In this document: positions 1-64,000 of the stretch, one piece after another
Position numbering within the stretch: position 1 is the first letter of the stretch
Layout of the letters: every line of letters begins with the position of its first letter
Source: Acidobacteriota bacterium
GTDB lineage: Bacteria; Acidobacteriota; Terriglobia; Terriglobales; Acidobacteriaceae
NCBI GenBank assembly: GCA_016196065.1
Contig: JACPYL010000012.1
Location: forward strand, 1-64,000
DNA length: 64,000 bases
Direction: 5' to 3'
The notes under the pieces: model-generated
Database searches by the model: none
Told to the model about the DNA's origin: nothing
The model's input: the letters and a program-made list of their open reading frames with translations, nothing else
Made by a program: the position numbers and the translations under genes

Positions 1-1059
<1,059 letters not shown>

Positions 1060-1181
1060 AACCTGACGTCGATCTGGGTAGATCGACCACCTCCGCCCAG
1101 CTGAGGGCAGAGGTCTATTTTGTGAGTACGCTCAGACTTTAGCCCGAACATTTCATTCTCACGACTGGCACGTTCAACCTT

Positions 1182-1194
1182 ATTGTCAAAGACC
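1182..1194 (-). promoter_or_regulatory. boxA-like antitermination site in rRNA leader
   Basis: The minus strand reads GGTCTTTGACAAT, close to the boxA element (GCTCTTTnACAAT) that loads the Nus antitermination complex in rRNA leaders. It sits about 125 nt upstream of the 16S 5' end and about 80 nt downstream of the predicted transcription start, as expected. Confidence 0.6.
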
Positions 1195-1280
1195 GAATCG
1201 CTTTCCGCCTAAGCGGTGCGCTTTCTGGTCCGCACCAGACTCCCACTAGGAGAATCTCGTACGTCCTCGAAACCTGTTAA

Positions 1281-1309
1281 CCCTATCGTGTCGCAACCAA
1301 CACTGTCAA
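1281..1309 (-). promoter_or_regulatory. rRNA operon promoter
   Basis: The minus strand has a perfect -35 TTGACA (1304-1309), a 17-nt spacer and a -10-like ATAGGG (1281-1286). Transcription would start near 1274, giving a leader of about 215 nt before 16S. This is the strongest sigma70-type promoter match in the 800-bp gap between rrs and lipB. Confidence 0.7.
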
Positions 1310-1700
1310 CCCTTTGAAATCACAGGATTTCCACCTGTTATCCACAGCAGGGAGCGTCTAAACCGGCGAGAAAAACTCAAGCGCGGGATACTCGAAACGA
1401 CAGCGCAGCTACACTCTTCCGCTTGTTGATGGCGTTGCGTTTTCGGCACGCGCCAAAACGGAAGAAGGTCAATACTAAAAAGATCGCTTGGAGGTTCTGC
1501 TTTTCGCGAAACCCTTCAGGAACCTTGTTCCCGAATGCGGACTCCGAAGAAAGGGAGTCAATTAGAGGCTTTCAGAGTTTGATGCCACAGTTCGCTGCAA
1601 GGATGCAGACAAACCTAGACACTTGTTCACTTGTCCTCGACTTCAAAAGTTATACCAGAACGATAGTAGTTGTGCAAGGGGGAATCTAAGGAGTCAATCT

Positions 1701-1833
1701 GAGGGCAAAGGTGAGAGGGCAGATTGCAGAGTTAAAAGACCTTTTCACCCCTCGTCCCGGAGGACACACTTTCGCGGAACACACTGCTCCACGATGTTCA
1801 CCTCTGCAATCTGACCTCTCACCTCCGCCCTCG
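1701..1833. repeat. Family A inverted repeat pair
   Basis: The left arm (about 1701-1737) and right arm (about 1796-1833) are inverted copies of a word built from AGGTGAGAGGTCAGATTGCA, separated by about 60 bp. The same word recurs as an inverted pair at 43376-43471 and as single arms at 21035-21062 and 47847-47875. It is a REP- or MITE-like dispersed element. Confidence 0.75.
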
Positions 1834-1848
1834 CTATTTTGCGGTAGC

Positions 1849-1854
1849 TATAAT
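1849..1854 (+). promoter_or_regulatory. -10 box for lipB (near-leaderless)
   Basis: A perfect TATAAT lies 11 nt before the GTG start of lipB, and no Shine-Dalgarno is visible. The mRNA would have a leader of only a few nucleotides. There is no good -35 match. Confidence 0.5.
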
Positions 1855-1865
1855 CGAATCTGCCC

Positions 1866-2756
1866 GTGATCTCCGTCCTCCAACTCGGCCGCATCGACTA
1901 CGCCGCCGGACTGCGCATCCAGCAGGAACTGGTCGAACTCCGTAAAGCCGGACGTATCGGCGACGTGCTGCTCCTCCTCGAACACACGCCCGTCATCACC
2001 CTGGGACGCAACGCAAAAACCACGAACATCCTGCTGTCGACCGAGCAGCTCGCCTTGCGCGGAGTCGAAGTCTTCGAATGCGACCGCGGCGGCGACGTCA
2101 CCTTTCACGGCCCCGGACAACTCGTCGGCTACCCGATTTTCGATCTCCGCGGATACATCAGCTCGCAGGAAATCAGGTCTCAGGTGTCAGGTCTTAGCTC
2201 TCAGGAAAAGCCCGCCCGCAAAACCATGGGCGCGATCGACTACGTTCGCTGCCTGGAAGAAGTCTTAATTCGAACCTGCGCGGATTTTTCCATCGCCACG
2301 AAGCGCGTGGCAGGACTGACCGGCGTCTGGACCGAAGGGGATGATGTGGCTGATGTGGGGACAGGTCTTCGACCTGTCCAGGACAGGTCAGAGACCTGTC
2401 CCCACACAGCCACAGAAGCCAAGATCGCCGCCATCGGCATCCACATCTCGCGCTCCGTCACATCGCACGGCTTCGCGCTGAACGTCAACACTGACCTCAG
2501 CTACTTCAGTCTGATCGTCCCGTGCGGAATCACATCGAAGCCGGTGACTTCAATGCAAAAGCAACTAGGCCAAACGGTTATGCTTGCGGAAGTCTCAAGA
2601 TCCCTTGCAGCCAGTTTCGGCATTGTGTTCACCCGGAAAATCCGGGAAGTGCAGACTATCGAGGCACTCCACGAAAGAGCGGTCGGTACGCCACTGATCT
2701 TTCCGACCAACCTACGCCAGCTTCACGCTCACTCCGAAGAAGACTCCTGCGTGTGA
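1866..2756 (+). CDS. lipB: Octanoyl-[ACP]:protein octanoyltransferase with two in-frame repeat insertions
   Basis: LipB moves octanoate from acyl carrier protein to lipoyl domains, the first step of lipoate synthesis; lipA, the second step, is at 14703. Family motifs are intact: the N-terminal core with TPVITLGRNA, RGGDVTFHGPGQLVGYPIFD, the catalytic lysine segment AKIAAIGIHISR, NVNTDLSYF and the catalytic cysteine in LIVPCGI. At 296 residues it is well above the usual 210-240. The excess sits in two loops: about residues 99-120, encoded by a family B repeat, and about residues 158-182, encoded by a double palindrome. Both keep the frame and spare the motifs. GTG start chosen by homology to the N-terminus. 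Confidence 0.93.
   Translation: MISVLQLGRIDYAAGLRIQQELVELRKAGRIGDVLLLLEHTPVITLGRNAKTTNILLSTEQLALRGVEVFECDRGGDVTFHGPGQLVGYPIFDLRGYISSQEIRSQVSGLSSQEKPARKTMGAIDYVRCLEEVLIRTCADFSIATKRVAGLTGVWTEGDDVADVGTGLRPVQDRSETCPHTATEAKIAAIGIHISRSVTSHGFALNVNTDLSYFSLIVPCGITSKPVTSMQKQLGQTVMLAEVSRSLAASFGIVFTRKIREVQTIEALHERAVGTPLIFPTNLRQLHAHSEEDSCV
2174..2204 (+). repeat. Family B repeat arm inside lipB
   Basis: One arm of the CAGGTCTCAGGTGTCAGG-type repeat that is otherwise intergenic here (44511-44610 and 49289-49356, both inverted pairs). In lipB it is translated as part of a Ser/Gln-rich loop between the DLRGY motif and the following helix. Confidence 0.8.
2355..2405 (+). repeat. Double palindrome inside lipB
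   Basis: Outer arms GTGGGGACAGGTCT (2355-2368) and AGACCTGTCCCCAC (2392-2405) are perfect inverted copies. An inner pair, GACCTGTCC and GGACAGGTC (2371-2379 and 2381-2389), is nested between them. The element is read in frame and adds a loop just before the catalytic lysine segment. Confidence 0.85.
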
Positions 2757-2840
2757 CGCTCGTAACGTTAATCCTGCCTCTTCGCATTCTGCTTTTCTGA
2801 GTTGAACGCATAATTGAGTCGCAATCTTTCGTACCGTCAG

Positions 2841-3794
2841 ATGATCTTCTCTCGACTCAAAGCGCTTGCCCTTCTAATGCTTGCCCTCCATTCAGCGACT
2901 CACGCTGTGGCACAACCGCAGCGCGCCGCAAACGTGTTAGACCAACAACTACTGAGCGCCGCCGACGACATGAGCGTCGCGGGTGTGCGTGACTCGCTTG
3001 AGAACGGCGCTCATATCGAAGCCCGGGGGCGAAACGGTTCGACCGCGTTGATCCTCGCAACAGAGCGAGGATCGGCGGATATAGTAAAACTCCTGCTCGA
3101 TAGAGGTGCCAATGCCAATGCCCGAGATCGAAGTGGCGATACTGCGTTGGTTGAAGCTGCGAGAAGCGGGAACAATGAGCTGCTAGAGCTTCTTCTCAAG
3201 GTCTCGGATTCGCGAAACAAGAATCTCGCCCTCTTCGCGGCCGCGACGGGTGGGCCCGTAGTCATTGTCATGGAGGACCAACCCGCCGGCGCTCTGGTCA
3301 CCGGGCCCCCCATGGAAGCCCCCTGGATCAAGACCAACAGGCTTCTCCTTGAAAGTGGGGCCGATCTCGAGACCCGCGATCCGTTACAGGGGACGCCCCT
3401 CATGGTAGCCGCCTCCCACGGGCAAACGGACATTTTTGAGTTCTTACTGAACAGAGGCGCCAGCATTCACGCTAGGGACAAGTACGGCAACACGGCGTTG
3501 ATCTTGGCGGCGTGCGAGTGCGCCGCAGCAACGATGAATAGCACATACGACATCGTGAAAATGCTGCTGATTAAAGGCGCCAACCCAAATGCCCAAGCGA
3601 ACGATGGCACAACCGCGCTAATGAATGCAGCGGGCGGCTTCGGCGGTTCAGCGATTGTGGAACTACTGCTCAACAGCGGAGCCGATCCAGCGGCGAAGAA
3701 CAAAAAGGGAAATACAGCCCTGAGCCTCGCCATCAAAGCCAATCAGCCAGACAAAATTGAAATATTGAAGCGAGTGGCTGCGCACCGTCATTGA
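2841..3794 (+). CDS. Secreted ankyrin-repeat protein
   Basis: The 317-residue product starts with a signal peptide (MIFSRLKALALLMLALHSAT, cleaved near AVAQP). About seven ankyrin repeats follow, with the typical G.TALILA...G..DIVKLLL..GA..NARD pattern, in two blocks separated by a less regular stretch near residues 130-160. Ankyrin repeats bind proteins; the partner is unknown. A TTG 27 nt upstream is open in frame, but the ATG at 2841 gives a proper signal peptide. It sits between lipB and the E1-alpha gene with no evident functional link. Confidence 0.85.
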   Translation: MIFSRLKALALLMLALHSATHAVAQPQRAANVLDQQLLSAADDMSVAGVRDSLENGAHIEARGRNGSTALILATERGSADIVKLLLDRGANANARDRSGDTALVEAARSGNNELLELLLKVSDSRNKNLALFAAATGGPVVIVMEDQPAGALVTGPPMEAPWIKTNRLLLESGADLETRDPLQGTPLMVAASHGQTDIFEFLLNRGASIHARDKYGNTALILAACECAAATMNSTYDIVKMLLIKGANPNAQANDGTTALMNAAGGFGGSAIVELLLNSGADPAAKNKKGNTALSLAIKANQPDKIEILKRVAAHRH

Positions 3795-3881
3795 GGAACT
3801 AGTCGTCAACGCCTAGATCACTAGCTCGCCTCTCCCCTCTCGCGTTACCATCGTCTGTCGCCAAAAGCGCTTCTTACGACG

Positions 3882-5180
3882 ATGGCCCCAAAGAAGAAAG
3901 CCCGCTCAGCCGCCCGGAAGCCCAAAGCCCGCAGCCCGCAGCCCGCGGCTCGCAGCTCCCTCCGCACCTACTCCATCCCCGACCACCGCCTGGAAAAGCC
4001 CGCCTTCACCCTGCGCCAGGTCCGCGTCGGCGACCAGGTCCGCTACGAAGTCGAAAGCCGCGATCTTTCTCAGAAGGATCTCTCCAAACCCGCGCCTCCA
4101 CTGCGCGAATCGAAATATTTGAGCAAGCAGCAGCTCATCGAAATCTATCGCTGGATGCTCCTCAACCGCCGCATGGAGTCCGCCCTCGAAGCGCTCTACA
4201 AACAGAGCAAAGTTGTCGGCGGCGTCTACTTCGGTCTCGGACAGGAAGCCTGCTCCTGCGCCTCCGCTTTCGCTCTTCAGAAAGATGACTGGCTCGCGCC
4301 CATGATTCGCAATCAGGGATCGGTGCTGGTGCGCGGATTTTCGCCGCGCGACATCATGATGCAGTACATGGCAAAAGCGGGATCGCCTACTAAGGGACGC
4401 GACGCCTCCACTCACTTCGGCGATCACGAGACACGAAATGTCGTCTCGCCGATCTCAACTCTCGGCGACCTGATCCCCGTGCTCGCGGGCGTTGCGCTGG
4501 GTGCGCGCATGCAAGGCAGGAACCTCGCCGTCATGACTTACATCGGCGATGGAGGGCAATCCACCGGCGTTACCTACGAAGGCCTGAACTTCGCCGCCGT
4601 GCAGGATCTCGGACTTGTGCTCATCGTCGAAAGCAACATGTGGGCTTACTCCACGCCATCGAACATGCAGTTCCGCGTAGAAGACCTCGCCGAGCGTGCG
4701 ATAGCCTACGGCATTCCCGGCATCATCGTCGACGGCACCGACGCCTGCCAGGTCTACGACGCCTGCCACGAAGCCTGTGAACGCGCCCGCCGCGGCGAAG
4801 GCCCCACGCTGATCGAAGCCAAGATGATGCGCATGAAAGGCCACGCCATCCACGACGCGGCGGAGTATGTCCCGAAGCCGCTGTTTGAATACTGGAAGAA
4901 ACGCGATCCGATCGCGCGGCTAGAGAACTATCTCGTCAATACGAAGAAGTGGCTGACTGCGGATGCCAATCAAAAACTAATCGCCGAAGTAGAAGCGCAA
5001 CTCGAAGCCGACCGCGAATTCGCCGTGAACTCTCCGATGCCGACACCCGAATCCGCCGCCCCCGGCGCCTACTGCGAAAACGGCTGCCACGAGATCAAAC
5101 CGAAGTACGCGATGCCGAAGGTGCGCGGCGGCAAGAATGTGGGTCTGAAGAATTCCGACGCAGCGGTGCATTTGAAGTAA
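3882..5180 (+). CDS. pdhA: Pyruvate / 2-oxo acid dehydrogenase E1 component, alpha subunit
   Basis: Thiamine-diphosphate-dependent E1-alpha of 432 residues. The ThDP motif starts at GDGGQSTGVTYEGLNFAA and ends at ESNMWAYST, where Ser-Asn replaces the usual Asn-Asn. The HGDHETRN-like loop and a C-terminal dehydrogenase region are present. The enzyme decarboxylates a 2-oxo acid and acylates the lipoyl group of E2. No E1-beta, E2 or E3 gene is in the window, so the beta partner is elsewhere; pyruvate versus branched-chain substrate cannot be settled. The first 28 residues are Arg/Lys/Ala/Pro/Ser-rich and encoded by a dispersed repeat (3920-3962), so they may be a recent extension. Confidence 0.88.
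   Translation: MAPKKKARSAARKPKARSPQPAARSSLRTYSIPDHRLEKPAFTLRQVRVGDQVRYEVESRDLSQKDLSKPAPPLRESKYLSKQQLIEIYRWMLLNRRMESALEALYKQSKVVGGVYFGLGQEACSCASAFALQKDDWLAPMIRNQGSVLVRGFSPRDIMMQYMAKAGSPTKGRDASTHFGDHETRNVVSPISTLGDLIPVLAGVALGARMQGRNLAVMTYIGDGGQSTGVTYEGLNFAAVQDLGLVLIVESNMWAYSTPSNMQFRVEDLAERAIAYGIPGIIVDGTDACQVYDACHEACERARRGEGPTLIEAKMMRMKGHAIHDAAEYVPKPLFEYWKKRDPIARLENYLVNTKKWLTADANQKLIAEVEAQLEADREFAVNSPMPTPESAAPGAYCENGCHEIKPKYAMPKVRGGKNVGLKNSDAAVHLK
3920..3962 (+). repeat. Family D repeat in the pdhA N-terminus
   Basis: Tandem words AGCCCGCAGCCCGCAG followed by CGGCTCGCAGCTC match the intergenic element at 18671-18760, 33007-33040 and 47905-47942. Here it is translated as a low-complexity basic tail. 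Confidence 0.6.
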
Positions 5181-5215
5181 AAGCCTGACCCATCTGATTC
5201 GCTTCTACCGTTTGA

Positions 5216-5276
5216 GAACTGTCATCTTAGGAACTGTCGCCTTGTAGAACTGTCACCTTAAGAACTGTCATCCTGA
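5216..5276 (+). repeat. Four tandem 15-16 bp repeats
   Basis: Four head-to-tail copies of GAACTGTCnnCTTnn, the last merging into the left arm of the palindrome at 5265-5345. They lie just downstream of the pdhA stop codon. Confidence 0.8.
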
Positions 5277-5345
5277 ACGAAGTGAAGGACCTGTTTTCTT
5301 GTGCAGCGAAGGAAAGCAGATCCTTCACTTCGTTCAGGATGACAG
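5265..5345. repeat. Family C long palindrome (29-bp arms)
   Basis: The left arm (5265-5293) and right arm (5317-5345) are inverted copies with one mismatch and a 23-nt loop. The core word is TCATCCTGAACGAAGTGAAG. A single diverged arm occurs at 20979-21007. The hairpin could end pdhA transcription, but it has no T-tract, so it is better called a REP-like element. Confidence 0.85.
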
Positions 5346-5377
5346 CTCTCAAAAGGCTACCCACGGTCCTTCGATGC

Positions 5378-5383
5378 TATCCT
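5378..5383 (+). promoter_or_regulatory. Extended -10 box of the cyanophycinase-like gene
   Basis: TGCTATCCT ends 7 nt before the ATG at 5391, which would place the transcription start at or next to the start codon. The same TGCTATCCT word lies before the genes at 24615 (minus strand) and 63924. Confidence 0.5.
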
Positions 5384-5390
5384 GCTGCCC

Positions 5391-6389
5391 ATGATTCGCC
5401 TGCAACCGCTTCTCGCACTTGTTTTACTAACCACTGCCCTTGCCCAGCCCCCCACCTTCAAATACATCCGCATCGGCAGCCCCACCGACGTCACCACCAA
5501 AGCCACCGCTGGATACGCTCTCCTCGGCGGCGGTGAAGACCTCGACGAAGCATTCAAGTTTCTCTGCGACAAAAGTGGCGGCGGAGACTTTCTCGTCGTC
5601 CGCGCCGCCGGCGAGGACGCCTACAACGACTACATCAACAAGCTCTGCAAGCTGAATTCTGTCGCCACCCTCATCATTCCCGACCGCGACTCCACCTCCG
5701 ATCCCAAAATCGTCGACATCATCCATCACGCCGAAGCCGTCTTCATTGCCGGAGGCGATCAGGCCCGCTACATCAATTGGTGGATGGGCACTCCCGTACA
5801 GGACGCTCTCAACGCTCACATCGCCGCCGGCAAGCCGATCGGTGGAACCAGCGCCGGCCTGGCCGTGATGGGCCAGTACATCTATTCCGCGCAAGGTGAC
5901 GCCCCCGATGATGACGGCCTTCAGTCCAGTCAGGCGATGCTCAATCCGTTCATGCCGCGGGTCACCGTGCGCCGTGACTTCGTCAAGATCGACCTCTTGC
6001 AGAACACGCTCACCGACACTCACTTTGCCAAACGTGACCGTATGGGACGCACGCTCACCTTCCTTGCCCGCATTATGAAAGACGGGTGGTCTCCTGCCCC
6101 GCGCGAAATCGCCATCGACGAAAAGAGCGCCGTCCTGGTTGAACGCAACGGCAAAGCCCGCGTGATTGGCTCCGGCAAGGGTGCCTATTTCCTCTCCGTC
6201 CCCCGCGGAGGCCCCGACGTCTGCCGCGAAAACACCCCGCTCACATTTAAGGACATCGCCGTCTATCGCGGCCCGGCCGGATCATCCTTCAACCTGAAGG
6301 ACTGGACCGGCAAGGGTGGTCTCGCCTATTCCCTCTCAGTTGTAGATGGAAAGATTCAGAGCACCCAAAAAAGTGGTGAGGTCTATTAG
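5391..6389 (+). CDS. Secreted cyanophycinase-like peptidase (S51 family)
   Basis: A 332-residue protein with a signal peptide (MIRLQPLLALVLLTTALAQP). The S51 nucleophile motif GGTSAGLAVMG is present, as is the downstream DTHFAKRDRMGRTLTFLARI region typical of cyanophycinases. The upstream GGDQARYINWW is the family's substrate-pocket loop. Such enzymes cut aspartyl linkages, in cyanophycin or in peptides. No cyanophycin synthetase is in the window, so a role in scavenging external peptide is as likely. It appears monocistronic. Confidence 0.85.
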   Translation: MIRLQPLLALVLLTTALAQPPTFKYIRIGSPTDVTTKATAGYALLGGGEDLDEAFKFLCDKSGGGDFLVVRAAGEDAYNDYINKLCKLNSVATLIIPDRDSTSDPKIVDIIHHAEAVFIAGGDQARYINWWMGTPVQDALNAHIAAGKPIGGTSAGLAVMGQYIYSAQGDAPDDDGLQSSQAMLNPFMPRVTVRRDFVKIDLLQNTLTDTHFAKRDRMGRTLTFLARIMKDGWSPAPREIAIDEKSAVLVERNGKARVIGSGKGAYFLSVPRGGPDVCRENTPLTFKDIAVYRGPAGSSFNLKDWTGKGGLAYSLSVVDGKIQSTQKSGEVY

Positions 6390-6748
6390 CCCGATAGCCC
6401 GATTCACACCATCGAAAAAACAGGACGCTCCAGCCATGTTTTTAGCTTGACCCCGCACCTTGCCTCTGAGAGACTTCGGCTGCTTTCGGGGTACTGGAAA
6501 AGAAGCCGTGTCCGCGATGGACAACCTCCCCGGCCAATTCGCTTTTTTTCCCTGATCGAAAACTTGGATCGAAATTGCCATCAACGCCTCCCGCTTACGG
6601 GTGTGTTGTGTTGTGGCTTTTTCCACTTTCTTCTTTCGTGAGCACGCCTCCAAAGCAGCGGCGCACCGAACCTGGGTCCTGCCCGCGATTCGCAGTTCTT
6701 GTTATTACAGACGATACGGATACCTGGAGATCTGCTTTGGAGGCGAGA
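6390..6748 (+). other. Leader region before the first TonB receptor
   Basis: A 359-bp gap. No gene is convincing; open frames on both strands lack ribosome sites. It should carry the promoter and a long 5' leader of the receptor gene. A ribosome site (GGAGGCGAG) lies directly before the ATG at 6749. Confidence 0.5.
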
Positions 6749-9700
6749 ATGAGATTCCCACTCAATTTTCATATCCCGAACTTGGCCCGGCGCGCGGGCA
6801 TCAACGCGGCAACTCTCCTGGTTCTCCTGATCACTGGAGTCCTTTGGGCCCAGACCGGCACATCCAACATCCGCGGCATCATCACGGACGCTCAGGGACG
6901 GGTCGTCGCTGGGGCAACCGTCACCATCACTGACAATCAGACTGGATTTTCCCGCGATACCAAGACCGGCAGTCAAGGCGAGTATCAGTTTCTACAACTG
7001 CCGCCTGCGGTGTATGCCGTGTCGGTAGCCGCCACCGGATTTGCAACCCTGAAAGAGGAAGGCGTCCGGCTCATGGTGGACACTCCCGCAACCCTCAACC
7101 TCACCGTTGCGGTGCAGGGCCAGTCCGTAATTGTCGACGTGGAAGGCACAGCACCCCTGGTCAACACGACGGATGCAACTCTGGGCCATGCCTTCGGCAC
7201 CGAGAAATTGGAGAACTTGCCTTTCGAAGGTCGCGATCCAGTCGGCATTCTGAGCCTGCAGCCCGGAGTGGTCTTTATCGCTCCCAAAGGGCAAGTCAGC
7301 GAACTGCAAGACAGCCGCGGCGGGTCCGTGAATGGCGCGCGCAGCGACCAGACCAATGTGACCCTCGACGGTATCGACAATAACGACCAACTCCAGGGAT
7401 TTGCCTTTCAGGGAGCGGTCCGTTCGACGCTGGACTCTCTACAGGAGTTCAGAGTGACCACCAGCAACTCCAACGCCGATGCCGGCCGCTCATCTGGAGC
7501 GCAGGTGAGCCTGATTACCAAGAGTGGTACTAACCACCTCCACGGCTCAGCCTACGCATATAACCGCTCCAAGATCGGAGAAGCCAACGATTGGTTCAAT
7601 AAAAAAGCGCAGCTTGGTTCAGGCCTTCCCAACGTGCCACCGCATCTTGTCCGCAACACGTTCGGCGCAACTTTTGGCGGCCCGATCGTAAAAGATCGTC
7701 TCTTCTTCTTCCTCGCCTACGAAGGCCAAAGAACCCGAGAGAACCAGCAAATCACGCGTGTCGTCCCCAGCGATGATCTACGCAATGGGATCGTGAGCTA
7801 CGTTTGCGACGCGGCCGATCCCAATTGTCCATCCAACGGCATTTTCACATTGCAAGCGTCTGATTTGGCACAGCTCGATCCAAACTGCAGCACGCCGGTC
7901 CCAGGATTTCCCAATGGGACCTGCCCGTTGGGTCCGGGAGCCAATTCTGCCGTAATGGAAATCTTTCAAAAATATCCTGAGCCCAATACGGATTCTGTTG
8001 GCGACGGCCTGAACTTTCGAGGCTTCACCTTCTCGGGTCCCGCGCCTGGAAAAACCGACACCTACATCGCCAAGATTGATCTCAACCTGACGAGAAATGG
8101 CAACCACCGGTTGTTCGTGCGTGGCGGCTTGAACAACGATCACGGTCCGCTGGCCAAGGAGAGCGTTTCGCAAACCGGTGACGCCGGACCCGAATTTCCC
8201 GGGATGCCGACCAACCTCGTGGGAACCAACAACTCCAAAGGTCTGACGGTCGGATACACGGCGCTCCTGCGCAACAACCTCATCAACAATTTCCGCTACG
8301 GCTTCATCCGCCAGGGAACCAGTGAAGCGGGGCTGAAAGACAGTCACTTCGTTCAGTTCCGTGGCCTGGACAACATCCAGGGATTCGACACCTCCCTCAA
8401 CACTCACGTACCGGTACAAAATTTCGTCGATGACATCACCTGGACGAAAGGAAAACACAACCTGCAGTTCGGCGGAAATTACCGGAGAATCGACAACGTT
8501 CGTTCATCTAATTCCACGTCGTTCTTTACTGCGACCACCAATGTGTCGTGGTTGGATAACGCAGCCATCGCCAATACCGGATCCAGCTTGGATCCAGGCG
8601 CTCTGCAATTCGCCGATCTTGGTTTTCCGGCCGTGGCCGAGAGTTTCTCCAGTTCCTACGACTCCCCCGTGGCAGCGCTAGCCGGACTTGTCACCGAAGT
8701 GGACGCAAACTACAACCTCACCAAAACTCTCGCTTCTCTGCCCGAAGGCGCCTTCGTGCCGCGGCATTTCCGGTCCAATGAGTTCGAGCTCTACGGACAG
8801 GACACCTGGCGCGTGACTTCCAACTTTACTTTGACGTTCGGCCTACGCTACACCCTGCTGCAGCCTCCCTACGAGACGACCGGCACCCAGGTCGCCCCCA
8901 ACGTGAGCCTGAATGACTGGTTTAATAAGCGCGGCCAGGCCATGCTCGCCGGTCAAACCTATAACCCCCTCGTGCAGTTCGATCTCTCAGGACAGGCCAA
9001 CGGAGGAAAGCCCTATTGGGATTGGGACTACAAGAACTTTGCACCCCGCATTGCCTTCGCCTGGTCGCCCAGCGCCGATAGCGGCTTCTTGCGCAAGATG
9101 TTCGGAGGTCCCGGTAAGACTTCCATTCGCGGCGGTTACGGCATTTACTACGATCACTTCGGGGAAGGCATCACAAACAGCTTTGATCGTCAGGGATCAT
9201 TCGGCTTAACGACAGCCATATCAAACCCGGCAGCAATCCAGAACGTAGACACCACTGCGCGGTTCAGCGAGTTGCTCACCATTCCCACGGTAAGCGCACA
9301 GACAACCGACGACTGTCCTGTATCGCCGTGCTCGATCGTGGCGCCCCCGCCGACGGGAAGTTTCCCGGTCACCCCGCCGACGACCGCGTTTGCGATCACC
9401 TGGGGACTGGACGACAAACTCAAGACTCCCTATTCGCACGTAATCGATTTCTCCCTCACGCGCGAACTGCCTCGCGGCTTCGTGGTGGAGGCCTCCTACG
9501 TCGGACGTATGGCTCACCGTCTCCTGCAGGAAGAAGACTTGGCCATGCCTTTGGATATCGTGGACCCCGCGTCGAAGACGGATTACTTCTCTGCAGCCAC
9601 GCAGCTTGCCAAGGCCACCAATGCCGGCACCGATATCAGCGCCCTCGCTCCTATTCCTTATTGGGAGAATTTGTTCCCGGGAGCTGCCGGAAACCTCGGA

Positions 9701-10729
9701 TTTGGGCCTCCGGGTGACATAAATAACTTAGGCTGCGCTCCAGGTAACAATGTTAACGCGGCCAATTACACCGCGACTCAGGCGATGTACGACATGTATT
9801 CCTGTTTCACGGGGAACGAAACCACCGGTCTGTTTGTTGCCGACTTGCTCTGTTTACCCGCCTGTTCCCAACTACCCGGACAGCCGGTTGGCGGACAGCC
9901 TTTTAACTATTTCGACAATCAGTGGTCGTCACTCTACGCGTGGCGAAGCGTCGGAAACAGCAACTATCACGCCGCCCAATTCAGCCTGCGCCATGCCATG
10001 ACGCACGGGCTGCAGTTTGATCTCAACTACACCTTCTCCAAGTCCATCGACGTAGGATCGAATGCGGAGCGTATCAACCAGTTCGAGGGTGGCGGCTTCG
10101 CCAGCCAGATTATCAACTCCTGGTCCCCCAAGCAGCTGCGTGCCGTCTCGGATTTCGACACCCGTCACCAGATCAACGCCAACTGGGTTTATGAGCTTCC
10201 CTTCGGCCGCGGTAAATCCTACGCCTCCGGAATCGGTCGCGTAGCCAACGCCATCGTTGGCGGATGGCAATTCTCCGGATTAATGCGCTGGAGCAGTGGC
10301 TTGCCCTTCACTGTCGGCTCTGGACTTGGTTTCTGGCCCACCAACTGGGAACTGACTTCCTCCGCGGTCATGGACGGCCCCCGTCCCAAGACCGGCACCT
10401 ACATGAAAGACGGCAACCCCAACGTGTTCAAGGACCGCGATACCGCGAATCAATCTTTCCGTTTCGCGTATCCGGGTGAGTCCGGAATGCGAAACCTGTT
10501 GCGCGGCCCCGGTATTTTCGGAATCGATACCGGACTTGGCAAATCCTGGAAGATCACCGAGTCGCAAGCGGTGAAGTTCTCCTGGGAAGTCTTCAACGCC
10601 ACCAACTCGGTCCGCTTCGACGCTGCCAGTGCAAACCTGTCGAAAGCGAACAGCAGCTCATTTGGTAACTACATCCAGACCCTGAGTCAGAAGCGCGTCA
10701 TGCAGTTCTCACTGCGTTACAGCTTCTAA
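6749..10729 (+). CDS. Oar-like TonB-dependent outer-membrane receptor
   Basis: A 1326-residue outer-membrane protein. It has an N-terminal signal (about 1-36), a carboxypeptidase-regulatory-like beta-sandwich (about 40-125, GIITDAQGRVVAGATV), a plug domain (about 130-250, GGSVNGARSDQTNVTLDGID) and a long beta-barrel ending in aromatic QFSLRYSF. This architecture is expanded in Acidobacteriota and is linked to uptake or export of large substrates; the substrate is unknown. ATG at 6749 chosen because GGAGGCGAG lies just upstream and a signal peptide follows; the frame is open further 5' but has none. A paralogue of similar design follows at 11149. Confidence 0.92.
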   Translation: MRFPLNFHIPNLARRAGINAATLLVLLITGVLWAQTGTSNIRGIITDAQGRVVAGATVTITDNQTGFSRDTKTGSQGEYQFLQLPPAVYAVSVAATGFATLKEEGVRLMVDTPATLNLTVAVQGQSVIVDVEGTAPLVNTTDATLGHAFGTEKLENLPFEGRDPVGILSLQPGVVFIAPKGQVSELQDSRGGSVNGARSDQTNVTLDGIDNNDQLQGFAFQGAVRSTLDSLQEFRVTTSNSNADAGRSSGAQVSLITKSGTNHLHGSAYAYNRSKIGEANDWFNKKAQLGSGLPNVPPHLVRNTFGATFGGPIVKDRLFFFLAYEGQRTRENQQITRVVPSDDLRNGIVSYVCDAADPNCPSNGIFTLQASDLAQLDPNCSTPVPGFPNGTCPLGPGANSAVMEIFQKYPEPNTDSVGDGLNFRGFTFSGPAPGKTDTYIAKIDLNLTRNGNHRLFVRGGLNNDHGPLAKESVSQTGDAGPEFPGMPTNLVGTNNSKGLTVGYTALLRNNLINNFRYGFIRQGTSEAGLKDSHFVQFRGLDNIQGFDTSLNTHVPVQNFVDDITWTKGKHNLQFGGNYRRIDNVRSSNSTSFFTATTNVSWLDNAAIANTGSSLDPGALQFADLGFPAVAESFSSSYDSPVAALAGLVTEVDANYNLTKTLASLPEGAFVPRHFRSNEFELYGQDTWRVTSNFTLTFGLRYTLLQPPYETTGTQVAPNVSLNDWFNKRGQAMLAGQTYNPLVQFDLSGQANGGKPYWDWDYKNFAPRIAFAWSPSADSGFLRKMFGGPGKTSIRGGYGIYYDHFGEGITNSFDRQGSFGLTTAISNPAAIQNVDTTARFSELLTIPTVSAQTTDDCPVSPCSIVAPPPTGSFPVTPPTTAFAITWGLDDKLKTPYSHVIDFSLTRELPRGFVVEASYVGRMAHRLLQEEDLAMPLDIVDPASKTDYFSAATQLAKATNAGTDISALAPIPYWENLFPGAAGNLGFGPPGDINNLGCAPGNNVNAANYTATQAMYDMYSCFTGNETTGLFVADLLCLPACSQLPGQPVGGQPFNYFDNQWSSLYAWRSVGNSNYHAAQFSLRHAMTHGLQFDLNYTFSKSIDVGSNAERINQFEGGGFASQIINSWSPKQLRAVSDFDTRHQINANWVYELPFGRGKSYASGIGRVANAIVGGWQFSGLMRWSSGLPFTVGSGLGFWPTNWELTSSAVMDGPRPKTGTYMKDGNPNVFKDRDTANQSFRFAYPGESGMRNLLRGPGIFGIDTGLGKSWKITESQAVKFSWEVFNATNSVRFDAASANLSKANSSSFGNYIQTLSQKRVMQFSLRYSF

Positions 10730-10752
10730 TTCACAACGTGCATTTTTGGAAG

Positions 10753-10786
10753 GCGGCCCCATCCACAGGGCCGCGTTCTTTTTTTG
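10753..10786 (+). terminator. Rho-independent terminator of the first TonB receptor gene
   Basis: A GCGGCCC / GGGCCGC stem with an 8-nt loop is followed by TTCTTTTTTT, 24 nt after the stop codon. Confidence 0.85.
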
Positions 10787-11148
10787 TCCCGAGGTCATCC
10801 CTGTTAGGTCAAATCAATCCCTAAAGTCATTCCACTTCCAACTTCGTTTCAAATTCAATCTCAACTCTTGACGCAGACCCTCGCCTCTGACAAACTTCCC
10901 GCTGGCTTTCGCAACACGGAGCATTCAAATACCTGCTCAACCAAATCCCGTTTCTTGTCCGCTCCGTTCGTCTCCCCTCATTGACGTCGGCAAACTAGCC
11001 TCCGGTCTGTGATCTTGGATTGCTGCTTCTGATCCGCCCCGGTATCCCACTTTCATTTCGTGGCAACGCACGGTGGCAGCGCTCTTTTTGCAACATCAGA
11101 AAAATATTTCCGAATTAGTCTTTCCGATTTCGGAAGGAGAAAAACATC
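10787..11148 (+). other. Leader region before the second TonB receptor
   Basis: A 360-bp gap with no gene seen. It should hold the promoter and a long leader. A ribosome site (AAGGAGAAAAAC) lies before the ATG at 11149, which shows that this gene is translated by Shine-Dalgarno initiation, unlike several neighbours. Confidence 0.5.
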
Positions 11149-14100
11149 ATGGCCTTCTCTAAGAATCTGCCCCGGATTATTTTGTTTCTCGCTTTGTCCT
11201 CCCTCGTCTTCGCGCAATCTCCGCAAGGACGCATTTCGGGCCGCGTTACCGATGCGACTGGAGCCGTCGTCTCCGGCGCCAAGGTCACCATCCTCAACAC
11301 TGCAACCGGCATCACCCGCGTCGTCACGACTTCGGCCGGAGACTATTCCGCGCCCAATCTGGACCCCGGCAATTACACCGTCACTGTCGAAGCCACCGGC
11401 TTCAAGAAGACGATGAGCGCTCCACTCGTCCTGGAAGTTTCCCGCGACGTCCGCGCGGATCTCCAGCTTCAGCCCGGTGCCGTGACCGAAACCATGACCG
11501 TCACAGCTGAAGGCACACTCGCCGATACCACCGACACCACGCTCAATGGCGTCCTGTCCAACAAGGCGATCATCGACTTGCCCGTCCAGGGGCGTGACTT
11601 CCAGGCTCTCCTTGAACTCCACCCCGGCGTGCAGAGAACTCCCGGCGGTGGTTTTCATTCCGTAACTTCGAACGGCAATCGCACCGACGACAACAATTAC
11701 TTCATCGACGGCGCCGACGACAACGATATCTACTACGGGGACACGGTCGTAAACGGCGCTGGCATTGAGGGCACACCCGCCAGTTTCCTGCCGCTCGATT
11801 CCATCCTCGAATTCAATACTCAGGAGAGCCCTTCCGCGGACTACGGCGCGAAACCCGGTGTCGTCATGAACATCGGCCTCAAGTCCGGCACCAATGACAT
11901 CCACGGCAGCGCCTACTATTTTCACCGCAACTCGGCCTTCGACGCCCGCAACTACTTCAATCCCACCGGGCCCATCTCCGCTGTTCTCATGCACCAGTTC
12001 GGCGCATCCTTCGGCGGGCCGATCAAGAAGAACAAATGGTTCTATTTCCTCAACTATGAAGGAATTCGCGACCGGATCGGAAATCCCGGAATCGTAGACA
12101 GCCCCGTCATGTCTTCTCTGGCCGAGCAACTCGGGGGCATCGCCGATGAAGATGGCGCTCCTCTCTCCGCTCTTTACAGCGTCCCCGACGCGATCGCCTA
12201 CTACAGCGATCCTTTCAACGTCGCCTACTGCAACGAAAACATCGGCGGCACTTGCGCCGTGAGCCCGCTCAGCCAGTCGTTGTCCTCGCTCTTTTTGCCC
12301 AATCCCGGGTTCACGACCTGCCCACTCACCTTGGATTGCGATCCGGCCGCCATCAACTTCAATTTTAATAACAAGAATCGCGGAGACAACCTGGTCGCGA
12401 AGACCGACTACACACTGAACAACCACAACATCCTCACCGGCCGCTTTATCTACAGCAATACCAATCAGACGGAAGAAGATTTCATCGTGTTGCGTCCCGA
12501 ATGGCTTTCCTCGGCGCAACCTACCACCCAGGTGTTTGGCCTGAGCCTGGCCTCCACCTTCGGTTCCGGATGGACCAACGAAGCGCGCTTCAGCTTCAAC
12601 CGCTTCAGTGAAGCCATCAATCCCGCCGACCACAATGTGGATCCCCTCAAGTACGGACTCAATACCGGCGTCACGGATCCTCGCCGCTTTGGGTTCCCCC
12701 GCATCAGCCCCGGCGGCGAATTTAATTCCATGGGCGGTAATTCCAGCTGGCCGCTCTTTACCACGCCCAGCGCGACCAACATCATTTCCGACACCGCCAC
12801 TTACAACCATGGACGCCACTCCATCCGTTTTGGCGGACAATACCGCTTCGGCAATGTCGACTACTTCCGTGCCGGCAACGGCCGTGGACGAATCGACTTC
12901 CGCCACCTCGACCGCTTCATCGACGGCAACGTACGCCGCTGGCGCTTCCTCTACGGCGATCCCACCCGCGAGCTCAGCCAGAAATCGTTAGGCTTCTTTG
13001 TACAGGACGACTTCCGCGTCCGCTCCAACGTTACCCTCAACCTCGGACTGCGCTACGACATCACCTATCCCATCAAGGACGCGCACAACCAGCTCGCCAA
13101 CTATGTTCCTGAAGTGAACGGTCAACCCGGCGGCATCGTCCAGGTCGGCCAGGGCATCAGCTCTCCCTATCCCACCAACTACAACAACTTGTCGCCCCGC
13201 GTCGGCGTCGCCTGGGACGTGTTCGGCAAAGGCAAGACCGTGGTTCGCGCCGGATTCGGCATGATCTTCGAACAGCCCTCGATCCGCACTTTCGCCTTCA
13301 ACGGCGGCGGTCTGAACCTCAATCCGAGCGGCATCCCCTATGCCGTCGACTACAGCGGCAACCTGGTGCAGCCCAAGGGAAACATCACTTCCTTCCTGCA
13401 AATATCAAGCGACTCCAGCCTCATTAACTGGTCGCCCGAGGGCCCGATCTTTCCCTCTGGTGCATCCGTCAATTTCTGCGACGTGGCCGACAACATTGCC
13501 AGCCAGTGCGATGTGTTTGGCGTAGATCAACATCTGAAAACGCCCTACGTCATGAACTGGAATTTGAACATCCAGCAGGAATTGACCAAGTCGACGCTGC
13601 TGCAGATCGCCTACGTCGCCAACCGCGGCGTCAAACTCTACAGCGTAACGGACATCAACCAAGTCAACCCTGCTCTCGACGACGGCTCCGAAGCCTTTGG
13701 CCGCCCTCTCACTACCAATTGTCCTGAGCCCGTCGGCCTGGGAAACGGAGGTCCTTGCTTCCCCTACATCGGCTTCCTCAGCTTCCTCAGCAATCACGCC
13801 AACTCGAGTTTCAATTCGCTGCAAATCACGCTGACCAAGCGTTACTCGCACGGACTGTACTTGCTCGCCGGATACACCTACGCCCACGCCATCGACACCG
13901 CGACTAGTAATTTGGCGGGCGTGCCTCCTAACAGCCTCAACTACAACTCCGAGCGCGGCAATGGCGACTACGATATGCGCCATCGCTTTACGTTGTCCGC
14001 TACCTACGATCTGCCTTCGATGAAGTCCAAATGGCAGATGCTGGAGGGCTGGCAGACCGCGACCGTCATCAACGTGCAAGGATCGTTGCCCTACACCCTC

Positions 14101-14655
14101 AGCGATTTCGGCGACGATATCAGCGGCACCGGGGAATTCAACGATCGCTGGAACATGTCCGGACCGCCGAAAAACATCCACTGGTCAGCAAAACAATCAA
14201 TCCCTTACATTTCCGACTTCTCGACCGACGACAGCGGGAATGTAACCGGAAATCAGCAGTGTATCGATGCCGCGGGAGGGCCGACCACCGATGCCGCTCA
14301 GCAACTACTGAGCTTCGGCTGCTTCGTTTCCGGCAACACCGTGATTACACCACCTGTGTTCGGTGCACAGGGCAACATGCACCGCAACATCTTCCGCGGC
14401 CCGACCTTCACCAACGTCGATTTCTCGCTCTCGAAGATATGGAAGCTCAGCGAGCGCGTCAAAATGCAATTCCGCGGCGAAGTATTCAACATCTTCAACC
14501 ACTCGAACTTCGACTACTTCACGTTAAACACCGATCTCTCCAGCCCCTTCGACGTGGGTTTGGCGAGGTTCACCCCGGATGTGGGCAATTCCAATCCGGT
14601 AATCGGCTCCGGCGGCTCAAGGCACATCCAACTCGGCTTCAAGGTCATCTGGTAG
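11149..14655 (+). CDS. Oar-like TonB-dependent outer-membrane receptor
   Basis: A 1168-residue paralogue of the receptor at 6749. Signal peptide about 1-22 (FLALSSLVFAQ), carboxypeptidase-regulatory-like domain about 27-105 (GRISGRVTDATGAVVSGAKV), plug about 120-240 (VTSNGNRTDDNNYFIDGADD) and a C-terminal barrel ending HIQLGFKVIW with a terminal aromatic residue. The two receptors have separate signals, with a terminator and 360 bp between them, so they are probably separate transcription units. Substrate unknown. No TonB, ExbB or SusD-like gene is nearby. Confidence 0.92.
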   Translation: MAFSKNLPRIILFLALSSLVFAQSPQGRISGRVTDATGAVVSGAKVTILNTATGITRVVTTSAGDYSAPNLDPGNYTVTVEATGFKKTMSAPLVLEVSRDVRADLQLQPGAVTETMTVTAEGTLADTTDTTLNGVLSNKAIIDLPVQGRDFQALLELHPGVQRTPGGGFHSVTSNGNRTDDNNYFIDGADDNDIYYGDTVVNGAGIEGTPASFLPLDSILEFNTQESPSADYGAKPGVVMNIGLKSGTNDIHGSAYYFHRNSAFDARNYFNPTGPISAVLMHQFGASFGGPIKKNKWFYFLNYEGIRDRIGNPGIVDSPVMSSLAEQLGGIADEDGAPLSALYSVPDAIAYYSDPFNVAYCNENIGGTCAVSPLSQSLSSLFLPNPGFTTCPLTLDCDPAAINFNFNNKNRGDNLVAKTDYTLNNHNILTGRFIYSNTNQTEEDFIVLRPEWLSSAQPTTQVFGLSLASTFGSGWTNEARFSFNRFSEAINPADHNVDPLKYGLNTGVTDPRRFGFPRISPGGEFNSMGGNSSWPLFTTPSATNIISDTATYNHGRHSIRFGGQYRFGNVDYFRAGNGRGRIDFRHLDRFIDGNVRRWRFLYGDPTRELSQKSLGFFVQDDFRVRSNVTLNLGLRYDITYPIKDAHNQLANYVPEVNGQPGGIVQVGQGISSPYPTNYNNLSPRVGVAWDVFGKGKTVVRAGFGMIFEQPSIRTFAFNGGGLNLNPSGIPYAVDYSGNLVQPKGNITSFLQISSDSSLINWSPEGPIFPSGASVNFCDVADNIASQCDVFGVDQHLKTPYVMNWNLNIQQELTKSTLLQIAYVANRGVKLYSVTDINQVNPALDDGSEAFGRPLTTNCPEPVGLGNGGPCFPYIGFLSFLSNHANSSFNSLQITLTKRYSHGLYLLAGYTYAHAIDTATSNLAGVPPNSLNYNSERGNGDYDMRHRFTLSATYDLPSMKSKWQMLEGWQTATVINVQGSLPYTLSDFGDDISGTGEFNDRWNMSGPPKNIHWSAKQSIPYISDFSTDDSGNVTGNQQCIDAAGGPTTDAAQQLLSFGCFVSGNTVITPPVFGAQGNMHRNIFRGPTFTNVDFSLSKIWKLSERVKMQFRGEVFNIFNHSNFDYFTLNTDLSSPFDVGLARFTPDVGNSNPVIGSGGSRHIQLGFKVIW

Positions 14656-14685
14656 CCGGTTTCGGAGTCTCGGGAAGAGGTTTGC

Positions 14686-14691
14686 TAAAAT
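14686..14691 (+). promoter_or_regulatory. -10 box of lipA
   Basis: TAAAAT lies 11 nt before the lipA ATG with no good Shine-Dalgarno between, so a very short leader is predicted. Confidence 0.4.
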
Positions 14692-14702
14692 CGTAGTAGT
14701 CG

Positions 14703-15608
14703 ATGGCAGCCTCTTCCCAACTCGTTCAGATCGAACTCGGGCCACCGGTCCGCAAGCCCAAGCCAGACTGGCTGCGCGCGAAAGCGCCGGTCGGGGATAA
14801 CTTTCACAATTTAAAGAAGCTGGCGCGCGGCCTTGGACTTCACACCGTCTGCGAGTCGGCCCAATGCCCGAACATCGGCGAATGTTGGAATCACAAAACC
14901 GCGACTTTCATGTTGCTCGGCGACATCTGCACCCGCCGCTGCGGATTCTGCGCCGTGCCCAAGGGGCGTCCCGAGCCGATCGATTGGGATGAGCCGCGAC
15001 GGGTCGCGGAAGCCGTGGTCACTCTCGGCCTGAAGCACGCCGTCATCACCAGCGTGAATCGCGATGACGACAATGTTGGCGGCGCGAAAATCTTTGCTGA
15101 GACCATCCGCGAGATTCGTGAACTTGTTCCCGACTGCCGCGTCGAAGTCCTGATCCCCGATTTCCAGGGACTCGAAGAGCCGCTCCGTATTGTCCTCGAA
15201 GCCAAGCCCAACGTGCTCAACCACAATACCGAGTCCGTCCCTCGCCTCTATCGCGTCGTCCGCTCTGGAGCGCGCTACCAGCGCACTCTCGACCTGCTTG
15301 CCAACGCGAAGAAGTGGGATCCCGACATGGTCACCAAGAGCGGCGTCATGGTCGGCCTCGGAGAAACTACCGAAGAATTAATCGACGTCTTCCGTGACCT
15401 CGGCGCCCGTGGCGTCGATATTCTTACCGTCGGACAATATCTGCGGCCTTCAAAAGATCATCTTCCCATGGCGCGCTTCTACGCCCCCGACGAATTTGTT
15501 TTCCTCAAAGAGCAAGCTCTGAAGTTTGGCTTCAAGCACGTCGAATCCGGACCCATGGTGCGGTCCAGTTATCACGCGCACGAGCAGGCGGATGTCGCTG
15601 CCCGCTAG
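14703..15608 (+). CDS. lipA: Lipoyl synthase
   Basis: A radical-SAM enzyme that inserts two sulfurs into protein-bound octanoate made by LipB. At 301 residues it is normal length. The auxiliary-cluster cysteines are in CESAQCPNIGEC, the radical-SAM cluster motif is CTRRCGFC, and the C-terminal serine of the RSSYHA motif that ligates the auxiliary cluster is present. It completes the lipoate pathway with lipB at 1866, and E1-alpha, whose complex needs lipoate, lies between them. Confidence 0.97.
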   Translation: MAASSQLVQIELGPPVRKPKPDWLRAKAPVGDNFHNLKKLARGLGLHTVCESAQCPNIGECWNHKTATFMLLGDICTRRCGFCAVPKGRPEPIDWDEPRRVAEAVVTLGLKHAVITSVNRDDDNVGGAKIFAETIREIRELVPDCRVEVLIPDFQGLEEPLRIVLEAKPNVLNHNTESVPRLYRVVRSGARYQRTLDLLANAKKWDPDMVTKSGVMVGLGETTEELIDVFRDLGARGVDILTVGQYLRPSKDHLPMARFYAPDEFVFLKEQALKFGFKHVESGPMVRSSYHAHEQADVAAR

Positions 15609-15866
15609 AACTTCGTCGCTCGTCAATCGTCGTTCGTCGTTCGCCTTTTTTTTCTGGCTGCCGTTATCGGTCCATTTGCGATTTGCAGTTCTGTCGTGCC
15701 TTTCCTTTGCGCGCTCCGTCGCAACCTCTCAAGCACCATCGCCTTTGGGTGGCGCAGCGCTTCAGCGCTGCGATCAGACGCCCTTCAATTTGCCGGCTTT
15801 AGCCGCCGAGGTTCGGCCGCGCTCACCGAGAATTGAATGGGGCTTCAGCCCCGGTGCGTGGAGCGC
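15609..15866. repeat. Family E word plus REP-like palindromes
   Basis: 15609-15640 is built from TCGTCGTTCGTCGTTCG, a word seen again at 49251-49275 and 51826-51862. Three short palindromes follow: around GCGCTTCAGCGC (15753-15772), CGGCTTTAGCCG (15794-15805) and GGGGCTTCAGCCCC (15839-15852). The last covers an upstream in-frame ATG of the next gene, which argues against that start. Confidence 0.7.
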
Positions 15867-16664
15867 ATGACCACCATCCTCCTCGTCCTCCTCGGCCTTT
15901 TCGCCGGACTCGTCGGCGCCCTCTCCGGCACCGGCGGCGGACTCATCCTCGCTCCCATGCTCGCTCTTTACTTCGGACTCCCCATCCACCAGGCTATCGG
16001 CACCAGCCTGGTCGCGGTCATCACCACCTCGGCTGCCAGCTCTTCAGTTCACTTGCAACGGCACACCGCCGACATCCGCCTTGGCATGACCCTCGAACTC
16101 GCTACCGCCTTCGGCGCAGCCGTCACCGCATATCTTGTCGGCTACATCAACCGCACAGCGCTGGAAATTTTGTTCGCCGCATTCCTCTTGTATGGCGCCT
16201 TCACTATCCTGCGCAAAGGCGGCAAGACCGAAGATGCGCAGGACGAACTTGTTCCCGCCAATGGCGACGCCTTGTTCCCACCCTATGAGCCAAAACGCCT
16301 TCCCCTCGGCATGGGAGCGTCGCTCGTCGCAGGCGGCCTCTCCGGACTCCTCGGCATCGGCGGCGGCCCGATCAAAGTTCCGGTGATGTATCTCTTCATG
16401 GGCGTGCCGTTGATCGTCGCGACCGCTACCTCAAATTTGATGATGGGAGTCACCGCCGCCGCGAGCGCCTTCGTCTATTACCGCCGCGGAGACATCCTTC
16501 CCGCGGTCGCCGCCCCGCTGGTCGTTGGAGTTTTCGTAGGATCGCTCACGGGAGCGCGCCTCTCGCCGCGCATTCATCACAAGTGGGTCGCGCGCCTTCT
16601 TGTCACCATCATGCTTTATCTGTCGGTTCACATGCTCGTGCACATCGTGGGGAAATTCCTGTGA
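15867..16664 (+). CDS. TSUP-family membrane transporter (TauE/SafE type)
   Basis: A 265-residue integral membrane protein with about eight helices in two related halves. Each half carries the family's Gly-rich entry motif (GALSGTGGGLILAPML near the N-terminus, SGLLGIGGGPIKVPVMYL in the middle). TSUP proteins export or import sulfite, sulfonates or related organic anions; the substrate here is unknown. The start at 15867 (MTTILLVLLG) is preferred because the earlier ATG at 15837 lies in a repeat. Its stop codon overlaps the start of the next gene, so the two are co-translated. Confidence 0.88.
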   Translation: MTTILLVLLGLFAGLVGALSGTGGGLILAPMLALYFGLPIHQAIGTSLVAVITTSAASSSVHLQRHTADIRLGMTLELATAFGAAVTAYLVGYINRTALEILFAAFLLYGAFTILRKGGKTEDAQDELVPANGDALFPPYEPKRLPLGMGASLVAGGLSGLLGIGGGPIKVPVMYLFMGVPLIVATATSNLMMGVTAAASAFVYYRRGDILPAVAAPLVVGVFVGSLTGARLSPRIHHKWVARLLVTIMLYLSVHMLVHIVGKFL

Positions 16665-16960
16665 ACGAAAGACGCGAACCCGGATTCGATCGCGCGCTGG
16701 CCTACGTGCTCAGCATCGGCGCATACGCAGGATTTTTCGTGATGGCCGCTGGAGCAGTCGCGTACATCCTGGTCGGCGGAGTCGTTGCCGCTCGCCTCGA
16801 ATTGACGGGAGTGCTGATTTTGCTGGCGACACCTGTAGTCCGCGTTTTCGTCGCCATGGTCCTGTTCTTCCGCGAACGAGATTCCCGGTACGGATGGATC
16901 TCTGCCGGAGTCCTCCTCATTCTCTTGCTGGGATCCGTCTTCGGAATCGGCGAACGCTAA
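16661..16960 (+). CDS. DUF1634 small membrane protein
   Basis: 99 residues with three predicted membrane segments. It starts at a GTG whose GTGA overlaps the TSUP stop codon by 4 nt, a sign of translational coupling. DUF1634 proteins are usually found next to TSUP transporters and are thought to be partner subunits; their exact role is not known. The overlap is seen directly, the partnership is inferred from the family. Confidence 0.8.
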   Translation: MNERREPGFDRALAYVLSIGAYAGFFVMAAGAVAYILVGGVVAARLELTGVLILLATPVVRVFVAMVLFFRERDSRYGWISAGVLLILLLGSVFGIGER

Positions 16961-16980
16961 TCACCTGATCAATCCGTAGA

Positions 16981-17000
16981 CACGCGGCTTGCCGCGTCTC
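16981..17000. repeat. Hairpin between convergent genes
   Basis: ACGCGGCTTGCCGCGT forms a 7-bp stem in the 86-bp gap between convergent genes. There is no T-tract, so it may be a REP element or a weak bidirectional terminator. Confidence 0.5.
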
Positions 17001-17046
17001 ATAGAAACTCATCCCAACTGAAATTAGCCCTTGCGGAAGATTCTCG

Positions 17047-18033
17047 TTACGATTCGCCGCGCACGCGCTTCAGGAACGCTTTGCCCCTGCGTTCGAACAC
17101 CGCCGTCTGCTCCGCTAACACACGATCGCGTAAACTCGCTGGCTCGATCACTTCCACATTCGCGCCCAACCCGAGCACCACAAACCGCGCTTCGTCTTCA
17201 TGATTGAATCGCACAACCAGCGTGATCCAGCCTTCGGCATCGGGAGTCTCGTTCGGCTGTATCTCCGCCGCCAGTTGCCACATCTTGATCCACTCCGCCG
17301 ACCGTGGCTCCAGTCGCAGCGTTGCCATGTGTGTCCGCCACCCTTCCTGAAATTGCTTGGTCGACGATTCCCAATACTCTGCCAGATCAAAACCTGTCGG
17401 CCGCTCACAGGCTTGCTCGAGCACTCGTACCTCCTGAATTCTCGAAACTCGAAATGTCCGTAATCCTTTCGGAGTATTTGCCACCAGGTACCACGAACTT
17501 CCTTTCGCAACCAGCCCGAGCGGATCGACGATACGTTCCGCTGCTTCTCTCCCGCTGGGCTTGTACCGCATCGATAGCTTGCGATCCCGCGCCACTGCGT
17601 CCTGCACGATGGGCAACATCACAGGACTCTCCGTGCTTCCGCGCCATGCCGTCGTATCCACATGCAGGCGTTGACGGATCGACGCCGCCTGTTCCCGCAA
17701 CGAGTCCGGAAGAGCGGCCATGAGTTTTCCGAGCGCACGCTCTGCAGCGGCCGCGAGCTTGCGGTCTCCGATCACGCGCGGTTGCGCCATCAGCAGCGCG
17801 CGCAACTCCGCTTCATCAAGTCCTGGAACCTGCGTGCGCCAACCATCGTCAAGTTTCCATCCGCCTTGCGCTCCGCGCAATGCGAACACCGGAACTTTGG
17901 CCGCACTCAGCGATTCCATGTCTCGATGCACGGTTCGTTCCGACACTTCGAGCCGTTCTGCGATTTCGCGACCGGTCAACTGGCCGTACGCTTGCAGCAT
18001 CAGAAGTTCGGACAACAACCGGTCCGCTTTCAT
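17047..18033 (-). CDS. HTH-WYL transcriptional regulator
   Basis: A 328-residue regulator with an N-terminal DeoR/HTH_11-type helix-turn-helix (about 3-55, LTGREIAERLEVSERTVHRDME) and a WYL domain in the middle (SSWYLVANTPKGLRTFRVSRI). WYL domains bind ligands or nucleic acid. The ATG at 18033 is preferred because the HTH starts immediately after it; the frame is open 14 codons further upstream. It is divergent from the DinB-like gene, and a perfect inverted repeat at 18078-18094 lies between them as a likely operator. By analogy with similar pairs it probably controls itself and the neighbour. Confidence 0.88.
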   Translation of the reverse strand: MKADRLLSELLMLQAYGQLTGREIAERLEVSERTVHRDMESLSAAKVPVFALRGAQGGWKLDDGWRTQVPGLDEAELRALLMAQPRVIGDRKLAAAAERALGKLMAALPDSLREQAASIRQRLHVDTTAWRGSTESPVMLPIVQDAVARDRKLSMRYKPSGREAAERIVDPLGLVAKGSSWYLVANTPKGLRTFRVSRIQEVRVLEQACERPTGFDLAEYWESSTKQFQEGWRTHMATLRLEPRSAEWIKMWQLAAEIQPNETPDAEGWITLVVRFNHEDEARFVVLGLGANVEVIEPASLRDRVLAEQTAVFERRGKAFLKRVRGES

Positions 18034-18077
18034 CGGGAAGGCGCTCCAAAAACTATTTTCAGGGTCACATTTCAATT

Positions 18078-18094
18078 ATGACATTCCTTGTCAT
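18078..18094. promoter_or_regulatory. Probable operator of the WYL regulator
   Basis: ATGACA-TTCCT-TGTCAT, a perfect 6-bp inverted repeat with a 5-bp spacer, lies 45 bp upstream of the regulator start and 61 bp upstream of the DinB-like gene. Its position in the divergent promoter region and its symmetry suit a dimeric HTH regulator. Confidence 0.6.
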
Positions 18095-18154
18095 ATATGA
18101 CGCCTTACCCTTGCAATCGCACCTTGAGGCAACCAGCCTCGTGGGAAGGATCCA

Positions 18155-18664
18155 ATGAAAATGACGGAACTGTTCTTAGGCGAACTCGACCGGGAGGCAG
18201 CCGTGACCCGTCGAGCACTCGAACGTGTACCCGAAGGCCGCTACGACTGGAAGCCCCATCCGAAGTCGATGGCTCTGGGAAATCTTGCGCAGCTTTGCGC
18301 ATCGATGCCGTCGTGGATCCCGATGATCGTGAATCAGGACGAACTCGACATCGCGCCCGCGGATGGCAAGAAATACGAGCAGGCGAAGTTGAGTACCCGC
18401 AAGGAACTAGTTGAGGCGCATGACAAGAATGTCGCGGCTGCGCGCGAGGCGCTTTCGAAAACTGCTGACGATCATCTGATGAAGAAATGGAAGATGCTGG
18501 TGGGTGGACGGGTGGTCGATGAAAATCCGCGACACATCGTCCTGCGCGACAGTGTGTTCAATCATCTCGCGCATCATCGCGGGCAACTTACTGTCTATCT
18601 CCGACTCAACGATGCGTCGGTGCCGGAGATATACGGGCCGTCAGCAGATGAAGGAAAGTTCTAA
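18155..18664 (+). CDS. DinB-family four-helix protein
   Basis: A 169-residue protein of the DinB/YfiT-like fold. It has the early ALERVPEGRYDWKPHPKSM stretch and the conserved late metal-binding histidine region HLAHHRGQLTVYLRLND, with another histidine at DAHD-like EAHDKN. Many members are metal-dependent thiol transferases or hydrolases; the substrate is unknown. Divergent from the WYL regulator, which probably controls it. Confidence 0.85.
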   Translation: MKMTELFLGELDREAAVTRRALERVPEGRYDWKPHPKSMALGNLAQLCASMPSWIPMIVNQDELDIAPADGKKYEQAKLSTRKELVEAHDKNVAAAREALSKTADDHLMKKWKMLVGGRVVDENPRHIVLRDSVFNHLAHHRGQLTVYLRLNDASVPEIYGPSADEGKF

Positions 18665-18670
18665 ACTTCG

Positions 18671-18760
18671 CTTCGAGCTCCGAGCTCCGAGCTTGAATCA
18701 ACAGCCTTTCGCTCGTAGCCCGTAGCTCGTAGCTTCTCTGCGAACTCCGAGGCGCTGACA
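18671..18760. repeat. Family D repeat between convergent genes
   Basis: Built from CGAGCTCCGAGCTCCGAGC and CTCGTAGCCCGTAGCTCGTA, with one arm the approximate inverse of the other. Lies between the DinB-like gene and the M13 peptidase gene, and may serve as a bidirectional terminator. Confidence 0.65.
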
Positions 18761-18769
18761 GCAGAAAAC

Positions 18770-20806
18770 CTACCAGACTCGGCAGGCGTTCTGATTCACC
18801 ATCGGCGCATCGGCTTTGCACTGATACGCTTCGCGGAATTCGGGCATGTTCGATACTGTACCGTTCACGCGATTCTTACCGGGTGAGTGCGGATCAATTG
18901 CCACCAGCATGCGCGCGATGGCTTCTGTCCGGTTCTGGCACCAGACGTTGGCCCATCCGAGGAAGAAGCGCTGCTTCGCAGTGAGGCCATCCACTGCGGG
19001 CGGCTCCTTGCCGGCGAACGAGTTCAGCATCGCCATGTAGGCGATGCGCATGCCGCCGTTGTCGGCGGTGTTCTCGCCAAGCGTCAGCTTGCCGTTCAAC
19101 TTCTGATCGTCCACGGCCACGAAGCTGCCGTATTGATCTTTCACGCAATTGGTCCGCTCTTCGAATTTCTTCTTGTCGTCGGCGGTCCACCAGTCGCGCA
19201 GGTTTCCGGCGGCATCGAACTGGCTGCCCTGATCGTCGAAGCCGTGCGTGAGTTCATGACCAATCACTGCGCCAATGCCGCCAAAGTTCATGGCGTCGTC
19301 GGCTTTGTTGTCATAGAACGGCGGTTGCAAGATTCCGGCCGGGAACGTGATGTTGTTCTCGAGCGGATTGTAACTGGCGTTCACGGTCATCGGCGGATAC
19401 GGCCAATCCCGCTTGTCGAGGGCAGTCTCGATCTTGTTGAGGCGGCGTTGCAGGTCATGCGCGTTGGCGCGTTGTGAATTGCCCAGCGCGTCGCCCCGCT
19501 TGATCTCCAACTTCGAATAGTCGCGCCACTTGTCGGTGTAGCCGATGCGGTTGGTGATCGCGGCCAGTTTGACCAGCGCCTGCTTCTTGGTGTCTTCGCC
19601 CATCCAGGGAAGCGACTTGATGTCATCCGACAGAGATTTCTCGAGGGCGTCGACCATGGACAGCGTGCGCGCTTTGCCTTCGGCTCCGAAAGTTTGTTGC
19701 ACGTAGACTTCGCCGATTGCGTCGCCCAGATCGCCATTGGCATAACCGACGCAGCGTTTCCAGCGCGGGCGCAATTCTTTCGTGCCCTGCAGAGTCTTGC
19801 TGAAGTAATCGTAATTCTCGTTCACGAACGCACTCGACAGAACCGCCGCATTGGCGTGGACGACGTGCCAGCGCATGTAGGTCTTCCAGTCGTCGAGGGA
19901 ATGAGCTTCGATGACGGTTTGCATCTGTTTGATGAAGTCAGTTTCGTCTACGTTGAGCGCATCGAATTTTGGCGCACCAACGCCGGCGAAGTAGACGTCC
20001 CAGTGAAACGCCGGGCTGAGGGCGGCAAGTTCCTGCTTGCTGATCTTGTGGTAGACCTTCTGCGGATCGCGGCGGCTGGTCTGGTCGAGAGCACCTTTGG
20101 CCAGGCCAGTTTCGATGTCCATCACAACCTTGGCCTCTGCCGCAGCTTTGTCAGGAGCATCTCCGAGCAGGATGAACATTTTCGCGACGTGCTCGACATA
20201 CTTCTTGCGGAGGTCGGCGGACTTGGTGTCATCCTTGAAGTAATAGTCGCGGTCGGGCAGGCCGAGTCCGCCCTGATCCAAATCGGCGATGATCTGGCTG
20301 GCGTTCTTGAAGTCGGAACCGGAACCGAAGGAGAACAGCACATTCGCGCCTTCGCGATGCAATTGCAGGACCTGCTTCGCGAGGTCGTCCTTCGATTTCA
20401 GCGCGGCGATGTCTTTCAGATCACGCTGGAGCGGCGTCGCTCCGGCTTTTTCGATGGCACTCTCGTCCATGCAGCTACCGTAGTAGTCGCCAATTTTCTG
20501 TTCGGTCGGGGTTCGCCCCGCGGACTTGGCAGCAGCCTTCTCCAGGATGTCGCGGACGATGTACTCGCCGCGTTCCTGCAACTCATTGAACCGGCCCCAG
20601 GTGGCGCGATCCGCGGGCACCGGGTTTTGCGCCTGCCACTTGCTGCAGGCATAGGCATAAAAATCGGTGCAGGGATCGATGGTCTTATCGAGCATGTCGG
20701 CCGAGAAACGGACTTCAGCCTTGTTGGGAGCTGCAGCGCCACCTTGCGCCCAGACCGCAGGCACAAGAAGGAGACAAACAACTAAGAGTCTTGAAATTGA
20801 ATTCAT
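18770..20806 (-). CDS. Secreted M13-family metallopeptidase (PepO/neprilysin type)
   Basis: A 678-residue zinc endopeptidase. Signal peptide MNSISRLLVVCLLLVPAVWAQ; M13 N-terminal domain; zinc motif VIGHELTHGFDDQG near residue 517; third zinc ligand in GENTADNGG; and the family's C-terminal CRVW. Such enzymes degrade peptides outside the cytoplasm. The ATG at 20806 was chosen because GAGGAAATCC lies just before it and a signal peptide follows; the frame is open 46 codons further but gives no signal. Confidence 0.95.
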   Translation of the reverse strand: MNSISRLLVVCLLLVPAVWAQGGAAAPNKAEVRFSADMLDKTIDPCTDFYAYACSKWQAQNPVPADRATWGRFNELQERGEYIVRDILEKAAAKSAGRTPTEQKIGDYYGSCMDESAIEKAGATPLQRDLKDIAALKSKDDLAKQVLQLHREGANVLFSFGSGSDFKNASQIIADLDQGGLGLPDRDYYFKDDTKSADLRKKYVEHVAKMFILLGDAPDKAAAEAKVVMDIETGLAKGALDQTSRRDPQKVYHKISKQELAALSPAFHWDVYFAGVGAPKFDALNVDETDFIKQMQTVIEAHSLDDWKTYMRWHVVHANAAVLSSAFVNENYDYFSKTLQGTKELRPRWKRCVGYANGDLGDAIGEVYVQQTFGAEGKARTLSMVDALEKSLSDDIKSLPWMGEDTKKQALVKLAAITNRIGYTDKWRDYSKLEIKRGDALGNSQRANAHDLQRRLNKIETALDKRDWPYPPMTVNASYNPLENNITFPAGILQPPFYDNKADDAMNFGGIGAVIGHELTHGFDDQGSQFDAAGNLRDWWTADDKKKFEERTNCVKDQYGSFVAVDDQKLNGKLTLGENTADNGGMRIAYMAMLNSFAGKEPPAVDGLTAKQRFFLGWANVWCQNRTEAIARMLVAIDPHSPGKNRVNGTVSNMPEFREAYQCKADAPMVNQNACRVW

Positions 20807-20978
20807 GGATTTCCTCAAATCGAGATGTCGACAGCAGGAGTGCACGATTAGATACGACGACGGTGCGGGAACAGTTCCCGGACAAACCATTGTAGAGGCT
20901 GGAGGGCGGATTCTGCATGCCGGCTTCTTGCTGAATTGCCTCAACCAGATGCCAGCGTCTATCAGCAGGCCAGGAACA

Positions 20979-21007
20979 GCAGGTCCCTCGCTTCGCTCAG
21001 GATGACA
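20979..21007. repeat. Family C repeat, single arm
   Basis: A diverged copy of the right arm of the palindrome at 5265-5345 (CAGGTCCCTCGCTTCGCTCA core). Confidence 0.7.
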
Positions 21008-21034
21008 ATTCGCTGAGGGGCGAGCTGTTTACCT

Positions 21035-21062
21035 CCGCAATCTGACCTCTTACCTCTGACCT
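21035..21062. repeat. Family A repeat, single arm
   Basis: Contains CGCAATCTGACCTCTTACCT, matching the right arms at 1796-1833 and 43432-43471. Located directly after the stop of the MlaD gene. Confidence 0.7.
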
Positions 21063-21064
21063 GG

Positions 21065-22138
21065 TCAGAACACCTTGACGTGGAACGTCAGGTACTTCTT
21101 CGGATTCTCGCGAATTGCTTTTACCAGTTCCCGTGTTTCCACCAGCATCTGATTGCTGTTGTTATACAGGGCTGGATCCTTGAACAACATTCCTACCGAC
21201 CCTTCGCCCTTCTGCAGGCGATCGGAGAGTTCAGCAAGATTGTTCATGGTGAGCTGCAGCTTGTCGGCGAATTCCTTGTCATGAGCGAATTTGCCCAAGG
21301 CGCCCTTGCCGGCGTTGATGTCGTCGGTCAGCTGCTTGACGTTGGCGATGGTCTTGTTCGCGTTGTTGTAAAGTTCTTCGTCTTTCAGCAGTTTGCCGGC
21401 TGTGCCCTTGCCTTGCTGCAGTTCATCGACGAGCAGATTCACCTTGTCGATGGCGGCGATGGCTTTCTTGTACGCTTCATCGCTCGTCAGCAGCGGACCA
21501 ATGGATCCTTTCCCGCTCTGGATATCGGTCATCAATCCTTTGAACTCGCCCACCGTCTGGTTCAAGCGGTCGTAAAGTCCTGGATCATAAATCAGTTTAC
21601 CGATGGATCCCTGCCCGCTCTCAACAAAGGCCACGATTCTGTCCAGGCGTTTGAGGAGCGCGTCCATGTTCTGCAACGTGCTCTGGCTGGCGCGAACGAC
21701 GTCCTGAATATCCGGGTGATCGCGGGTAGCGAGAGTGTCGCCGTCGACGGCCTGCGGCCCCTTGGCAGTGTTGCTGCTGATATCGATGTAGGTCTCGCCC
21801 AACACTCCGGCGGTGGCCAGCGAGGTTACGGAATCTTTGTGCAGGTTGAACGCATACTTGGTGTTGACCTTCATCACCACTTCCACGGGTGCCAGGGCGT
21901 GGCCGGGCACCAGCCGGATGCTCTGCACATTGCCGATGTCGACGCCTTCCAGACGCACGGGCGCGCCAACGCGCAGTCCGCCTGAGTTGTCGAAATAAGA
22001 AGTAAGGGAGATCTTTTGGGTGAACACTCCGCCCGTGCCGCTCATGAGAAAAATGAGCACGCTGAGGATAATGACGGCGAACAGGACGGTGAGTCCTACC
22101 CGGAGTTGCGACCACTTGAGCTGTTTTTGGCTAGGCAC
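21065..22138 (-). CDS. MlaD/MCE-family lipid-transport substrate-binding protein
   Basis: 357 residues. One N-terminal membrane helix (about 13-32, VGLTVLFAVIILSVLIFLMS) anchors a single MCE/MlaD domain (about 38-120, FDNSGGLRVGAPVRLEGVDIG). A long helical C-terminus follows with four or more repeats of the form GkGsiGkLl.D..LY......, a common feature of MCE proteins. MCE proteins carry phospholipids between membranes with an MlaE permease and an MlaF ATPase; neither gene is in the window, so this copy is detached from its partners or they lie elsewhere. Confidence 0.9.
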   Translation of the reverse strand: MPSQKQLKWSQLRVGLTVLFAVIILSVLIFLMSGTGGVFTQKISLTSYFDNSGGLRVGAPVRLEGVDIGNVQSIRLVPGHALAPVEVVMKVNTKYAFNLHKDSVTSLATAGVLGETYIDISSNTAKGPQAVDGDTLATRDHPDIQDVVRASQSTLQNMDALLKRLDRIVAFVESGQGSIGKLIYDPGLYDRLNQTVGEFKGLMTDIQSGKGSIGPLLTSDEAYKKAIAAIDKVNLLVDELQQGKGTAGKLLKDEELYNNANKTIANVKQLTDDINAGKGALGKFAHDKEFADKLQLTMNNLAELSDRLQKGEGSVGMLFKDPALYNNSNQMLVETRELVKAIRENPKKYLTFHVKVF

Positions 22139-22206
22139 GGTAGTTAGCGAAACAACAGGCTGACATCATAACAAAAGCCGCGCATATTGCATGGTCTTAA
22201 GAGCGT

Positions 22207-24615
22207 TCATGCCGCAGACGGGCGGAGCGTTCTCGCCAGCCCCATTGCCAGGAGGTAAGCGACCGCGCCACAGGCAAGGGTGGTGTTCAGTCCCCAATAG
22301 ATCGCGATCACCATGGCCAGCACCGATCCGAGCACGCTGGAAGCCGCGTTCATCGCCCAGGCCCACTCCACCGCGTTCCCGGTTGTTTCGCCTTGTACGA
22401 GGGATTCTGCCCCGGCCAGCGCTCGCAGTCCGGTTGGGAATGGCATTCCCATCGCCAATCCTAGCGGGATCAGCAGCAGGGCGCTGATCAGCAGTTTCAC
22501 GACAAAAGGCAGGCCGACCAGAGCATTCAACAACCCCGGTAGCACGACGACGTGAATACAAATCGCCGCCACCAGCAGCAAGAGAGGGATCCAAACCCTG
22601 GCCGGCTCGGTCAGCCAGCGCCTTGAGACCAGGCTTCCGCCACCGCTCGACAGCAAAAGCAGAAAGATGACGACCGTCAACGCGTAGGTGGGATGCCCGA
22701 GAAAGAGGACGAAGCGCTGGATGAACGCGATTTCAACGAGGATGAATCCCAGCCCGACGGCGACGAAATAAAGGAGCTGAATCCAACTTCCACCGGATTT
22801 TGCATGGCCACTGCCGAAGATCATGGGAAGAATGAGGAAGACGAGAACCGCCGCCAGCGAGATCAGGAACACCATGCCCAGCACGGCGACACCGAGGTTC
22901 ACTTTCCAGTCGATTCCTTCGCGGAGGCCTTCGTCCCCAAAAGCCTGCTTGAGCTTGAGCGTGAAAAAGAAGAAGGGCGCGTTGTCGCTCACGGGAGCCA
23001 CGTTGTACGCATAGTCTTTGGCAAACGCCCACGGATCGTTCTTTGCGATGAGTGCGGAAAACGGATTGGCTCCCGGAGCGGATGGCAGGTAGAGCGGCTC
23101 GAGGTCGCCATATTTTTCAAGGTGCCCCACGACGGCTGCTTCCTCTTCCGCGGTGAAACCGGACTTCTTTGCCAACACCACGACGGGGATACCGTCCTCG
23201 TCGAGTTCACCCTCCGACACTACGATGAAATTTCGCGCGGGATTCGCAACGCCGAGTTGATGGAGAGCTTCCATCGCAACCGAAACCACCCGCAGAGCTT
23301 CGCGCGGCTGATGAAATTCCCAGCGCGTGATGGCGATCATGCCATCCGGTTTCAGGTGCTGAAAGTATTCGCGGAATGCGTCCGCCGTATACAGGCTGTT
23401 CTCGCTGAGCGCGAACGCGCCAGCCGCAGTCGAAGCCCAGGTATCGACGAGGGTCATCTGGACGACGTCATACTGGTCTTTCGAATTGCGCACGAACGAA
23501 CGGCCGTCGGTAACGTGAATGTGGACATCCGGACGCTGGTAGAGATGGTAAGAATATTCGGCATAGCGATCGCCCATCACGGTATTGGCGATGATGGGAT
23601 TGATTTCGATGCCGGTTACGTTCGGACTGCCGTTAGCCACGGCGCGCAGGACGTCGACGCCGCCGCCTGGTCCGATAATCGCAAATTCGCCATGCGGCCG
23701 AAGAACGTTTGCCAATGCCGGCGGCGCGGACATCAGGTTCTTCTGCCATTCGCTGCCGGGCCAGTGATTCAGGTCGGCATTCATGATGTAGGTGGACGCG
23801 TCGGCGTCGATCACAACTGCCTTGGCGCCGCCCTGGTTATCGACTTCCACGCGGGAAATTGCGTTCCACTGCGCGAACTCCACCCACGAGCGATCGCGAA
23901 ACATACCCTTCGCATAGATCACGTCGATCCATCGTCCGGCGTGATTGAAAAGAATCAGCAGCAAGAGGAGAGCAGGGACAATCGACTGCAGGTTGAAGCC
24001 GTAGAAAAACGGAAACGGCCCGTGCTTGGTGTGCTTCCGTTTCCAGACGATCGCCGCCACTCCCGAAGTCAACCCGGCGAACAGCACGGCGTTTGGGCCA
24101 CCCATCCAATTGAGAATCGGGACCACCGCCAGGCAAGCTACCGCTCCTCCGAGTAAGTCCGCTCCGTAGAGGCGCGTCACGTGGCGGGTTTCGCGGGCGA
24201 AGACGACCGAGAAAATCAGCCCCGTAAAAAAGAAGGGCACGGTCGAGGACAAATAGATTGCGGTGAGGCGCAGCAAGTTCCATTGCGAAAGCTCAAGCGA
24301 GACGGGCACGTGCAGGACAATTTCCAGTGTCAAGAAAATGCTGACCGCATTGATCGTGCATAGAACGGCTGCCAGCCGCCGCGTTTCAAAGCGCGTGAGC
24401 CAGCGTCTGCGCAGGTAGGCAAACACTCCGCCGGCGCCGAGGCCGAGCAGAGCCACCGAAATCGCCAGGAATGCGAAGTGATAAAACAGCACGACCGAAA
24501 ACAGACGGGTCAGCGCGAGTTCGAGCAACAACGCTGAGAAACTGGTCAGCGCGATGGCGACAAGCAGTGCGGAACTCGTGCGTTCAGGAGGAGGGGGAAT
24601 TAAATTTGTGGCCAT
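22207..24615 (-). CDS. Membrane-embedded spermidine-synthase-like protein
   Basis: 802 residues in three parts: about seven membrane helices (about 15-260, SFSALLLELALTRLFSVVLF), a Rossmann methyltransferase-like aminopropyltransferase domain (about 300-460, FAIIGPGGGVDVLRAV for SAM binding and VTGIEINP), and a second membrane bundle (about 590-790). Fusions like this are common in bacteria; polyamine synthesis has not been proven for them. The catalytic region looks intact. It lies downstream of acpS in the same direction, but a TGCTATCCT promoter-like box lies 14 nt before its own start. Confidence 0.85.
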   Translation of the reverse strand: MATNLIPPPPERTSSALLVAIALTSFSALLLELALTRLFSVVLFYHFAFLAISVALLGLGAGGVFAYLRRRWLTRFETRRLAAVLCTINAVSIFLTLEIVLHVPVSLELSQWNLLRLTAIYLSSTVPFFFTGLIFSVVFARETRHVTRLYGADLLGGAVACLAVVPILNWMGGPNAVLFAGLTSGVAAIVWKRKHTKHGPFPFFYGFNLQSIVPALLLLLILFNHAGRWIDVIYAKGMFRDRSWVEFAQWNAISRVEVDNQGGAKAVVIDADASTYIMNADLNHWPGSEWQKNLMSAPPALANVLRPHGEFAIIGPGGGVDVLRAVANGSPNVTGIEINPIIANTVMGDRYAEYSYHLYQRPDVHIHVTDGRSFVRNSKDQYDVVQMTLVDTWASTAAGAFALSENSLYTADAFREYFQHLKPDGMIAITRWEFHQPREALRVVSVAMEALHQLGVANPARNFIVVSEGELDEDGIPVVVLAKKSGFTAEEEAAVVGHLEKYGDLEPLYLPSAPGANPFSALIAKNDPWAFAKDYAYNVAPVSDNAPFFFFTLKLKQAFGDEGLREGIDWKVNLGVAVLGMVFLISLAAVLVFLILPMIFGSGHAKSGGSWIQLLYFVAVGLGFILVEIAFIQRFVLFLGHPTYALTVVIFLLLLSSGGGSLVSRRWLTEPARVWIPLLLLVAAICIHVVVLPGLLNALVGLPFVVKLLISALLLIPLGLAMGMPFPTGLRALAGAESLVQGETTGNAVEWAWAMNAASSVLGSVLAMVIAIYWGLNTTLACGAVAYLLAMGLARTLRPSAA

Positions 24616-24629
24616 TGATCGTCGGAGGG

Positions 24630-24635
24630 AGGATA
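24630..24635 (-). promoter_or_regulatory. -10 box of the spermidine-synthase-like gene
   Basis: TATCCT within TGCTATCCT on the minus strand, 14 nt upstream of the ATG. No clear Shine-Dalgarno intervenes. Confidence 0.4.
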
Positions 24636-24640
24636 GCAGA

Positions 24641-24670
24641 TCAGTTCTCAGTTCTTAGCCGTCAGTTCAG
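24641..24670. repeat. Family G word repeat
   Basis: CAGTTCTCAGTTCTTAGCC, related to the CAGTTCTGAG / CTGAGAACTG words at 50905-50972. Confidence 0.5.
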
Positions 24671-24690
24671 CTATTTGGGGCGAGCCCGCC

Positions 24691-25080
24691 TCAGCTCTCG
24701 AGAATCACGTGCGCCAGTGCCTGTTCGGAAGTATGTGTAATCGAGAGTGCAATGTTGTGCGTCCCGAGTTTCTCCGCAAACATTGCGGCCTGACCGTGAA
24801 ACTGAATGGTCGGCCTTTGTCCGCGCGGCCGCACGACTTCAACATCGCGCCAGCGGACGCCATGATTCCATCCCGTGCCCAGCGCTTTCATGCCGGCTTC
24901 TTTTGCGGCGAAGCGGGCAGCATAGCTTTCGTAGCGGGTGACGTTCTTGCGCTCGCAGTAAGCGATCTCGCCCTCGGTGAAGATGCGGTGGAGAAACCGG
25001 TCTCCAAAGCGCTCGATGGATTCTCGAATGCGGTCTACTTCTGCGATGTCTACGCCGGTACCGACAATCATGGGAACCAT
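24691..25080 (-). CDS. acpS: Holo-[acyl-carrier-protein] synthase
   Basis: A 129-residue phosphopantetheinyl transferase that activates ACP for fatty-acid synthesis. Motifs: IVGTGVDIAEVDRI with the Mg-binding Asp, FTEGEIAYCE, RFAAKEAGMKALGTG with the catalytic Lys-Glu, and SITHTSEQALAHVIL at the end. The ATG at 25080 is preferred: GTGGAG lies 12 nt upstream, whereas the earlier GTG is part of that site. It sits 93 bp downstream of the BNR-protein gene. Confidence 0.95.
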   Translation of the reverse strand: MVPMIVGTGVDIAEVDRIRESIERFGDRFLHRIFTEGEIAYCERKNVTRYESYAARFAAKEAGMKALGTGWNHGVRWRDVEVVRPRGQRPTIQFHGQAAMFAEKLGTHNIALSITHTSEQALAHVILES

Positions 25081-25173
25081 TTTCAATTGCCGCTCCACGA
25101 GTTGGCAATTTCGATTTCTGCGACAGCTCAGAAAAGCCCGGTCGCCAGGATCGACCCGGTGCCCGTTGAGCGC

Positions 25174-28100
25174 CTAGTCGCGTTCCCACCGGTTGCCGAC
25201 TTCCATGCGCATCCCGGCGCTCGAACCCGTCGCCCCTTCGGCTTCGCGCTTCTTCTGCCAATCGGATTCCGCCAGCACCGGAATTGCTTCGAGCTTGTTT
25301 TTCTTCAATGCCGGATTGAGCGTCGCCAATTCCTTCTGCGTGCCCTTCTGGAAGTCGGTGACGATGTCCTCCAGTTCGTGCCCCAGCGTCTCCGTGCGAG
25401 CGGCCTGGTAATCGGTGGGACGTCCCTCATAGCCGTTGATGCTGCCGTAGAGCTGTCCCAGTAACTCGCGGATGCGCTCTTCACCGGTAATCGCGCCACC
25501 TTCTTTGGTGGCAACGATCTTCGACCGCCATTCGTCACACTTCGCGCCCAGCGCAGTGAGCTGTGCCCGCAGCGGACTCTTCTCCGGCAACTTCGCCGCG
25601 CGTTCATTGGCAGCACGATGTACGCCTTCGATCGCGTCCACCGTGTAGGTCATGTGCTCGATCAGCTTGTAGACCTTCATCGTGAGATCGAATTGCGCCT
25701 TGCGGTCTTCGATCGAATACTTCGCGCGCGGATCGAGCACAACGTTAATTTTTTGGGTGTAGACGTTGTCGCCCTTCGTCATCTTCACGGTATAGGTACC
25801 CGGCAATACTCGCGGTCCCTGCGCAGCTTCGAAGAGCGCATTCGCCGCCGGTGGAACGACTGGTCCCTTGGTCCGCATCGACCAGCTTGCCCGGTTCAAC
25901 CCGCGATGCTTGCTGCCCGTGATGTTGTCGACGACTTTCCCGCTCTCGTCGAGGATCTCGATTTTCAGGTCGCCGAAAATGTGGCGTCCGCGCTGGTAAT
26001 AAGTAATCTGCGCTTCATTGGGACGGCTGCGGCCACTAAACATTTCGTCGCCTTCTGGCCATCCGGCATTCGCCTGGAAGTACTGGATTGCGTCCTTGCC
26101 CGGCATGAGTGCCGCTTCTTTCGACATCAAGTCTGGAGTCAATGCACGCAGCGGAGAAATATCGTCGATGATCCAGATGCCGCGTCCATGGGTAGCCAGT
26201 ACCAGGTCGCTTTCGCGAGCGTGGACGACCATGTCATGAACCGGCACGGAGGCCGGGAAGTCGCTGCCTTTGTATTGCGCCCAGCGCTGGCCGCCGTCAA
26301 CGGAAATCCACAGCCCAAACTCCGTTCCCAGGAATAGCAGGTTGGGATTGACCGTGTCTTCCTTGATCACGTGCGCATAGCCTTTGACTCCGCTCGCCTG
26401 TACTCCCAACGCGGTCCAGGTCTTGCCGTAGTCCGCCGTCTTGTAGGCGTACGGTTTCAGGTCGCCGAATGTGTGGCGATCGAAAGTCGCGTAGGCGGTC
26501 CCTTCCTCGAAGCGGCTGGCTTCTACGGTCGATACCCAGGAATTCTTCGGCAGATCCGTGATGTTGCCGACAACGTTCGTCCAATTCTTGGCGCCATCGC
26601 GCGTGATCTGGACGTTCCCGTCATCGGTGCCAACCCAGATGATCTGTCCACTTTTCGGCGATTCGGAAATCGAAAAAATCGTGGTGTGCATTTCCGCTGC
26701 CGAGTTGTCGATCGTGATGCCGCCCGATTCTTCCTGTTTCTGCTTTTCCGGATCGTTGGTGGTCAGGTCCGGAGAGATGCGGTCCCATGTTTGTCCATGA
26801 TCGCGAGAGCGGAACAAAAATTGCCCTCCGAGGTAAATCGTGCCCTTTTCGTTCGGACTCACATGGATCGGAGAATTCCAGTTAAAGCGCAATTTCTTCT
26901 CGCCATAATTCGGCAACGGCTTGATGTTGCGGCCGTCATGCGTGTAGCGATTGACGCGTCCTATTTCCGCTCCTTGCGCCTCGGCATAGATGTAGTCGGG
27001 ATCGGCGGGATCTTCGAACATCCAGAAGCCGTCGCCGCCAAACATGTTTTCCCAGCGCGAATAGGACACGCCGCCCGGATACGACGAGTCCCCCACCCAC
27101 GAACTGTTGTCCTGCAACCCGCCATACACGTGGTAAGGATCGGAGTTGTCCGTGCTCACGTGGTAGAACTGCGAGACCGGCAGGTTCATCTGGTGCTTCC
27201 ACAGGTTGCCGCCGTCTTCGCTGCGCCACAGTCCGCCGTCATCGCCGGCGATCACCACACTGGGGTTGTTGGGATTGATCCACACATCGTGGAAGTCGCC
27301 ATGCGCTCCACCCGAAACGCGGCTGAAACTCTTGCCGCCGTCGTTGCTGAGCAGCAGGATCAGGTCAGGTTTGAAGATGCGTTTTTCATCCTTCGGATCG
27401 ACGATCAAGTTCCCGAAATAAAATGGACGCCAGATCATGTAGTTGCTGGCATCCAGCCTGTTCCAGGTCGCGCCGCCATCATCCGATCGATACAGCGCGC
27501 TCTTCTTCGATTCGATATTCGCGTACACCACCTGCGGCTTCGACGGTGCGACGGCGACTGCAATTCGTCCCCAGGGCTTGGCCGGCAGGCCTTTCGCGTT
27601 GCTGTCGGTGATTTCGGTCCAGTGATCACCGCCGTCAGTCGACTTGAAGAGTCCACTGCCCGGGCCGCCGGAACGGAACGTCCAGCCCTGGCGACGGACG
27701 TCCCAGGTCGATGCATAAATCGTTTGCGGTTCGTTGACGCTGCGGCTCATCAAGCCGCAACCGGTGGACGCATTCACTCCCGCCAATACTTTCTTCCAGG
27801 ACTTCCCGCCGTCGGTCGTCTTGAAAACTCCGCGTTCGTCATTGTCGTTCCATAGATGTCCGACCGCGCACACCAATACCGTGTTGCCGTCCTTGGGATC
27901 GACCAGGATCTTCGCGATGTGCTCGGTGTCCTTCAGCCCAACGTTGGTCCAGTTCTCGCCGCCGTCGGTGGATTTGTAAACGCCGTCGCCGACCGAGACG
28001 CTATTACGGGTCCACGGTTCGCCAGTTCCCACCCAGACCGTCTTCGCGTTCGACGGATCAATCGCCACTGCGCCGATCGACTGCACGGTCTCGCGGTCGA

Positions 28101-28395
28101 AGACCGGCTTGTAGGTCGTGCCGCCGTTCACCGACTTCCAGACTCCGCCGCTGGCTGCGCCCACGAACACCGTGATTCGGCCGTCGGCTTCCACGGCATC
28201 AATCGCGGCAATGCGGCCGCTCATGACCGCCGAGCCGATGTTGCGGGCAGGCAGGCCTGACACCGTCGCGGCGTCGAATTTGTAGCTGGGCTGGGCAACC
28301 GATACTCCTGCCAGGAGCGTCGCGCACAGAGCAGCGTAGGCAACGGACCAGATCAGCTTTGACAAAGACTGTGACCGGCAAATGCGAGCATTCAT
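25174..28395 (-). CDS. Secreted BNR/sortilin-like beta-propeller protein
   Basis: 1073 residues with a signal peptide (about 1-35, ALCATLLAGVSVAQ). Many BNR/Asp-box motifs follow (KSVNGGTTYKPVF, KSTDGGENWTNVGL, RSDDGGATWNRLDA, RSRDHGQTWDRISP), forming one or two propellers over residues 40-720, then a C-terminal region with a helical tail. Family members are common in Acidobacteriota and sometimes called glycosyl hydrolases, but no catalytic residues can be assigned. ATG at 28395 preferred for the signal peptide that follows. Confidence 0.85.
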   Translation of the reverse strand: MNARICRSQSLSKLIWSVAYAALCATLLAGVSVAQPSYKFDAATVSGLPARNIGSAVMSGRIAAIDAVEADGRITVFVGAASGGVWKSVNGGTTYKPVFDRETVQSIGAVAIDPSNAKTVWVGTGEPWTRNSVSVGDGVYKSTDGGENWTNVGLKDTEHIAKILVDPKDGNTVLVCAVGHLWNDNDERGVFKTTDGGKSWKKVLAGVNASTGCGLMSRSVNEPQTIYASTWDVRRQGWTFRSGGPGSGLFKSTDGGDHWTEITDSNAKGLPAKPWGRIAVAVAPSKPQVVYANIESKKSALYRSDDGGATWNRLDASNYMIWRPFYFGNLIVDPKDEKRIFKPDLILLLSNDGGKSFSRVSGGAHGDFHDVWINPNNPSVVIAGDDGGLWRSEDGGNLWKHQMNLPVSQFYHVSTDNSDPYHVYGGLQDNSSWVGDSSYPGGVSYSRWENMFGGDGFWMFEDPADPDYIYAEAQGAEIGRVNRYTHDGRNIKPLPNYGEKKLRFNWNSPIHVSPNEKGTIYLGGQFLFRSRDHGQTWDRISPDLTTNDPEKQKQEESGGITIDNSAAEMHTTIFSISESPKSGQIIWVGTDDGNVQITRDGAKNWTNVVGNITDLPKNSWVSTVEASRFEEGTAYATFDRHTFGDLKPYAYKTADYGKTWTALGVQASGVKGYAHVIKEDTVNPNLLFLGTEFGLWISVDGGQRWAQYKGSDFPASVPVHDMVVHARESDLVLATHGRGIWIIDDISPLRALTPDLMSKEAALMPGKDAIQYFQANAGWPEGDEMFSGRSRPNEAQITYYQRGRHIFGDLKIEILDESGKVVDNITGSKHRGLNRASWSMRTKGPVVPPAANALFEAAQGPRVLPGTYTVKMTKGDNVYTQKINVVLDPRAKYSIEDRKAQFDLTMKVYKLIEHMTYTVDAIEGVHRAANERAAKLPEKSPLRAQLTALGAKCDEWRSKIVATKEGGAITGEERIRELLGQLYGSINGYEGRPTDYQAARTETLGHELEDIVTDFQKGTQKELATLNPALKKNKLEAIPVLAESDWQKKREAEGATGSSAGMRMEVGNRWERD

Positions 28396-28464
28396 GTTCA
28401 GGAGTCCTCTTCGATGGTGAGCTTGAGCCAATATGATTTCGGTTTTCAGCATGTCGAGCGCAGG

Positions 28465-29223
28465 CTACTTCTTGTCCGCGGCCGGCTTGGCCGCCTTCAG
28501 CGACGCCGGTACCGCAAAATCGGCGGGATCGATGGCAGTGTTTGCTTCGACCTTTTCAACCGTGAGCGTCTGCGCGCCGGGATTGCTCTTCGTTCCAATG
28601 CTGATGGAAAAGGGATACATCACGCCGTTGACCGGCTTATACGAGCCGAAGTCGACGACTCGCTCGCGCACCGATCCGCGGATGAACTGCTGCACTTCTT
28701 TGCGGATTTCCAGGAAGGTATCCGGATCGAGATAGTAGTAAAGGATGTCGGCATTCTTCAGCGTCACCTTCAGGCGCAGCGCGTCGTCGCCGTCCACCAC
28801 GTCGTGGCCGAGATACTCGACCGTGTTGCCCTTTTCTTTGTAGTCGACCATCGGATTATCGAAATCCGAGTCCAACTGCATGTCGCGGAGGTCGTCCTCT
28901 CCCATCAGTTCGGGATCTTTGTGTCCCTGAAATGGTTGGATCTGCCAGGCTGTTGACCCGTCATAGGCCTGGACCGCGGTCATGCCCTGGATCGTAAAGG
29001 TCTCGCGCACCATGTTCGGGCGCATGTTTTCCTGCATGCCCTGTGCCCGGAAACCTCCACCCAGGTCAAGCTTGCCGGTCTGGCGAAGGCTCTTGATGGC
29101 TTTGATCTTGTCGATTCCGCCTTTGGCCTGAATATTCTTGCTGATCAGTTCGTCGGCGGTTTGAGTGTAGGCAACGACACTGAGGCACGAGACAGCGAGC
29201 AGCACAATCACTGCATGACGCAT
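28465..29223 (-). CDS. Secreted LolA-like outer-membrane lipoprotein-sorting protein
   Basis: 252 residues with a signal peptide (MRHAVIVLLAVSCLSVVAYT). The following ADELISKNIQAKGGIDKIKAIKSL is typical of LolA-like secreted proteins in this phylum, with a half-barrel beta-rich body (YKEKGNTVEYLGHDVVDGDD). It may bind lipids or lipoproteins; its function is not established. GGAG lies 9 nt before the ATG. An in-frame extension to 29367 has no signal and is rejected. It probably has its own promoter in the 358-bp gap upstream. Confidence 0.8.
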   Translation of the reverse strand: MRHAVIVLLAVSCLSVVAYTQTADELISKNIQAKGGIDKIKAIKSLRQTGKLDLGGGFRAQGMQENMRPNMVRETFTIQGMTAVQAYDGSTAWQIQPFQGHKDPELMGEDDLRDMQLDSDFDNPMVDYKEKGNTVEYLGHDVVDGDDALRLKVTLKNADILYYYLDPDTFLEIRKEVQQFIRGSVRERVVDFGSYKPVNGVMYPFSISIGTKSNPGAQTLTVEKVEANTAIDPADFAVPASLKAAKPAADKK

Positions 29224-29581
29224 GAAGCGGACTCCTGGTTTGAGGGGCTTTGGAAGACCCGGGAACGAAGACAAACTACTGTACTCGCTAGTAGACGCCT
29301 CTGCCAACAAGAGGTGAGCACAAATTGTTAGGTGGGAGTCTGGTGTTGAGAAATTCTCGGCAGGCATGTTCCGGAGGGACGACCGAAAATAGCCCGCCAG
29401 TTCACTGGCGGGTAGTATGCGTATTGCGGATTTCGAGTGCCGGAGGCACGACTGAAAATTGTGCCATCATGGCCATCGCTGGGCAGTCGTCCCGCTGGGA
29501 CTCTGATTCTGGTCGCAATCTCACCCGGCGTTGAAACGCCGGGCTATTGTCGACTGTCCTTCCGGGCAACTTTTGCGGCTT
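29224..29581. repeat. Intergenic gap with REP-like palindromes
   Basis: No gene seen. It contains CCCGCCAGTTCACTGGCGGG (29393-29412) and CCCGGCGTTGAAACGCCGGG (29524-29543), two perfect or near-perfect hairpins, plus GTGCCGGAGGCACGA. Similar palindromes occur at 15753-15852 and 34660-34735. Confidence 0.7.
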
Positions 29582-32317
29582 CTACTCCGGCAATCGGCTG
29601 TGCCGTGCTACTCCGCTGCGGACATCGTCCGGAGAGCGCACTTCAAGCTCACGCGGGGCGGCTTCGATTTGAGCGTTTCCGCCGCGAATGAAACCTCTGA
29701 CTTCGCCGGTCTTCGCATCCCGCAACATCAACACAGGATACTTGTCAGCATCCCACACGATCTGCATGGCTCCGTTTGGCAAGTCCTGCATGTGAATGTC
29801 GCTCTGGAAGTCGGTTGCCGCTGCGATTGCCCTGCGAGCCAGCTCCTGGTTCCCTGACTTCACATGCGTGCTCTGGATCGCAAACAACACTTCTGGCTTG
29901 AGCGGAACCACGAACGAGAACATTTGCAGCGAGGCATCGTCTCCTCCATCTGCAACTTCCGGTGCGCTGAAGCTCACACTGGCAACGGGATGTCCCATTG
30001 AGTCCAGCGCTTCCCAAGTGTACGCACCGGGGGTCGCCAGACTGCTGTTGGCTGGAACACGGAATGCCGGTTCCAGGATGACCTGCCCGTTCAAGATGCG
30101 CCCCCAGACTAGGAGGCCATCTCCGGAAATCCCTTGCACATCGGGTTGAATGTCACCAATCGGGCTTCCGAGGCGAAAGTTGTATTCCGAAACGTAAACG
30201 TAGTCGCTGATCCACTGCGGTGAACAGTAGCCCATGATGTCGGTATAGGCGGCTGATCCTTTCAAGTTGTTGCTGGCCGCGAACACGTCCCAACCCGGAA
30301 CGCCGATAATGGCTCCCGGATAAGGATAGTTCGGATCAGGACCTCCCGCGCCGCCGCAAGGGCTGTGCGGGCGATTGAAGTTGTGCCCCTCTTCGTGCGC
30401 GAACACGGAGGCGAAACTGCCATTTGCATCCCAGCCGATTGCCGCCGGAAATCCGATCCAGCCGAGGCCGGCGATGCCGCTGCTGTAACTGGCATGGAGT
30501 GCGCCGTAGTAATAGCGGTCCGTGACGTTATCGGCGGAACGCTTCGCGGTGACTTCGTTGAGGATGGTGCTCCATACATTGATGTCGTTGGTTACGGAAC
30601 TCACGCTCGAAACCATCGTGCTCCCCACGATCACGTCGATCGCGTCGGGTACGGGATGGATGCGCTTGGCAAAGTCAACCCAATCGGCCTTGGTGCGCGG
30701 CGCATTCTGCACGTTGCCGGTGTTGGCGCCGTTCTGCACAGGGACCAGCGTAACCTTCCAGGGCTTCAGGTTTTGCACGGTCGGAGTCTGCGAGAACGTG
30801 TTGTTGGTGTCGTCCGCTTCCGGTACTGCATTCGTCGGATCGACCGTGGCCACAATTTGTGTCGAAGGCAGAATCCACGTCTTGTCCACGGCCGCGTTCC
30901 ATGACGCTCCCGCATTTTCCGGATCGATGCTGAGCGGCACGGACGCTGCGCTCGCCGGGATGGTGAGCGTGTGCGTCGTCGGTCCAGTCGTGAAATCCAC
31001 TTTCACGTCCGGAGTCGCCGTGTTGGCCTGATTCGCTTTCACGAACACGCGAACCCATGCGCTGCGATTCTGTAATAGCGGCACGACTGGATTCGGATAT
31101 TCCTGCGTCGCCTGCGTGATGTAGAGCCCTTCAATACTGAGATCGAGGGTCGCGCTTCCGTTCGTGACCGTGAAGTTGCCGGGCGAAGTTGCCGTGCCGG
31201 CAGGTGTCGTGACTGTGACTTTGCCGGTCGTCGTGGCTGCGGCCACCGTCGCCGTGACCTGGGTTGCGCTATTCACCGTAAAGCTGGCCGCTGCCTTGGC
31301 GTTGAATGCCACGGCGGTGGCTCCGCTGAAATTGGTGCCCGTAATCACCACTGCTGTCCCAACCGGCCCGCTCCCCGGATTCAATGCGGTGATGGTGGGC
31401 GCCGCCAGAATCGTGAAATTGCCGCTCGAAACCGCGCTGCCCACGGGCGTAGTGACCGTGACCTTTCCCGTCGTGGTGCCGTTCGCTACGGTTGCCGTGA
31501 TCTGCGTCGCGCTATTGACCGTAAAGCTGGCGGCTGCCGTGGTGTTAAATTTCACAGCCGAAGTTCCGGTAAAGTTCGTTCCCGTGATCACGACTGACGT
31601 TCCTGCAACGCCGCTGGTCGGAGCGAAACTCGAAATCGTAGGCGTGTTGGTGATCGTGAAGTTGGTACCCGAGAGCGCGCTGCCTCCTGGGGTGGTGACG
31701 GTGATCTTTCCCGTCGTTGTGCCGTTTGCAACCACAGCCGTAATCTGCGTCGCGCTATCCACCGTGAAGCTGGCGGCCGCGACCGAATTGAACTTCACCG
31801 AAGTGGCGCCCGTGAAGTTCGTTCCCGTAATCGTGACCGAGGCTCCGGCAATTCCGCTGGTCGGATTGAAGCTGGAAATCGTCGGCGGCGTTCCAACCGT
31901 AAAGTTCGTGCTCGAGGTGCCGGTGCCCCCCGAATTGGTGACCGAAATTTTGCCGGTCGTGGAGCCGGCGGCGACCGTGGCCGTAATCTGGCTCGCGCTG
32001 TCGACGGAGAAGTTCCCCGCCGCGGTACCGTTGAATTTGACCGAGGTCGCGCCCGTAAAATTCGATCCGCTCAAGACCACGATCGTTCCCGCATCGCCGG
32101 ATGTGGGCGCAAAGGTGGAGATGCTTGGGGTGGTCGGCGGTGGCGGGGTGCCATTCGACGCCGCGCTTCCGCAAGCCACCATTGCCAGCAATAGCGTTGC
32201 AGAAAGCAGTGCCAATCCCACACGCCGGGCGGGCGTCAAAACTAAGGATGCAGCTAACTCATTGTTAATAAAGGAAGAGTGGTTGGAGCGCGCAGTAATT
32301 CCCGGCTGTGTGAGCAT
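29582..32317 (-). CDS. IPT/TIG-repeat lipoprotein with zinc-metalloprotease domain
   Basis: 911 residues. Lipoprotein-type signal with Cys49 (TLLLAMVACG). Four IPT/TIG domains of about 81 residues each (about 64-388), a CARDB-like segment (about 393-500) and a metalloprotease domain with HEEGHNFNRPH, a metzincin-type HExxHxxxxxH site, near residue 655. The IPT domains are nearly identical to each other (ITGTNFTGATSVKF repeated). It is probably anchored outside the cell and cleaves proteins; substrate unknown. Its 5' end has no clear ribosome site. Confidence 0.85.
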   Translation of the reverse strand: MLTQPGITARSNHSSFINNELAASLVLTPARRVGLALLSATLLLAMVACGSAASNGTPPPPTTPSISTFAPTSGDAGTIVVLSGSNFTGATSVKFNGTAAGNFSVDSASQITATVAAGSTTGKISVTNSGGTGTSSTNFTVGTPPTISSFNPTSGIAGASVTITGTNFTGATSVKFNSVAAASFTVDSATQITAVVANGTTTGKITVTTPGGSALSGTNFTITNTPTISSFAPTSGVAGTSVVITGTNFTGTSAVKFNTTAAASFTVNSATQITATVANGTTTGKVTVTTPVGSAVSSGNFTILAAPTITALNPGSGPVGTAVVITGTNFSGATAVAFNAKAAASFTVNSATQVTATVAAATTTGKVTVTTPAGTATSPGNFTVTNGSATLDLSIEGLYITQATQEYPNPVVPLLQNRSAWVRVFVKANQANTATPDVKVDFTTGPTTHTLTIPASAASVPLSIDPENAGASWNAAVDKTWILPSTQIVATVDPTNAVPEADDTNNTFSQTPTVQNLKPWKVTLVPVQNGANTGNVQNAPRTKADWVDFAKRIHPVPDAIDVIVGSTMVSSVSSVTNDINVWSTILNEVTAKRSADNVTDRYYYGALHASYSSGIAGLGWIGFPAAIGWDANGSFASVFAHEEGHNFNRPHSPCGGAGGPDPNYPYPGAIIGVPGWDVFAASNNLKGSAAYTDIMGYCSPQWISDYVYVSEYNFRLGSPIGDIQPDVQGISGDGLLVWGRILNGQVILEPAFRVPANSSLATPGAYTWEALDSMGHPVASVSFSAPEVADGGDDASLQMFSFVVPLKPEVLFAIQSTHVKSGNQELARRAIAAATDFQSDIHMQDLPNGAMQIVWDADKYPVLMLRDAKTGEVRGFIRGGNAQIEAAPRELEVRSPDDVRSGVARHSRLPE
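31154..32128 (-). repeat. Tandem 243-bp coding repeats (IPT domains)
   Basis: Four successive units of about 243 bp encode the IPT domains. DNA identity between units is high enough for slippage or recombination to change the copy number. Confidence 0.8.
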
Positions 32318-32444
32318 GGAACATTGTTGGTGGTTTGGAAGGGAAGCTCAATATTGCTTGAGTGCTAAGACTTTAGGTCCAAAATGCGGCTCATCCGCGA
32401 GAATTTGGACGTACCGGCGGCTATCGAGACTGGCATCTCGCCGC

Positions 32445-32936
32445 CTACTCTGGGGGCAGGTCCCGCAATGCCTGCAATAGTTCCTCGACGTTCGGCAACT
32501 GGTCAATGGGATAGACCCTGACGAATGCGATCTTCCCCGATTTATCTACCACGAACGCCGCCCGCTCGCTGATTCCCGGAACGGGGGTTCCTTCGCGAAG
32601 GATGCCGAATTTTTTTGTAACCTCGCCGTGCGGATAAAAGTCGGAGCAAAGCGGGATCTTCACGGAGCCGACTTCCCGCTCCCGCCACTCTTGATGACTC
32701 GGAATGGAATCGACGCTGATGTCCAGAACCTGGGCATTGAGAGCCGCGAATTCTTTGCTGCGCGCATCGAATTCCGGCACCTGCACTGCTCAAGTCGGTG
32801 TCCAGTCCAGCGGATGAAACGTGACCACCAGGTTCTGCTTGCCCAGATAATCACGGGAACGGACCGTGATCAGCTCTTCGCCCGCGACGGCAGGCAATTC
32901 AAAATCGGGCGCGATATCTCCGGGATTCAGCGGCAT
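32445..32936 (-). CDS. AhpE-like peroxiredoxin, probable selenoprotein (in-frame TGA)
   Basis: Read through one TGA, this is a complete 163-residue peroxiredoxin. It opens with MPLNPGDIAPDFELPAVAGE, continues to HPLDWTPT, then TGA (32790-32792, codon 49), then AVQVPEFDARS, and ends with LCSDFYPHGEVTKKFGI and the conserved SERAAFVVDKSGKI. The PxxxTxxC motif of the family places the peroxidatic cysteine exactly at the TGA, one base from a Cys codon. The frame is intact on both sides. A predicted stem (32744-32777) begins 12 nt after the TGA. Selenocysteine peroxiredoxins are known in bacteria. Cys97 could act as resolving residue. A nonsense pseudogene cannot be excluded. No sel genes are in the window. 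Confidence 0.8.
32744..32777 (-). promoter_or_regulatory. Candidate SECIS hairpin
   Basis: On the minus-strand RNA, CCGGAAUUC (32777-32769) pairs with GAAUUC-G-CGG (32753-32744), giving 6 continuous base pairs plus 3 beyond a bulged G. The 15-nt apical loop starts with G, 21 nt after the UGA. Bacterial SECIS elements lie in this distance range. The loop lacks an obvious GU, so fit to the model needs calculation. Confidence 0.5.
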
Positions 32937-33006
32937 GGGGATGAACGGAATTGTACTTGACGGAACCCAGTGATTGCAGAGGAAGCCGCGCGCTGGCAGA
33001 GATGAG

Positions 33007-33040
33007 GTTCGTAGCCCGCGGCTCGTAGCTCTTCGCGCGG
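33007..33040. repeat. Family D repeat
   Basis: GTAGCCCGCGGCTCGTAGCTC, matching the words at 18671-18760 and 47905-47942, between the peroxiredoxin start and the terminator of the cold-shock gene. Confidence 0.6.
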
Positions 33041-33058
33041 CAAGATTTCGTGCAATAG

Positions 33059-33082
33059 AAAGGCGGCCCGGGTAGGCCGCCT
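33059..33082 (-). terminator. Terminator of the cold-shock gene
   Basis: AGGCGGCC / GGCCGCCT with a 6-nt loop, 27 nt after the stop codon on the minus strand. The following TTTCTATT is a weak T-tract. Confidence 0.65.
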
Positions 33083-33108
33083 CCATTGAATTTTTGTTGG
33101 GTGGTTTG

Positions 33109-33309
33109 TTAGACGCCTTTTACGTTCTCCGCCTGCCAGCCTTTTGGACCCTTCACGACATCAAACTGAACGGCCTGACCTTCCTGAAGGCTGCGAAAAC
33201 CGTTGCTTTGGATGGCGGAGAAGTGCACAAATACGTCTTCCCCGTTCTGGCGGCTGATGAAACCATAGCCTTTGGCATCGTTAAACCACTTTACTGTTCC
33301 GTTTTCCAT
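33109..33309 (-). CDS. Cold-shock domain protein
   Basis: A 66-residue single-domain cold-shock protein. RNP1 (KGYGFISR) and RNP2 (VFVHFSAI) are intact, and the protein begins with the usual [12 protein letters not shown]. It binds single-stranded RNA and melts secondary structure. It lies divergent from the TlpA-like gene, with a gap of about 240 bp that probably includes a long 5' leader. Confidence 0.97.
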
Positions 33310-33426
33310 ACTCGTGTTCGTGTTCCTTTGTGTTGAAATATGCGCTGAGTGTTCGCAGGGAAGTGCAGGCAGGTCACGCTGTAAAGCGGGGTACTGCTTA
33401 CAACCGCAAAAATCAAACGCAGTGAA

Positions 33427-33432
33427 ATTGTA
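33427..33432 (-). promoter_or_regulatory. Possible -10 box of the cold-shock gene
   Basis: TACAAT on the minus strand, giving a 5' leader of about 110 nt, typical for csp genes. No good -35 is seen. Confidence 0.3.
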
Positions 33433-33551
33433 TCCAATTTACGCAATAGAACGCTACCAATTTTGCCCTTACTAAGGTAAGTAACAGGATATCAACGGCT
33501 TCCGGTCCGTCCCCATTGCAACTTCTGGGGGCGTCAACCATCCAAGGAGTT

Positions 33552-34496
33552 ATGGCATTGAAGACAAAAACCAGGGCAGGCCGCTTCGCAGCGACCGCAG
33601 TTTTGATGGCCGCGGCTGTATTTTCAGCCCGCGCAGGAATCATCGACGACGTGCGCGTTCAGGTCGGAGAGAACAGCTATTCCGCCGCCGAAAGCGAACT
33701 GCGCGACTACCGCGCTCATCACGGAGTCACTCCCGAGTACGTGGAAGCCTATTCCTGGGTAGCTCGTGGTGCCGCTTCTATGAAGCAATGGAGCCAGGCT
33801 GCGAACTACGCCCGCGAAACCCGCAGCCTCTCAGAGCAACTGCTTACCAAACAAAAATTGGACGCTGAGCCTCATCTACCCATCGCCCTCGGAGCCGCCT
33901 ACGAAGTGCAGGCCCAGTCGCTGGCGGAAACCGGGAAGCGCAACGAAGCGACGGCGCTGCTCCGCGGTGCCCTGGCAAAATACGGAACCACGTCGATCGC
34001 CGCCCGGCTGCAGAAAAATCTGAACCTGATTTCCTTTGTCGGACAGCCCGCTCCAGCCCTGCAGGCAACACAATTTCTGGGCGCGAAGCCTCCCACCCTG
34101 GCGTCGCTGAAAGGATCGCCTGTCCTTTTGTTTTTCTGGGCACACTGGTGTGGAGACTGCAAGGCTGAAGTCCCAATCATCGCGCGCTTGAAGCAGGAAT
34201 TCGCGTCCTCCGGGCTTACCGTGATTGGTCCCACGCAACTCTACGGATACGCCGCCCAGGGCAACGACGCCACGCCTGCACAGGAAAAGAGCTACATCGA
34301 GTCCGTTCGCCAACGTTACTACGCAAGCTTGCCCGATATGCCCGTTCCTCTTAGTAAGCAGAATTTCAACACCTACGGAGCCAGCACCACGCCGACGCTC
34401 GTGATCCTGAATCGCGCGGGACAAGTGGCGATGTATCATCCGGGGGCAATGCCGTACGACGAACTGCGAGCGGCGATCGAGAAGGCGAGTCGCTGA
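33552..34496 (+). CDS. Secreted TlpA-like thioredoxin-fold protein
   Basis: 314 residues. Signal peptide about 1-29 (RFAATAVLMAAAVFSARAG), a helical TPR-like segment (about 35-165) and a C-terminal thioredoxin fold with active site FFWAHWCGDCKAEVPI (CGDC in place of CGPC) and the cis-Pro loop STTPTLVILNRAGQ. Likely reduces periplasmic disulfides or matures cytochromes. ATG at 33552 chosen because CCAAGGAGTT precedes it; the TTG 36 nt upstream is less likely. It faces away from the cold-shock gene. Confidence 0.88.
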   Translation: MALKTKTRAGRFAATAVLMAAAVFSARAGIIDDVRVQVGENSYSAAESELRDYRAHHGVTPEYVEAYSWVARGAASMKQWSQAANYARETRSLSEQLLTKQKLDAEPHLPIALGAAYEVQAQSLAETGKRNEATALLRGALAKYGTTSIAARLQKNLNLISFVGQPAPALQATQFLGAKPPTLASLKGSPVLLFFWAHWCGDCKAEVPIIARLKQEFASSGLTVIGPTQLYGYAAQGNDATPAQEKSYIESVRQRYYASLPDMPVPLSKQNFNTYGASTTPTLVILNRAGQVAMYHPGAMPYDELRAAIEKASR

Positions 34497-34659
34497 GGAG
34501 AAATTGCAGCGGGCTATACGGAAGTCTATGGTCGTAGTAAGTAGCCAACTCGCAACCAGAAGCCAATTCGTACTCAGTGACGAAGTTGCATTCAGTGGCG
34601 AACTCGCACTCAGGGCCGAGTAGAAAGCCGAGCAAGTTCAGATCAAGCCGCGCAGCGGC

Positions 34660-34735
34660 GACACAGGAAAGCCCGGCATGGAAGTGCCGGGTAAGTGAAT
34701 GGGCAAGACGTGAGTCCCGCCAGGGACGGCACCCT
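34660..34735. repeat. REP-like palindromes
   Basis: Includes GCCCGGCATGGAAGTGCCGGG and GTCCCGCCAGGGAC, both hairpin-forming, in the gap between the TlpA-like gene and the small secreted protein. Confidence 0.6.
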
Positions 34736-34758
34736 GGCCGCGACCGAAGGAGACAACC

Positions 34759-35109
34759 ATGATCAGCAAAATGAAACTTGGCGTCACCGTCATCGCTATC
34801 TTCATATTGAGTGCATCCGCACTGGCCCAGAGCCGTAGCAGCCGGATTGGCGACGATTACGCCCGGGCCGCTCTGCGCGCCATCATTTACACAGCGCAAA
34901 GCGGGATCACCGTGCAGCGCATTTCCGCGTTCTTGAATGAAGCGGACGTAGAAGCCAGCACTCCCGCAGAGGAAGCTTCCCTCAAGGAACTCAACCGCAT
35001 CCTTGGAGAGTGGATCAGGCACCCCAGCGTCGATCGCCAGAATTGCTTCCTGGCTCTCAAAGTGAACCTCAAGGCCCGTAACGGGGATACGCCCGAGGCC
35101 TGTAAGTAA
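34759..35109 (+). CDS. Small secreted protein, unknown function
   Basis: 116 residues with a signal peptide (MISKMKLGVTVIAIFILSAS, cleaved near ALAQ). The mature part is helical and carries two Cys (NCFLALK and EACK) that could form a disulfide. GAAGGAGACAACC lies before the ATG. No family was recognised. It converges with the gene at 35159. Confidence 0.7.
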   Translation: MISKMKLGVTVIAIFILSASALAQSRSSRIGDDYARAALRAIIYTAQSGITVQRISAFLNEADVEASTPAEEASLKELNRILGEWIRHPSVDRQNCFLALKVNLKARNGDTPEACK

Positions 35110-35158
35110 GGCAAGTCGCTGCGGGGAGCAATGACCTGATTCCTGTCGACGTGCTCTT

Positions 35159-35671
35159 CTATTGCTTGGTCACCGGAGGCTTCGCGTCTGTCTTCGCCGG
35201 TGTTGCCGCTTCGCCCTCCTTTAGTTCCTCATTCACAACTCGGAGCTTCTGCTCTCTGGATTCTTCTTTGCCCTCGTTGATCTCAGTGATCGGGATGTAA
35301 GCCCATCCCTTCTGGAGGCGGAAATGAATTGAGTCGCCCACCTGGATCTTCTTCGTCCCACCACATTCCCCCGGCGTGCGCGAAAAAATGTGCGGAGTTT
35401 TGCCGCAATCCAAGTCGTAAGTCTTGGTCTCGGTCTGCACGGTATAGATCCGGGTGTACTTGATGCTTTTTACGGCCATGGTCGTACCGTTTGCCTGCGC
35501 GTAAGTCGTCACCGGAACTTGATTCACGGTGGTGGCAGTGATCTTCCCCTCTTCCGGGTAGGTCGGGTCTTTCTTGCCCGCGGAAGCTGTGCCCGCCAAC
35601 ATAGAGGCCGCCAGAATCAGTACAACTACCACACTGCGCGACCGACCGCCCCGCTCCGCGTTTTCAGACAT
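35159..35671 (-). CDS. Secreted protein with LDCGK...SRTPGECGG core, copy 1
   Basis: 170 residues. Signal peptide about 1-31 (VVVVLILAASMLAGTASA), then a core with DLDCGKTPHIFSRTPGECGG and IQVGDSIHFRLQKGWAYIPI, and a Glu/Lys-rich tail. The two Cys in the core may form a disulfide. AAGGAGATCG precedes the start. It shares the whole core with the gene at 35726, 54 bp upstream on the same strand, so the two are tandem duplicates. Function unknown. Confidence 0.75.
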   Translation of the reverse strand: MSENAERGGRSRSVVVVLILAASMLAGTASAGKKDPTYPEEGKITATTVNQVPVTTYAQANGTTMAVKSIKYTRIYTVQTETKTYDLDCGKTPHIFSRTPGECGGTKKIQVGDSIHFRLQKGWAYIPITEINEGKEESREQKLRVVNEELKEGEAATPAKTDAKPPVTKQ

Positions 35672-35725
35672 TTTCGATCTCCTTGTGTCGCAGGCACTCC
35701 TTGGATCTGTATTACCCGGTGCTGA

Positions 35726-36130
35726 TCAATTCGCTTTGGGTTGCGGTTTTGCTTCTTCCCGCAGGATCCGCAAGCGCTGCTCGCCCGAAGGCTCCACCGT
35801 GGTCGCGACCGGCAAATAGGCCCAGCTCTTTTCCATTCGGAAGTGGATCGAGTCTCCGATCTGCAACTTCTTGTCTCCGCCACACTCTCCCGGCGTACGA
35901 GAAAAGATCGGGTGCTTGCCACAGTCCAACTCGTAGATCTTGCTTTCCGTCGAAATCTTGTAGGTGCGGGTTCCTGTCACTTGATTGATCGCCGTACCGA
36001 ATACCTTGCCCTCCTCGGGATAGGTCTTCGGGTCCTTTGCCATCGCTCCCGCCGGAAAAATCATCAACGTGAGCGCGGAAACGATCAAAGTCGCGAGTAA
36101 GTGACTGATAGGTGTTCGGGTAGGTCGCAT
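35726..36130 (-). CDS. Secreted protein with LDCGK...SRTPGECGG core, copy 2
   Basis: 134 residues. Signal peptide (LLATLIVSALTLMIFPAGAMA), then the same core as the neighbour: YELDCGKHPIFSRTPGECGG and LQIGDSIHFRMEKSWAYLPV. It lacks about 19 residues that the other copy has between TTVNQ and YTVQTE, and has a shorter tail. GCGGAGGACC precedes the ATG. Function unknown; tandem pair likely in one operon. Confidence 0.75.
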   Translation of the reverse strand: MRPTRTPISHLLATLIVSALTLMIFPAGAMAKDPKTYPEEGKVFGTAINQVTGTRTYKISTESKIYELDCGKHPIFSRTPGECGGDKKLQIGDSIHFRMEKSWAYLPVATTVEPSGEQRLRILREEAKPQPKAN

Positions 36131-36482
36131 GACATGGTCCTCCGCGTGAAATCAATGGAACAACTGGCGAGCGGGTCGGGCCTATGACGGCGAAGATCAC
36201 CGCAGGCAGGATTTCCACTTCTATTATCACCCGCAAAGCAAGAAACACAGATTGGATATTTCGGTTCGAACTCGACTCGATGCTCCCGGACCAAGAAATT
36301 GATGACGATGTGTTGACACAGAGAAGAGACTAACGCAATGGCTGAGAACCACGACACAGACGTACTGGCACAAATTGTTTGAGAAGTTGAGCGACGTGAT
36401 GGGGACGCTGCCTACGTCGCTCTTGAAGTTGCGAAGCAACTATTGATTCATCTGCAAACTGCCCATTTCATCTTTGATCGGC
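36131..36482. other. Gap with no supported gene
   Basis: About 350 bp with lower GC than the surroundings. Overlapping ORFs on the minus strand have no ribosome site or family features. GCGACG and CGTCGC words (about 36393-36421) form a weak dyad. Confidence 0.4.
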
Positions 36483-36629
36483 CTACCTTGCAGGACTGCC
36501 AAAGCTAGTACGAGGAGCAGTCTTAATCGCAATCGCGTTGGCCTTATCGAGAGCATCGGCGATACGGGTAAGCTCGGCAGCTATTTCAGCCAGGGTTTTT
36601 ACGATGACCGCCTCTTGTCCAGGAGTCAT
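36483..36629 (-). CDS. Small helical protein of 48 residues
   Basis: The minus strand encodes MTPGQEAVIVKTLAEIAAEL followed by TRIADALDKANAIAIKTAPR and TSFGSPAR. Residues 7-35 form a strong amphipathic helix (LAEIAAELTRIADALDKA), likely a coiled coil. AGAGGACAATACTTA precedes the ATG, an acceptable ribosome site. It lies 222 bp downstream of the DUF3800 gene in the same direction. No family recognised; a partner role is a guess. Confidence 0.5.
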   Translation of the reverse strand: MTPGQEAVIVKTLAEIAAELTRIADALDKANAIAIKTAPRTSFGSPAR

Positions 36630-36741
36630 TAAGTATTGTCCTCTTTTCTGGGGAAGGCGGGACTTGTACTAGAGCCTGTCGAGTGCCGACTTGATTACCG
36701 TTGTTCAAGGTATTGACGGTAAAGGGCAAAAAACGATTGAA

Positions 36742-36848
36742 GATGCACCCTAAAGAGTGCATCATATATATGGAATTGCCCGCTTAGCCGAACTGTCACC
36801 GTATGGTGTGCGTGCCCGAAAGGGATAGGCTAGCGGGTTTATTTTTTT
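36742..36848 (+). ncRNA. Possible small RNA with terminator
   Basis: On the plus strand, a 7-bp hairpin GATGCAC-8 nt-GTGCATC (36742-36763) is followed by a large imperfect stem, CCCGCTTAGCC (36779-36789) with GGCTAGCGGG (36828-36837), and then TTTATTTTTTT. This is a good intrinsic terminator, yet no plus-strand gene is upstream. It may end a short RNA or be a palindromic element at the 3' end of the opposite DUF3800 gene. No good promoter was found. Confidence 0.3.
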
Positions 36849-36851
36849 CCA

Positions 36852-37481
36852 CTATCTCGGCCAAATTTTCAGCATCATTTCCCGGTGTGAAATAACCCTC
36901 CGATATACCAAGTGGTCACCCTTGTTTTTCTTCAAGTATCGAGAGACCGATCCGCATACCATATCGGCTAGTTGCAGAAGATTGTTCGCCTTGGATTCGT
37001 TCGTTTTTATTTTGTGTACTAGTGGTTCCTCTCCTTTAGCATTAACGCGCTTCCCTAGATATTTCTTGAGCTCTCGCTGGAATTCCCGGTTCCCGCATCT
37101 GTCGAAAATCACAATTGCATTTTTCAGATAAGGCTTTAGATTCTCGAACAGCAAGTTAACTGCATATTTGTAAAAAGAATTCTTGTATTGGAATCCTTCG
37201 CCGTACAGTTTTGCCTTGTTGAACACGAATGACATGTAGAAATATTGAAATTTCCCTGTTTCCGTGAGAAAGCGCTCACGGACCTCGCGACAGCACGAGT
37301 TAAAGTGGAATTCGAAGTATGGATTATTTGAAAGCTCCCTCCTCAGTAGATCTATCCGCAAATCACAGGCAGTGGCTTCGTCCCTATCACTAAAAGTCAC
37401 TGCCGTTACAACAAAATAAGGCGACGAATCCTGCTTTCCTTTCATGCCAGGGTCGCCGGACTCGTCGATAAAAACCAGCAT
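36852..37481 (-). CDS. DUF3800 protein
   Basis: 209 residues. The family signature is at the start (MLVFIDESGDPG) and further acidic positions follow (IVIFDRCG, LLQLADMVCGSVSRYL), consistent with an RNase-H-like nuclease fold. DUF3800 genes are often found in mobile or defence-associated regions, but their activity is unproven. The region is clearly more AT-rich than its neighbours, which suggests transfer. The ATG at 37481 begins at the conserved signature; an open extension to 37544 is less likely. Confidence 0.85.
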   Translation of the reverse strand: MLVFIDESGDPGMKGKQDSSPYFVVTAVTFSDRDEATACDLRIDLLRRELSNNPYFEFHFNSCCREVRERFLTETGKFQYFYMSFVFNKAKLYGEGFQYKNSFYKYAVNLLFENLKPYLKNAIVIFDRCGNREFQRELKKYLGKRVNAKGEEPLVHKIKTNESKANNLLQLADMVCGSVSRYLKKNKGDHLVYRRVISHREMMLKIWPR

Positions 37482-37663
37482 TTGTGGGAGCCAAATCCGA
37501 TCTGGGGAAGGCGAGGATTGTACCAGAGGGCTGGATCTTACCAAGTGGGTATCTGTGGCAATCTAACAGCCATAACCTGTAGAGGTATCTTGACCGGCAC
37601 AACGGCGGAAGCACGTTAAGCATCCCGTAGGAACTTTCTAGACGCCAGACACTGCTCCGGCTG

Positions 37664-39271
37664 CTAGGACCGGCCCTTGAATCGCTCCCGCAGTTGGGAC
37701 TTGAGAAGCTTCCCAGTAGACGTGTGCGGTAGCTCGGATACGAAGACGAACTCGTCCGGCAACTGCCACTTCGCGAACTTCTCTGCCAGGAAATTCCTCA
37801 GCTCGTCGGGAGTTACTTTCTCGCCTTCCTTGAGGACGACCAGCGCTAGCGGCCGCTCCACCCACTTCTCATGAGGTACCGCGACGACCGCGGCCTCCAT
37901 CACTGCGGGATGGCCGACTATCGCGTTCTCCAGGTCGACCGAACTGATCCACTCTCCGCCGGACTTGATCAGGTCCTTAGTGCGGTCGGTGATCTTCATG
38001 TAGCCTTCGGGGTCGATCGTGACGACGTCTCCGGTTCGCAGCCAGCCGTCCTCGCACCAGCGATGGCCTTCCTCGGGAAGACTGTAGTAACTGGCGGCGA
38101 TGAAGGGTCCGCGGATTTCGAGTTCGCCTTGAGTCTGGCCATCCCATGGAACTTCGCCGTGCTCTCCGGTGGCGCGAATCTCGGTAAATGGAGAAGGCAA
38201 GCCCTGGGACGCGCGCACTTGGTAAGTGCGGTCTTCCGGCCAGTCCGCCATGTGCGGTTTCAAGGTGCTCACCGTCGCAATCGGCGTGGTCTCGGTCATG
38301 CCCCACGGCTGGATGACGCGTACTCCGAATTTGTCGAAGCGCCGGAAAAGACTCTCTGGAGCAGCCGACCCAGCCACAATGATTCGTAGTCCCGGCTCAA
38401 GTTGCCAGCGCTGCGGTTGTCGTTCGAGTGCGTCAATCACGCCCAGCCAGATCGTCGGCACGCCTCCGGTCAGCGTCACGCGCTCAGACGAGAGCAAATC
38501 CAGTAAGCGCTCGGCCTGGAGGTTCGGTCCCGGAAGCACGAGTTTGCTGCCGTTCATCACCGCTGCGTGCGGCATTCCCCAGGCGTTGGCGTGGAACATC
38601 GACATGGCGGGCAGCAGGCAATCGTGTCGCGAAATGCAGAAGTTGTCAGGCAGAGAGATCGAGTAGGAGTGCAGCGCAATCGCACGGTGCGAATAGGCCA
38701 CGCCTTTCGATTTTCCGGTTGTGCCCGAGGTGTAGCACATGCCGGCTGCATCGTTTTCGTCGATGTCAGGATAAACCGGATTGCCGCTGCTCTTTCCAAG
38801 AAACGTCTCGTAGTCCTCGTATCCGCGCGGCACGGCCCTTCCGCTGAACGGCACGACATAGACGCGCTCGATCTTCACCTTGTCCCGTATCTGTTCGTAA
38901 AGAGGGAGAAGCACATCGTCCACAATCAGCCATCGGTCTTCGGCATGATTGACGATGTGGGCCAGTTCATCAGGATGAAGGCGCAGATTCAGCGTGTGCA
39001 GCACGCCCCCCACGCTCGGCACTCCGAAATACGTTTCCAGGTGAGCAGAGTGATTCCACATCAGCGTCGCGACGCGATCGCCTTTCTCCAAGCCGAGAGC
39101 CTGTAAGCCCGCTGCCAGCGCCCGTGCGCGCTGGTACATCTCGCGATACGTGTAGCGATGGATGGAGTTATCGGGCCGGCTGGAAACAATTTCAACCGTG
39201 GGAAACAGTTTCCCGGCTCGCTCCAGTAATGAAGCGAGCGTGAGGGGAAACGGCATCATGGTTCCCTTCAT
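37664..39271 (-). CDS. Acyl-CoA synthetase (fatty-acid-CoA ligase)
   Basis: 535-residue AMP-forming ligase. Motifs: AMP-binding [18 protein letters not shown], the middle WGMTET, the hinge [24 protein letters not shown] and the C-terminal catalytic Lys in [12 protein letters not shown]. It activates a carboxylic acid, probably medium- or long-chain. ATG at 39271 is used; ATGs 12 and 15 nt downstream, with AAGGG before them, are alternatives. No beta-oxidation genes are adjacent. Confidence 0.92.
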
Positions 39272-39343
39272 ACTTTTGTCCCCGATTCCGGAGCCTGCGC
39301 AAACTGTCGGGCATTTTACCCTGAGCTGGCAACGGGGCCACCA

Positions 39344-39781
39344 CTACTTTGGCGGAATGGCGTATTCGGTGTGCAAATGCATTTGCCAGCGGCCGTCACG
39401 ACGAAGCCAGACCGTGGAGATATTGGTTTCGCCTGACATCGTTCGGGTACCGCAAGTTGGTGCCTCGGTGGCGTGATACACCAGCGTCGCAATGTCAGGA
39501 GTCAGGAACGTGACGTGCGGATCGACAATCTTGACCGGCGCCAGCGTACATTGCGCATGGAATTTCTTGACGAAGTCGAGCACCTGATCCCGATTCCATA
39601 TCTCACTCTCGACACTGATGAAGTCCGGGAGAAGCAACTTGGAAAGATCGGGGGTGTTGCCGTCGACATATGCGCGCCAGAAGGCGTTTTCCTGGGCGAG
39701 GATTGCTTCCGTCGAGTTGGTCGTTTGTGCAAGCAGTGGCATTGCTGCCAGGAGCAAGGTTGAGAACAAGAGTCGAAGCAT
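39344..39781 (-). CDS. Secreted NTF2-like (DUF4440) protein
   Basis: 145 residues with a signal peptide (MLRLLFSTLLLAAMPLLAQ). The body is an NTF2/SnoaL-like cone: AILAQENAFWRAYVDGN, LLLPDFISVESEIWNRDQVL and TVWLRRDGRWQMHLHTEY. Such proteins bind small molecules or act as uncharacterised enzymes. The ATG lies two bases after the stop of the upstream membrane-protein gene, so the two are coupled. Confidence 0.8.
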   Translation of the reverse strand: MLRLLFSTLLLAAMPLLAQTTNSTEAILAQENAFWRAYVDGNTPDLSKLLLPDFISVESEIWNRDQVLDFVKKFHAQCTLAPVKIVDPHVTFLTPDIATLVYHATEAPTCGTRTMSGETNISTVWLRRDGRWQMHLHTEYAIPPK

Positions 39782-39783
39782 AG

Positions 39784-40311
39784 TCAGATTGAATCCTCGG
39801 TAGTTGTCCGGCCAGGCGTTGGGTCAAGCGCCGCATGTGCTGGCGACGGCACTGAGGGGCTCGACGATCGAACCGACCTTCTCAGTAGAATGAACAACAG
39901 CAGTGCAAACCAATTGATGCCGATCCCCCACGCGTTGTCTTGCAACAACGCAAACTCCCAGCTGCTGCCCAGAAAAAATGCCCATCCAAAATGAACGCCG
40001 AAATTACCAGCGTGTGCGGGGCCACTCATGCTGAGAACGGTATTAACGCCGGCTGCAAACTTGTAGACAATTACAGGCGACGTAATCCAGGGAATCTGGA
40101 TTGCTATCGCTGCGAGCAGTGGGCGCGTCCGCTGAGGATCGTTCACAAACGCCAAGCCGCTGACAGTCACGAATACGTATAAGCCGGCGAATACGACAAA
40201 GGCGAACTTGTGATTCGCGGAGTTAGGCAAGGACTGCAACGTCAGAACAGCGCCGGTGAATCCTCCCCCGACGGTAATCAAGATCAGCGTCAAACGCAGC
40301 CAGGTCTTCAT
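39784..40311 (-). CDS. Four-helix membrane protein, unknown
   Basis: 175 residues with four likely membrane segments (LTLILITVGGGFTGAVLTL, FAFVVFAGLYVFVTVSGLAF, LLAAIAIQIPWITSPVIVY, WFALLLFILL) and a Ser/Pro-rich C-tail. No family recognised. It is followed within 2 bp by the NTF2-like gene and lies 28 bp after the kinase gene on the same strand. Confidence 0.65.
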   Translation of the reverse strand: MKTWLRLTLILITVGGGFTGAVLTLQSLPNSANHKFAFVVFAGLYVFVTVSGLAFVNDPQRTRPLLAAIAIQIPWITSPVIVYKFAAGVNTVLSMSGPAHAGNFGVHFGWAFFLGSSWEFALLQDNAWGIGINWFALLLFILLRRSVRSSSPSVPSPAHAALDPTPGRTTTEDSI

Positions 40312-40339
40312 TCGGTTGCCTTGAGCGAAAAGATGGTCC

Positions 40340-42937
40340 CTACTTCAGCCCCGTCACCACGTAGGCCTGCGACAGCACGCGCGTGTAGACATAGGCGTAC
40401 GCCGAGCTGTCGGCTGAAAAACGGGGTGCGCCCATCGACGAGATGCCCGATGTTTCCGACCCAAAAGTCTTCCACAAATCCATCTTGCCGGTTGTGGTGT
40501 TCACTTTGTAGACCTTCGCGGTGGCCTGCTGTCCCCGGCCGGAGGCTACGTAGATGGAAGTGCCGTCGGGCGTCCAGCCGGTACTGTAATACTTGGAATC
40601 GAGGCCGGAGATTGGCTTGAGCGTGTTGTCTTCCAGGTTCCAAACCCCGAATTTTCCGTCTGGTCCCACCACCACCGTGCTGCGGCCGTCCGGCGACAGA
40701 CGCACTCCGACAGTACCCTCGGGCGTGATCGGCTTCGACGTGCCATTACTCAAATCGATGATGTAGTTACGTGCGCCGTGGCCCGCTTCGATTCCGCCAG
40801 CCAGCAAGCGTTTGCCGTCGAGGAGAAACGCCACCCGGCCATAGCTGATGGAGTCGTGCGTGAGCTGGCGAGTCTCCCCAGCACCGGTCGGCACCAGACT
40901 CAGCTGCCCGCCTTTGGCGGGTTTCGTGATGACCCATTTTGCGTCCGGCGAAATCGCCATGCCGCTTCCTTCGCCGATGCGCGACGGAGGCGATCCGTCG
41001 GTGTCACGCAAGAACACGGTGTAGTTCGGCCCGCCGCCATCGCCCTCTTCGTCGAACAGGAGTTTCTTCCCGTCGCGGCTGATGTCGTTCATGATCGACC
41101 AGCCAAACCATCCCAGCTCGTGCTCTTCTTTGCCCCCCGGAGCCATTCCGCGAATTCCGATCCGCTGCTGGTTCGCCACCATCAGCGTGGTTCCGTTCTG
41201 GATGTCTTCGAGCCAGGCTCCCCCGGGAATATTGGTGATGGTCCGCTGTTTGCCGGAAAGAGTGACCGCACGCGGATTGGAATTGCTGCCGCTGCCGCTG
41301 GAGGTGAACCACACCTCATCGCCACTCGGCGACCACAGTACGCCCTGCAGTGAGGTCCAGCCGGTCGAAAGCTGTTTCTGTTTGTTGTTGTCGGAGCCGT
41401 CCGCGCGAATCACGGATACACCACCTTGATCGTCGCCATTGGTGTTGCCGTGATCGGCAAACGCAACCCACTTACCGTCTGGCGAAATCTTCGGGTGGCT
41501 GATCCAGTTGATGCTGTCAAGCAGCACCTTGCCAATGGGATATTCCAAACGCCAGTGATTGTTTTCCGGCACGTAACGCACAACCGCGAGACTGTCGCCG
41601 CTGGGAGACCAGTCCGCGTCCTGCACATTCTCGAGGATTTCGCGCGGAGGCCCTCCGCTGAGCGGAACCCGCGCCAGCGTACCGGTGCGAGCATAGCCGC
41701 CGTAGAACGTCGAGTTCATCCGGATCGCCAGTTCTCCACCCTTGGAAATAGAGAGCAATTCGGCGTCTTTCAGGTTGAGTTCGCGCGCGCCCGGATCGTC
41801 CGTGCGGGCCAGGTAAAGCTGGAAGCCACTGCCCTCCCACGAAGCGCTGTAGACGATGCTGCCATCGGGAGTAAAGCGGGCGTTGCCGATCAGGCCGGTG
41901 CGAAACGTGATCTGTTTGTACTCAGCGAGCGGAGCCTGGCCACCAGCCCTGCCCAGCCACCAACCAAGACCGAGCATGACCACGGCAAGGGCGATTCCAG
42001 CCACGAGATACAACAACTTCTTTCGATCGGGCGCCGCTGCTTCCAGCGGCGTAGCGCGTGTCGAGGTGCTAGAAACTCCCGTCAGATGTTCCAGGTCGAA
42101 TGCGATGTCGCTGGCAGCATGAAAGCGCGCTTCGGGATTCTTCTCCAGGCAATGGTGCACGATGCGCTCAAGCGCTGGCGAAACATTGCGATTGGTTTCG
42201 GCGAGTTCCGGCGGCTCCTCTTTCAGGATCGCGCTCATCGTGTCGGCGGGCGACTCGCCGTGAAATGCGCGCTTGCCGGAGATCATCTCGTACAAGATCG
42301 CGCCGAAACTGAAAATGTCCGATCGCGGATCGAGCGCCTGTCCGCGTACCTGCTCGGGCGACATGTAGCCGGCTGTCCCAAGTACGACGCCAGCTTCGGT
42401 GCCATGAGTGACGGTCGCCATCGACGTATTCGAACCCGAATCGCTTTGCGTCAATTTCGCCAGGCCGAAATCGAGGATCTTCAACCGGCCGTCTTTGGTG
42501 AGGAACAGATTCTCGGGCTTCAGATCGCGGTGAACGATTCCTTTTTCGTGCGCTGCGGCGAGTCCGCGCGCCATCTGCATCGCAAAATCGAGAGCCTTGC
42601 GCACCGGAATCGCTCCGCTACGCAAGCGCTCGCGCAGAGTTTCGCCTTCGAGCAGTTCCGAGACGACGTAAGGCCGGGTCGCGCCCGCGCCAATATCCGC
42701 ACCAATATCAAAGACCGCGAGAATGTTGGGATGATTTAGAGCAGCCGTCGCCAGGGCTTCCTGCTCAAAGCGGCGAAGCCGGTCCGCGTCCAGCGAAAGC
42801 GCCTGCGGCAAGACTTTGATTGCAACTTCGCGCTTAAGACGGGAGTCACGCGCGCGATACACCTCGCCCATGCCGCCCGCGCCGATCAGGGAAACGATTT
42901 CGTAGGGTCCAAGCTTGGTTCCGGGAGTCAGGTTCAT
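40340..42937 (-). CDS. Membrane Ser/Thr protein kinase with beta-propeller sensor
   Basis: 865 residues. A Hanks-type kinase domain is at about 10-270: Gly-loop IGAGGMGEVYRAR, VAIK lysine, HRDLKPEN catalytic loop, DFGLAK and APE-like SPEQVRG. One membrane helix follows (about 310-330, LYLVAGIALAVVMLGLGWWL), then a TolB/WD40-like propeller in the outer domain (FTPDGSIVYSAS, SPSGDEVWFTSS, SPDGRSTVVVGPDG). It probably senses an external signal and phosphorylates cytoplasmic proteins. ATG at 42937 begins just before the kinase motif; an open extension to 43033 is less likely. Confidence 0.93.
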   Translation of the reverse strand: MNLTPGTKLGPYEIVSLIGAGGMGEVYRARDSRLKREVAIKVLPQALSLDADRLRRFEQEALATAALNHPNILAVFDIGADIGAGATRPYVVSELLEGETLRERLRSGAIPVRKALDFAMQMARGLAAAHEKGIVHRDLKPENLFLTKDGRLKILDFGLAKLTQSDSGSNTSMATVTHGTEAGVVLGTAGYMSPEQVRGQALDPRSDIFSFGAILYEMISGKRAFHGESPADTMSAILKEEPPELAETNRNVSPALERIVHHCLEKNPEARFHAASDIAFDLEHLTGVSSTSTRATPLEAAAPDRKKLLYLVAGIALAVVMLGLGWWLGRAGGQAPLAEYKQITFRTGLIGNARFTPDGSIVYSASWEGSGFQLYLARTDDPGARELNLKDAELLSISKGGELAIRMNSTFYGGYARTGTLARVPLSGGPPREILENVQDADWSPSGDSLAVVRYVPENNHWRLEYPIGKVLLDSINWISHPKISPDGKWVAFADHGNTNGDDQGGVSVIRADGSDNNKQKQLSTGWTSLQGVLWSPSGDEVWFTSSGSGSNSNPRAVTLSGKQRTITNIPGGAWLEDIQNGTTLMVANQQRIGIRGMAPGGKEEHELGWFGWSIMNDISRDGKKLLFDEEGDGGGPNYTVFLRDTDGSPPSRIGEGSGMAISPDAKWVITKPAKGGQLSLVPTGAGETRQLTHDSISYGRVAFLLDGKRLLAGGIEAGHGARNYIIDLSNGTSKPITPEGTVGVRLSPDGRSTVVVGPDGKFGVWNLEDNTLKPISGLDSKYYSTGWTPDGTSIYVASGRGQQATAKVYKVNTTTGKMDLWKTFGSETSGISSMGAPRFSADSSAYAYVYTRVLSQAYVVTGLK

Positions 42938-43375
42938 CAGTGGGCCACGATTATAACCTTCAGAGCAAACAACGGAAGGGGGAGGGGTTTCACAAAAAAC
43001 AAATGCGGCCCGGGCCAGCCACCCAAGCCGCATCGTTTGTCGCGAAATTCTGGATGCCGTCGAAGCTTACGCCCCGAAAATCCGGTTCAGCGCGTCCATC
43101 CTGCCTTGGAAGGGAGGATTTCGTTGGAGGCCGCAACGCCCGGGCGCCAATTCACCGAAGTGAACCGCTCTTCCCCCGATGATTCACTCTCGAGGAATCA
43201 CCGGCAACGCTGAAACCAGAGTCGGCAGTGCTTCAGAATGTCCGCGCTCTGACTGCATGTACCTTGCGGGATCACGCGCATCCGCGCAAGCGCAAAGACT
43301 TCCTCGCCTGTGAAGAAACTGTGGAGGTCAGGGATTTCTTGTGGAAAGGCACAGGAAAAGTAGGGCTGTACAGCA

Positions 43376-43471
43376 GGTCAGAGGTAAGAGGTTGGATTGC
43401 AAATGTGAAAAACACAAGTGGCAAACGGTTTTCACCTCTACAATCTGACCTCACACCTCTGACCTCGTCTC
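43376..43471. repeat. Family A inverted repeat pair
   Basis: The left arm (about 43376-43408, GTCAGAGGTAAGAGGTTGGA) and right arm (about 43432-43471, TCTACAATCTGACCTCACAC) are inverted copies around a short loop. The right arm ends 9 bp before the -10 box of ruvA, so it may supply the -35-like CTGACC (43459-43464). Confidence 0.75.
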
Positions 43472-43480
43472 ACACTGCGT

Positions 43481-43486
43481 TACACT
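43481..43486 (+). promoter_or_regulatory. -10 box of ruvA
   Basis: TACACT ends 7 nt before the ruvA ATG. The transcript would be leaderless or nearly so. Confidence 0.4.
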
Positions 43487-43493
43487 AGGCCCG

Positions 43494-44087
43494 ATGATCG
43501 CGCATCTTCGCGGAACGCTGCTCAGCAAGCATCCCAATCAGGCGATTGTGGAAACGCACGGCGTCGGCTATGACGTCGTGATCAGCGTGCCGACATTTTC
43601 GGAGCTTCCCGCCGCCGGCGCGGAAGTCGCACTGCACATTCACACTCACGTTCGCGAAGACGCGCTCAGTCTCTACGGATTCCAGCGGCTCGCGGAGAAA
43701 CATCTTTTCGAAAAGCTGCTCACCGTGAGTGGGATCGGCCCGAAGCTCGCGATCACCATCCTGAGCGGCATGCCCGCAGATGAAATGGTGGGCGCCATCC
43801 GCAGCGGAGATCTCGCGCGCCTTACGCGCATTCCCGGCATCGGCAAGAAGACCGCCGAACGCATGGTCCTCGAACTCCGCGACAAACTTCCCGCACCGAC
43901 TGGAACGACCGAAGTCAGCATGACCGCCGCCAGTCCAGTAGAAGAAGACGTTCTCTCCGCCCTGGTCAATCTCGGGTATCAACGCCCCGCCGCTGAGAAG
44001 GCTCTGCAGGCAGTAACCCGCGGCAACAAAAGTACGCAGAATTTTGAAGTTCTATTCAGAGAAGTACTGGCAGGATTGTCGAAATAA
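43494..44087 (+). CDS. ruvA: Holliday junction branch-migration complex subunit RuvA
   Basis: 197 residues, normal length. N-terminal OB domain (MIAHLRGTLLSKHPNQAIVE), a helix-hairpin-helix region with SGIGPKLAITILSGM and RIPGIGKKTAERMVLEL, and a C-terminal RuvB-contacting domain (DVLSALVNLGYQRPAAEKAL). RuvA binds four-way junctions and directs RuvB. ruvB and ruvC are not adjacent. Confidence 0.96.
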   Translation: MIAHLRGTLLSKHPNQAIVETHGVGYDVVISVPTFSELPAAGAEVALHIHTHVREDALSLYGFQRLAEKHLFEKLLTVSGIGPKLAITILSGMPADEMVGAIRSGDLARLTRIPGIGKKTAERMVLELRDKLPAPTGTTEVSMTAASPVEEDVLSALVNLGYQRPAAEKALQAVTRGNKSTQNFEVLFREVLAGLSK

Positions 44088-44129
44088 GCGATACAAACGC
44101 GGCAGGCGGCTTCTCTACAGAACGCTCTA

Positions 44130-44423
44130 CTAGTTCCCTACGAACCGCAAATACAAATCGCGATCTCCGCGGCAGTGCTCCGCCATCGCTTTTACTTTCT
44201 GCCAGGCTTCCATCTGCGATTCATCGCGCGCGCGGTCCTTCACGCGATCCCATTCGCTGAGAAATACTGCCATTTGCAGATGGTTGAAGACAGTCTTGCC
44301 GAACGGGTCAATGCCACTCAGCAGCGGGAACGCGCTGTCGCCGTTGCCCGGAACAATTGCGTGCAGCATCACCCACTCGCCGCGCTCGCCCAGATCATCT
44401 TCCAGCTTTACAACCAGAGACAT
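44130..44423 (-). CDS. Small conserved-looking protein, unknown
   Basis: 97 residues, acidic, no signal or membrane segment: MSLVVKLEDDLGERGEWVML then HAIVPGNGDSAFPLLSGIDP and a helical C-terminus. CAGGAGTGTGAGCT before the ATG is a good ribosome site. No family recognised. It is convergent with ruvA. Confidence 0.65.
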   Translation of the reverse strand: MSLVVKLEDDLGERGEWVMLHAIVPGNGDSAFPLLSGIDPFGKTVFNHLQMAVFLSEWDRVKDRARDESQMEAWQKVKAMAEHCRGDRDLYLRFVGN

Positions 44424-44510
44424 AGCTCACACTCCTGCCAGATTAACCACTGGCCGAACTGTAGCAGCCTCTGCTTGGATTTTCCAAGTGTGGAGATAGG
44501 TCATGGTGGA

Positions 44511-44610
44511 AGGTGACAGGTATCAGGTGACAGGTGTCAGATCTAAGGCCTCAGGTTCTACGATCTCATGTCAGAAAAGCTGAGGCCCAAAACCTGAGAC
44601 CTGACACCTG
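44511..44610. repeat. Family B inverted repeat pair
   Basis: Left arm around 44511-44555 (GACAGGTGTCAGATCTAAGG) and right arm around 44575-44610 (AACCTGAGACCTGACACCTG), inverted to each other. Directly downstream of the hybrid kinase gene. Confidence 0.75.
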
Positions 44611-44615
44611 CCCTT

Positions 44616-46886
44616 TTACGCTTCTGCCATATGCGACCCGTGTTGAAAGTGATATTGCAGAATCTTCGCTGCCAGCGCCGGACTCACTCCCTTGCCCGGC
44701 GTGCCAATCGCGCGGACTACTTCTCCACGACACACAACTTCCGTTGCCGCCAGTCCAGCAATCTCGGCTGGAAGCACGAGATTGATTTCCAGCTGTGCGT
44801 TGGGTTGAAGAATTTCTTCCGCCTGGAACAGCAGTCCGGAGCGGCTGATATTTTCCGTAGTCCCTTGCAGCCAGCGCTGCTCGCCCAGCAAGCGATAGCG
44901 GAGCGGCAGATGCAGGTTGAACCGGCGTGCGCGGAACGGTGGAATCTTCTTTCCAGTCAAAACAGTGGCAGTGCTGCGGCTTGGCATGGTGGCCTCCTCG
45001 GGGATTGGCTCGGAGTCCAGAACTTCTCGAACTTTGTCCTTCAAAGCGGGAAGGCTGAACGGTTTTTGTAACAGGTTGATGCCGGCATCGAGCGTGCCAT
45101 TGTGACCAATCGCATTCTCGGTGTATCCCGACATGTAGAGGACCCGGATATCTGGAAGCGCAGACGAAATGGCCACCGCCAGTTCGCGCCCATTCATTCC
45201 AGGCATGACAACATCGGTTAGGACAAGATTGATCTGTCCCTTGTGCCCTTCAACAATCTGCAGAGCGGCGGCGCCATCTTCTGCTTCGAGAATCTTGTAG
45301 CCCTGCGTTTCCAGATACTGCCGCGCCAGCCGCCGCAAGTTGATTTCATCCTCGACCAGCAGAATCGTTTCCTGCCCGCGTTGGCGACGCGGAAATCCCA
45401 GCGCTTCCTGGGCCGCAACCGCATCCTCTTTTCCGTCCACGCGCGGGAAATACGTGCGGAAGGTTGTGCCGCGGTTCGGTTGGCTTTCCACAAAAATGTA
45501 CGCACCGCTCTGCTTCACAATTCCATACACCGTTGATAAACCCAGTCCCGTGCCCTTCGCGCCCTTGGTCGTGAAGAACGGTTCAAAAATGCGGGACTGC
45601 GTTTCCAGATCCATCCCCAGGCCCGTATCGCTGATCGCCAGCATCACGTAATCGCCCGCTTCAAGCGGAGCATGGGTACGCGCAAAATTTTCGTCGAGGA
45701 AAACATTCGACGTTTCGATCGTGAGCTTGCCGCCTTCCGGCATCGCGTCGCGGGCATTCACGGCCAGGTTCATGATCACCTGATCGATTTGTCCGGGATC
45801 AGCGCGCACCGCGCCAATAGTGGGCGTCGGTACCATCACCAGATCGATGTCCTCGCCGATCATGCGCGTCAGCATCTTCAGGTTTTCCGTGACCACTTCG
45901 TTCAGGTCGAGCACCTTGGGAGCCAGCATCTGCTTGCGGCTGAAGGCCAGGAGCTGCCGTGTCAAAGACGTCGCCCGCTGCGCTGCGTTGGCAATTTCCT
46001 GCGCCGGTCCGCGCAACGATAGATCCGGACCAAGCCGCTCCAGCAGAAATTCCGAATAGCCGGAAATCACCATCAACAGATTGTTGAAATCGTGCGCGAT
46101 CCCACCGGCAAGCCGGCCGATGGCTTCCATCTTCTGCGCCTGACGAAGTTGCTGTTCCAGCCCTCGCCGTTCTGTGATGTCTTCCATGAATATTTGAAAT
46201 GTCGGTCCAGTCCGGCCGTTAGGAATGACTCGCCCGGACATCCGGGCAAGAATGGTCGAACCGTCCGGCCGGGCCAGTTCGGTCGGAAGATTGTTGAATT
46301 CTTTCCCTGCGTGAAAGTAGTCTGCGGTCTGAAACCACTGCTGCGCGTCGACGTACAGTCCGCCCAGATGCCTGCCGACCACTTCATCCGCACTGGAAAA
46401 TCCCAGCATCGCGCTTAACGCCGGGTTCGCATCCAGCAGCACGCCCAGGCTGTCGCAACGGCAAATCCCGTACGGCGCATTGGTGACGAGAGAACGAAAA
46501 TTGCTCTCCGAACGCCGCAAGCTTTCCTGGGTCGCGCGCAGCGCGCCGTTGAACCAGCAGATCAGCAACGCCACGGCGAAGAACAGCACCATGTGCGCGA
46601 CCGCTTTGCGGAATTCCGGCGCATTGTGGTAACCGACAAGCGAGTAGTAGGCGCTCACGGTCAGCGCGAATGAAGTAGCAGCCAGTCCGGGCTTCCAACC
46701 TCCGTACCAGGCGCTCACCATTACGGCGACGGCGAAAACAACCAGGCGGCTTTCCGCCATGTCCGATAGAAATAGAGTCGGGATCAGCGCCAGTACGGTG
46801 CTGAGGAGCGCCACGCCGTAGCGCAGAATAGGCGCACGTGCGGGAGCGATTGCGAAAGTGCGGATGAGGGGGAGCTTCATTCGCAT
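44616..46886 (-). CDS. Hybrid histidine kinase with PAS, receiver and C-terminal PilZ domains
   Basis: 756 residues. Membrane segments (about 20-115), a PAS domain (about 127-240), a HisKA/HATPase kinase core with AIGRLAGGIAHDFNNLLMVI around the phospho-His, N-box NLAVNARDAMP and G-boxes DTGLGMD and GTGLGLSTV, then a receiver with phospho-acceptor Asp in LTDVVMPGMNG, and a last part of about 110 residues resembling PilZ (RARRFNLHLPLRYRLLGEQR, TTENISRSGLLFQ). PilZ usually binds c-di-GMP. The N-terminal RxxxR motif is present in altered form, so binding is uncertain. A second ATG six nt downstream (46880) has the better ribosome spacing. Confidence 0.88.
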   Translation of the reverse strand: MRMKLPLIRTFAIAPARAPILRYGVALLSTVLALIPTLFLSDMAESRLVVFAVAVMVSAWYGGWKPGLAATSFALTVSAYYSLVGYHNAPEFRKAVAHMVLFFAVALLICWFNGALRATQESLRRSESNFRSLVTNAPYGICRCDSLGVLLDANPALSAMLGFSSADEVVGRHLGGLYVDAQQWFQTADYFHAGKEFNNLPTELARPDGSTILARMSGRVIPNGRTGPTFQIFMEDITERRGLEQQLRQAQKMEAIGRLAGGIAHDFNNLLMVISGYSEFLLERLGPDLSLRGPAQEIANAAQRATSLTRQLLAFSRKQMLAPKVLDLNEVVTENLKMLTRMIGEDIDLVMVPTPTIGAVRADPGQIDQVIMNLAVNARDAMPEGGKLTIETSNVFLDENFARTHAPLEAGDYVMLAISDTGLGMDLETQSRIFEPFFTTKGAKGTGLGLSTVYGIVKQSGAYIFVESQPNRGTTFRTYFPRVDGKEDAVAAQEALGFPRRQRGQETILLVEDEINLRRLARQYLETQGYKILEAEDGAAALQIVEGHKGQINLVLTDVVMPGMNGRELAVAISSALPDIRVLYMSGYTENAIGHNGTLDAGINLLQKPFSLPALKDKVREVLDSEPIPEEATMPSRSTATVLTGKKIPPFRARRFNLHLPLRYRLLGEQRWLQGTTENISRSGLLFQAEEILQPNAQLEINLVLPAEIAGLAATEVVCRGEVVRAIGTPGKGVSPALAAKILQYHFQHGSHMAEA

Positions 46887-47146
46887 GACCTCATAGTATG
46901 CGGGTTCGTGTTAGAGGAGCGAGTTACGCCAGTCCAGCCCGTCTTATCATCTCGCCCAAATGCCTATTGCCCGATAGGACAGCATGGCAGGCTCGACTTA
47001 CAGAGAGGCAACTGGCGAATTGAACAGCCTATGCTGAGATGCCAAATTCAGAAAAATCAGTGGTACACGTTGTCATTCGTCGAACAAAGACTTGCAACTC
47101 CCGCCGGAAACCATGAAACTGACGGCGCAGCCCCGGTCAATCACCA

Positions 47147-47845
47147 ATGAACATCGGACTTTTCGGTGGCAGCTTCGATCCCATCCATCGTGGGCATCTC
47201 GCCCTGGCGCAGGCGGCGGCGGAACGTTTTGAGCTGCGGCAGGTACTTTTCGTGCCGGCCAACGTGCCTCCCCATAAACAGAAACAACCCGTGACCGCCT
47301 TTGTCCATCGCTATGCCATGGTGGCCCTGGCGACCGCGGACCAGAAGCACTTCGTGCCCTCAATGTTGGAAGCGCCCGCAGAATTGCGCGCCCCTGGACC
47401 AACCAAAACCTCGCTGCCCGCGCCCCCCAATTACACGATCGACACCGTGCGCCGCCTGAAACAAACGCTCAAGAAAGCTGACCGCCTCTTCCTGCTGATT
47501 GGTATCGACGCGTTCCGTGACATCGCGAAATGGTATGAAGCAAGAGCCCTGCTCGCGGAGTGTGACTTCGTGGTGGCGAGCCGTCCAGGATTCTCCTTGC
47601 GCGATGTAGCGGAATCCTTGCCTGAAAGCGTACGCCCTCCCGCCGCCGTAACCAAGCCATTTCAAAAGCAAGCCGCCAGCGGAGACCTGGTCCTGCCCGG
47701 CGTCACTCTTCACTTACTCGAAGGTGTGCAGCAAAATGTCTCCGCCACGATGATTCGTGCAGCCGCTGCCCAGGGCAAGCCTCTCGGAAGATGGCTCGAC
47801 CCCCGCGTAGCCGACTACGTCCGCAAGACCGGACTCTATCGCTAA
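47147..47845 (+). CDS. nadD: Nicotinate-nucleotide adenylyltransferase
   Basis: 232 residues. Motifs GLFGGSFDPIHRGHLALAQ with the nucleotidyltransferase HxGH, VPANVPPHKQ and the C-terminal VSATMIRAAAAQGKPLGRWL. It makes nicotinic acid adenine dinucleotide for NAD synthesis. The neighbours rsfS and rlmH form the conserved nadD-rsfS-rlmH cluster. Confidence 0.96.
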   Translation: MNIGLFGGSFDPIHRGHLALAQAAAERFELRQVLFVPANVPPHKQKQPVTAFVHRYAMVALATADQKHFVPSMLEAPAELRAPGPTKTSLPAPPNYTIDTVRRLKQTLKKADRLFLLIGIDAFRDIAKWYEARALLAECDFVVASRPGFSLRDVAESLPESVRPPAAVTKPFQKQAASGDLVLPGVTLHLLEGVQQNVSATMIRAAAAQGKPLGRWLDPRVADYVRKTGLYR

Positions 47846-47846
47846 G

Positions 47847-47945
47847 GTCAGAGTTAAGAGGTGAGGTTGCAGAGGTGCTGGGGCCACGAGCTCCCAGCGT
47901 CCTGGTCGCTCGAAGCCCGCAGCTCGCCGCCCGAAGCCCCTTCCC
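47847..47945. repeat. Family A and D words between nadD and rsfS
   Basis: GGTCAGAGTTAAGAGGTGAG at 47847-47867 (family A) is followed by a second word, GAAGCCCGCAGCTCGCCGCC at about 47912-47932 (family D). Confidence 0.6.
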
Positions 47946-47949
47946 ACGG

Positions 47950-47955
47950 TACAAT
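47950..47955 (+). promoter_or_regulatory. -10 box of rsfS
   Basis: TACAAT, 14 nt before the ATG, without a Shine-Dalgarno between. Confidence 0.35.
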
Positions 47956-47969
47956 CAATCTATCTACCT

Positions 47970-48395
47970 ATGAAGAAAGAGACCGTTCTCAAACGCCAGG
48001 TCCACGAAGCCATTCTCGCTTGCCAGGATAAGAAAGCCGAACAAGTCAGCATCCTCGAGTTGGAAAAAGATTCCGGAGCGTTCACCGACTATTTCGTAGT
48101 CTGCAGCGGGACCAATCCCCGGCAGGTGCAGGCAATCGCCGATGCCGTCGACGAGCGCCTCGAAGGCCTCGGCATCCGTACCGCGCATAAAGAAGGCTAC
48201 AAGCAGGCGGAGTGGGTGCTGCTCGACTATGTCGATTTCGTCGTCCACATTTTCACCGAGAACGCCCGCCAGTACTACGATCTGGAACGCCTGTGGAAGT
48301 CGGCCACCAAGCTGGAGCCATCGCAGTTGCTCCCCAAGCGCCGCGCCGCCGCCAAGCCATCGACGACCACGGCGGGCAAGAAGAAACGAGCCTAG
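47970..48395 (+). CDS. rsfS: Ribosomal silencing factor RsfS
   Basis: 141 residues. The fold is typical: KKAEQVSILELEKDSGAFTD, DYFVVCSGTNPRQVQAIADA, EWVLLDYVDFVVHIFTENAR and QYYDLERLW. It binds uL14 on the large subunit to block joining. A basic C-tail (AAAKPSTTTAGKKKRA) is an extension. The next gene starts two nt after its stop. Confidence 0.95.
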   Translation: MKKETVLKRQVHEAILACQDKKAEQVSILELEKDSGAFTDYFVVCSGTNPRQVQAIADAVDERLEGLGIRTAHKEGYKQAEWVLLDYVDFVVHIFTENARQYYDLERLWKSATKLEPSQLLPKRRAAAKPSTTTAGKKKRA

Positions 48396-48396
48396 A

Positions 48397-49242
48397 TTGC
48401 CTCCTTCCAATTCACCTTCGCCCTCACCGTCGTGGGGATCGTCCTACCGGTTGATCGCGGCGGAGAAGTGGAAAGCGAAGTCGGCGGTAATGGGCAGCGC
48501 CGTCACCGAAGCGATAGTCAACTACGCCGCGCCCCAACCCGGCATGAAGATTCTCGATCTCGCCAGCGGCACCGGCGAGCCCGGCATCAGCCTGGCGCAA
48601 CGAGTGGGCCCGGACGGGTCGGTAACCGCCGTCGACTTGAGCGCCGAACTTCTGGAGTTGGCCGCGCAGAGAGCGCAGAACAAGAACCTGCAAAACTTCT
48701 CTACCCAACAAGCCGACGCCCACAACTTGCCCTTCCCGGACAAGAGTTTCGATCTGGCGACCTGCCGCTTTGCCGTGATGTTTTTTGGCGACGTCAAACA
48801 AGCCCTCGCTGAACTACAGCGCGTGCTTAAGCCGGGTGCCCGTGCCTGCTTTGTCGTCTGGGGATCGTTCGAACAGCCCTACTGGCAGACGACGATGAAG
48901 ATTGTGCACCGACACGTTGGGGGAGAATTGCTGCAGCCAGGTAGCGGCGACCCCTTTCGATTCTCGGCGACAAACTCGCTTTCGGAAACTCTGCGTTCGG
49001 CAGGATTCAAGGCTGTGGAAGAATCCGAGCAGAATGTCCCTTGGACCTGGCGCGGCAGCGCTGAGGAAGTCTTTGAATACGCGAGCGCCGTGGCCACCCC
49101 TTTCCGCACCATGCTCGACCGGGTTCCTGAAAAAGCGTGGGCGCGAATTTTGCCGGAAGCCCATAAGGCCATCAATCAATACCGCGTCGGAGACGAAATT
49201 CAGTTCGGAGCCAGAGTGATCTTTGCGTCCGGCAAAGCCTGA
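48397..49242 (+). CDS. SAM-dependent methyltransferase (UbiE/Methyltransf_11 type)
   Basis: About 281 residues. SAM-binding motif ILDLASGTGEPGISLAQRVG, then VTAVDLSAELLELAAQRA, ADAHNLPFPDKSFDLATCRF and LQRVLKPGARACFVVWGSFE. Substrate unknown. The frame is open far upstream, overlapping rsfS, but the TTG two nt after the rsfS stop (48397) is the natural start; an ATG at 48490 is an alternative. It interrupts the usual nadD-rsfS-rlmH order. Confidence 0.85.
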   Translation: MPPSNSPSPSPSWGSSYRLIAAEKWKAKSAVMGSAVTEAIVNYAAPQPGMKILDLASGTGEPGISLAQRVGPDGSVTAVDLSAELLELAAQRAQNKNLQNFSTQQADAHNLPFPDKSFDLATCRFAVMFFGDVKQALAELQRVLKPGARACFVVWGSFEQPYWQTTMKIVHRHVGGELLQPGSGDPFRFSATNSLSETLRSAGFKAVEESEQNVPWTWRGSAEEVFEYASAVATPFRTMLDRVPEKAWARILPEAHKAINQYRVGDEIQFGARVIFASGKA

Positions 49243-49250
49243 CAGCGAAT

Positions 49251-49357
49251 AAGCAATCGTCGAAGGACGAACGACGTTTTCAGGCATACAGGTCTCAGGT
49301 GCTAGGTCTTAGGCTCCAGGTTTTCCTGAGACCTAACACCTAAGGCCTGACACCTGC
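49251..49357. repeat. Family E word and family B palindrome
   Basis: GTCGAAGGACGAACGACG (49259-49276, family E), then a family B inverted pair: arms at about 49289-49320 and 49324-49356 around a TTTT loop. This lies 41 bp before rlmH. Confidence 0.75.
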
Positions 49358-49397
49358 TTCTTTGAGTTCATGATTCAATATCGCTGCAGCAAACAGA

Positions 49398-49838
49398 ATG
49401 AAATTAAAGATCGCATGGATCGGCAAAACCAAGGAGCCCGCCCTCCAGACTCTCACCGACCTGTACCTGAAGCGCATCGCGCACTATGCCGAATCCGCGG
49501 GCGTTGTGGCTAAAGACGAGGCCGCTATCCTGTCTCTTGCGCGCGGCGATCGTCAAAAAGAACGTCATAAGCTGATCCTGCTCGATTCGCGCGGCAAGCA
49601 GCTTTCCTCCGAGGAATTATCCGGGTTTCTGGACCGCGAACAAATCCAAGCCATCCCGTTGCTCTTCGCCATCGGAGGAGCGGACGGCTTCAGCCCAGAA
49701 GCCCGAACCCAGGCCGCTTTCACACTATCGCTAGGCAAGATGACCCTTCCCCACGAATTGGCACGTGTCGTTCTTCTGGAACAGCTTTATCGCGCCTTCA
49801 CCATCCTGAAAAATCATCCCTATCACCTCGGACATTAA
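49398..49838 (+). CDS. rlmH: 23S rRNA (pseudouridine1915-N3)-methyltransferase RlmH
   Basis: 146 residues with the SPOUT knot: LFAIGGADGFSPEARTQA, LSLGKMTLPHELARVVLLEQ and the C-terminal LYRAFTILKNHPYHLGH. It methylates 23S helix 69, and its gene commonly clusters with rsfS. Confidence 0.96.
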   Translation: MKLKIAWIGKTKEPALQTLTDLYLKRIAHYAESAGVVAKDEAAILSLARGDRQKERHKLILLDSRGKQLSSEELSGFLDREQIQAIPLLFAIGGADGFSPEARTQAAFTLSLGKMTLPHELARVVLLEQLYRAFTILKNHPYHLGH

Positions 49839-49997
49839 CTACTCAGTAATCAGTCATCGCCCATCCGTCCGATTCCACGCAGCTAACAATCCTGGACCGT
49901 ATGCACCTCTGGCAGGTTTCACTTCCGGGGAAGATGGCTTACAGTAGGTTTCGTCAGGCAAGCACAGTCCTGAATACTGGTAAGAAGGCCCTCCCCA

Positions 49998-50162
49998 ATG
50001 AAAAACCCTTACGACGTACTGCGCGCAAAAGAACAGGAACTGGTGCGGGTCCGCAAAGAAATGGAAGCGCTCCGCATCGCAGCCCGGCTCCTCGGCGCCG
50101 AAGATCCGGCTGCCAACGATGAGCAGCAGATCAAAATGCGTCACGTAGTCGAAATGCCCTAA
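49998..50162 (+). CDS. Small coiled-coil protein of 54 residues
   Basis: Reads MKNPYDVLRAKEQELVRVRK then EMEALRIAARLLGAEDPAAN and DEQQIKMRHVVEMP. Residues 5-34 form a charged heptad-like helix. AAGAAGG before the ATG and a strong terminator 33 nt after the stop support a genuine gene. Short proteins that begin MKNPY and continue with such a helix are, as far as I recall, common in Acidobacteriota; function unknown. Confidence 0.65.
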   Translation: MKNPYDVLRAKEQELVRVRKEMEALRIAARLLGAEDPAANDEQQIKMRHVVEMP

Positions 50163-50194
50163 TAGATTTCGATTGTCTTCCCCGTCTCACCGGA

Positions 50195-50228
50195 GGCGGA
50201 TGGCCCCAAAAAGCCATCCGCCTTTTTT
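50195..50228 (+). terminator. Rho-independent terminator
   Basis: GGCGGATGGC / GCCATCCGCC with an 8-nt loop, followed by TTTTTT. Ends the small coiled-coil gene. Confidence 0.9.
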
Positions 50229-50342
50229 CGTCGGACTCAAGATTGATTTCCCGCGTGTGCATCTCCTGCTTGTCCCTTCGTGGTAAAAGCTTCTGCCTCA
50301 GACACTTGCCCGCAGGGTGTGGCGCAGACTCCCTCATCCGCG

Positions 50343-50348
50343 TAGAAT
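50343..50348 (+). promoter_or_regulatory. -10 box of the adenosyltransferase gene
   Basis: TAGAAT, 15 nt before the ATG, with no Shine-Dalgarno in between. Confidence 0.35.
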
Positions 50349-50363
50349 TGCGAATTCGGTCCT

Positions 50364-50900
50364 ATGTCAGACATCCGCCGCGGTCTCATCATTGTGAATA
50401 CCGGACCCGGCAAAGGAAAAACCACCGCTGCCATGGGGACCGCGTTACGTGCCGTCGGCCAGGGAATGCGCGTTCTGATGCTGCAATTCCTTAAGGGCTC
50501 ATGGCATTACGGAGAACTTGACGCCGTGAAAGCGTTCGGCGATAAGTTCCTGCTGAAGCAAATGGGCCGGGGCTTCGTAAAAGTAGGCGCGGAAAAGCCG
50601 GATCCCGAAGATGTACGCATGGTGGAAACAGCCTGGGCCGAAGCTGATCAGGCCATCCAATCCGGCGAGTGGGATTTGGTGGTGCTCGACGAAATCAATT
50701 ACGCCATCAGCTATGGCATGCTGGACCCGGCAAAAGTAGTCGAGTCATTAAAAAAGAAGCCGGAGATGGTTCACGTAATCCTGACCGGAAGGAATGCCCA
50801 TCCGACCATCGTCGAGATTGCCGACACCGTAACCGAAATGCGCCAAGTCAAACACGCCTACGAAAAAGGCGTGATGGCGCAACGGGGAATCGAATACTAG
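50364..50900 (+). CDS. cobO: Corrinoid adenosyltransferase (CobA/CobO/BtuR type)
   Basis: 178 residues. P-loop GPGKGKTTAAMGTALRAVG, FLKGSWHYGELDA, VVLDEINYAISYGM, VHVILTGRNAHPTIVEIADT and the C-terminal YEKGVMAQRGIEY. It adds adenosine to cobalamin precursors. No other cobalamin gene and no B12 riboswitch were seen nearby, so it may serve salvage. Confidence 0.95.
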   Translation: MSDIRRGLIIVNTGPGKGKTTAAMGTALRAVGQGMRVLMLQFLKGSWHYGELDAVKAFGDKFLLKQMGRGFVKVGAEKPDPEDVRMVETAWAEADQAIQSGEWDLVVLDEINYAISYGMLDPAKVVESLKKKPEMVHVILTGRNAHPTIVEIADTVTEMRQVKHAYEKGVMAQRGIEY

Positions 50901-50904
50901 TTCC

Positions 50905-50972
50905 GTTTTCCAGTTCTGAGGCAAGGTGTTGGGGTGACTGAGACTGAGAACCAGCAACTGAGAACTGTTTCC
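50905..50972. repeat. Family G words
   Basis: CCAGTTCTGAGG and CAACTGAGAACTG words with partial inverse symmetry, in the short gap between cobO and accD. Confidence 0.5.
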
Positions 50973-50973
50973 A

Positions 50974-51822
50974 ATGACTTGGTTCAAACGCCAATCCGGT
51001 GAGCTCGACACTTCGGGCGAGAAAAAAGTCCGCACCGAAGGACTGTGGGTTAAGTGCGACGAGTGCCGCCAGATCATCTGGAAGAAAGATCTCGAAGAAA
51101 ACCTGAACGTCTGCCCGAAATGCGATAAGCATTTCCGCATCGACGCCCGTACCCGCCTCGCCCAGCTCCTCGACGATGATCAATACGAAGTCTTCGACAG
51201 CGACCTGGTCTCCACCGACCCCTTGAAGTTCGTCGACCTGAAAGCCTATTCCTCGCGCCTGAAGCAGGCGAAGAAGGACACCGGGCTCAAGGACGCCATC
51301 ATCAACGCCCATGGCAAGCTGAATGGACGGCCGGTGATCATCAGTGCGATGGAATACGCCTTCATCGGCGGCAGCATGGGAGCGGTCGTCGGCGAAGCAA
51401 TCACGCGGGCCGTCGAAAAAGCTACCGCGACGAAAACTCCGATCATCATCATCTCCGCTTCCGGCGGTGCCCGCATGATGGAAGGCGCAGTCAGCCTGAT
51501 GCAGCTCGCCAAGATTTCCGCCGCGCTCGCCCGACTGGACACAGCGCGCGTCCCCTACATTTCCGTTCTCACCGACCCGACCACTGGCGGCACCACCGCC
51601 TCATTTGCCATGCTCGGCGACCTGAACGTGGCCGAACCCGGTGCGCTTATCGGCTTTGCGGGACCGCGCGTCATCGAGCAGACCATCCGCCAAAAGCTGC
51701 CGCAGGGATTTCAGCGCTCCGAATTTCTCCTCGAGCACGGCATGCTTGACGCCGTGATCCACCGTAAAAACATGAAGGCCTACATCGGACGGGCATTGGA
51801 TTTCATGGCGCAAGCAGCGTAG
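50974..51822 (+). CDS. accD: Acetyl-CoA carboxylase carboxyltransferase subunit beta
   Basis: 282 residues. N-terminal zinc ribbon with KCDECRQIIWKKDL and VCPKCD, then the crotonase-like core: ISASGGARMMEGAVSLMQLA, TDPTTGGTTASFAMLGDL and IGFAGPRVIEQTIRQKLP. It works with AccA, BirA and biotin carboxylase to make malonyl-CoA. accD-folC is a frequent order in bacteria. Confidence 0.97.
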   Translation: MTWFKRQSGELDTSGEKKVRTEGLWVKCDECRQIIWKKDLEENLNVCPKCDKHFRIDARTRLAQLLDDDQYEVFDSDLVSTDPLKFVDLKAYSSRLKQAKKDTGLKDAIINAHGKLNGRPVIISAMEYAFIGGSMGAVVGEAITRAVEKATATKTPIIIISASGGARMMEGAVSLMQLAKISAALARLDTARVPYISVLTDPTTGGTTASFAMLGDLNVAEPGALIGFAGPRVIEQTIRQKLPQGFQRSEFLLEHGMLDAVIHRKNMKAYIGRALDFMAQAA

Positions 51823-51825
51823 CCA

Positions 51826-52026
51826 GTCGTTGGTCGATCGCCGTTCGTCCTTCGCAAACCCGGTCTCGGCAAGATCCTGCCGCTCTGCTTAATTCTCCTG
51901 CATAGCCCTTTGACCCTGTCAGGACACCTTTGGATGCGAGCGTGTCGAAGCCGCCACCCAGAGTTGATACCCTTTATCATTAGGCCTTTGACCTTGCGAA
52001 CGGCCAACGGCGAGCGACCCACGACT
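51826..52026. repeat. Family E words before folC
   Basis: GTCGTTGGTCGATCGCCGTT at 51827-51846, and CGAACGGCCAACGGCGAGCG at 51997-52016. The frame is open through the latter, but repeat origin argues against a start upstream of 52027. Confidence 0.5.
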
Positions 52027-53400
52027 GTGTCTTACGAAACCGCCATCGCGCAGATGTACGCGTTGGGCCACGAACTGGCCACGACGCCGTCGCACAAGTT
52101 CGACCTGGCGCACGTGCGTGTGTTGCTCGGAGCGCTCGGTCATCCGGAAAAGAAGCTCACATCCGTTCTGATCGCCGGCACCAACGGCAAAGGATCAACT
52201 TCCGCGACTCTGGCCGCGATCCTGCAAGCCTCAGGGCTGAAGACAGGCCTCTACACTTCTCCCCATCTCGTGCGGATCAACGAACGCATTCAACTCGATG
52301 GCTCGCCCATTCCGGACGACGATTTTGCGATGCTCCACGATGTCGTCGGCCGCACCGCCGAGCGGCTGGTCAGCGAAGGCGACTTGCCCTGGCATCCCAG
52401 CTTTTTCGAGATGCTGACGGCAATGGCATTCGAATATTTCTCCCGCACCAGGCCCGACATCGTCGTCCTCGAAGTCGGCATGGGCGGGCGTCTCGACGCG
52501 ACTAACGTAGTTGAGCCGAAGCTGAGCATCATCACGGATATCGCGCTCGATCACCAGCAGTACCTGGGCGGCACCGTCCGCGAGATCGCCCGCGAAAAGG
52601 CCGGCATCATCCGGCCCGGCAGCGTAGTCGTGACGCTGCCCCAGATGCCGGAAGCGAACGACGTCATCGGCAACGCGATCCTCGATCAGGGCGCGCGCGC
52701 AATCAGCGCCGTCCAGTACGTACCGCCAGTTTCACCCGGCAGTTCGGAATTCTGGGCGAAGGCCAACAACGATCCCGCCGACAAACAATCCGGAACCCCT
52801 CGCTCGCGTTACCCGCTCCAGGTCATGGGACAACAGATTCTGGTGGAGTCGCCGCTGCTCGGGCGTCACCAGCTTCGCAACATTGCTCTGGCCGTGGCTT
52901 CTGCGGAGGAACTTCACAACCAGGGATTCGCACAAATCACGCCGCGTTCCATCGAACAGGGCATTCGCGACACGCGCTGGCCCGGACGCTTTCAGGTTGT
53001 CCCTGCCGCCGCCGGCTCGCCCGAGATTGTCCTCGATGTGGCCCACAATCCCGCCGGGGCATGGGCCTTGCGGTCGACGTTATCGGCTGCCTATGAAGAT
53101 CGAAAAGTCACGCTGGTCTTTGGCGTGATGCGCGACAAAGCAATCTCGGAAGTCGCGGAGATTCTCTTCCCGATCGCCGACCACGTGATCCTGACCCAGG
53201 CCAACAACCCGCGCTCTGCAACCTCGGCAGAGATCCGGCAAGCCGCATCGCGTGTCGAAACCGACATTGATGAAGCGCTAGATGTACCCTCCGCACTGGC
53301 GAAAGCTCGCCAGATTGCAGGACCCGGGGGCCTGGTTGTGGTAACCGGTTCGATTTACATTGTCGGAGAAATGATGCGTACGCTGAAGCTGCGCATCTAA
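52027..53400 (+). CDS. folC: Dihydrofolate / folylpolyglutamate synthase
   Basis: 457 residues. P-loop IAGTNGKGSTSATLAAILQ, TSPHLVRINERIQLDG, LEVGMGGRLDATNVV, SIITDIALDHQQYLGGTVRE with the Asp-His pair, and a C-terminal ligase domain with LDVAHNPAGAWALRSTL. It adds dihydropteroate or glutamates in the folate pathway. The GTG at 52027 is used because the preceding sequence is repeat-derived and the family begins near SYETAIAQMYALG; the frame is open back to 51910. Confidence 0.95.
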   Translation: MSYETAIAQMYALGHELATTPSHKFDLAHVRVLLGALGHPEKKLTSVLIAGTNGKGSTSATLAAILQASGLKTGLYTSPHLVRINERIQLDGSPIPDDDFAMLHDVVGRTAERLVSEGDLPWHPSFFEMLTAMAFEYFSRTRPDIVVLEVGMGGRLDATNVVEPKLSIITDIALDHQQYLGGTVREIAREKAGIIRPGSVVVTLPQMPEANDVIGNAILDQGARAISAVQYVPPVSPGSSEFWAKANNDPADKQSGTPRSRYPLQVMGQQILVESPLLGRHQLRNIALAVASAEELHNQGFAQITPRSIEQGIRDTRWPGRFQVVPAAAGSPEIVLDVAHNPAGAWALRSTLSAAYEDRKVTLVFGVMRDKAISEVAEILFPIADHVILTQANNPRSATSAEIRQAASRVETDIDEALDVPSALAKARQIAGPGGLVVVTGSIYIVGEMMRTLKLRI

Positions 53401-53431
53401 ATTAGAAGCGCAAAGTTAAGGGACGAGCGTT

Positions 53432-54268
53432 TTGACCGAATTGACCACCATCGCCGAAGTAGACAAAGCGCCATCGCCCTCTGCGACCGCGCCCGCCCCG
53501 GCGCGCCCGGCCACGGACGACCGCCGTTACGGATGGCCCAGCCGCCTGCGCTCTTACTTCTATTTCAATCCCCTGATCTGGGCCTACACGCTTTTTCTCG
53601 GGACTGTCTCCCTGATCGTCTCCCTCTTCGATCGCGACGGACGCCTGCAACACAAGCTCGCGTTCCTCTGGTCGTGGCTGATCATGAAAACGATCCAGTC
53701 TCCGGTAACCGTAACTGGCATGGAGAAGGTAACCGGCACCGCGCCGCGCCTGTACGCCGCCACGCACGCGTCGGCGCTCGACATTCCGATTCTCTACGTT
53801 AATTTGCCGTTTCAGTTCCGCATCATCTTCAAAAGCGAACTGCTTGGCTACCCGTTCGTCGGATGGCATCTCCGCCGCTCCGGGCAAGTCTGCATCAACC
53901 AGCAGAATCCGGCGGCGTCTATCGGTTCCATCAAGTCCGCGCTCAAGAGCCTGCGAAATGGCGTGCCCCTCGTGATCTTCCCCGAAGGCGGACGCACTCC
54001 GAATGGAGAGATTCTCCCGTTTCTGCCCGGAGCATTTTTCCTCGCCATCAAAGCGCATGCGGACATCATCCCCATCGCGCTCGTTGGAACGTTTGATTTA
54101 CTGCCGATGAACACCTATCACATCAAGAGCCGTCCGCTCGAAATGCGCGTCGGCGAACCAATCTCGACCGCCGGACTGACTCTCCGCGATATGGAAGCCG
54201 TATCCGCGAAAGTCAAAGCCGCAATCGAAGACCTTCGAGCAGCGCCTTCCCAACAACTGCCATCCTGA
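53432..54268 (+). CDS. plsC: 1-acyl-sn-glycerol-3-phosphate acyltransferase
   Basis: 278 residues. The acyltransferase HX4D motif is in ATHASALDIPILY, and further motifs are FRIIFKSELLGYPFVGWHL, FPEGGRTPNGEILPF and the hydrophobic stretch IIPIALVGT. One N-terminal membrane segment (IWAYTLFLGTVSLIVSLF). It makes phosphatidate. TTG start with GGGACGAG upstream. Follows folC by 31 bp, so accD-folC-plsC probably form one operon. Confidence 0.93.
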   Translation: MTELTTIAEVDKAPSPSATAPAPARPATDDRRYGWPSRLRSYFYFNPLIWAYTLFLGTVSLIVSLFDRDGRLQHKLAFLWSWLIMKTIQSPVTVTGMEKVTGTAPRLYAATHASALDIPILYVNLPFQFRIIFKSELLGYPFVGWHLRRSGQVCINQQNPAASIGSIKSALKSLRNGVPLVIFPEGGRTPNGEILPFLPGAFFLAIKAHADIIPIALVGTFDLLPMNTYHIKSRPLEMRVGEPISTAGLTLRDMEAVSAKVKAAIEDLRAAPSQQLPS

Positions 54269-54338
54269 GCGCAGACAACACCGCCCGTCCGGAAGCGACT
54301 TGTAACTGAATGGATCGGCAGTGACCAGCGGTCAGTGA

Positions 54339-54362
54339 GTGTAATTGCGATGTTACGCCAAC
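54339..54362. repeat. Family H half-element
   Basis: GTGTAATTGCGATGTTACGC, the right-half hairpin word of the paired element at 54842-54930, between plsC and the convergent gene. Confidence 0.7.
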
Positions 54363-54372
54363 TGACATCAGA

Positions 54373-54822
54373 CTATTGCACAAAGTCCTTGAGAATCGAT
54401 TTAACCCAGTCGCGAGTCTCCTCGTCGGAACGGCCTGTAGACTGCGCAATCCATACGTCATCGTACAAAGTTCCCAAACTGCTGATTTGATCCGCGTAGT
54501 CTGAGCGAACCCACAGTGACTCAAAATCACGAATGTGCCGAAGCGGATCATCTCCGCTGTTTAGAATCTCTCTGGCAATCTGCTTCGCCACGCGCACAGC
54601 CGCCTCTCCAATCGGAATCTGAGTTAGTCCCAGTTCCTGCATCACACGGGGAAGCACTTCGGCAACCTCGAAGTAGGTAGGGTGTTCGAGAACAGCCAAG
54701 CGCCTTATCGCCTTGCCGTCAAGACCTGCTTCAAGCGCACCCAAGGCGATCTGCGGCATCTCGGCAGAAGCAATTAGATTGAGAGCGAGTCTTGCCTCGA
54801 TTAGGTCTCGATCAAATGCCAC
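54373..54822 (-). CDS. Hypothetical protein, helical
   Basis: 149 residues, mostly helical, no signal peptide: IEARLALNLIASAEMPQIAL, RRLAVLEHPTYFEVAEVLPR and SWVRSDYADQ-like ESLWVRSDYADQISSLG. GTG start with a TAAAAT box 6 nt upstream and no Shine-Dalgarno. No family recognised. Confidence 0.6.
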   Translation of the reverse strand: MAFDRDLIEARLALNLIASAEMPQIALGALEAGLDGKAIRRLAVLEHPTYFEVAEVLPRVMQELGLTQIPIGEAAVRVAKQIAREILNSGDDPLRHIRDFESLWVRSDYADQISSLGTLYDDVWIAQSTGRSDEETRDWVKSILKDFVQ

Positions 54823-54828
54823 GCCGCG

Positions 54829-54834
54829 ATTTTA
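54829..54834 (-). promoter_or_regulatory. -10 box of the hypothetical gene at 54373-54822
   Basis: TAAAAT on the minus strand, 6 nt before the GTG start, predicting a leaderless mRNA. Confidence 0.4.
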
Positions 54835-54841
54835 CGCGATC

Positions 54842-54930
54842 TGTTGTAGTTGCTGTTAACAGGCGATTTCACCAACAACTGCCCTCAGCCGGGCCGGGTA
54901 GTTGGTGTAGTGGCGATGTTACGCCAACTA
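54842..54930. repeat. Family H complete two-hairpin element
   Basis: Left hairpin 54842-54884 (TGTTG ... CAACA arms, core GGCGATTTCACC) and right hairpin 54901-54930 (GTTGG ... CCAAC arms, core GGCGATGTTACG). The halves are also partly complementary, so one long hairpin can form. Confidence 0.75.
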
Positions 54931-54996
54931 GATCGGGGCGTCCCTTCATTCACGATAGCAGTGAGGTTCGGATTCCCGACAAGAGTCGTCGGAAAA

Positions 54997-55257
54997 TTAA
55001 TTGGGGTGCCGCTGCGCACGCCTTGCTCGAAGATCATTAAAGAAGAACTTCAGGAATCGATATGTCTCAAACGTCGAGGCACACGCCAGCAACAAAGTAA
55101 TAACCAAGCCGATTGTATTCCAGCCCTTCCCGACATCAGTGCGAGAATAGTCTTCAGCGATGAGGACGACGCCCCGCGCAAATGCCACGGATGCGAGCGC
55201 CATCAGTATCCCGATCACGAGTGAGAATCCAGCTTTGAAGTCCAATGCACCTACCAC
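54997..55257 (-). CDS. Small two-helix membrane protein, unknown
   Basis: 86 residues with two membrane segments (FSLVIGILMALASVAFARGV and GLVITLLLACASTFETYRFL) and a basic C-tail. GTG start. Accessory region, no family recognised. Confidence 0.5.
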   Translation of the reverse strand: MVGALDFKAGFSLVIGILMALASVAFARGVVLIAEDYSRTDVGKGWNTIGLVITLLLACASTFETYRFLKFFFNDLRARRAQRHPN

Positions 55258-55320
55258 CCATCAATCACTCTAGATCGCCATCGCTTCGGGAACAAGATTA
55301 CGTGCGGTGTACGCAGTCAA

Positions 55321-55488
55321 TTGTTGAAATCAGGCGATTACACCACCTACGATCGGGAAACCGGCCCTGTTGAATTCGCCCTGCGCCGCACTAGAAGCAT
55401 CCCAATAGTCAGGAAAGCAGCTGGCAAAACAAAACTCCCGACAACAACTCCTGATGATTGGTGATATCGCGATTCTTCGCCATCTATC
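55321..55488. repeat. Family H element with separated halves
   Basis: Left half at 55321-55350 (TTGTTGAAATCAGGCGATTA) and right half at 55457-55488 (GGTGATATCGCGATTCTTCG) are 106 bp apart instead of 16-20, so something was inserted between them or the pair arose separately. The gap contains no gene. Confidence 0.6.
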
Positions 55489-55502
55489 ATCCTGATGACG
55501 AC

Positions 55503-55508
55503 TAGAAT
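55503..55508 (+). promoter_or_regulatory. -10 box of the gene at 55521
   Basis: TAGAAT, 12 nt before the ATG, no Shine-Dalgarno. Confidence 0.35.
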
Positions 55509-55520
55509 TGATGCTTCGCT

Positions 55521-55811
55521 ATGCGCGGAGCTGCTCTCGCAATCGTTGTTGTCGCCTTCACCACCGCTGCCATCGTGTGGGCATCCCTACACGTAATCCG
55601 AGAGGCGGAGAAGATGCAGCGTGACGCGAAGCTGCTTCGCCGCCGCCTTCTCTTTCTCGGTACGCTCTATGTTTGCAGCGCGTCGTGGGGAGCCTTCCAA
55701 GTAGCCACCGGCAAAGAACCGCCAGTAACCCTGACCGGAGTGGCCGTCGCAGCCGTTGTAGCGTGTCTCCTGATTAGAGGCGCAGCCAAGGCGAACAGCA
55801 ATCCTCGTTAG
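55521..55811 (+). CDS. Small membrane protein, unknown
   Basis: 96 residues with about three membrane segments (LAIVVVAFTTAAIVWASLHV, LLFLGTLYVCSASWGAF, VAVAAVVACLLIRGA). No family recognised. Convergent with the gene ending at 55852. Confidence 0.5.
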   Translation: MRGAALAIVVVAFTTAAIVWASLHVIREAEKMQRDAKLLRRRLLFLGTLYVCSASWGAFQVATGKEPPVTLTGVAVAAVVACLLIRGAAKANSNPR

Positions 55812-55838
55812 CTGCACCCTGCCTGCAGAGTGTTCTGA

Positions 55839-55866
55839 GTGTAATTGCGATTTATCGACAATTATC
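55839..55866. repeat. Family H half-element
   Basis: GTGTAATTGCGATTTATCGA, a right-half word overlapping the last codons of the minus-strand gene ending at 55852. Confidence 0.55.
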
Positions 55867-56631
55867 GACGCCGTTCGGTGAAGTACTCGTCCTCCCGAAA
55901 ATTTGACCACCAAACCGCTCGAAGTCTCGCACCGTATGCTGCCCTTCGTTTAGGAGCAATCCATCAACCGACCTAACGTTGTAGCTTCGCTCCTTGCCGA
56001 AGTCGCTAAAAACGTTGTACTCCACTTCGACAGTGCGCCCATCCTTAGAAGAGAGCCGTTGGCGTAATTCATCCGATTGGAAGGCGTCGTAGCAATAGCT
56101 GTCCCCGAGGCGACGGTACAAGACGATCGGCTGCGAATTTCCCGACCACTCCGGCCCCACTTCTCCCCATGGCGCGTGACCATTTATCGCCACGTTCATC
56201 TGATAAGAGTGGATAGACGTTTTGTTAGTAAACAGGCGCTCGGTTGCGAATACGGAGGTCGCAAAAGCGAGGGAAAGAACAACGGGCAGTTGCCACTTAC
56301 GGTACCCACGCAAGGCTCCGACCACGAGCACCGAAGCAGCGATCAGCCCCGCCATCACCAGTGCCGCCCAGATTCGAGAAGATGCCCACATACCGGGAAC
56401 GTACCGCATCAAAGCAACGAGCGAGATCAGAGGCCCGATGCTAAGCGCAGCAGCTAAGGATGGTCTCCAAAGCCACACAATCCCGACGAGTGGCAGGGCA
56501 CAATAGCACAAAAAATACCACATGCTTGGGGCCGCCCCGAGCGCCGACATCAGAATTAACAGGGAACCGCCAATGATGAAGAGCGGAGCACCGACTGCCC
56601 GCAGGGCTAGGGGTGATACCTCTGGCGACAT
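55852..56631 (-). CDS. Membrane protein with C-terminal extracytoplasmic domain, unknown
   Basis: 259 residues: about five helices (APLFIIGGSLLILMSALGA, MWYFLCYCALPLVGIVWLW, SIGPLISLVALMRYVPGM, WAALVMAGLIAASVLVVGAL) and a C-terminal soluble part of about 120 residues (VAINGHAPWGEVGPEWSGNS). The final codons derive from a family H repeat. TAGAAT lies 9 nt before the ATG. No family recognised. Confidence 0.6.
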   Translation of the reverse strand: MSPEVSPLALRAVGAPLFIIGGSLLILMSALGAAPSMWYFLCYCALPLVGIVWLWRPSLAAALSIGPLISLVALMRYVPGMWASSRIWAALVMAGLIAASVLVVGALRGYRKWQLPVVLSLAFATSVFATERLFTNKTSIHSYQMNVAINGHAPWGEVGPEWSGNSQPIVLYRRLGDSYCYDAFQSDELRQRLSSKDGRTVEVEYNVFSDFGKERSYNVRSVDGLLLNEGQHTVRDFERFGGQIFGRTSTSPNGVDNCR

Positions 56632-56640
56632 AGCGCTTTC

Positions 56641-56646
56641 ATTCTA
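56641..56646 (-). promoter_or_regulatory. -10 box of the membrane-protein gene
   Basis: TAGAAT on the minus strand, 9 nt before the ATG at 56631, with the family H element immediately upstream. Confidence 0.4.
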
Positions 56647-56647
56647 G

Positions 56648-56732
56648 CTGTTGTAAACAAGCGATTACACCAACAACTGCCCGACGCCCTGCCATGTGGG
56701 TTCTTGGTGAAATCGCGATTTTTCGCCAAGTA
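56648..56732. repeat. Family H complete two-hairpin element
   Basis: Left hairpin 56648-56682 (TGTTGTAAACAAGCGATTAC) and right hairpin 56703-56732 (CTTGGTGAAATCGCGATTTT). Same order and orientation as 54842-54930. Confidence 0.75.
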
Positions 56733-56792
56733 GGGAACGTTATCGCTTTTCGCCTGCCAACCGTAAGAACATTTTGAGACGCCGGGCAATCA

Positions 56793-58091
56793 CTATTTGT
56801 CATGACAGTGGTTTCCCTTTGGCTTGAGGAAATGGCGAACTGCGAAGGCCCCGACCTCTTCACCCACACGTTTTCCGCGCAAGGTGGACGTTCGCCAGTG
56901 AATGCCGCCGAACACGCGAGCATCGACCACGCCGTCAGCAATGTCTTCGAAAGTGGTGTAGGTCTCAATGACACCGGGCGCTGTAGCGCTGGCGAGTTTC
57001 ATGACTACACCCGGACGCCGCCCGAACACGTGCTCAAGCACCTCCTCCGCCGCCCCTGCATACGTCGTATGGCCCGCAATGTAATCGGGAAATGGCGGCG
57101 TGCCTAGAAGTGGTGTCCACTCCGGGTCCGCGACCGTATTGGGGTTCCCGTCGGAATCTGCGGCTCGGATGGCCGTCACGGGACGCCACTGGCTATAAGC
57201 AAACTTTGCATCCCACGATGCAATGAATGCGTCCGCTCCGGTCAGGTTCAGAAGGGCGAACGCGCGCGCGTTTTGGGATAGCGTAAGACCGTGCGCCGCA
57301 GCCACCTGGCGTGCAGCAGGGTTCCATATTTGCGGGGCGGTCGATACCCAGAAACGAGCGAGATCCGTTTGGTCCTGAGTACGCGTGGCGCTCGTAGCGG
57401 ATCCAATGTCTTTAATCTCATTGAAGTCGTGCGTGTAGCGAGGACCCCTCAAAGACGGAGGCGGGTCGGGCCGGAACTGCGAGCCTTTTCGGAGGAAGAA
57501 CGGTTGGACCGTTCCCCAGCCAGGATCGAGCGCGGCGCGAAATTGCGGTGGCGTCGGATTCCAGTCGCCAGGCTGGGAACCGGGCGTGTACGGTGCGACA
57601 ATCGCCTCTTCTGCGCCATCGGTAGCGCGCTTCGCTAGGATCTGGGCCGCGACTGCTTCGCCGACCGCAATGCCGTCGGTCTTCGCTGGCCCGTCAGGGA
57701 TCAATGCAAGAGACGCCGCAAAAGCGGTGTCCAACGCTACTTGTTGGTCGGGGTAGAGCTTGAGGAGCGCGAAGTGCGCTGCTGCCGCTGCGGCAGCGTC
57801 AGGCGATGCTCCCTTAGGAGCGCTGAGCTTGACAGCATACGGAAGGAACTCGTCGGTGATCGAGTTCACTGCGTCAAACATTCCAGCATGAACCATCGCT
57901 AGATTGCGCGACTCGACTGGCGGGTTGAATGCTGCCGCAGCAGTCGTATTCAACGCAGTAATGTTCCAGTCGAGAACCGTGTCGGCTCGGGCAATGATCG
58001 CGCTATACAGGATCACTCCGCTCAATGCCACCAATCCAACAATTCCTCGTCTGTTTCGCGAGCCCATTGTGCCCCAATTCTTTTCCATCAT
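56793..58091 (-). CDS. Secreted vanadium-dependent haloperoxidase (PAP2-like)
   Basis: 432 residues. Signal peptide (IVGLVALSGVILYSAIIARA), helical N-terminal domain (NLAMVHAGMFDAVNSITDEF) and the vanadate/phosphate-binding residues: KFAYSQWRPVTAIR (Lys and Arg), DYIAGHTTYAGAAEEVL (Ser replaced by Ala-Gly-His, with the acid-base His) and GGIHWRTSTLRGKRVGEEVG. It probably oxidises halides or dephosphorylates a substrate. CGGAGGAGGTAATTCCT precedes the ATG. It lies 117 bp downstream of the secreted-protein gene on the same strand. Confidence 0.88.
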   Translation of the reverse strand: MMEKNWGTMGSRNRRGIVGLVALSGVILYSAIIARADTVLDWNITALNTTAAAAFNPPVESRNLAMVHAGMFDAVNSITDEFLPYAVKLSAPKGASPDAAAAAAAHFALLKLYPDQQVALDTAFAASLALIPDGPAKTDGIAVGEAVAAQILAKRATDGAEEAIVAPYTPGSQPGDWNPTPPQFRAALDPGWGTVQPFFLRKGSQFRPDPPPSLRGPRYTHDFNEIKDIGSATSATRTQDQTDLARFWVSTAPQIWNPAARQVAAAHGLTLSQNARAFALLNLTGADAFIASWDAKFAYSQWRPVTAIRAADSDGNPNTVADPEWTPLLGTPPFPDYIAGHTTYAGAAEEVLEHVFGRRPGVVMKLASATAPGVIETYTTFEDIADGVVDARVFGGIHWRTSTLRGKRVGEEVGAFAVRHFLKPKGNHCHDK

Positions 58092-58208
58092 AGGAATTAC
58101 CTCCTCCGAGTAGGTCGAGCAATGTTAATGATCGGGTAGGCGATGCAGGAACCGGACGTGCTCCAGAAGAAAGATCCGGTCCTGTCGCCCCATGATTCGA
58201 CGCGACCA

Positions 58209-58697
58209 CTACTTTCCGATCTGCACGGATAGCGTCCTGAAGCTGAAGAACATAGTCGTCGGCCCACCAATGCCGCCCTCGCATACGGTAAATGTGTTCT
58301 TGCCCTTGACGAGCACCCCATCGGCGGGGAGGACGAGCCATTGATAGGTCGTGCTCAAAAGACCAGTGCCGCCTTTAAAGTTGACAAAAGGCGCGTCGCC
58401 AGCGCCGAAGAACAAACATGGGCCTCCGTTTACACTCAGGTTGAAGGCGGATTCAGCCGAAACTTCGTAGTCGACGCTCCAGGTCACAATCACAGGAACG
58501 ATAACGCTCGGCTCGGTCACCGAGACCGTGGGGCCGATCGGGACACAGCAAGTAGCTGTAACTGTCGGGTTCGTCAGGAGTCGCGCCACCTGGGTGGGCG
58601 GAACCGCAAAGGCTGAGTTTGAACCTGCCCAAATCAGGCAGGCTAGGGTTGCAGCAAAGATCATGTTGCGCTTAATTACATGCGAAATTGGTTTCAC
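58209..58697 (-). CDS. Secreted beta-rich protein, unknown
   Basis: 162 residues with a signal peptide (NMIFAATLACLIWAGSNSAFA), then a beta-rich Cys-containing body (TVTATCCVPIGPTVSVTEPS, NLSVNGGPCLFFGAGDAPFV, NTFTVCEGGIGGPTTMFFS). GTG at 58697 chosen because AAGGAGGATGTC lies 5-6 nt before it; the open frame above it includes this site. Probably co-transcribed with the haloperoxidase and controlled by the HxlR regulator. Confidence 0.7.
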   Translation of the reverse strand: MKPISHVIKRNMIFAATLACLIWAGSNSAFAVPPTQVARLLTNPTVTATCCVPIGPTVSVTEPSVIVPVIVTWSVDYEVSAESAFNLSVNGGPCLFFGAGDAPFVNFKGGTGLLSTTYQWLVLPADGVLVKGKNTFTVCEGGIGGPTTMFFSFRTLSVQIGK

Positions 58698-58751
58698 GAC
58701 ATCCTCCAAGGAAATGAACTGGGGCAACGGTACCCCTCTGCAAATAGCGCT

Positions 58752-58795
58752 GATAGTCCTAGAATCGGACTAACCCAGTCCGATTTTCGGACTAG
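58752..58795. promoter_or_regulatory. Operator cluster for the HxlR regulator
   Basis: AATCGGACT (58763-58771), AACCC, AGTCCGATT (58777-58785): a perfect 9-bp inverted repeat with a 5-bp spacer. Two more half-sites flank it, AGTCCTAG (about 58755-58762) and TCGGACTAG (58787-58795). Sits between the divergent secreted-protein and regulator genes. Confidence 0.75.
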
Positions 58796-58827
58796 ATCGA
58801 CTGGTTGCAGTTGGAGGAACATTCCTT

Positions 58828-59508
58828 ATGGCCAAATACCATCAGTATTGCCCAGTCGCTCGCGCTGCTGAAATCTTTGCTGACCGCTGGACCCCATTAA
58901 TCATGAGGGAACTGCTGGCAGGCAGCCGTCACTTTAACGAGATTCAGCGCGGGTTGCCTGGAATCTCGCGCTCGCTTCTCGTGTCTCGACTTCGGCACCT
59001 TGAGGATGGCGGTGTCGTTGAACGGCGCGCAGGTGGCCGGCCAAACTTCACCGAGTACCTTCTCACCGAAGCGGGGATCGATCTCAGGGACGTGATCGAA
59101 CACTTAGGCGCATGGGGAGTCAAATGGGCTTTCACCGAGCCTACCGCCGAGGAACTGGACCCCGCGCTCTTGCTCTGGAAGATCCATCAGCGCATTGATC
59201 GCCCGGAACTCCCACTCGGACGCACTGTTGTCCAGTTTGATCTCACCGGGCGAAAAGGGCGAAGGCTGTGGCTTATCCTGAGTCAACGAGAGGTCTCAGT
59301 TTGTTTGAAACCTCCGGGTTTTGATTCGGACTTGATCCTGCGAGCGGATGTTTCTCTGCTCTACCGCGTTTGGTTAGGTGATATCGATTATCAAGCGGCC
59401 GTTCGTCGGGGAGAAATCGTTCTGGACGGCCCACGCGAACTGGCGCGCGGACTCCCCAGGTGGTTCATGTGGAGCCCGATGGCCCACTTCGTTAGAACTC
59501 AACACTAA
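58828..59508 (+). CDS. HxlR-family transcriptional regulator with C-terminal SCP2-like domain
   Basis: 226 residues, about twice the length of a plain HxlR protein. The HxlR wHTH spans about 8-100 (CPVARAAEIFADRWTPLIMR, GISRSLLVSRLRHLEDGGVV, RRAGGRPNFTEYLLTEAG), with a sensor-type Cys8. The C-terminal half (about 130-220, VVQFDLTGRKGRRLWLILSQ, DSDLILRADVSLLYRVWLGD) resembles an SCP2/sterol-carrier fold that may bind a hydrophobic ligand. It likely represses itself and the divergent genes through the palindromes at 58752-58795. Confidence 0.88.
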   Translation: MAKYHQYCPVARAAEIFADRWTPLIMRELLAGSRHFNEIQRGLPGISRSLLVSRLRHLEDGGVVERRAGGRPNFTEYLLTEAGIDLRDVIEHLGAWGVKWAFTEPTAEELDPALLLWKIHQRIDRPELPLGRTVVQFDLTGRKGRRLWLILSQREVSVCLKPPGFDSDLILRADVSLLYRVWLGDIDYQAAVRRGEIVLDGPRELARGLPRWFMWSPMAHFVRTQH

Positions 59509-59726
59509 CAGTTGCTCTGCTGGCTCAGTAGTTCTGCCAAGTTAGATCGGTAGCGATCTGCATTGGGCGACTCTCGGCGGGATCACGTATTCCAAAGTCC
59601 ACTTTGATGATCGAGATGCGACGGTCTGTTCCGCTGAGGTTCGAGAATTTCTCACCCCACTGCGCCTCCCGCTCGCTGACAACTCCCGCGCTCGTCCGTC
59701 ATAATTATTGGTTCTTTGGAGGCCTT

Positions 59727-61517
59727 ATGAAGTCCCTCGGTCTATTACTCTTACTTGCAGTCCTTACTATGAACGCATATTCCCAATCCACTCCACCCAC
59801 CCTCGCGGAAGCTCAGGAATTCATGAGCAAGGCTGAAGCGCAATTTGCCGAAACGTCCGAAAAGGTGCAGCGCGCCACCTGGGTGCAGGAAAACTTCATC
59901 ACTTCCGACACGGAGGCCATGGCTGCGGGCGCAATCGATGAGGCCACTGCTCTCATCACTACCCTCGTCGAGCAGAGCAAGCGTTTCGACGGCCTGAACA
60001 TGCCGCCCGATCTCGCCCGCAAATTCCTATTGCTCAAACTGTCGTTGACCGCCCCTGCGCCGAACGATCCCGCGCTTCGCAAAGAGATGACCACCATCGG
60101 GGTCGCGCTCGATTCCGACTACGGTAAAGGAAAGTATTGCCGCAAGAATGGCGAGTGCCTCGACATCACCGCCATCGAGCGCATCATGGCGCACAGCCGC
60201 GATCCCGAGGAGCTGAAAGAAATGTGGACCGGCTGGCACTCCATTTCTCCGCCCATGCGGACCCGTTATTCCCGCTTCGTCGATCTCTCCAATCAAGGCG
60301 CTCGCGAGATGGGATTCAAAGACGTCGGCGCACTCTGGCGCGCCGGATACGACATGCCTCCCGATGAGTTCTCCGCCGACCTCGAGCGCTTGTGGAACCA
60401 GGTCCGCCCGCTGTATTTGTCTCTGCACACATTCATTCGTGCGAAGCTGGTGGAAAAATACGGACCGAACGTGGTCCCGCCCGATGGCCCGATCCCCGCT
60501 CATCTGCTCGGCAACATCTGGGCGCAGGAGTGGGGCAACGTCTATGACCTCACGGGAGTGAAAGAAGAGAAGGGCGTCGATGTCACCGAACTCCTCAAGA
60601 AGAAAAATGTCGACGCCAAAGGCATGGTGAAGTATGGCGAAGGCTTCTTCACTTCTCTGGGCTTCGAAAAACTTCCGCCCACTTTCTGGGAGCGTTCCCT
60701 CTTCGTAAAACCCGCCGACCGGGACGTCATCTGCCACGCCAGCGCGTGGGACATCGACAGCAAAGACGATCTGCGAATCAAAATGTGCATCCAGGTCCAT
60801 GGCGATGACTTCGTCGTCATCCACCACGAACTCGGCCATAACTTCTACCAGCGTGCCTACAAGAATCAGCCGCCGCTATTTCAGAACGGGGCCAACGACG
60901 GCTTCCACGAAGCGATCGGCGATGCCATCGCTTTGGCGATCACTCCCGAGTATCTCCACAAAGTCGGCCTTCTCGAAAATGTCCCTCAAGGCACGAACGA
61001 TATCCCGGAACTCCTGAAGCAGGCGCTCGATCGCGTCGCCTTCCTGCCCTTCGGCCTGTTGATCGACCAATGGCGCTGGAAAGTTTTCTCTGGCGAGATC
61101 AAGCCCGCCGACTACAACAAAGGCTGGTGGGACCTCCGCCTGAAGTATCAAGGCGTTGCGCCGCCCACGCCGCGCAGCGAAGCCAACTTCGATCCCGGCG
61201 CGAAATATCACGTCGCCTCGAACACACCGTACACGCGCTACTTCCTCGCCCACATTCTGGAATTCCAGTTCTACCGCGCCTTGTGCCGCGAGTCCGGATA
61301 CAACGGCCCGCTCCACAAATGCACCTTCTACGGATCCAAGCCAGCCGGAGCGAAATTCAACAAGATGCTCGAAATGGGCCAAAGCAGGCCCTGGCCCGAA
61401 GCTCTGGAAGCACTCACTGGCGAACGTCAGACCGATGCTGGAGCACTCCTCGAATACTTCGCTCCGCTGAAGAAGTGGTTGGACGAACAGAACAAGGGAA
61501 AGAAATTAGGTTGGTAA
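59727..61517 (+). CDS. Secreted M2-family peptidase (ACE-like dipeptidyl carboxypeptidase)
   Basis: 596 residues, normal for a single-domain M2 enzyme. Signal peptide MKSLGLLLLLAVLTMNAYSQ, zinc site VIHHELGHNFYQ with the downstream Glu in GFHEAIGDAIALA, and substrate-pocket residues in the late helices (FAPLKKWLDEQ). It removes C-terminal dipeptides from peptides. TTTGGAGGCCTT precedes the ATG at 59727; the frame is open 41 codons further 5' but without a signal. Confidence 0.95.
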   Translation: MKSLGLLLLLAVLTMNAYSQSTPPTLAEAQEFMSKAEAQFAETSEKVQRATWVQENFITSDTEAMAAGAIDEATALITTLVEQSKRFDGLNMPPDLARKFLLLKLSLTAPAPNDPALRKEMTTIGVALDSDYGKGKYCRKNGECLDITAIERIMAHSRDPEELKEMWTGWHSISPPMRTRYSRFVDLSNQGAREMGFKDVGALWRAGYDMPPDEFSADLERLWNQVRPLYLSLHTFIRAKLVEKYGPNVVPPDGPIPAHLLGNIWAQEWGNVYDLTGVKEEKGVDVTELLKKKNVDAKGMVKYGEGFFTSLGFEKLPPTFWERSLFVKPADRDVICHASAWDIDSKDDLRIKMCIQVHGDDFVVIHHELGHNFYQRAYKNQPPLFQNGANDGFHEAIGDAIALAITPEYLHKVGLLENVPQGTNDIPELLKQALDRVAFLPFGLLIDQWRWKVFSGEIKPADYNKGWWDLRLKYQGVAPPTPRSEANFDPGAKYHVASNTPYTRYFLAHILEFQFYRALCRESGYNGPLHKCTFYGSKPAGAKFNKMLEMGQSRPWPEALEALTGERQTDAGALLEYFAPLKKWLDEQNKGKKLGW

Positions 61518-61524
61518 CAACACA

Positions 61525-61564
61525 AACGGGAGGGCACGAGTTTACTCGTGCCGCTCCCCGTTTC
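61525..61564. terminator. Bidirectional terminator-like hairpin
   Basis: Inner stem GGCACGAGT / ACTCGTGCC (61534-61542 and 61545-61553, 2-nt loop), extended by AAACGGG / CCCGTTT (61525-61531 and 61558-61564). It lies between convergent genes; the AAA and TTT ends give a short T-tract on either strand. Confidence 0.65.
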
Positions 61565-61601
61565 AGATAGATTGCCCTTTAGGGCCTGCGGTCGGATTCC
61601 A

Positions 61602-62843
61602 TCACGAGCGGAACGCCCGGGCCAGCGCCAGCACATTCCACGCCGCGGATGCGATCAACAATCCGGCCAGTGACGCTGTCACCACCGCACCTTGCCGCGT
61701 TTCCAGCAAGTCGGCGAATACGCCCGCGACAAACACAAACAGAAACACCAGTGCCGCCAGTTGAAATCCCTCGCCCGGAAAGCTGGGCGCGGCCATGCCC
61801 ATCACCAGCAACACCACCGCAATTCCCAACGGAGCGATGTTGCCAAAGTAGCGTGCCCGTTTCCATCCCGCAAATACTCCGAGCGCCACCGGCAGTAGTA
61901 AGAGCATCGGAGGGCTGCCCCGAAAGATCGTCTCCACGGCGTGCCGGTACGACACTGGAGCGGCGAGCGCCCGAGGATTGAAATCCAGCCAGCGCGCATG
62001 CACAATGCCCTGCCAGAACAATGTTGGATGAAAGAAGTACGCGGCGAACACGATCGCTCCGGCCACAGCACACGCCGCGCCCCAGATGACGAGCACTGCC
62101 TGTCGCCGCACCGGAGCGACCCATAGCATCAGCAACAGTGCGAGCAACGCCAGCACTCCGAGAGAGAACTGATGTCCTGCCGCAAGCGCCAGCGATAGTC
62201 CCATCAGCAAAATACGCCGCCAGTTCCACAACACCACTTCGCGCGGAGCATACAGCGTGTGTGCGACCGCGATCCCGGTCCATATCGCTCCGAATCCGCC
62301 CCACACTCCGCCCATCTCACCCAGGCTCTGCGATCCCGCCACTCCCACGATGATCGCCGGCGAAAAGCAATAGAGCATCAGCGCGATGTATCCGCCCCCG
62401 TTGCCATATAGCCGGCGCGCAACATACCAGAGGGATCCGCCCAGCATCACGCCAAAAAACAGATAGGGAACCGCCGCCAGCACCTGCCATTGCGGTGGCC
62501 CGATCGGCCCCGAAGCCAGACGCAGCAGAAACGGCCCTCCCGCAATCAGGTAGTACAGCGGTGAGCGGTCCGAGTCATATCCATCACGCTCGCGCACATG
62601 TTCGCCCGATGACCCGCCCGTTGCCGCGTTCGAGAGCTGCGATCCCGGCGTGCCTGCCACCACGCCGTCTATCCATTGTTGCGCGCCCATGTGGATTCGT
62701 ACCGCCTGCCCCGACCCCGACTCCTTATCAAGTCGCGCCTGCGCTGCCACCAGCCACAAACACTGCAACAAACACACGCCCAGCAGCGCAGCCGCCACAA
62801 ATTGTGGCCTGCCAATCGCACCGGATTGAAAAAATCGCCGCAT
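61602..62843 (-). CDS. Multi-span membrane protein, possibly a glycosyltransferase
   Basis: 413 residues with about 10-11 membrane helices and one larger outside loop after the first helix (about 40-100, with ERDGYDSDRSPLYYLIAGGP). The RDGYDSDRSPLYY acidic loop resembles ArnT/GT39-like lipid-linked sugar transferases, but the evidence is weak. Its start is divergent from and only 23-38 bp away from the CPBP gene. Confidence 0.6.
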   Translation of the reverse strand: MRRFFQSGAIGRPQFVAAALLGVCLLQCLWLVAAQARLDKESGSGQAVRIHMGAQQWIDGVVAGTPGSQLSNAATGGSSGEHVRERDGYDSDRSPLYYLIAGGPFLLRLASGPIGPPQWQVLAAVPYLFFGVMLGGSLWYVARRLYGNGGGYIALMLYCFSPAIIVGVAGSQSLGEMGGVWGGFGAIWTGIAVAHTLYAPREVVLWNWRRILLMGLSLALAAGHQFSLGVLALLALLLMLWVAPVRRQAVLVIWGAACAVAGAIVFAAYFFHPTLFWQGIVHARWLDFNPRALAAPVSYRHAVETIFRGSPPMLLLLPVALGVFAGWKRARYFGNIAPLGIAVVLLVMGMAAPSFPGEGFQLAALVFLFVFVAGVFADLLETRQGAVVTASLAGLLIASAAWNVLALARAFRS

Positions 62844-62862
62844 GAAGGGAGACCGAGTGTTT

Positions 62863-62868
62863 TACCAT
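62863..62868 (+). promoter_or_regulatory. -10 box of the CPBP gene
   Basis: TACCAT, 13 nt before the ATG at 62882 and overlapping the ATG at 62867. On the other strand TAAAAC at 62859-62864 is a candidate -10 for the divergent gene, so the two promoters would overlap. Confidence 0.3.
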
Positions 62869-62881
62869 GTCCGGGACCATC

Positions 62882-63859
62882 ATGGATACGCACCCTTCCC
62901 CGCCACCAGCGCCCGAGCCCGCGCAGACCGCAATCGTCGACTCGCCTCCGCCGCCAGTTCCGCAATTTATTGTTCTGGCGCGAAGAGAGAATCCTCTGTT
63001 CGCAATTTTTGTCGGCCCCCACGGCATGTACCCCGGCACGCGCTGGTTGATCTACCTTCTTCTCGGCGGAATCCTCGTAGGAGTAGTCGGCGCGATCTCG
63101 CATTTTGTCCACCGTGCGCATGACGCCTCGATCTGGTGGGGACTCGTCTCGGAAGCCGCGATCATGCTCGCCGTCATCCTTCCCGCCTTCGTGATGGCGC
63201 TCATCGAGAAGCGTCCCTTCGGCACCTTCGGCCTGCCTAAACAAAATGCCTTTCGCCGTAATTTTTGGATCGGCACTCTCTGGGGATTCGTCTCGCTCAG
63301 CGTGCTGATGATCGCCCTTCGCCTCTCCGGAGCTTTCAGTTTCGGAACCCTTTCCATCCACGGATCGCAGATCGCGAAATACGGGATCTACTACTTGATC
63401 TTCTTTCTGCTCGTTGGTTTCTTTGAGGACTTCCTCTTTCGCGGCTACTCGCAGTGGGTGTTCTCTCAGGGAATGCATTTCTGGCCAGCGGCCGCGCTAC
63501 TGTCGGTAGCCTTCGGCGCTGTCCATAGTTCGAACCCCGGCGAAAGCAAAGCCGGACTCGTCGCCGCCGCCCTCATCGGATTTTTCTTCTGCCTCACCCT
63601 GCGCCGCACTGGCGACCTCTGGTGGGCCGTCGGTTTTCACATGTCGTGGGATTGGGGCGAGAGCTATTTTTATTCCGTCCCCGACAGCGGCGGCATGATG
63701 CCCGGCCATCTGCTCAACTCATCCTTCCACGGCCCCGCCTGGCTCACCGGAGGCTCCGTCGGCCCCGAAGGCAGTCTGCTCGTCTTCGCCGTGATCGTCG
63801 CTTTGTGGGTGGCGTTCGACCGGATGTATCCGGAAGTAAAGTACGCCGCCGAGCACTGA
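62882..63859 (+). CDS. CPBP-family intramembrane metalloprotease
   Basis: 325 residues with about eight helices. A Pro-rich N-tail (MDTHPSPPPAPEPAQ) precedes the CPBP core: FFEDFLFRGYSQWVFSQG (Glu-Asp...Arg), LLSVAFGAVHSSNPGES with the catalytic His, and a final WAVGFHMSWDWGESYFYS with another His. Relatives cleave membrane-protein termini or modify prenylated substrates; function is unknown here. ATG at 62882 is chosen because a TACCAT box lies 13 nt upstream; ATG 62867 is the alternative. Confidence 0.82.
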   Translation: MDTHPSPPPAPEPAQTAIVDSPPPPVPQFIVLARRENPLFAIFVGPHGMYPGTRWLIYLLLGGILVGVVGAISHFVHRAHDASIWWGLVSEAAIMLAVILPAFVMALIEKRPFGTFGLPKQNAFRRNFWIGTLWGFVSLSVLMIALRLSGAFSFGTLSIHGSQIAKYGIYYLIFFLLVGFFEDFLFRGYSQWVFSQGMHFWPAAALLSVAFGAVHSSNPGESKAGLVAAALIGFFFCLTLRRTGDLWWAVGFHMSWDWGESYFYSVPDSGGMMPGHLLNSSFHGPAWLTGGSVGPEGSLLVFAVIVALWVAFDRMYPEVKYAAEH

Positions 63860-63908
63860 CAGAATATAGAAGGTCGGCGGCACTCAAAATTCGAACACTC
63901 CGCGATGC

Positions 63909-63914
63909 TATCCT
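63909..63914 (+). promoter_or_regulatory. -10 box of the gene at 63924
   Basis: TGCTATCCT, the same extended -10 word as at 5375 and before the gene at 24615, ends 9 nt before the ATG. Confidence 0.45.
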
Positions 63915-63923
63915 CTCTTCGCC

Positions 63924-64000
63924 ATGCCTAGCCTTCGCTTCCTCGTCCTGCTCTGCGTTACCGGAATCGCCGTCGCCCAGGAGCCATTCCTCTCCACCAC
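63924..64000 (+). CDS. Partial secreted protein, truncated by window end
   Basis: 25 residues are visible: MPSLRFLVLLCVTGIAVAQE, a good signal peptide, followed by PFLST. No family can be assigned from this length. Confidence 0.5.
   Translation, partial: MPSLRFLVLLCVTGIAVAQEPFLST

Follow-up and report, generated by a model that had tools for sequence, protein, structure and literature searches.

A peroxiredoxin gene with an in-frame TGA in an Acidobacteriota genome, and a proposed two-hairpin SECIS element displaced from the textbook position

A TGA codon at the active site

Can a peroxiredoxin gene that carries a stop codon at its catalytic position be a selenoprotein gene, and where in its mRNA would the signal for selenocysteine (Sec) lie? 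The question is raised by a locus in the first 64,000 nucleotides of contig JACPYL010000012.1 from an Acidobacteriota bacterium (assembly GCA_016196065.1), a stretch referred to here as the window. An earlier note on this DNA, made from the letters alone, had placed the gene correctly at 32445-32936 and left its strand unstated; the strand is minus, and the frame from 32936 to 32445 holds a single TGA with intact peroxiredoxin sequence on both sides (Table 1). The product belongs to the peroxiredoxins by its match to Pfam AhpC-TSA, its fold and its PxxxTxx(C/U) motif. Translation of the minus strand bears out the claim that the TGA stands at the Cys of PxxxTxxC between intact flanks, with proline at residue 42, threonine at 46 and the TGA at 49, the family's Cys position. 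The plus-strand reading of the same interval is an unrelated frame that contains no peroxiredoxin.

Table 1. Features of the peroxiredoxin locus (window positions; offsets are counted from the UGA).
Feature	Position	Strand	Remarks
Sec-peroxiredoxin gene	32445..32936	minus	ATG to TAG, 163 codons; PF00578 E 3.8e-30
In-frame TGA, codon 49, peroxidatic position, read as Sec	32790..32792	minus	TGA kept in orthologues
H1, proposed spacer hairpin, +9 to +50	32740..32781	minus	contains hairpin 32744-32777
H2, proposed SelB-binding SECIS hairpin, +53 to +71	32719..32737	minus	6/7 core pairs in this gene
AGGU of H2, +59 to +62	32728..32731	minus	A at +59, GG at +60/+61
Codon 97 (Cys), the protein's only Cys codon	32646..32648	minus	not conserved through the Sec family

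Elsewhere in the window, an Rfam DUF3800-IX RNA (67.7 bits) occupies 36778-36842 on the plus strand. Roughly 10 bases separate it from the end of a DUF3800 gene at 36852-37544 on the minus strand (64.9 bits). Two Acido-Lenti-1 RNAs score above the gathering score, at 29367-29412 and 34646-34691 (both minus), and a third falls below it at 29524-29571 (plus).

The earlier note had made its reading of the TGA as Sec depend on a complete sel system in the genome. The host genome, 5.5 Mb in 29 contigs, has selA (549 bits), selB (380 bits), selD (364 bits) and tRNA-Sec, each above its cut-off in the profile searches. The tRNA-Sec scores 67 bits against a gathering score of 47 and has the anticodon tca; a second match, at 47.3 bits, is barely above the cut-off. 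The tRNA-Sec model also gives matches in each of the 14 control genomes, and in five of them the score exceeds the cut-off, so the anticodon call matters. Furthermore, at least seven other genomes of the same genus, among 61 genomes searched, hold an orthologue 77-85% identical with one TGA each at the same site, so the observation is more than chance. More distant orthologues from the same family and class have the TGA as well, and other homologues have Cys at the site. The TGA is thus aligned with the Cys of homologues and kept in relatives, alongside sel genes, as expected of a bacterial selenoprotein, and together the four Sec genes and the close relatives support reading it as Sec and not as a mark of decay. 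Among the matches listed, at least 33 of the 61 genomes have one that contains an in-frame TGA, and selB exceeds its cut-off in 51 of the 61. The only TGA-match genomes lacking a selB over the cut-off, again among the matches listed, are G007 and G018, whose assemblies are incomplete (75% and 80%) and whose selB matches are partial. Sec decoding of UGA codon 49 is in our judgement nearly certain, and with it the presence of selenium in the active site of this soil bacterium's antioxidant enzyme.

Enzyme class and catalytic residues

Sec-peroxiredoxins have long been known according to the accessible passages of two papers (PMC1794560, PMC1088965), and families of them appear in the portions available of PMC1794560 and PMC9312934. 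The present gene scores 69.5 bits with the PrxU equivalog model (NCBIfam NF040737), below the cut-off of 270, and is therefore not that equivalog. A bacterial Sec-peroxiredoxin has reportedly been described in Eubacterium acidaminophilum. Like the known bacterial forms (COG1225 TxxU; E. acidaminophilum), the enzyme studied here has Sec for the peroxidatic Cys of PxxxTxxC; a GGU-loop hairpin at about +60 may set the present gene apart.

An AlphaFold (AF2) model, built from one alignment of 32 proteins with Cys substituted for Sec, has a mean pLDDT of 95, and the best 50 Foldseek matches listed are all peroxiredoxin-type enzymes. The top PDB match by both sequence and fold is a plant 2-Cys peroxiredoxin (5zte). 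AhpE comes second by sequence (77 against 83.3 bits), and Mycobacterium tuberculosis AhpE ranks 15th by fold in Foldseek (34% identity, TMq 0.85). The earlier description of the enzyme as AhpE-like is therefore reasonable in so far as this is a single-domain peroxiredoxin with AhpE close behind the best match, but it is not exclusive, the plant 2-Cys enzyme standing first on both counts. M. tuberculosis AhpE shares the single domain and the SDF[WY]PHG stretch and differs in having Cys, not Sec, at the peroxidatic site.

Cys97, which had been put forward as a possible resolving residue, is a doubtful candidate. It is present in 12 same-family rows of alignment A1 and in none of four other-family rows, and in only 8 of 32 rows of alignment A3, where all Chloroflexi rows have Leu; this lack of conservation rules it out as a general resolving residue. 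The enzyme may work by a 1-Sec mechanism that draws on an external reductant. Alternatively, Sec may pair with Cys97 in some clades only.

Paralogues with Ser (AGC) at the catalytic position, about 40% identical, occur in the host (G000:C25:103346-103801, L154) and at L030, L031 and L109; such genes (e.g. PFNWQEAS) are found in the host, two other genomes of the genus and one named acidobacterial MAG. By their sequences, these Ser peroxiredoxins look catalytically dead.

Two hairpins downstream of the TGA

For the RNA counts, the family sets hold 64 distinct TGA genes and 42 Cys genes, drawn from 30 loci among the matches listed in the 61-genome search and from 80 of at least 593 relatives. 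Counts out of 63 Sec genes omit L121, which has a TGA and no H2, and counts out of 64 include it, as do the RNAalifold consensus and the dealt-codon test on energies; similarly, counts out of 41 Cys genes omit L063, which holds an N, and counts out of 42 include it. One locus (L050) was dropped beforehand as the same stretch as L028, and the Ser forms L030, L031 and L109 belong to neither set. The Sec genes span Acidobacteria, Bacillota, Chloroflexi, a deltaproteobacterium and a Zixibacterium, and MAFFT aligns the 81-base stretches of 63 of them free of gaps.

The hairpin that the earlier note saw at 32744-32777 exists: it folds at -14.0 kcal/mol (z = -2.64), and 2 of 200 shuffles were equally good. 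Longer stretches in this region stand out less (z from -0.89 to -1.93). Counted from the UGA, the hairpin runs from +13 to +46, as the core of a larger hairpin, H1. In 63/63 Sec genes H2 is preceded by an enclosing hairpin with 8 bp or more, with a median extent of +9 to +50 and 14 bp, whereas dealing synonymous codons among the sequences 50 times gave 40.4 +/- 3.1 of 63 (maximum 46). The Cys genes have it in 25 of 41, against a null of 21.8 +/- 2.4 (maximum 27). Under a synonymous null that keeps each gene's own codons, H1 has a mean z of -2.64 in Sec genes (62/63 below -1) and -0.12 in Cys genes (10/41), and the dealt-codon null on energies over +4 to +51 gives z values of -16.6 and -0.5, respectively. 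Column covariation in H1 is weak (mean excess pairing on the axis 0.07, against 0.025 in Cys genes), and the whole-set RNAalifold consensus lacks H1. Its apical loop contains GGU in 0/63 Sec genes, and no common motif was seen among the 63 loops. In 36 of the 63 genes an H1 apical loop satisfies both canonical rules, a distance of 16-37 nt and a G in the first two loop positions; in the other 27 none does.

The second hairpin, H2, is common to Sec genes across phyla, with its loop near +60, and it does appear in the whole-set RNAalifold consensus. The string CCCAGGT recurs at one fixed offset in 49 of 64 Sec genes, against none of 42 Cys genes, and positions +60 to +62 read GGU in 60 of 63 Sec genes. 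The stem counts as intact at 6 or more of the 7 core pairs, and by this measure 60/63 Sec genes keep it against 2/41 Cys genes (L064 and L119), the Sec genes below this level being L070, L074 and L108. Pair +55/+69 is G-C in 39 Sec genes, A-U in 22, G-U in one and no standard pair in one, while pair +54/+70 is U-A in 50, G-C in five, C-G in three and unpaired in five. Overall, 93.3% of 504 H2 cells are paired, compared with 18-49% when the pairing is slid by 1-3 columns, and 31 cells are changed on both sides against a shuffled mean of 10.9, a count that 0 of 500 shuffles reached. Neither the number of H2 pairs with two-sided change (3, shuffled 2.7) nor that of further pair types (8, shuffled 8.9) is in excess. 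The own-codon synonymous null gives H2 a mean z of -2.78 in Sec genes (63/63 below -1) and -0.16 in Cys genes (7/41); the dealt-codon null on energies gives -8.0 and 0.2. Both H1 and H2 are under selection in Sec genes, and neither is in Cys genes. Gln and Val are nearly constant at H2 in Sec enzymes. The tree holds three changes between Sec and Cys, and an independent-pairs test of TGA against H2 had only 2-3 pairs and was without power because these changes are few.

H2 has the paired stem and GGU-type loop of a SelB-type minihelix, and its loop starts at +60 or +61 in 63/63 Sec genes, outside the 16-37 nt distance rule. The proposal that hairpin 32744-32777 alone is the SelB-binding SECIS is therefore not supported, since the SelB-type loop, the near-invariance and the covariation lie in H2 at 32737-32719; the hairpin is the core of H1 and probably not the SelB site.

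Spacing, alternatives and wider occurrence

In the SECIS loop the G and the U are the bases that SelB contacts, and the spacing between UGA and SECIS matters in E. coli, a subject reportedly treated by Chen in 1993. The E. coli fdhF SECIS (Rfam SECIS_2) resembles H2 in its short stem, AGGU loop and SelB-type motif; its loop A lies at +18, with GGU from +19, and the loop A here lies at +59 with a second hairpin between. Bacterial SECIS loops lie 16-37 nt after the UGA according to the available parts of two papers (PMC13188914, PMC10778597), and the E. coli upper stem-loop is placed 11 nt from the UGA in the accessible text of PMC8659212.

The host genome also holds a deiodinase-like selenoprotein gene (G000:C25:313092-313526, L152) with the motif SYTUPPF, a T4_deiodinase score of 106 bits and a SECIS-like hairpin at the canonical distance; by hand count, the A of its AGGU is at +17. 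Six fdhA-type TGA loci were sampled from ten genomes. GGU starts at +19 after the catalytic TGA in five of the six, and the sixth (L191) has GGC at that place by hand reading. Two-hairpin Sec-peroxiredoxins occur in the genomes of L191 and of four of the five GGU loci; the genome of the fifth (L185) gave a Cys peroxiredoxin. Relative to fdhF and fdhA, the peroxiredoxin loop is displaced by 41 nt, and the median H1 is 42 nt long. From these loop positions and lengths, we infer that H2 is the SelB site and H1 a looped-out spacer. When H1 is removed, +17 becomes the commonest position for the A of AGGU (23 of 63 genes), within a range of +12 to +28. A bipartite displaced SECIS, in which SelB binds H2 and looping out of H1 restores normal spacing, is the best account of these data and in our judgement a highly probable one.

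In the proposed mechanism, the SelA/SelB/SelD/tRNA-Sec system would insert Sec at UGA codon 49. With the ribosome at the UGA, H1 (about +9 to +50) would still be folded just outside the mRNA entry and would bring H2 (+53 to +71, with its GGU-type loop) to the canonical position of the SECIS minihelix, where SelB would bind it. The resulting enzyme would presumably reduce peroxide through Sec with an outside reductant.

The presence of H1 in 63/63 Sec genes would also be expected if H1 were an ordinary SECIS at canonical distance and H2 an accessory element acting in pausing, co-translational folding or mRNA stability. This arrangement is unlikely, however, as H1 loops have no GGU and no common motif was seen among them, the conserved loop and two-sided covariation belong to H2, and GGU starts at +18 or +19 in fdhF, five of six fdhA loci and the host deiodinase-like gene. 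It is much less likely still that this is an ordinary selenoprotein gene in which conservation at H2 reflects the peptide A/T-Q-V-L-G and not the RNA. The near-constant Gln and Val would fit such a constraint, but the own-codon synonymous z at H2 departs strongly from zero only in Sec genes, the exchange of G-C for A-U joins the first base of an Ala/Thr codon to the third base of a Gly codon, and in L021, a Cys orthologue of 63% identity, the peptide AQVVDIS is retained yet only 4 of 7 H2 pairs form.

A decayed gene, a sequencing error or a TGA used as a plain sense codon is the least probable reading, so slight a chance that we give it little weight, even though a single base separates the TGA from a Cys codon and the assembly is in 29 contigs. 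Same-site TGAs recur in many genomes, and the Sec machinery is complete. In nine pairwise comparisons, dN is 0.07-0.42 against dS of 0.7-2.7 on either side of the TGA (one dS downstream of it being undefined), and purifying selection acts on both parts. In addition, of 28 long non-overlapping ORFs in the window, which were taken stop to stop and are not confirmed genes, 10 end in TGA, and TGA therefore looks like a normal stop in the host genome.

The bipartite arrangement recurs in further genes. In a class-wide search, 25 of 399 genomes yielded 27 matches between them at E <= 1e-40; the gene is therefore patchy. Outside the rows of the model lie 23 of these loci, comprising 20 TGA, two Cys and one Ser form; one of the 20 TGA genes (L226) had already been seen earlier in this analysis. 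H2 is present in all 20, with 7/7 pairs in sixteen and 6/7 in four, and H1 in 19, the exception being L212. The Cys forms L208 (G358) and L210 (G386), from one genus, retain 7/7 and 5/7 H2 pairs; L208 has wobble pairs in its H2 and a changed Gln codon. Both are read, from their sequences, as recent losses of Sec, and would be useful for dating the decay of the H2 element.

A second TGA peroxiredoxin in the host, with the motif FAFTGGU (G000:C10:1342997-1343371; L131/L153/L175), has the same two-hairpin layout. This gene and those of 13 relatives (L165-L171, L176-L181) have 7/7 H2 pairs at the same place, and H1 was found in all eight that were folded (the host's and L165-L171). In a fifteenth FAFTGGU gene (L182), the hairpin is 3 nt nearer. 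An RNA model (R1), meant to reveal the displaced element in genes of other kinds, led back mainly to peroxiredoxins. Run on 41 genomes, it gave 31 matches at 30 loci, 27 of which are TGA peroxiredoxins at the match; two others (L173, L183) have Cys there and one (L174) has no aligned frame. On 17 genomes it gave 17 matches, 16 of them TGA peroxiredoxins and the remaining one L243, and both of its matches in the host genome are peroxiredoxins. L173, L174, L243 and L244 were also examined for a TGA with a fully paired, GGT-bearing H2 after it, and none was found. A TGA at the peroxiredoxin Cys site goes with a poor H2 in L121 (Syntrophales), L172 and L184 (G051) and L244 (G064), and these genes may use another type of SECIS. 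The Rfam SECIS families gave no match to the peroxiredoxin loci L131 and L160; SECIS_2 finds fdhF at 87 bits.

Some bacterial selenoprotein genes or SECIS elements are placed outside the usual model in the accessible parts of three papers (PMC13188914, PMC12013277, PMC9312934), and for Epsilonproteobacteria the portion available of PMC4607533 gives a covariance model built on a shared hairpin that follows the TGA within a few nucleotides. No description of a displaced two-hairpin SECIS was found in the open-access text searched, which covers few subscription journals and no supplements or figures; this is weak evidence that the element is new to the literature.

Taken as a whole, the data make it likely that this is a distinct bacterial SECIS class that crosses phyla, with a spacer hairpin and a SelB hairpin about 41 nt past the textbook position. 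It would serve one peroxiredoxin family and the related FAFTGGU family, decay where the site is Cys, and dictate the residues A/T-Q-V, with SelB gauging space and not nucleotides. If true, the published 16-37 nt rule is broken and one set of non-fitting selenoprotein genes is explained, and the two-hairpin pattern gives annotation tools something to search. Moreover, how ribosome-bound SelB gauges its distance from the UGA would become testable, and an RNA signal inside a gene can, on this account, fix the amino acids that the gene encodes.
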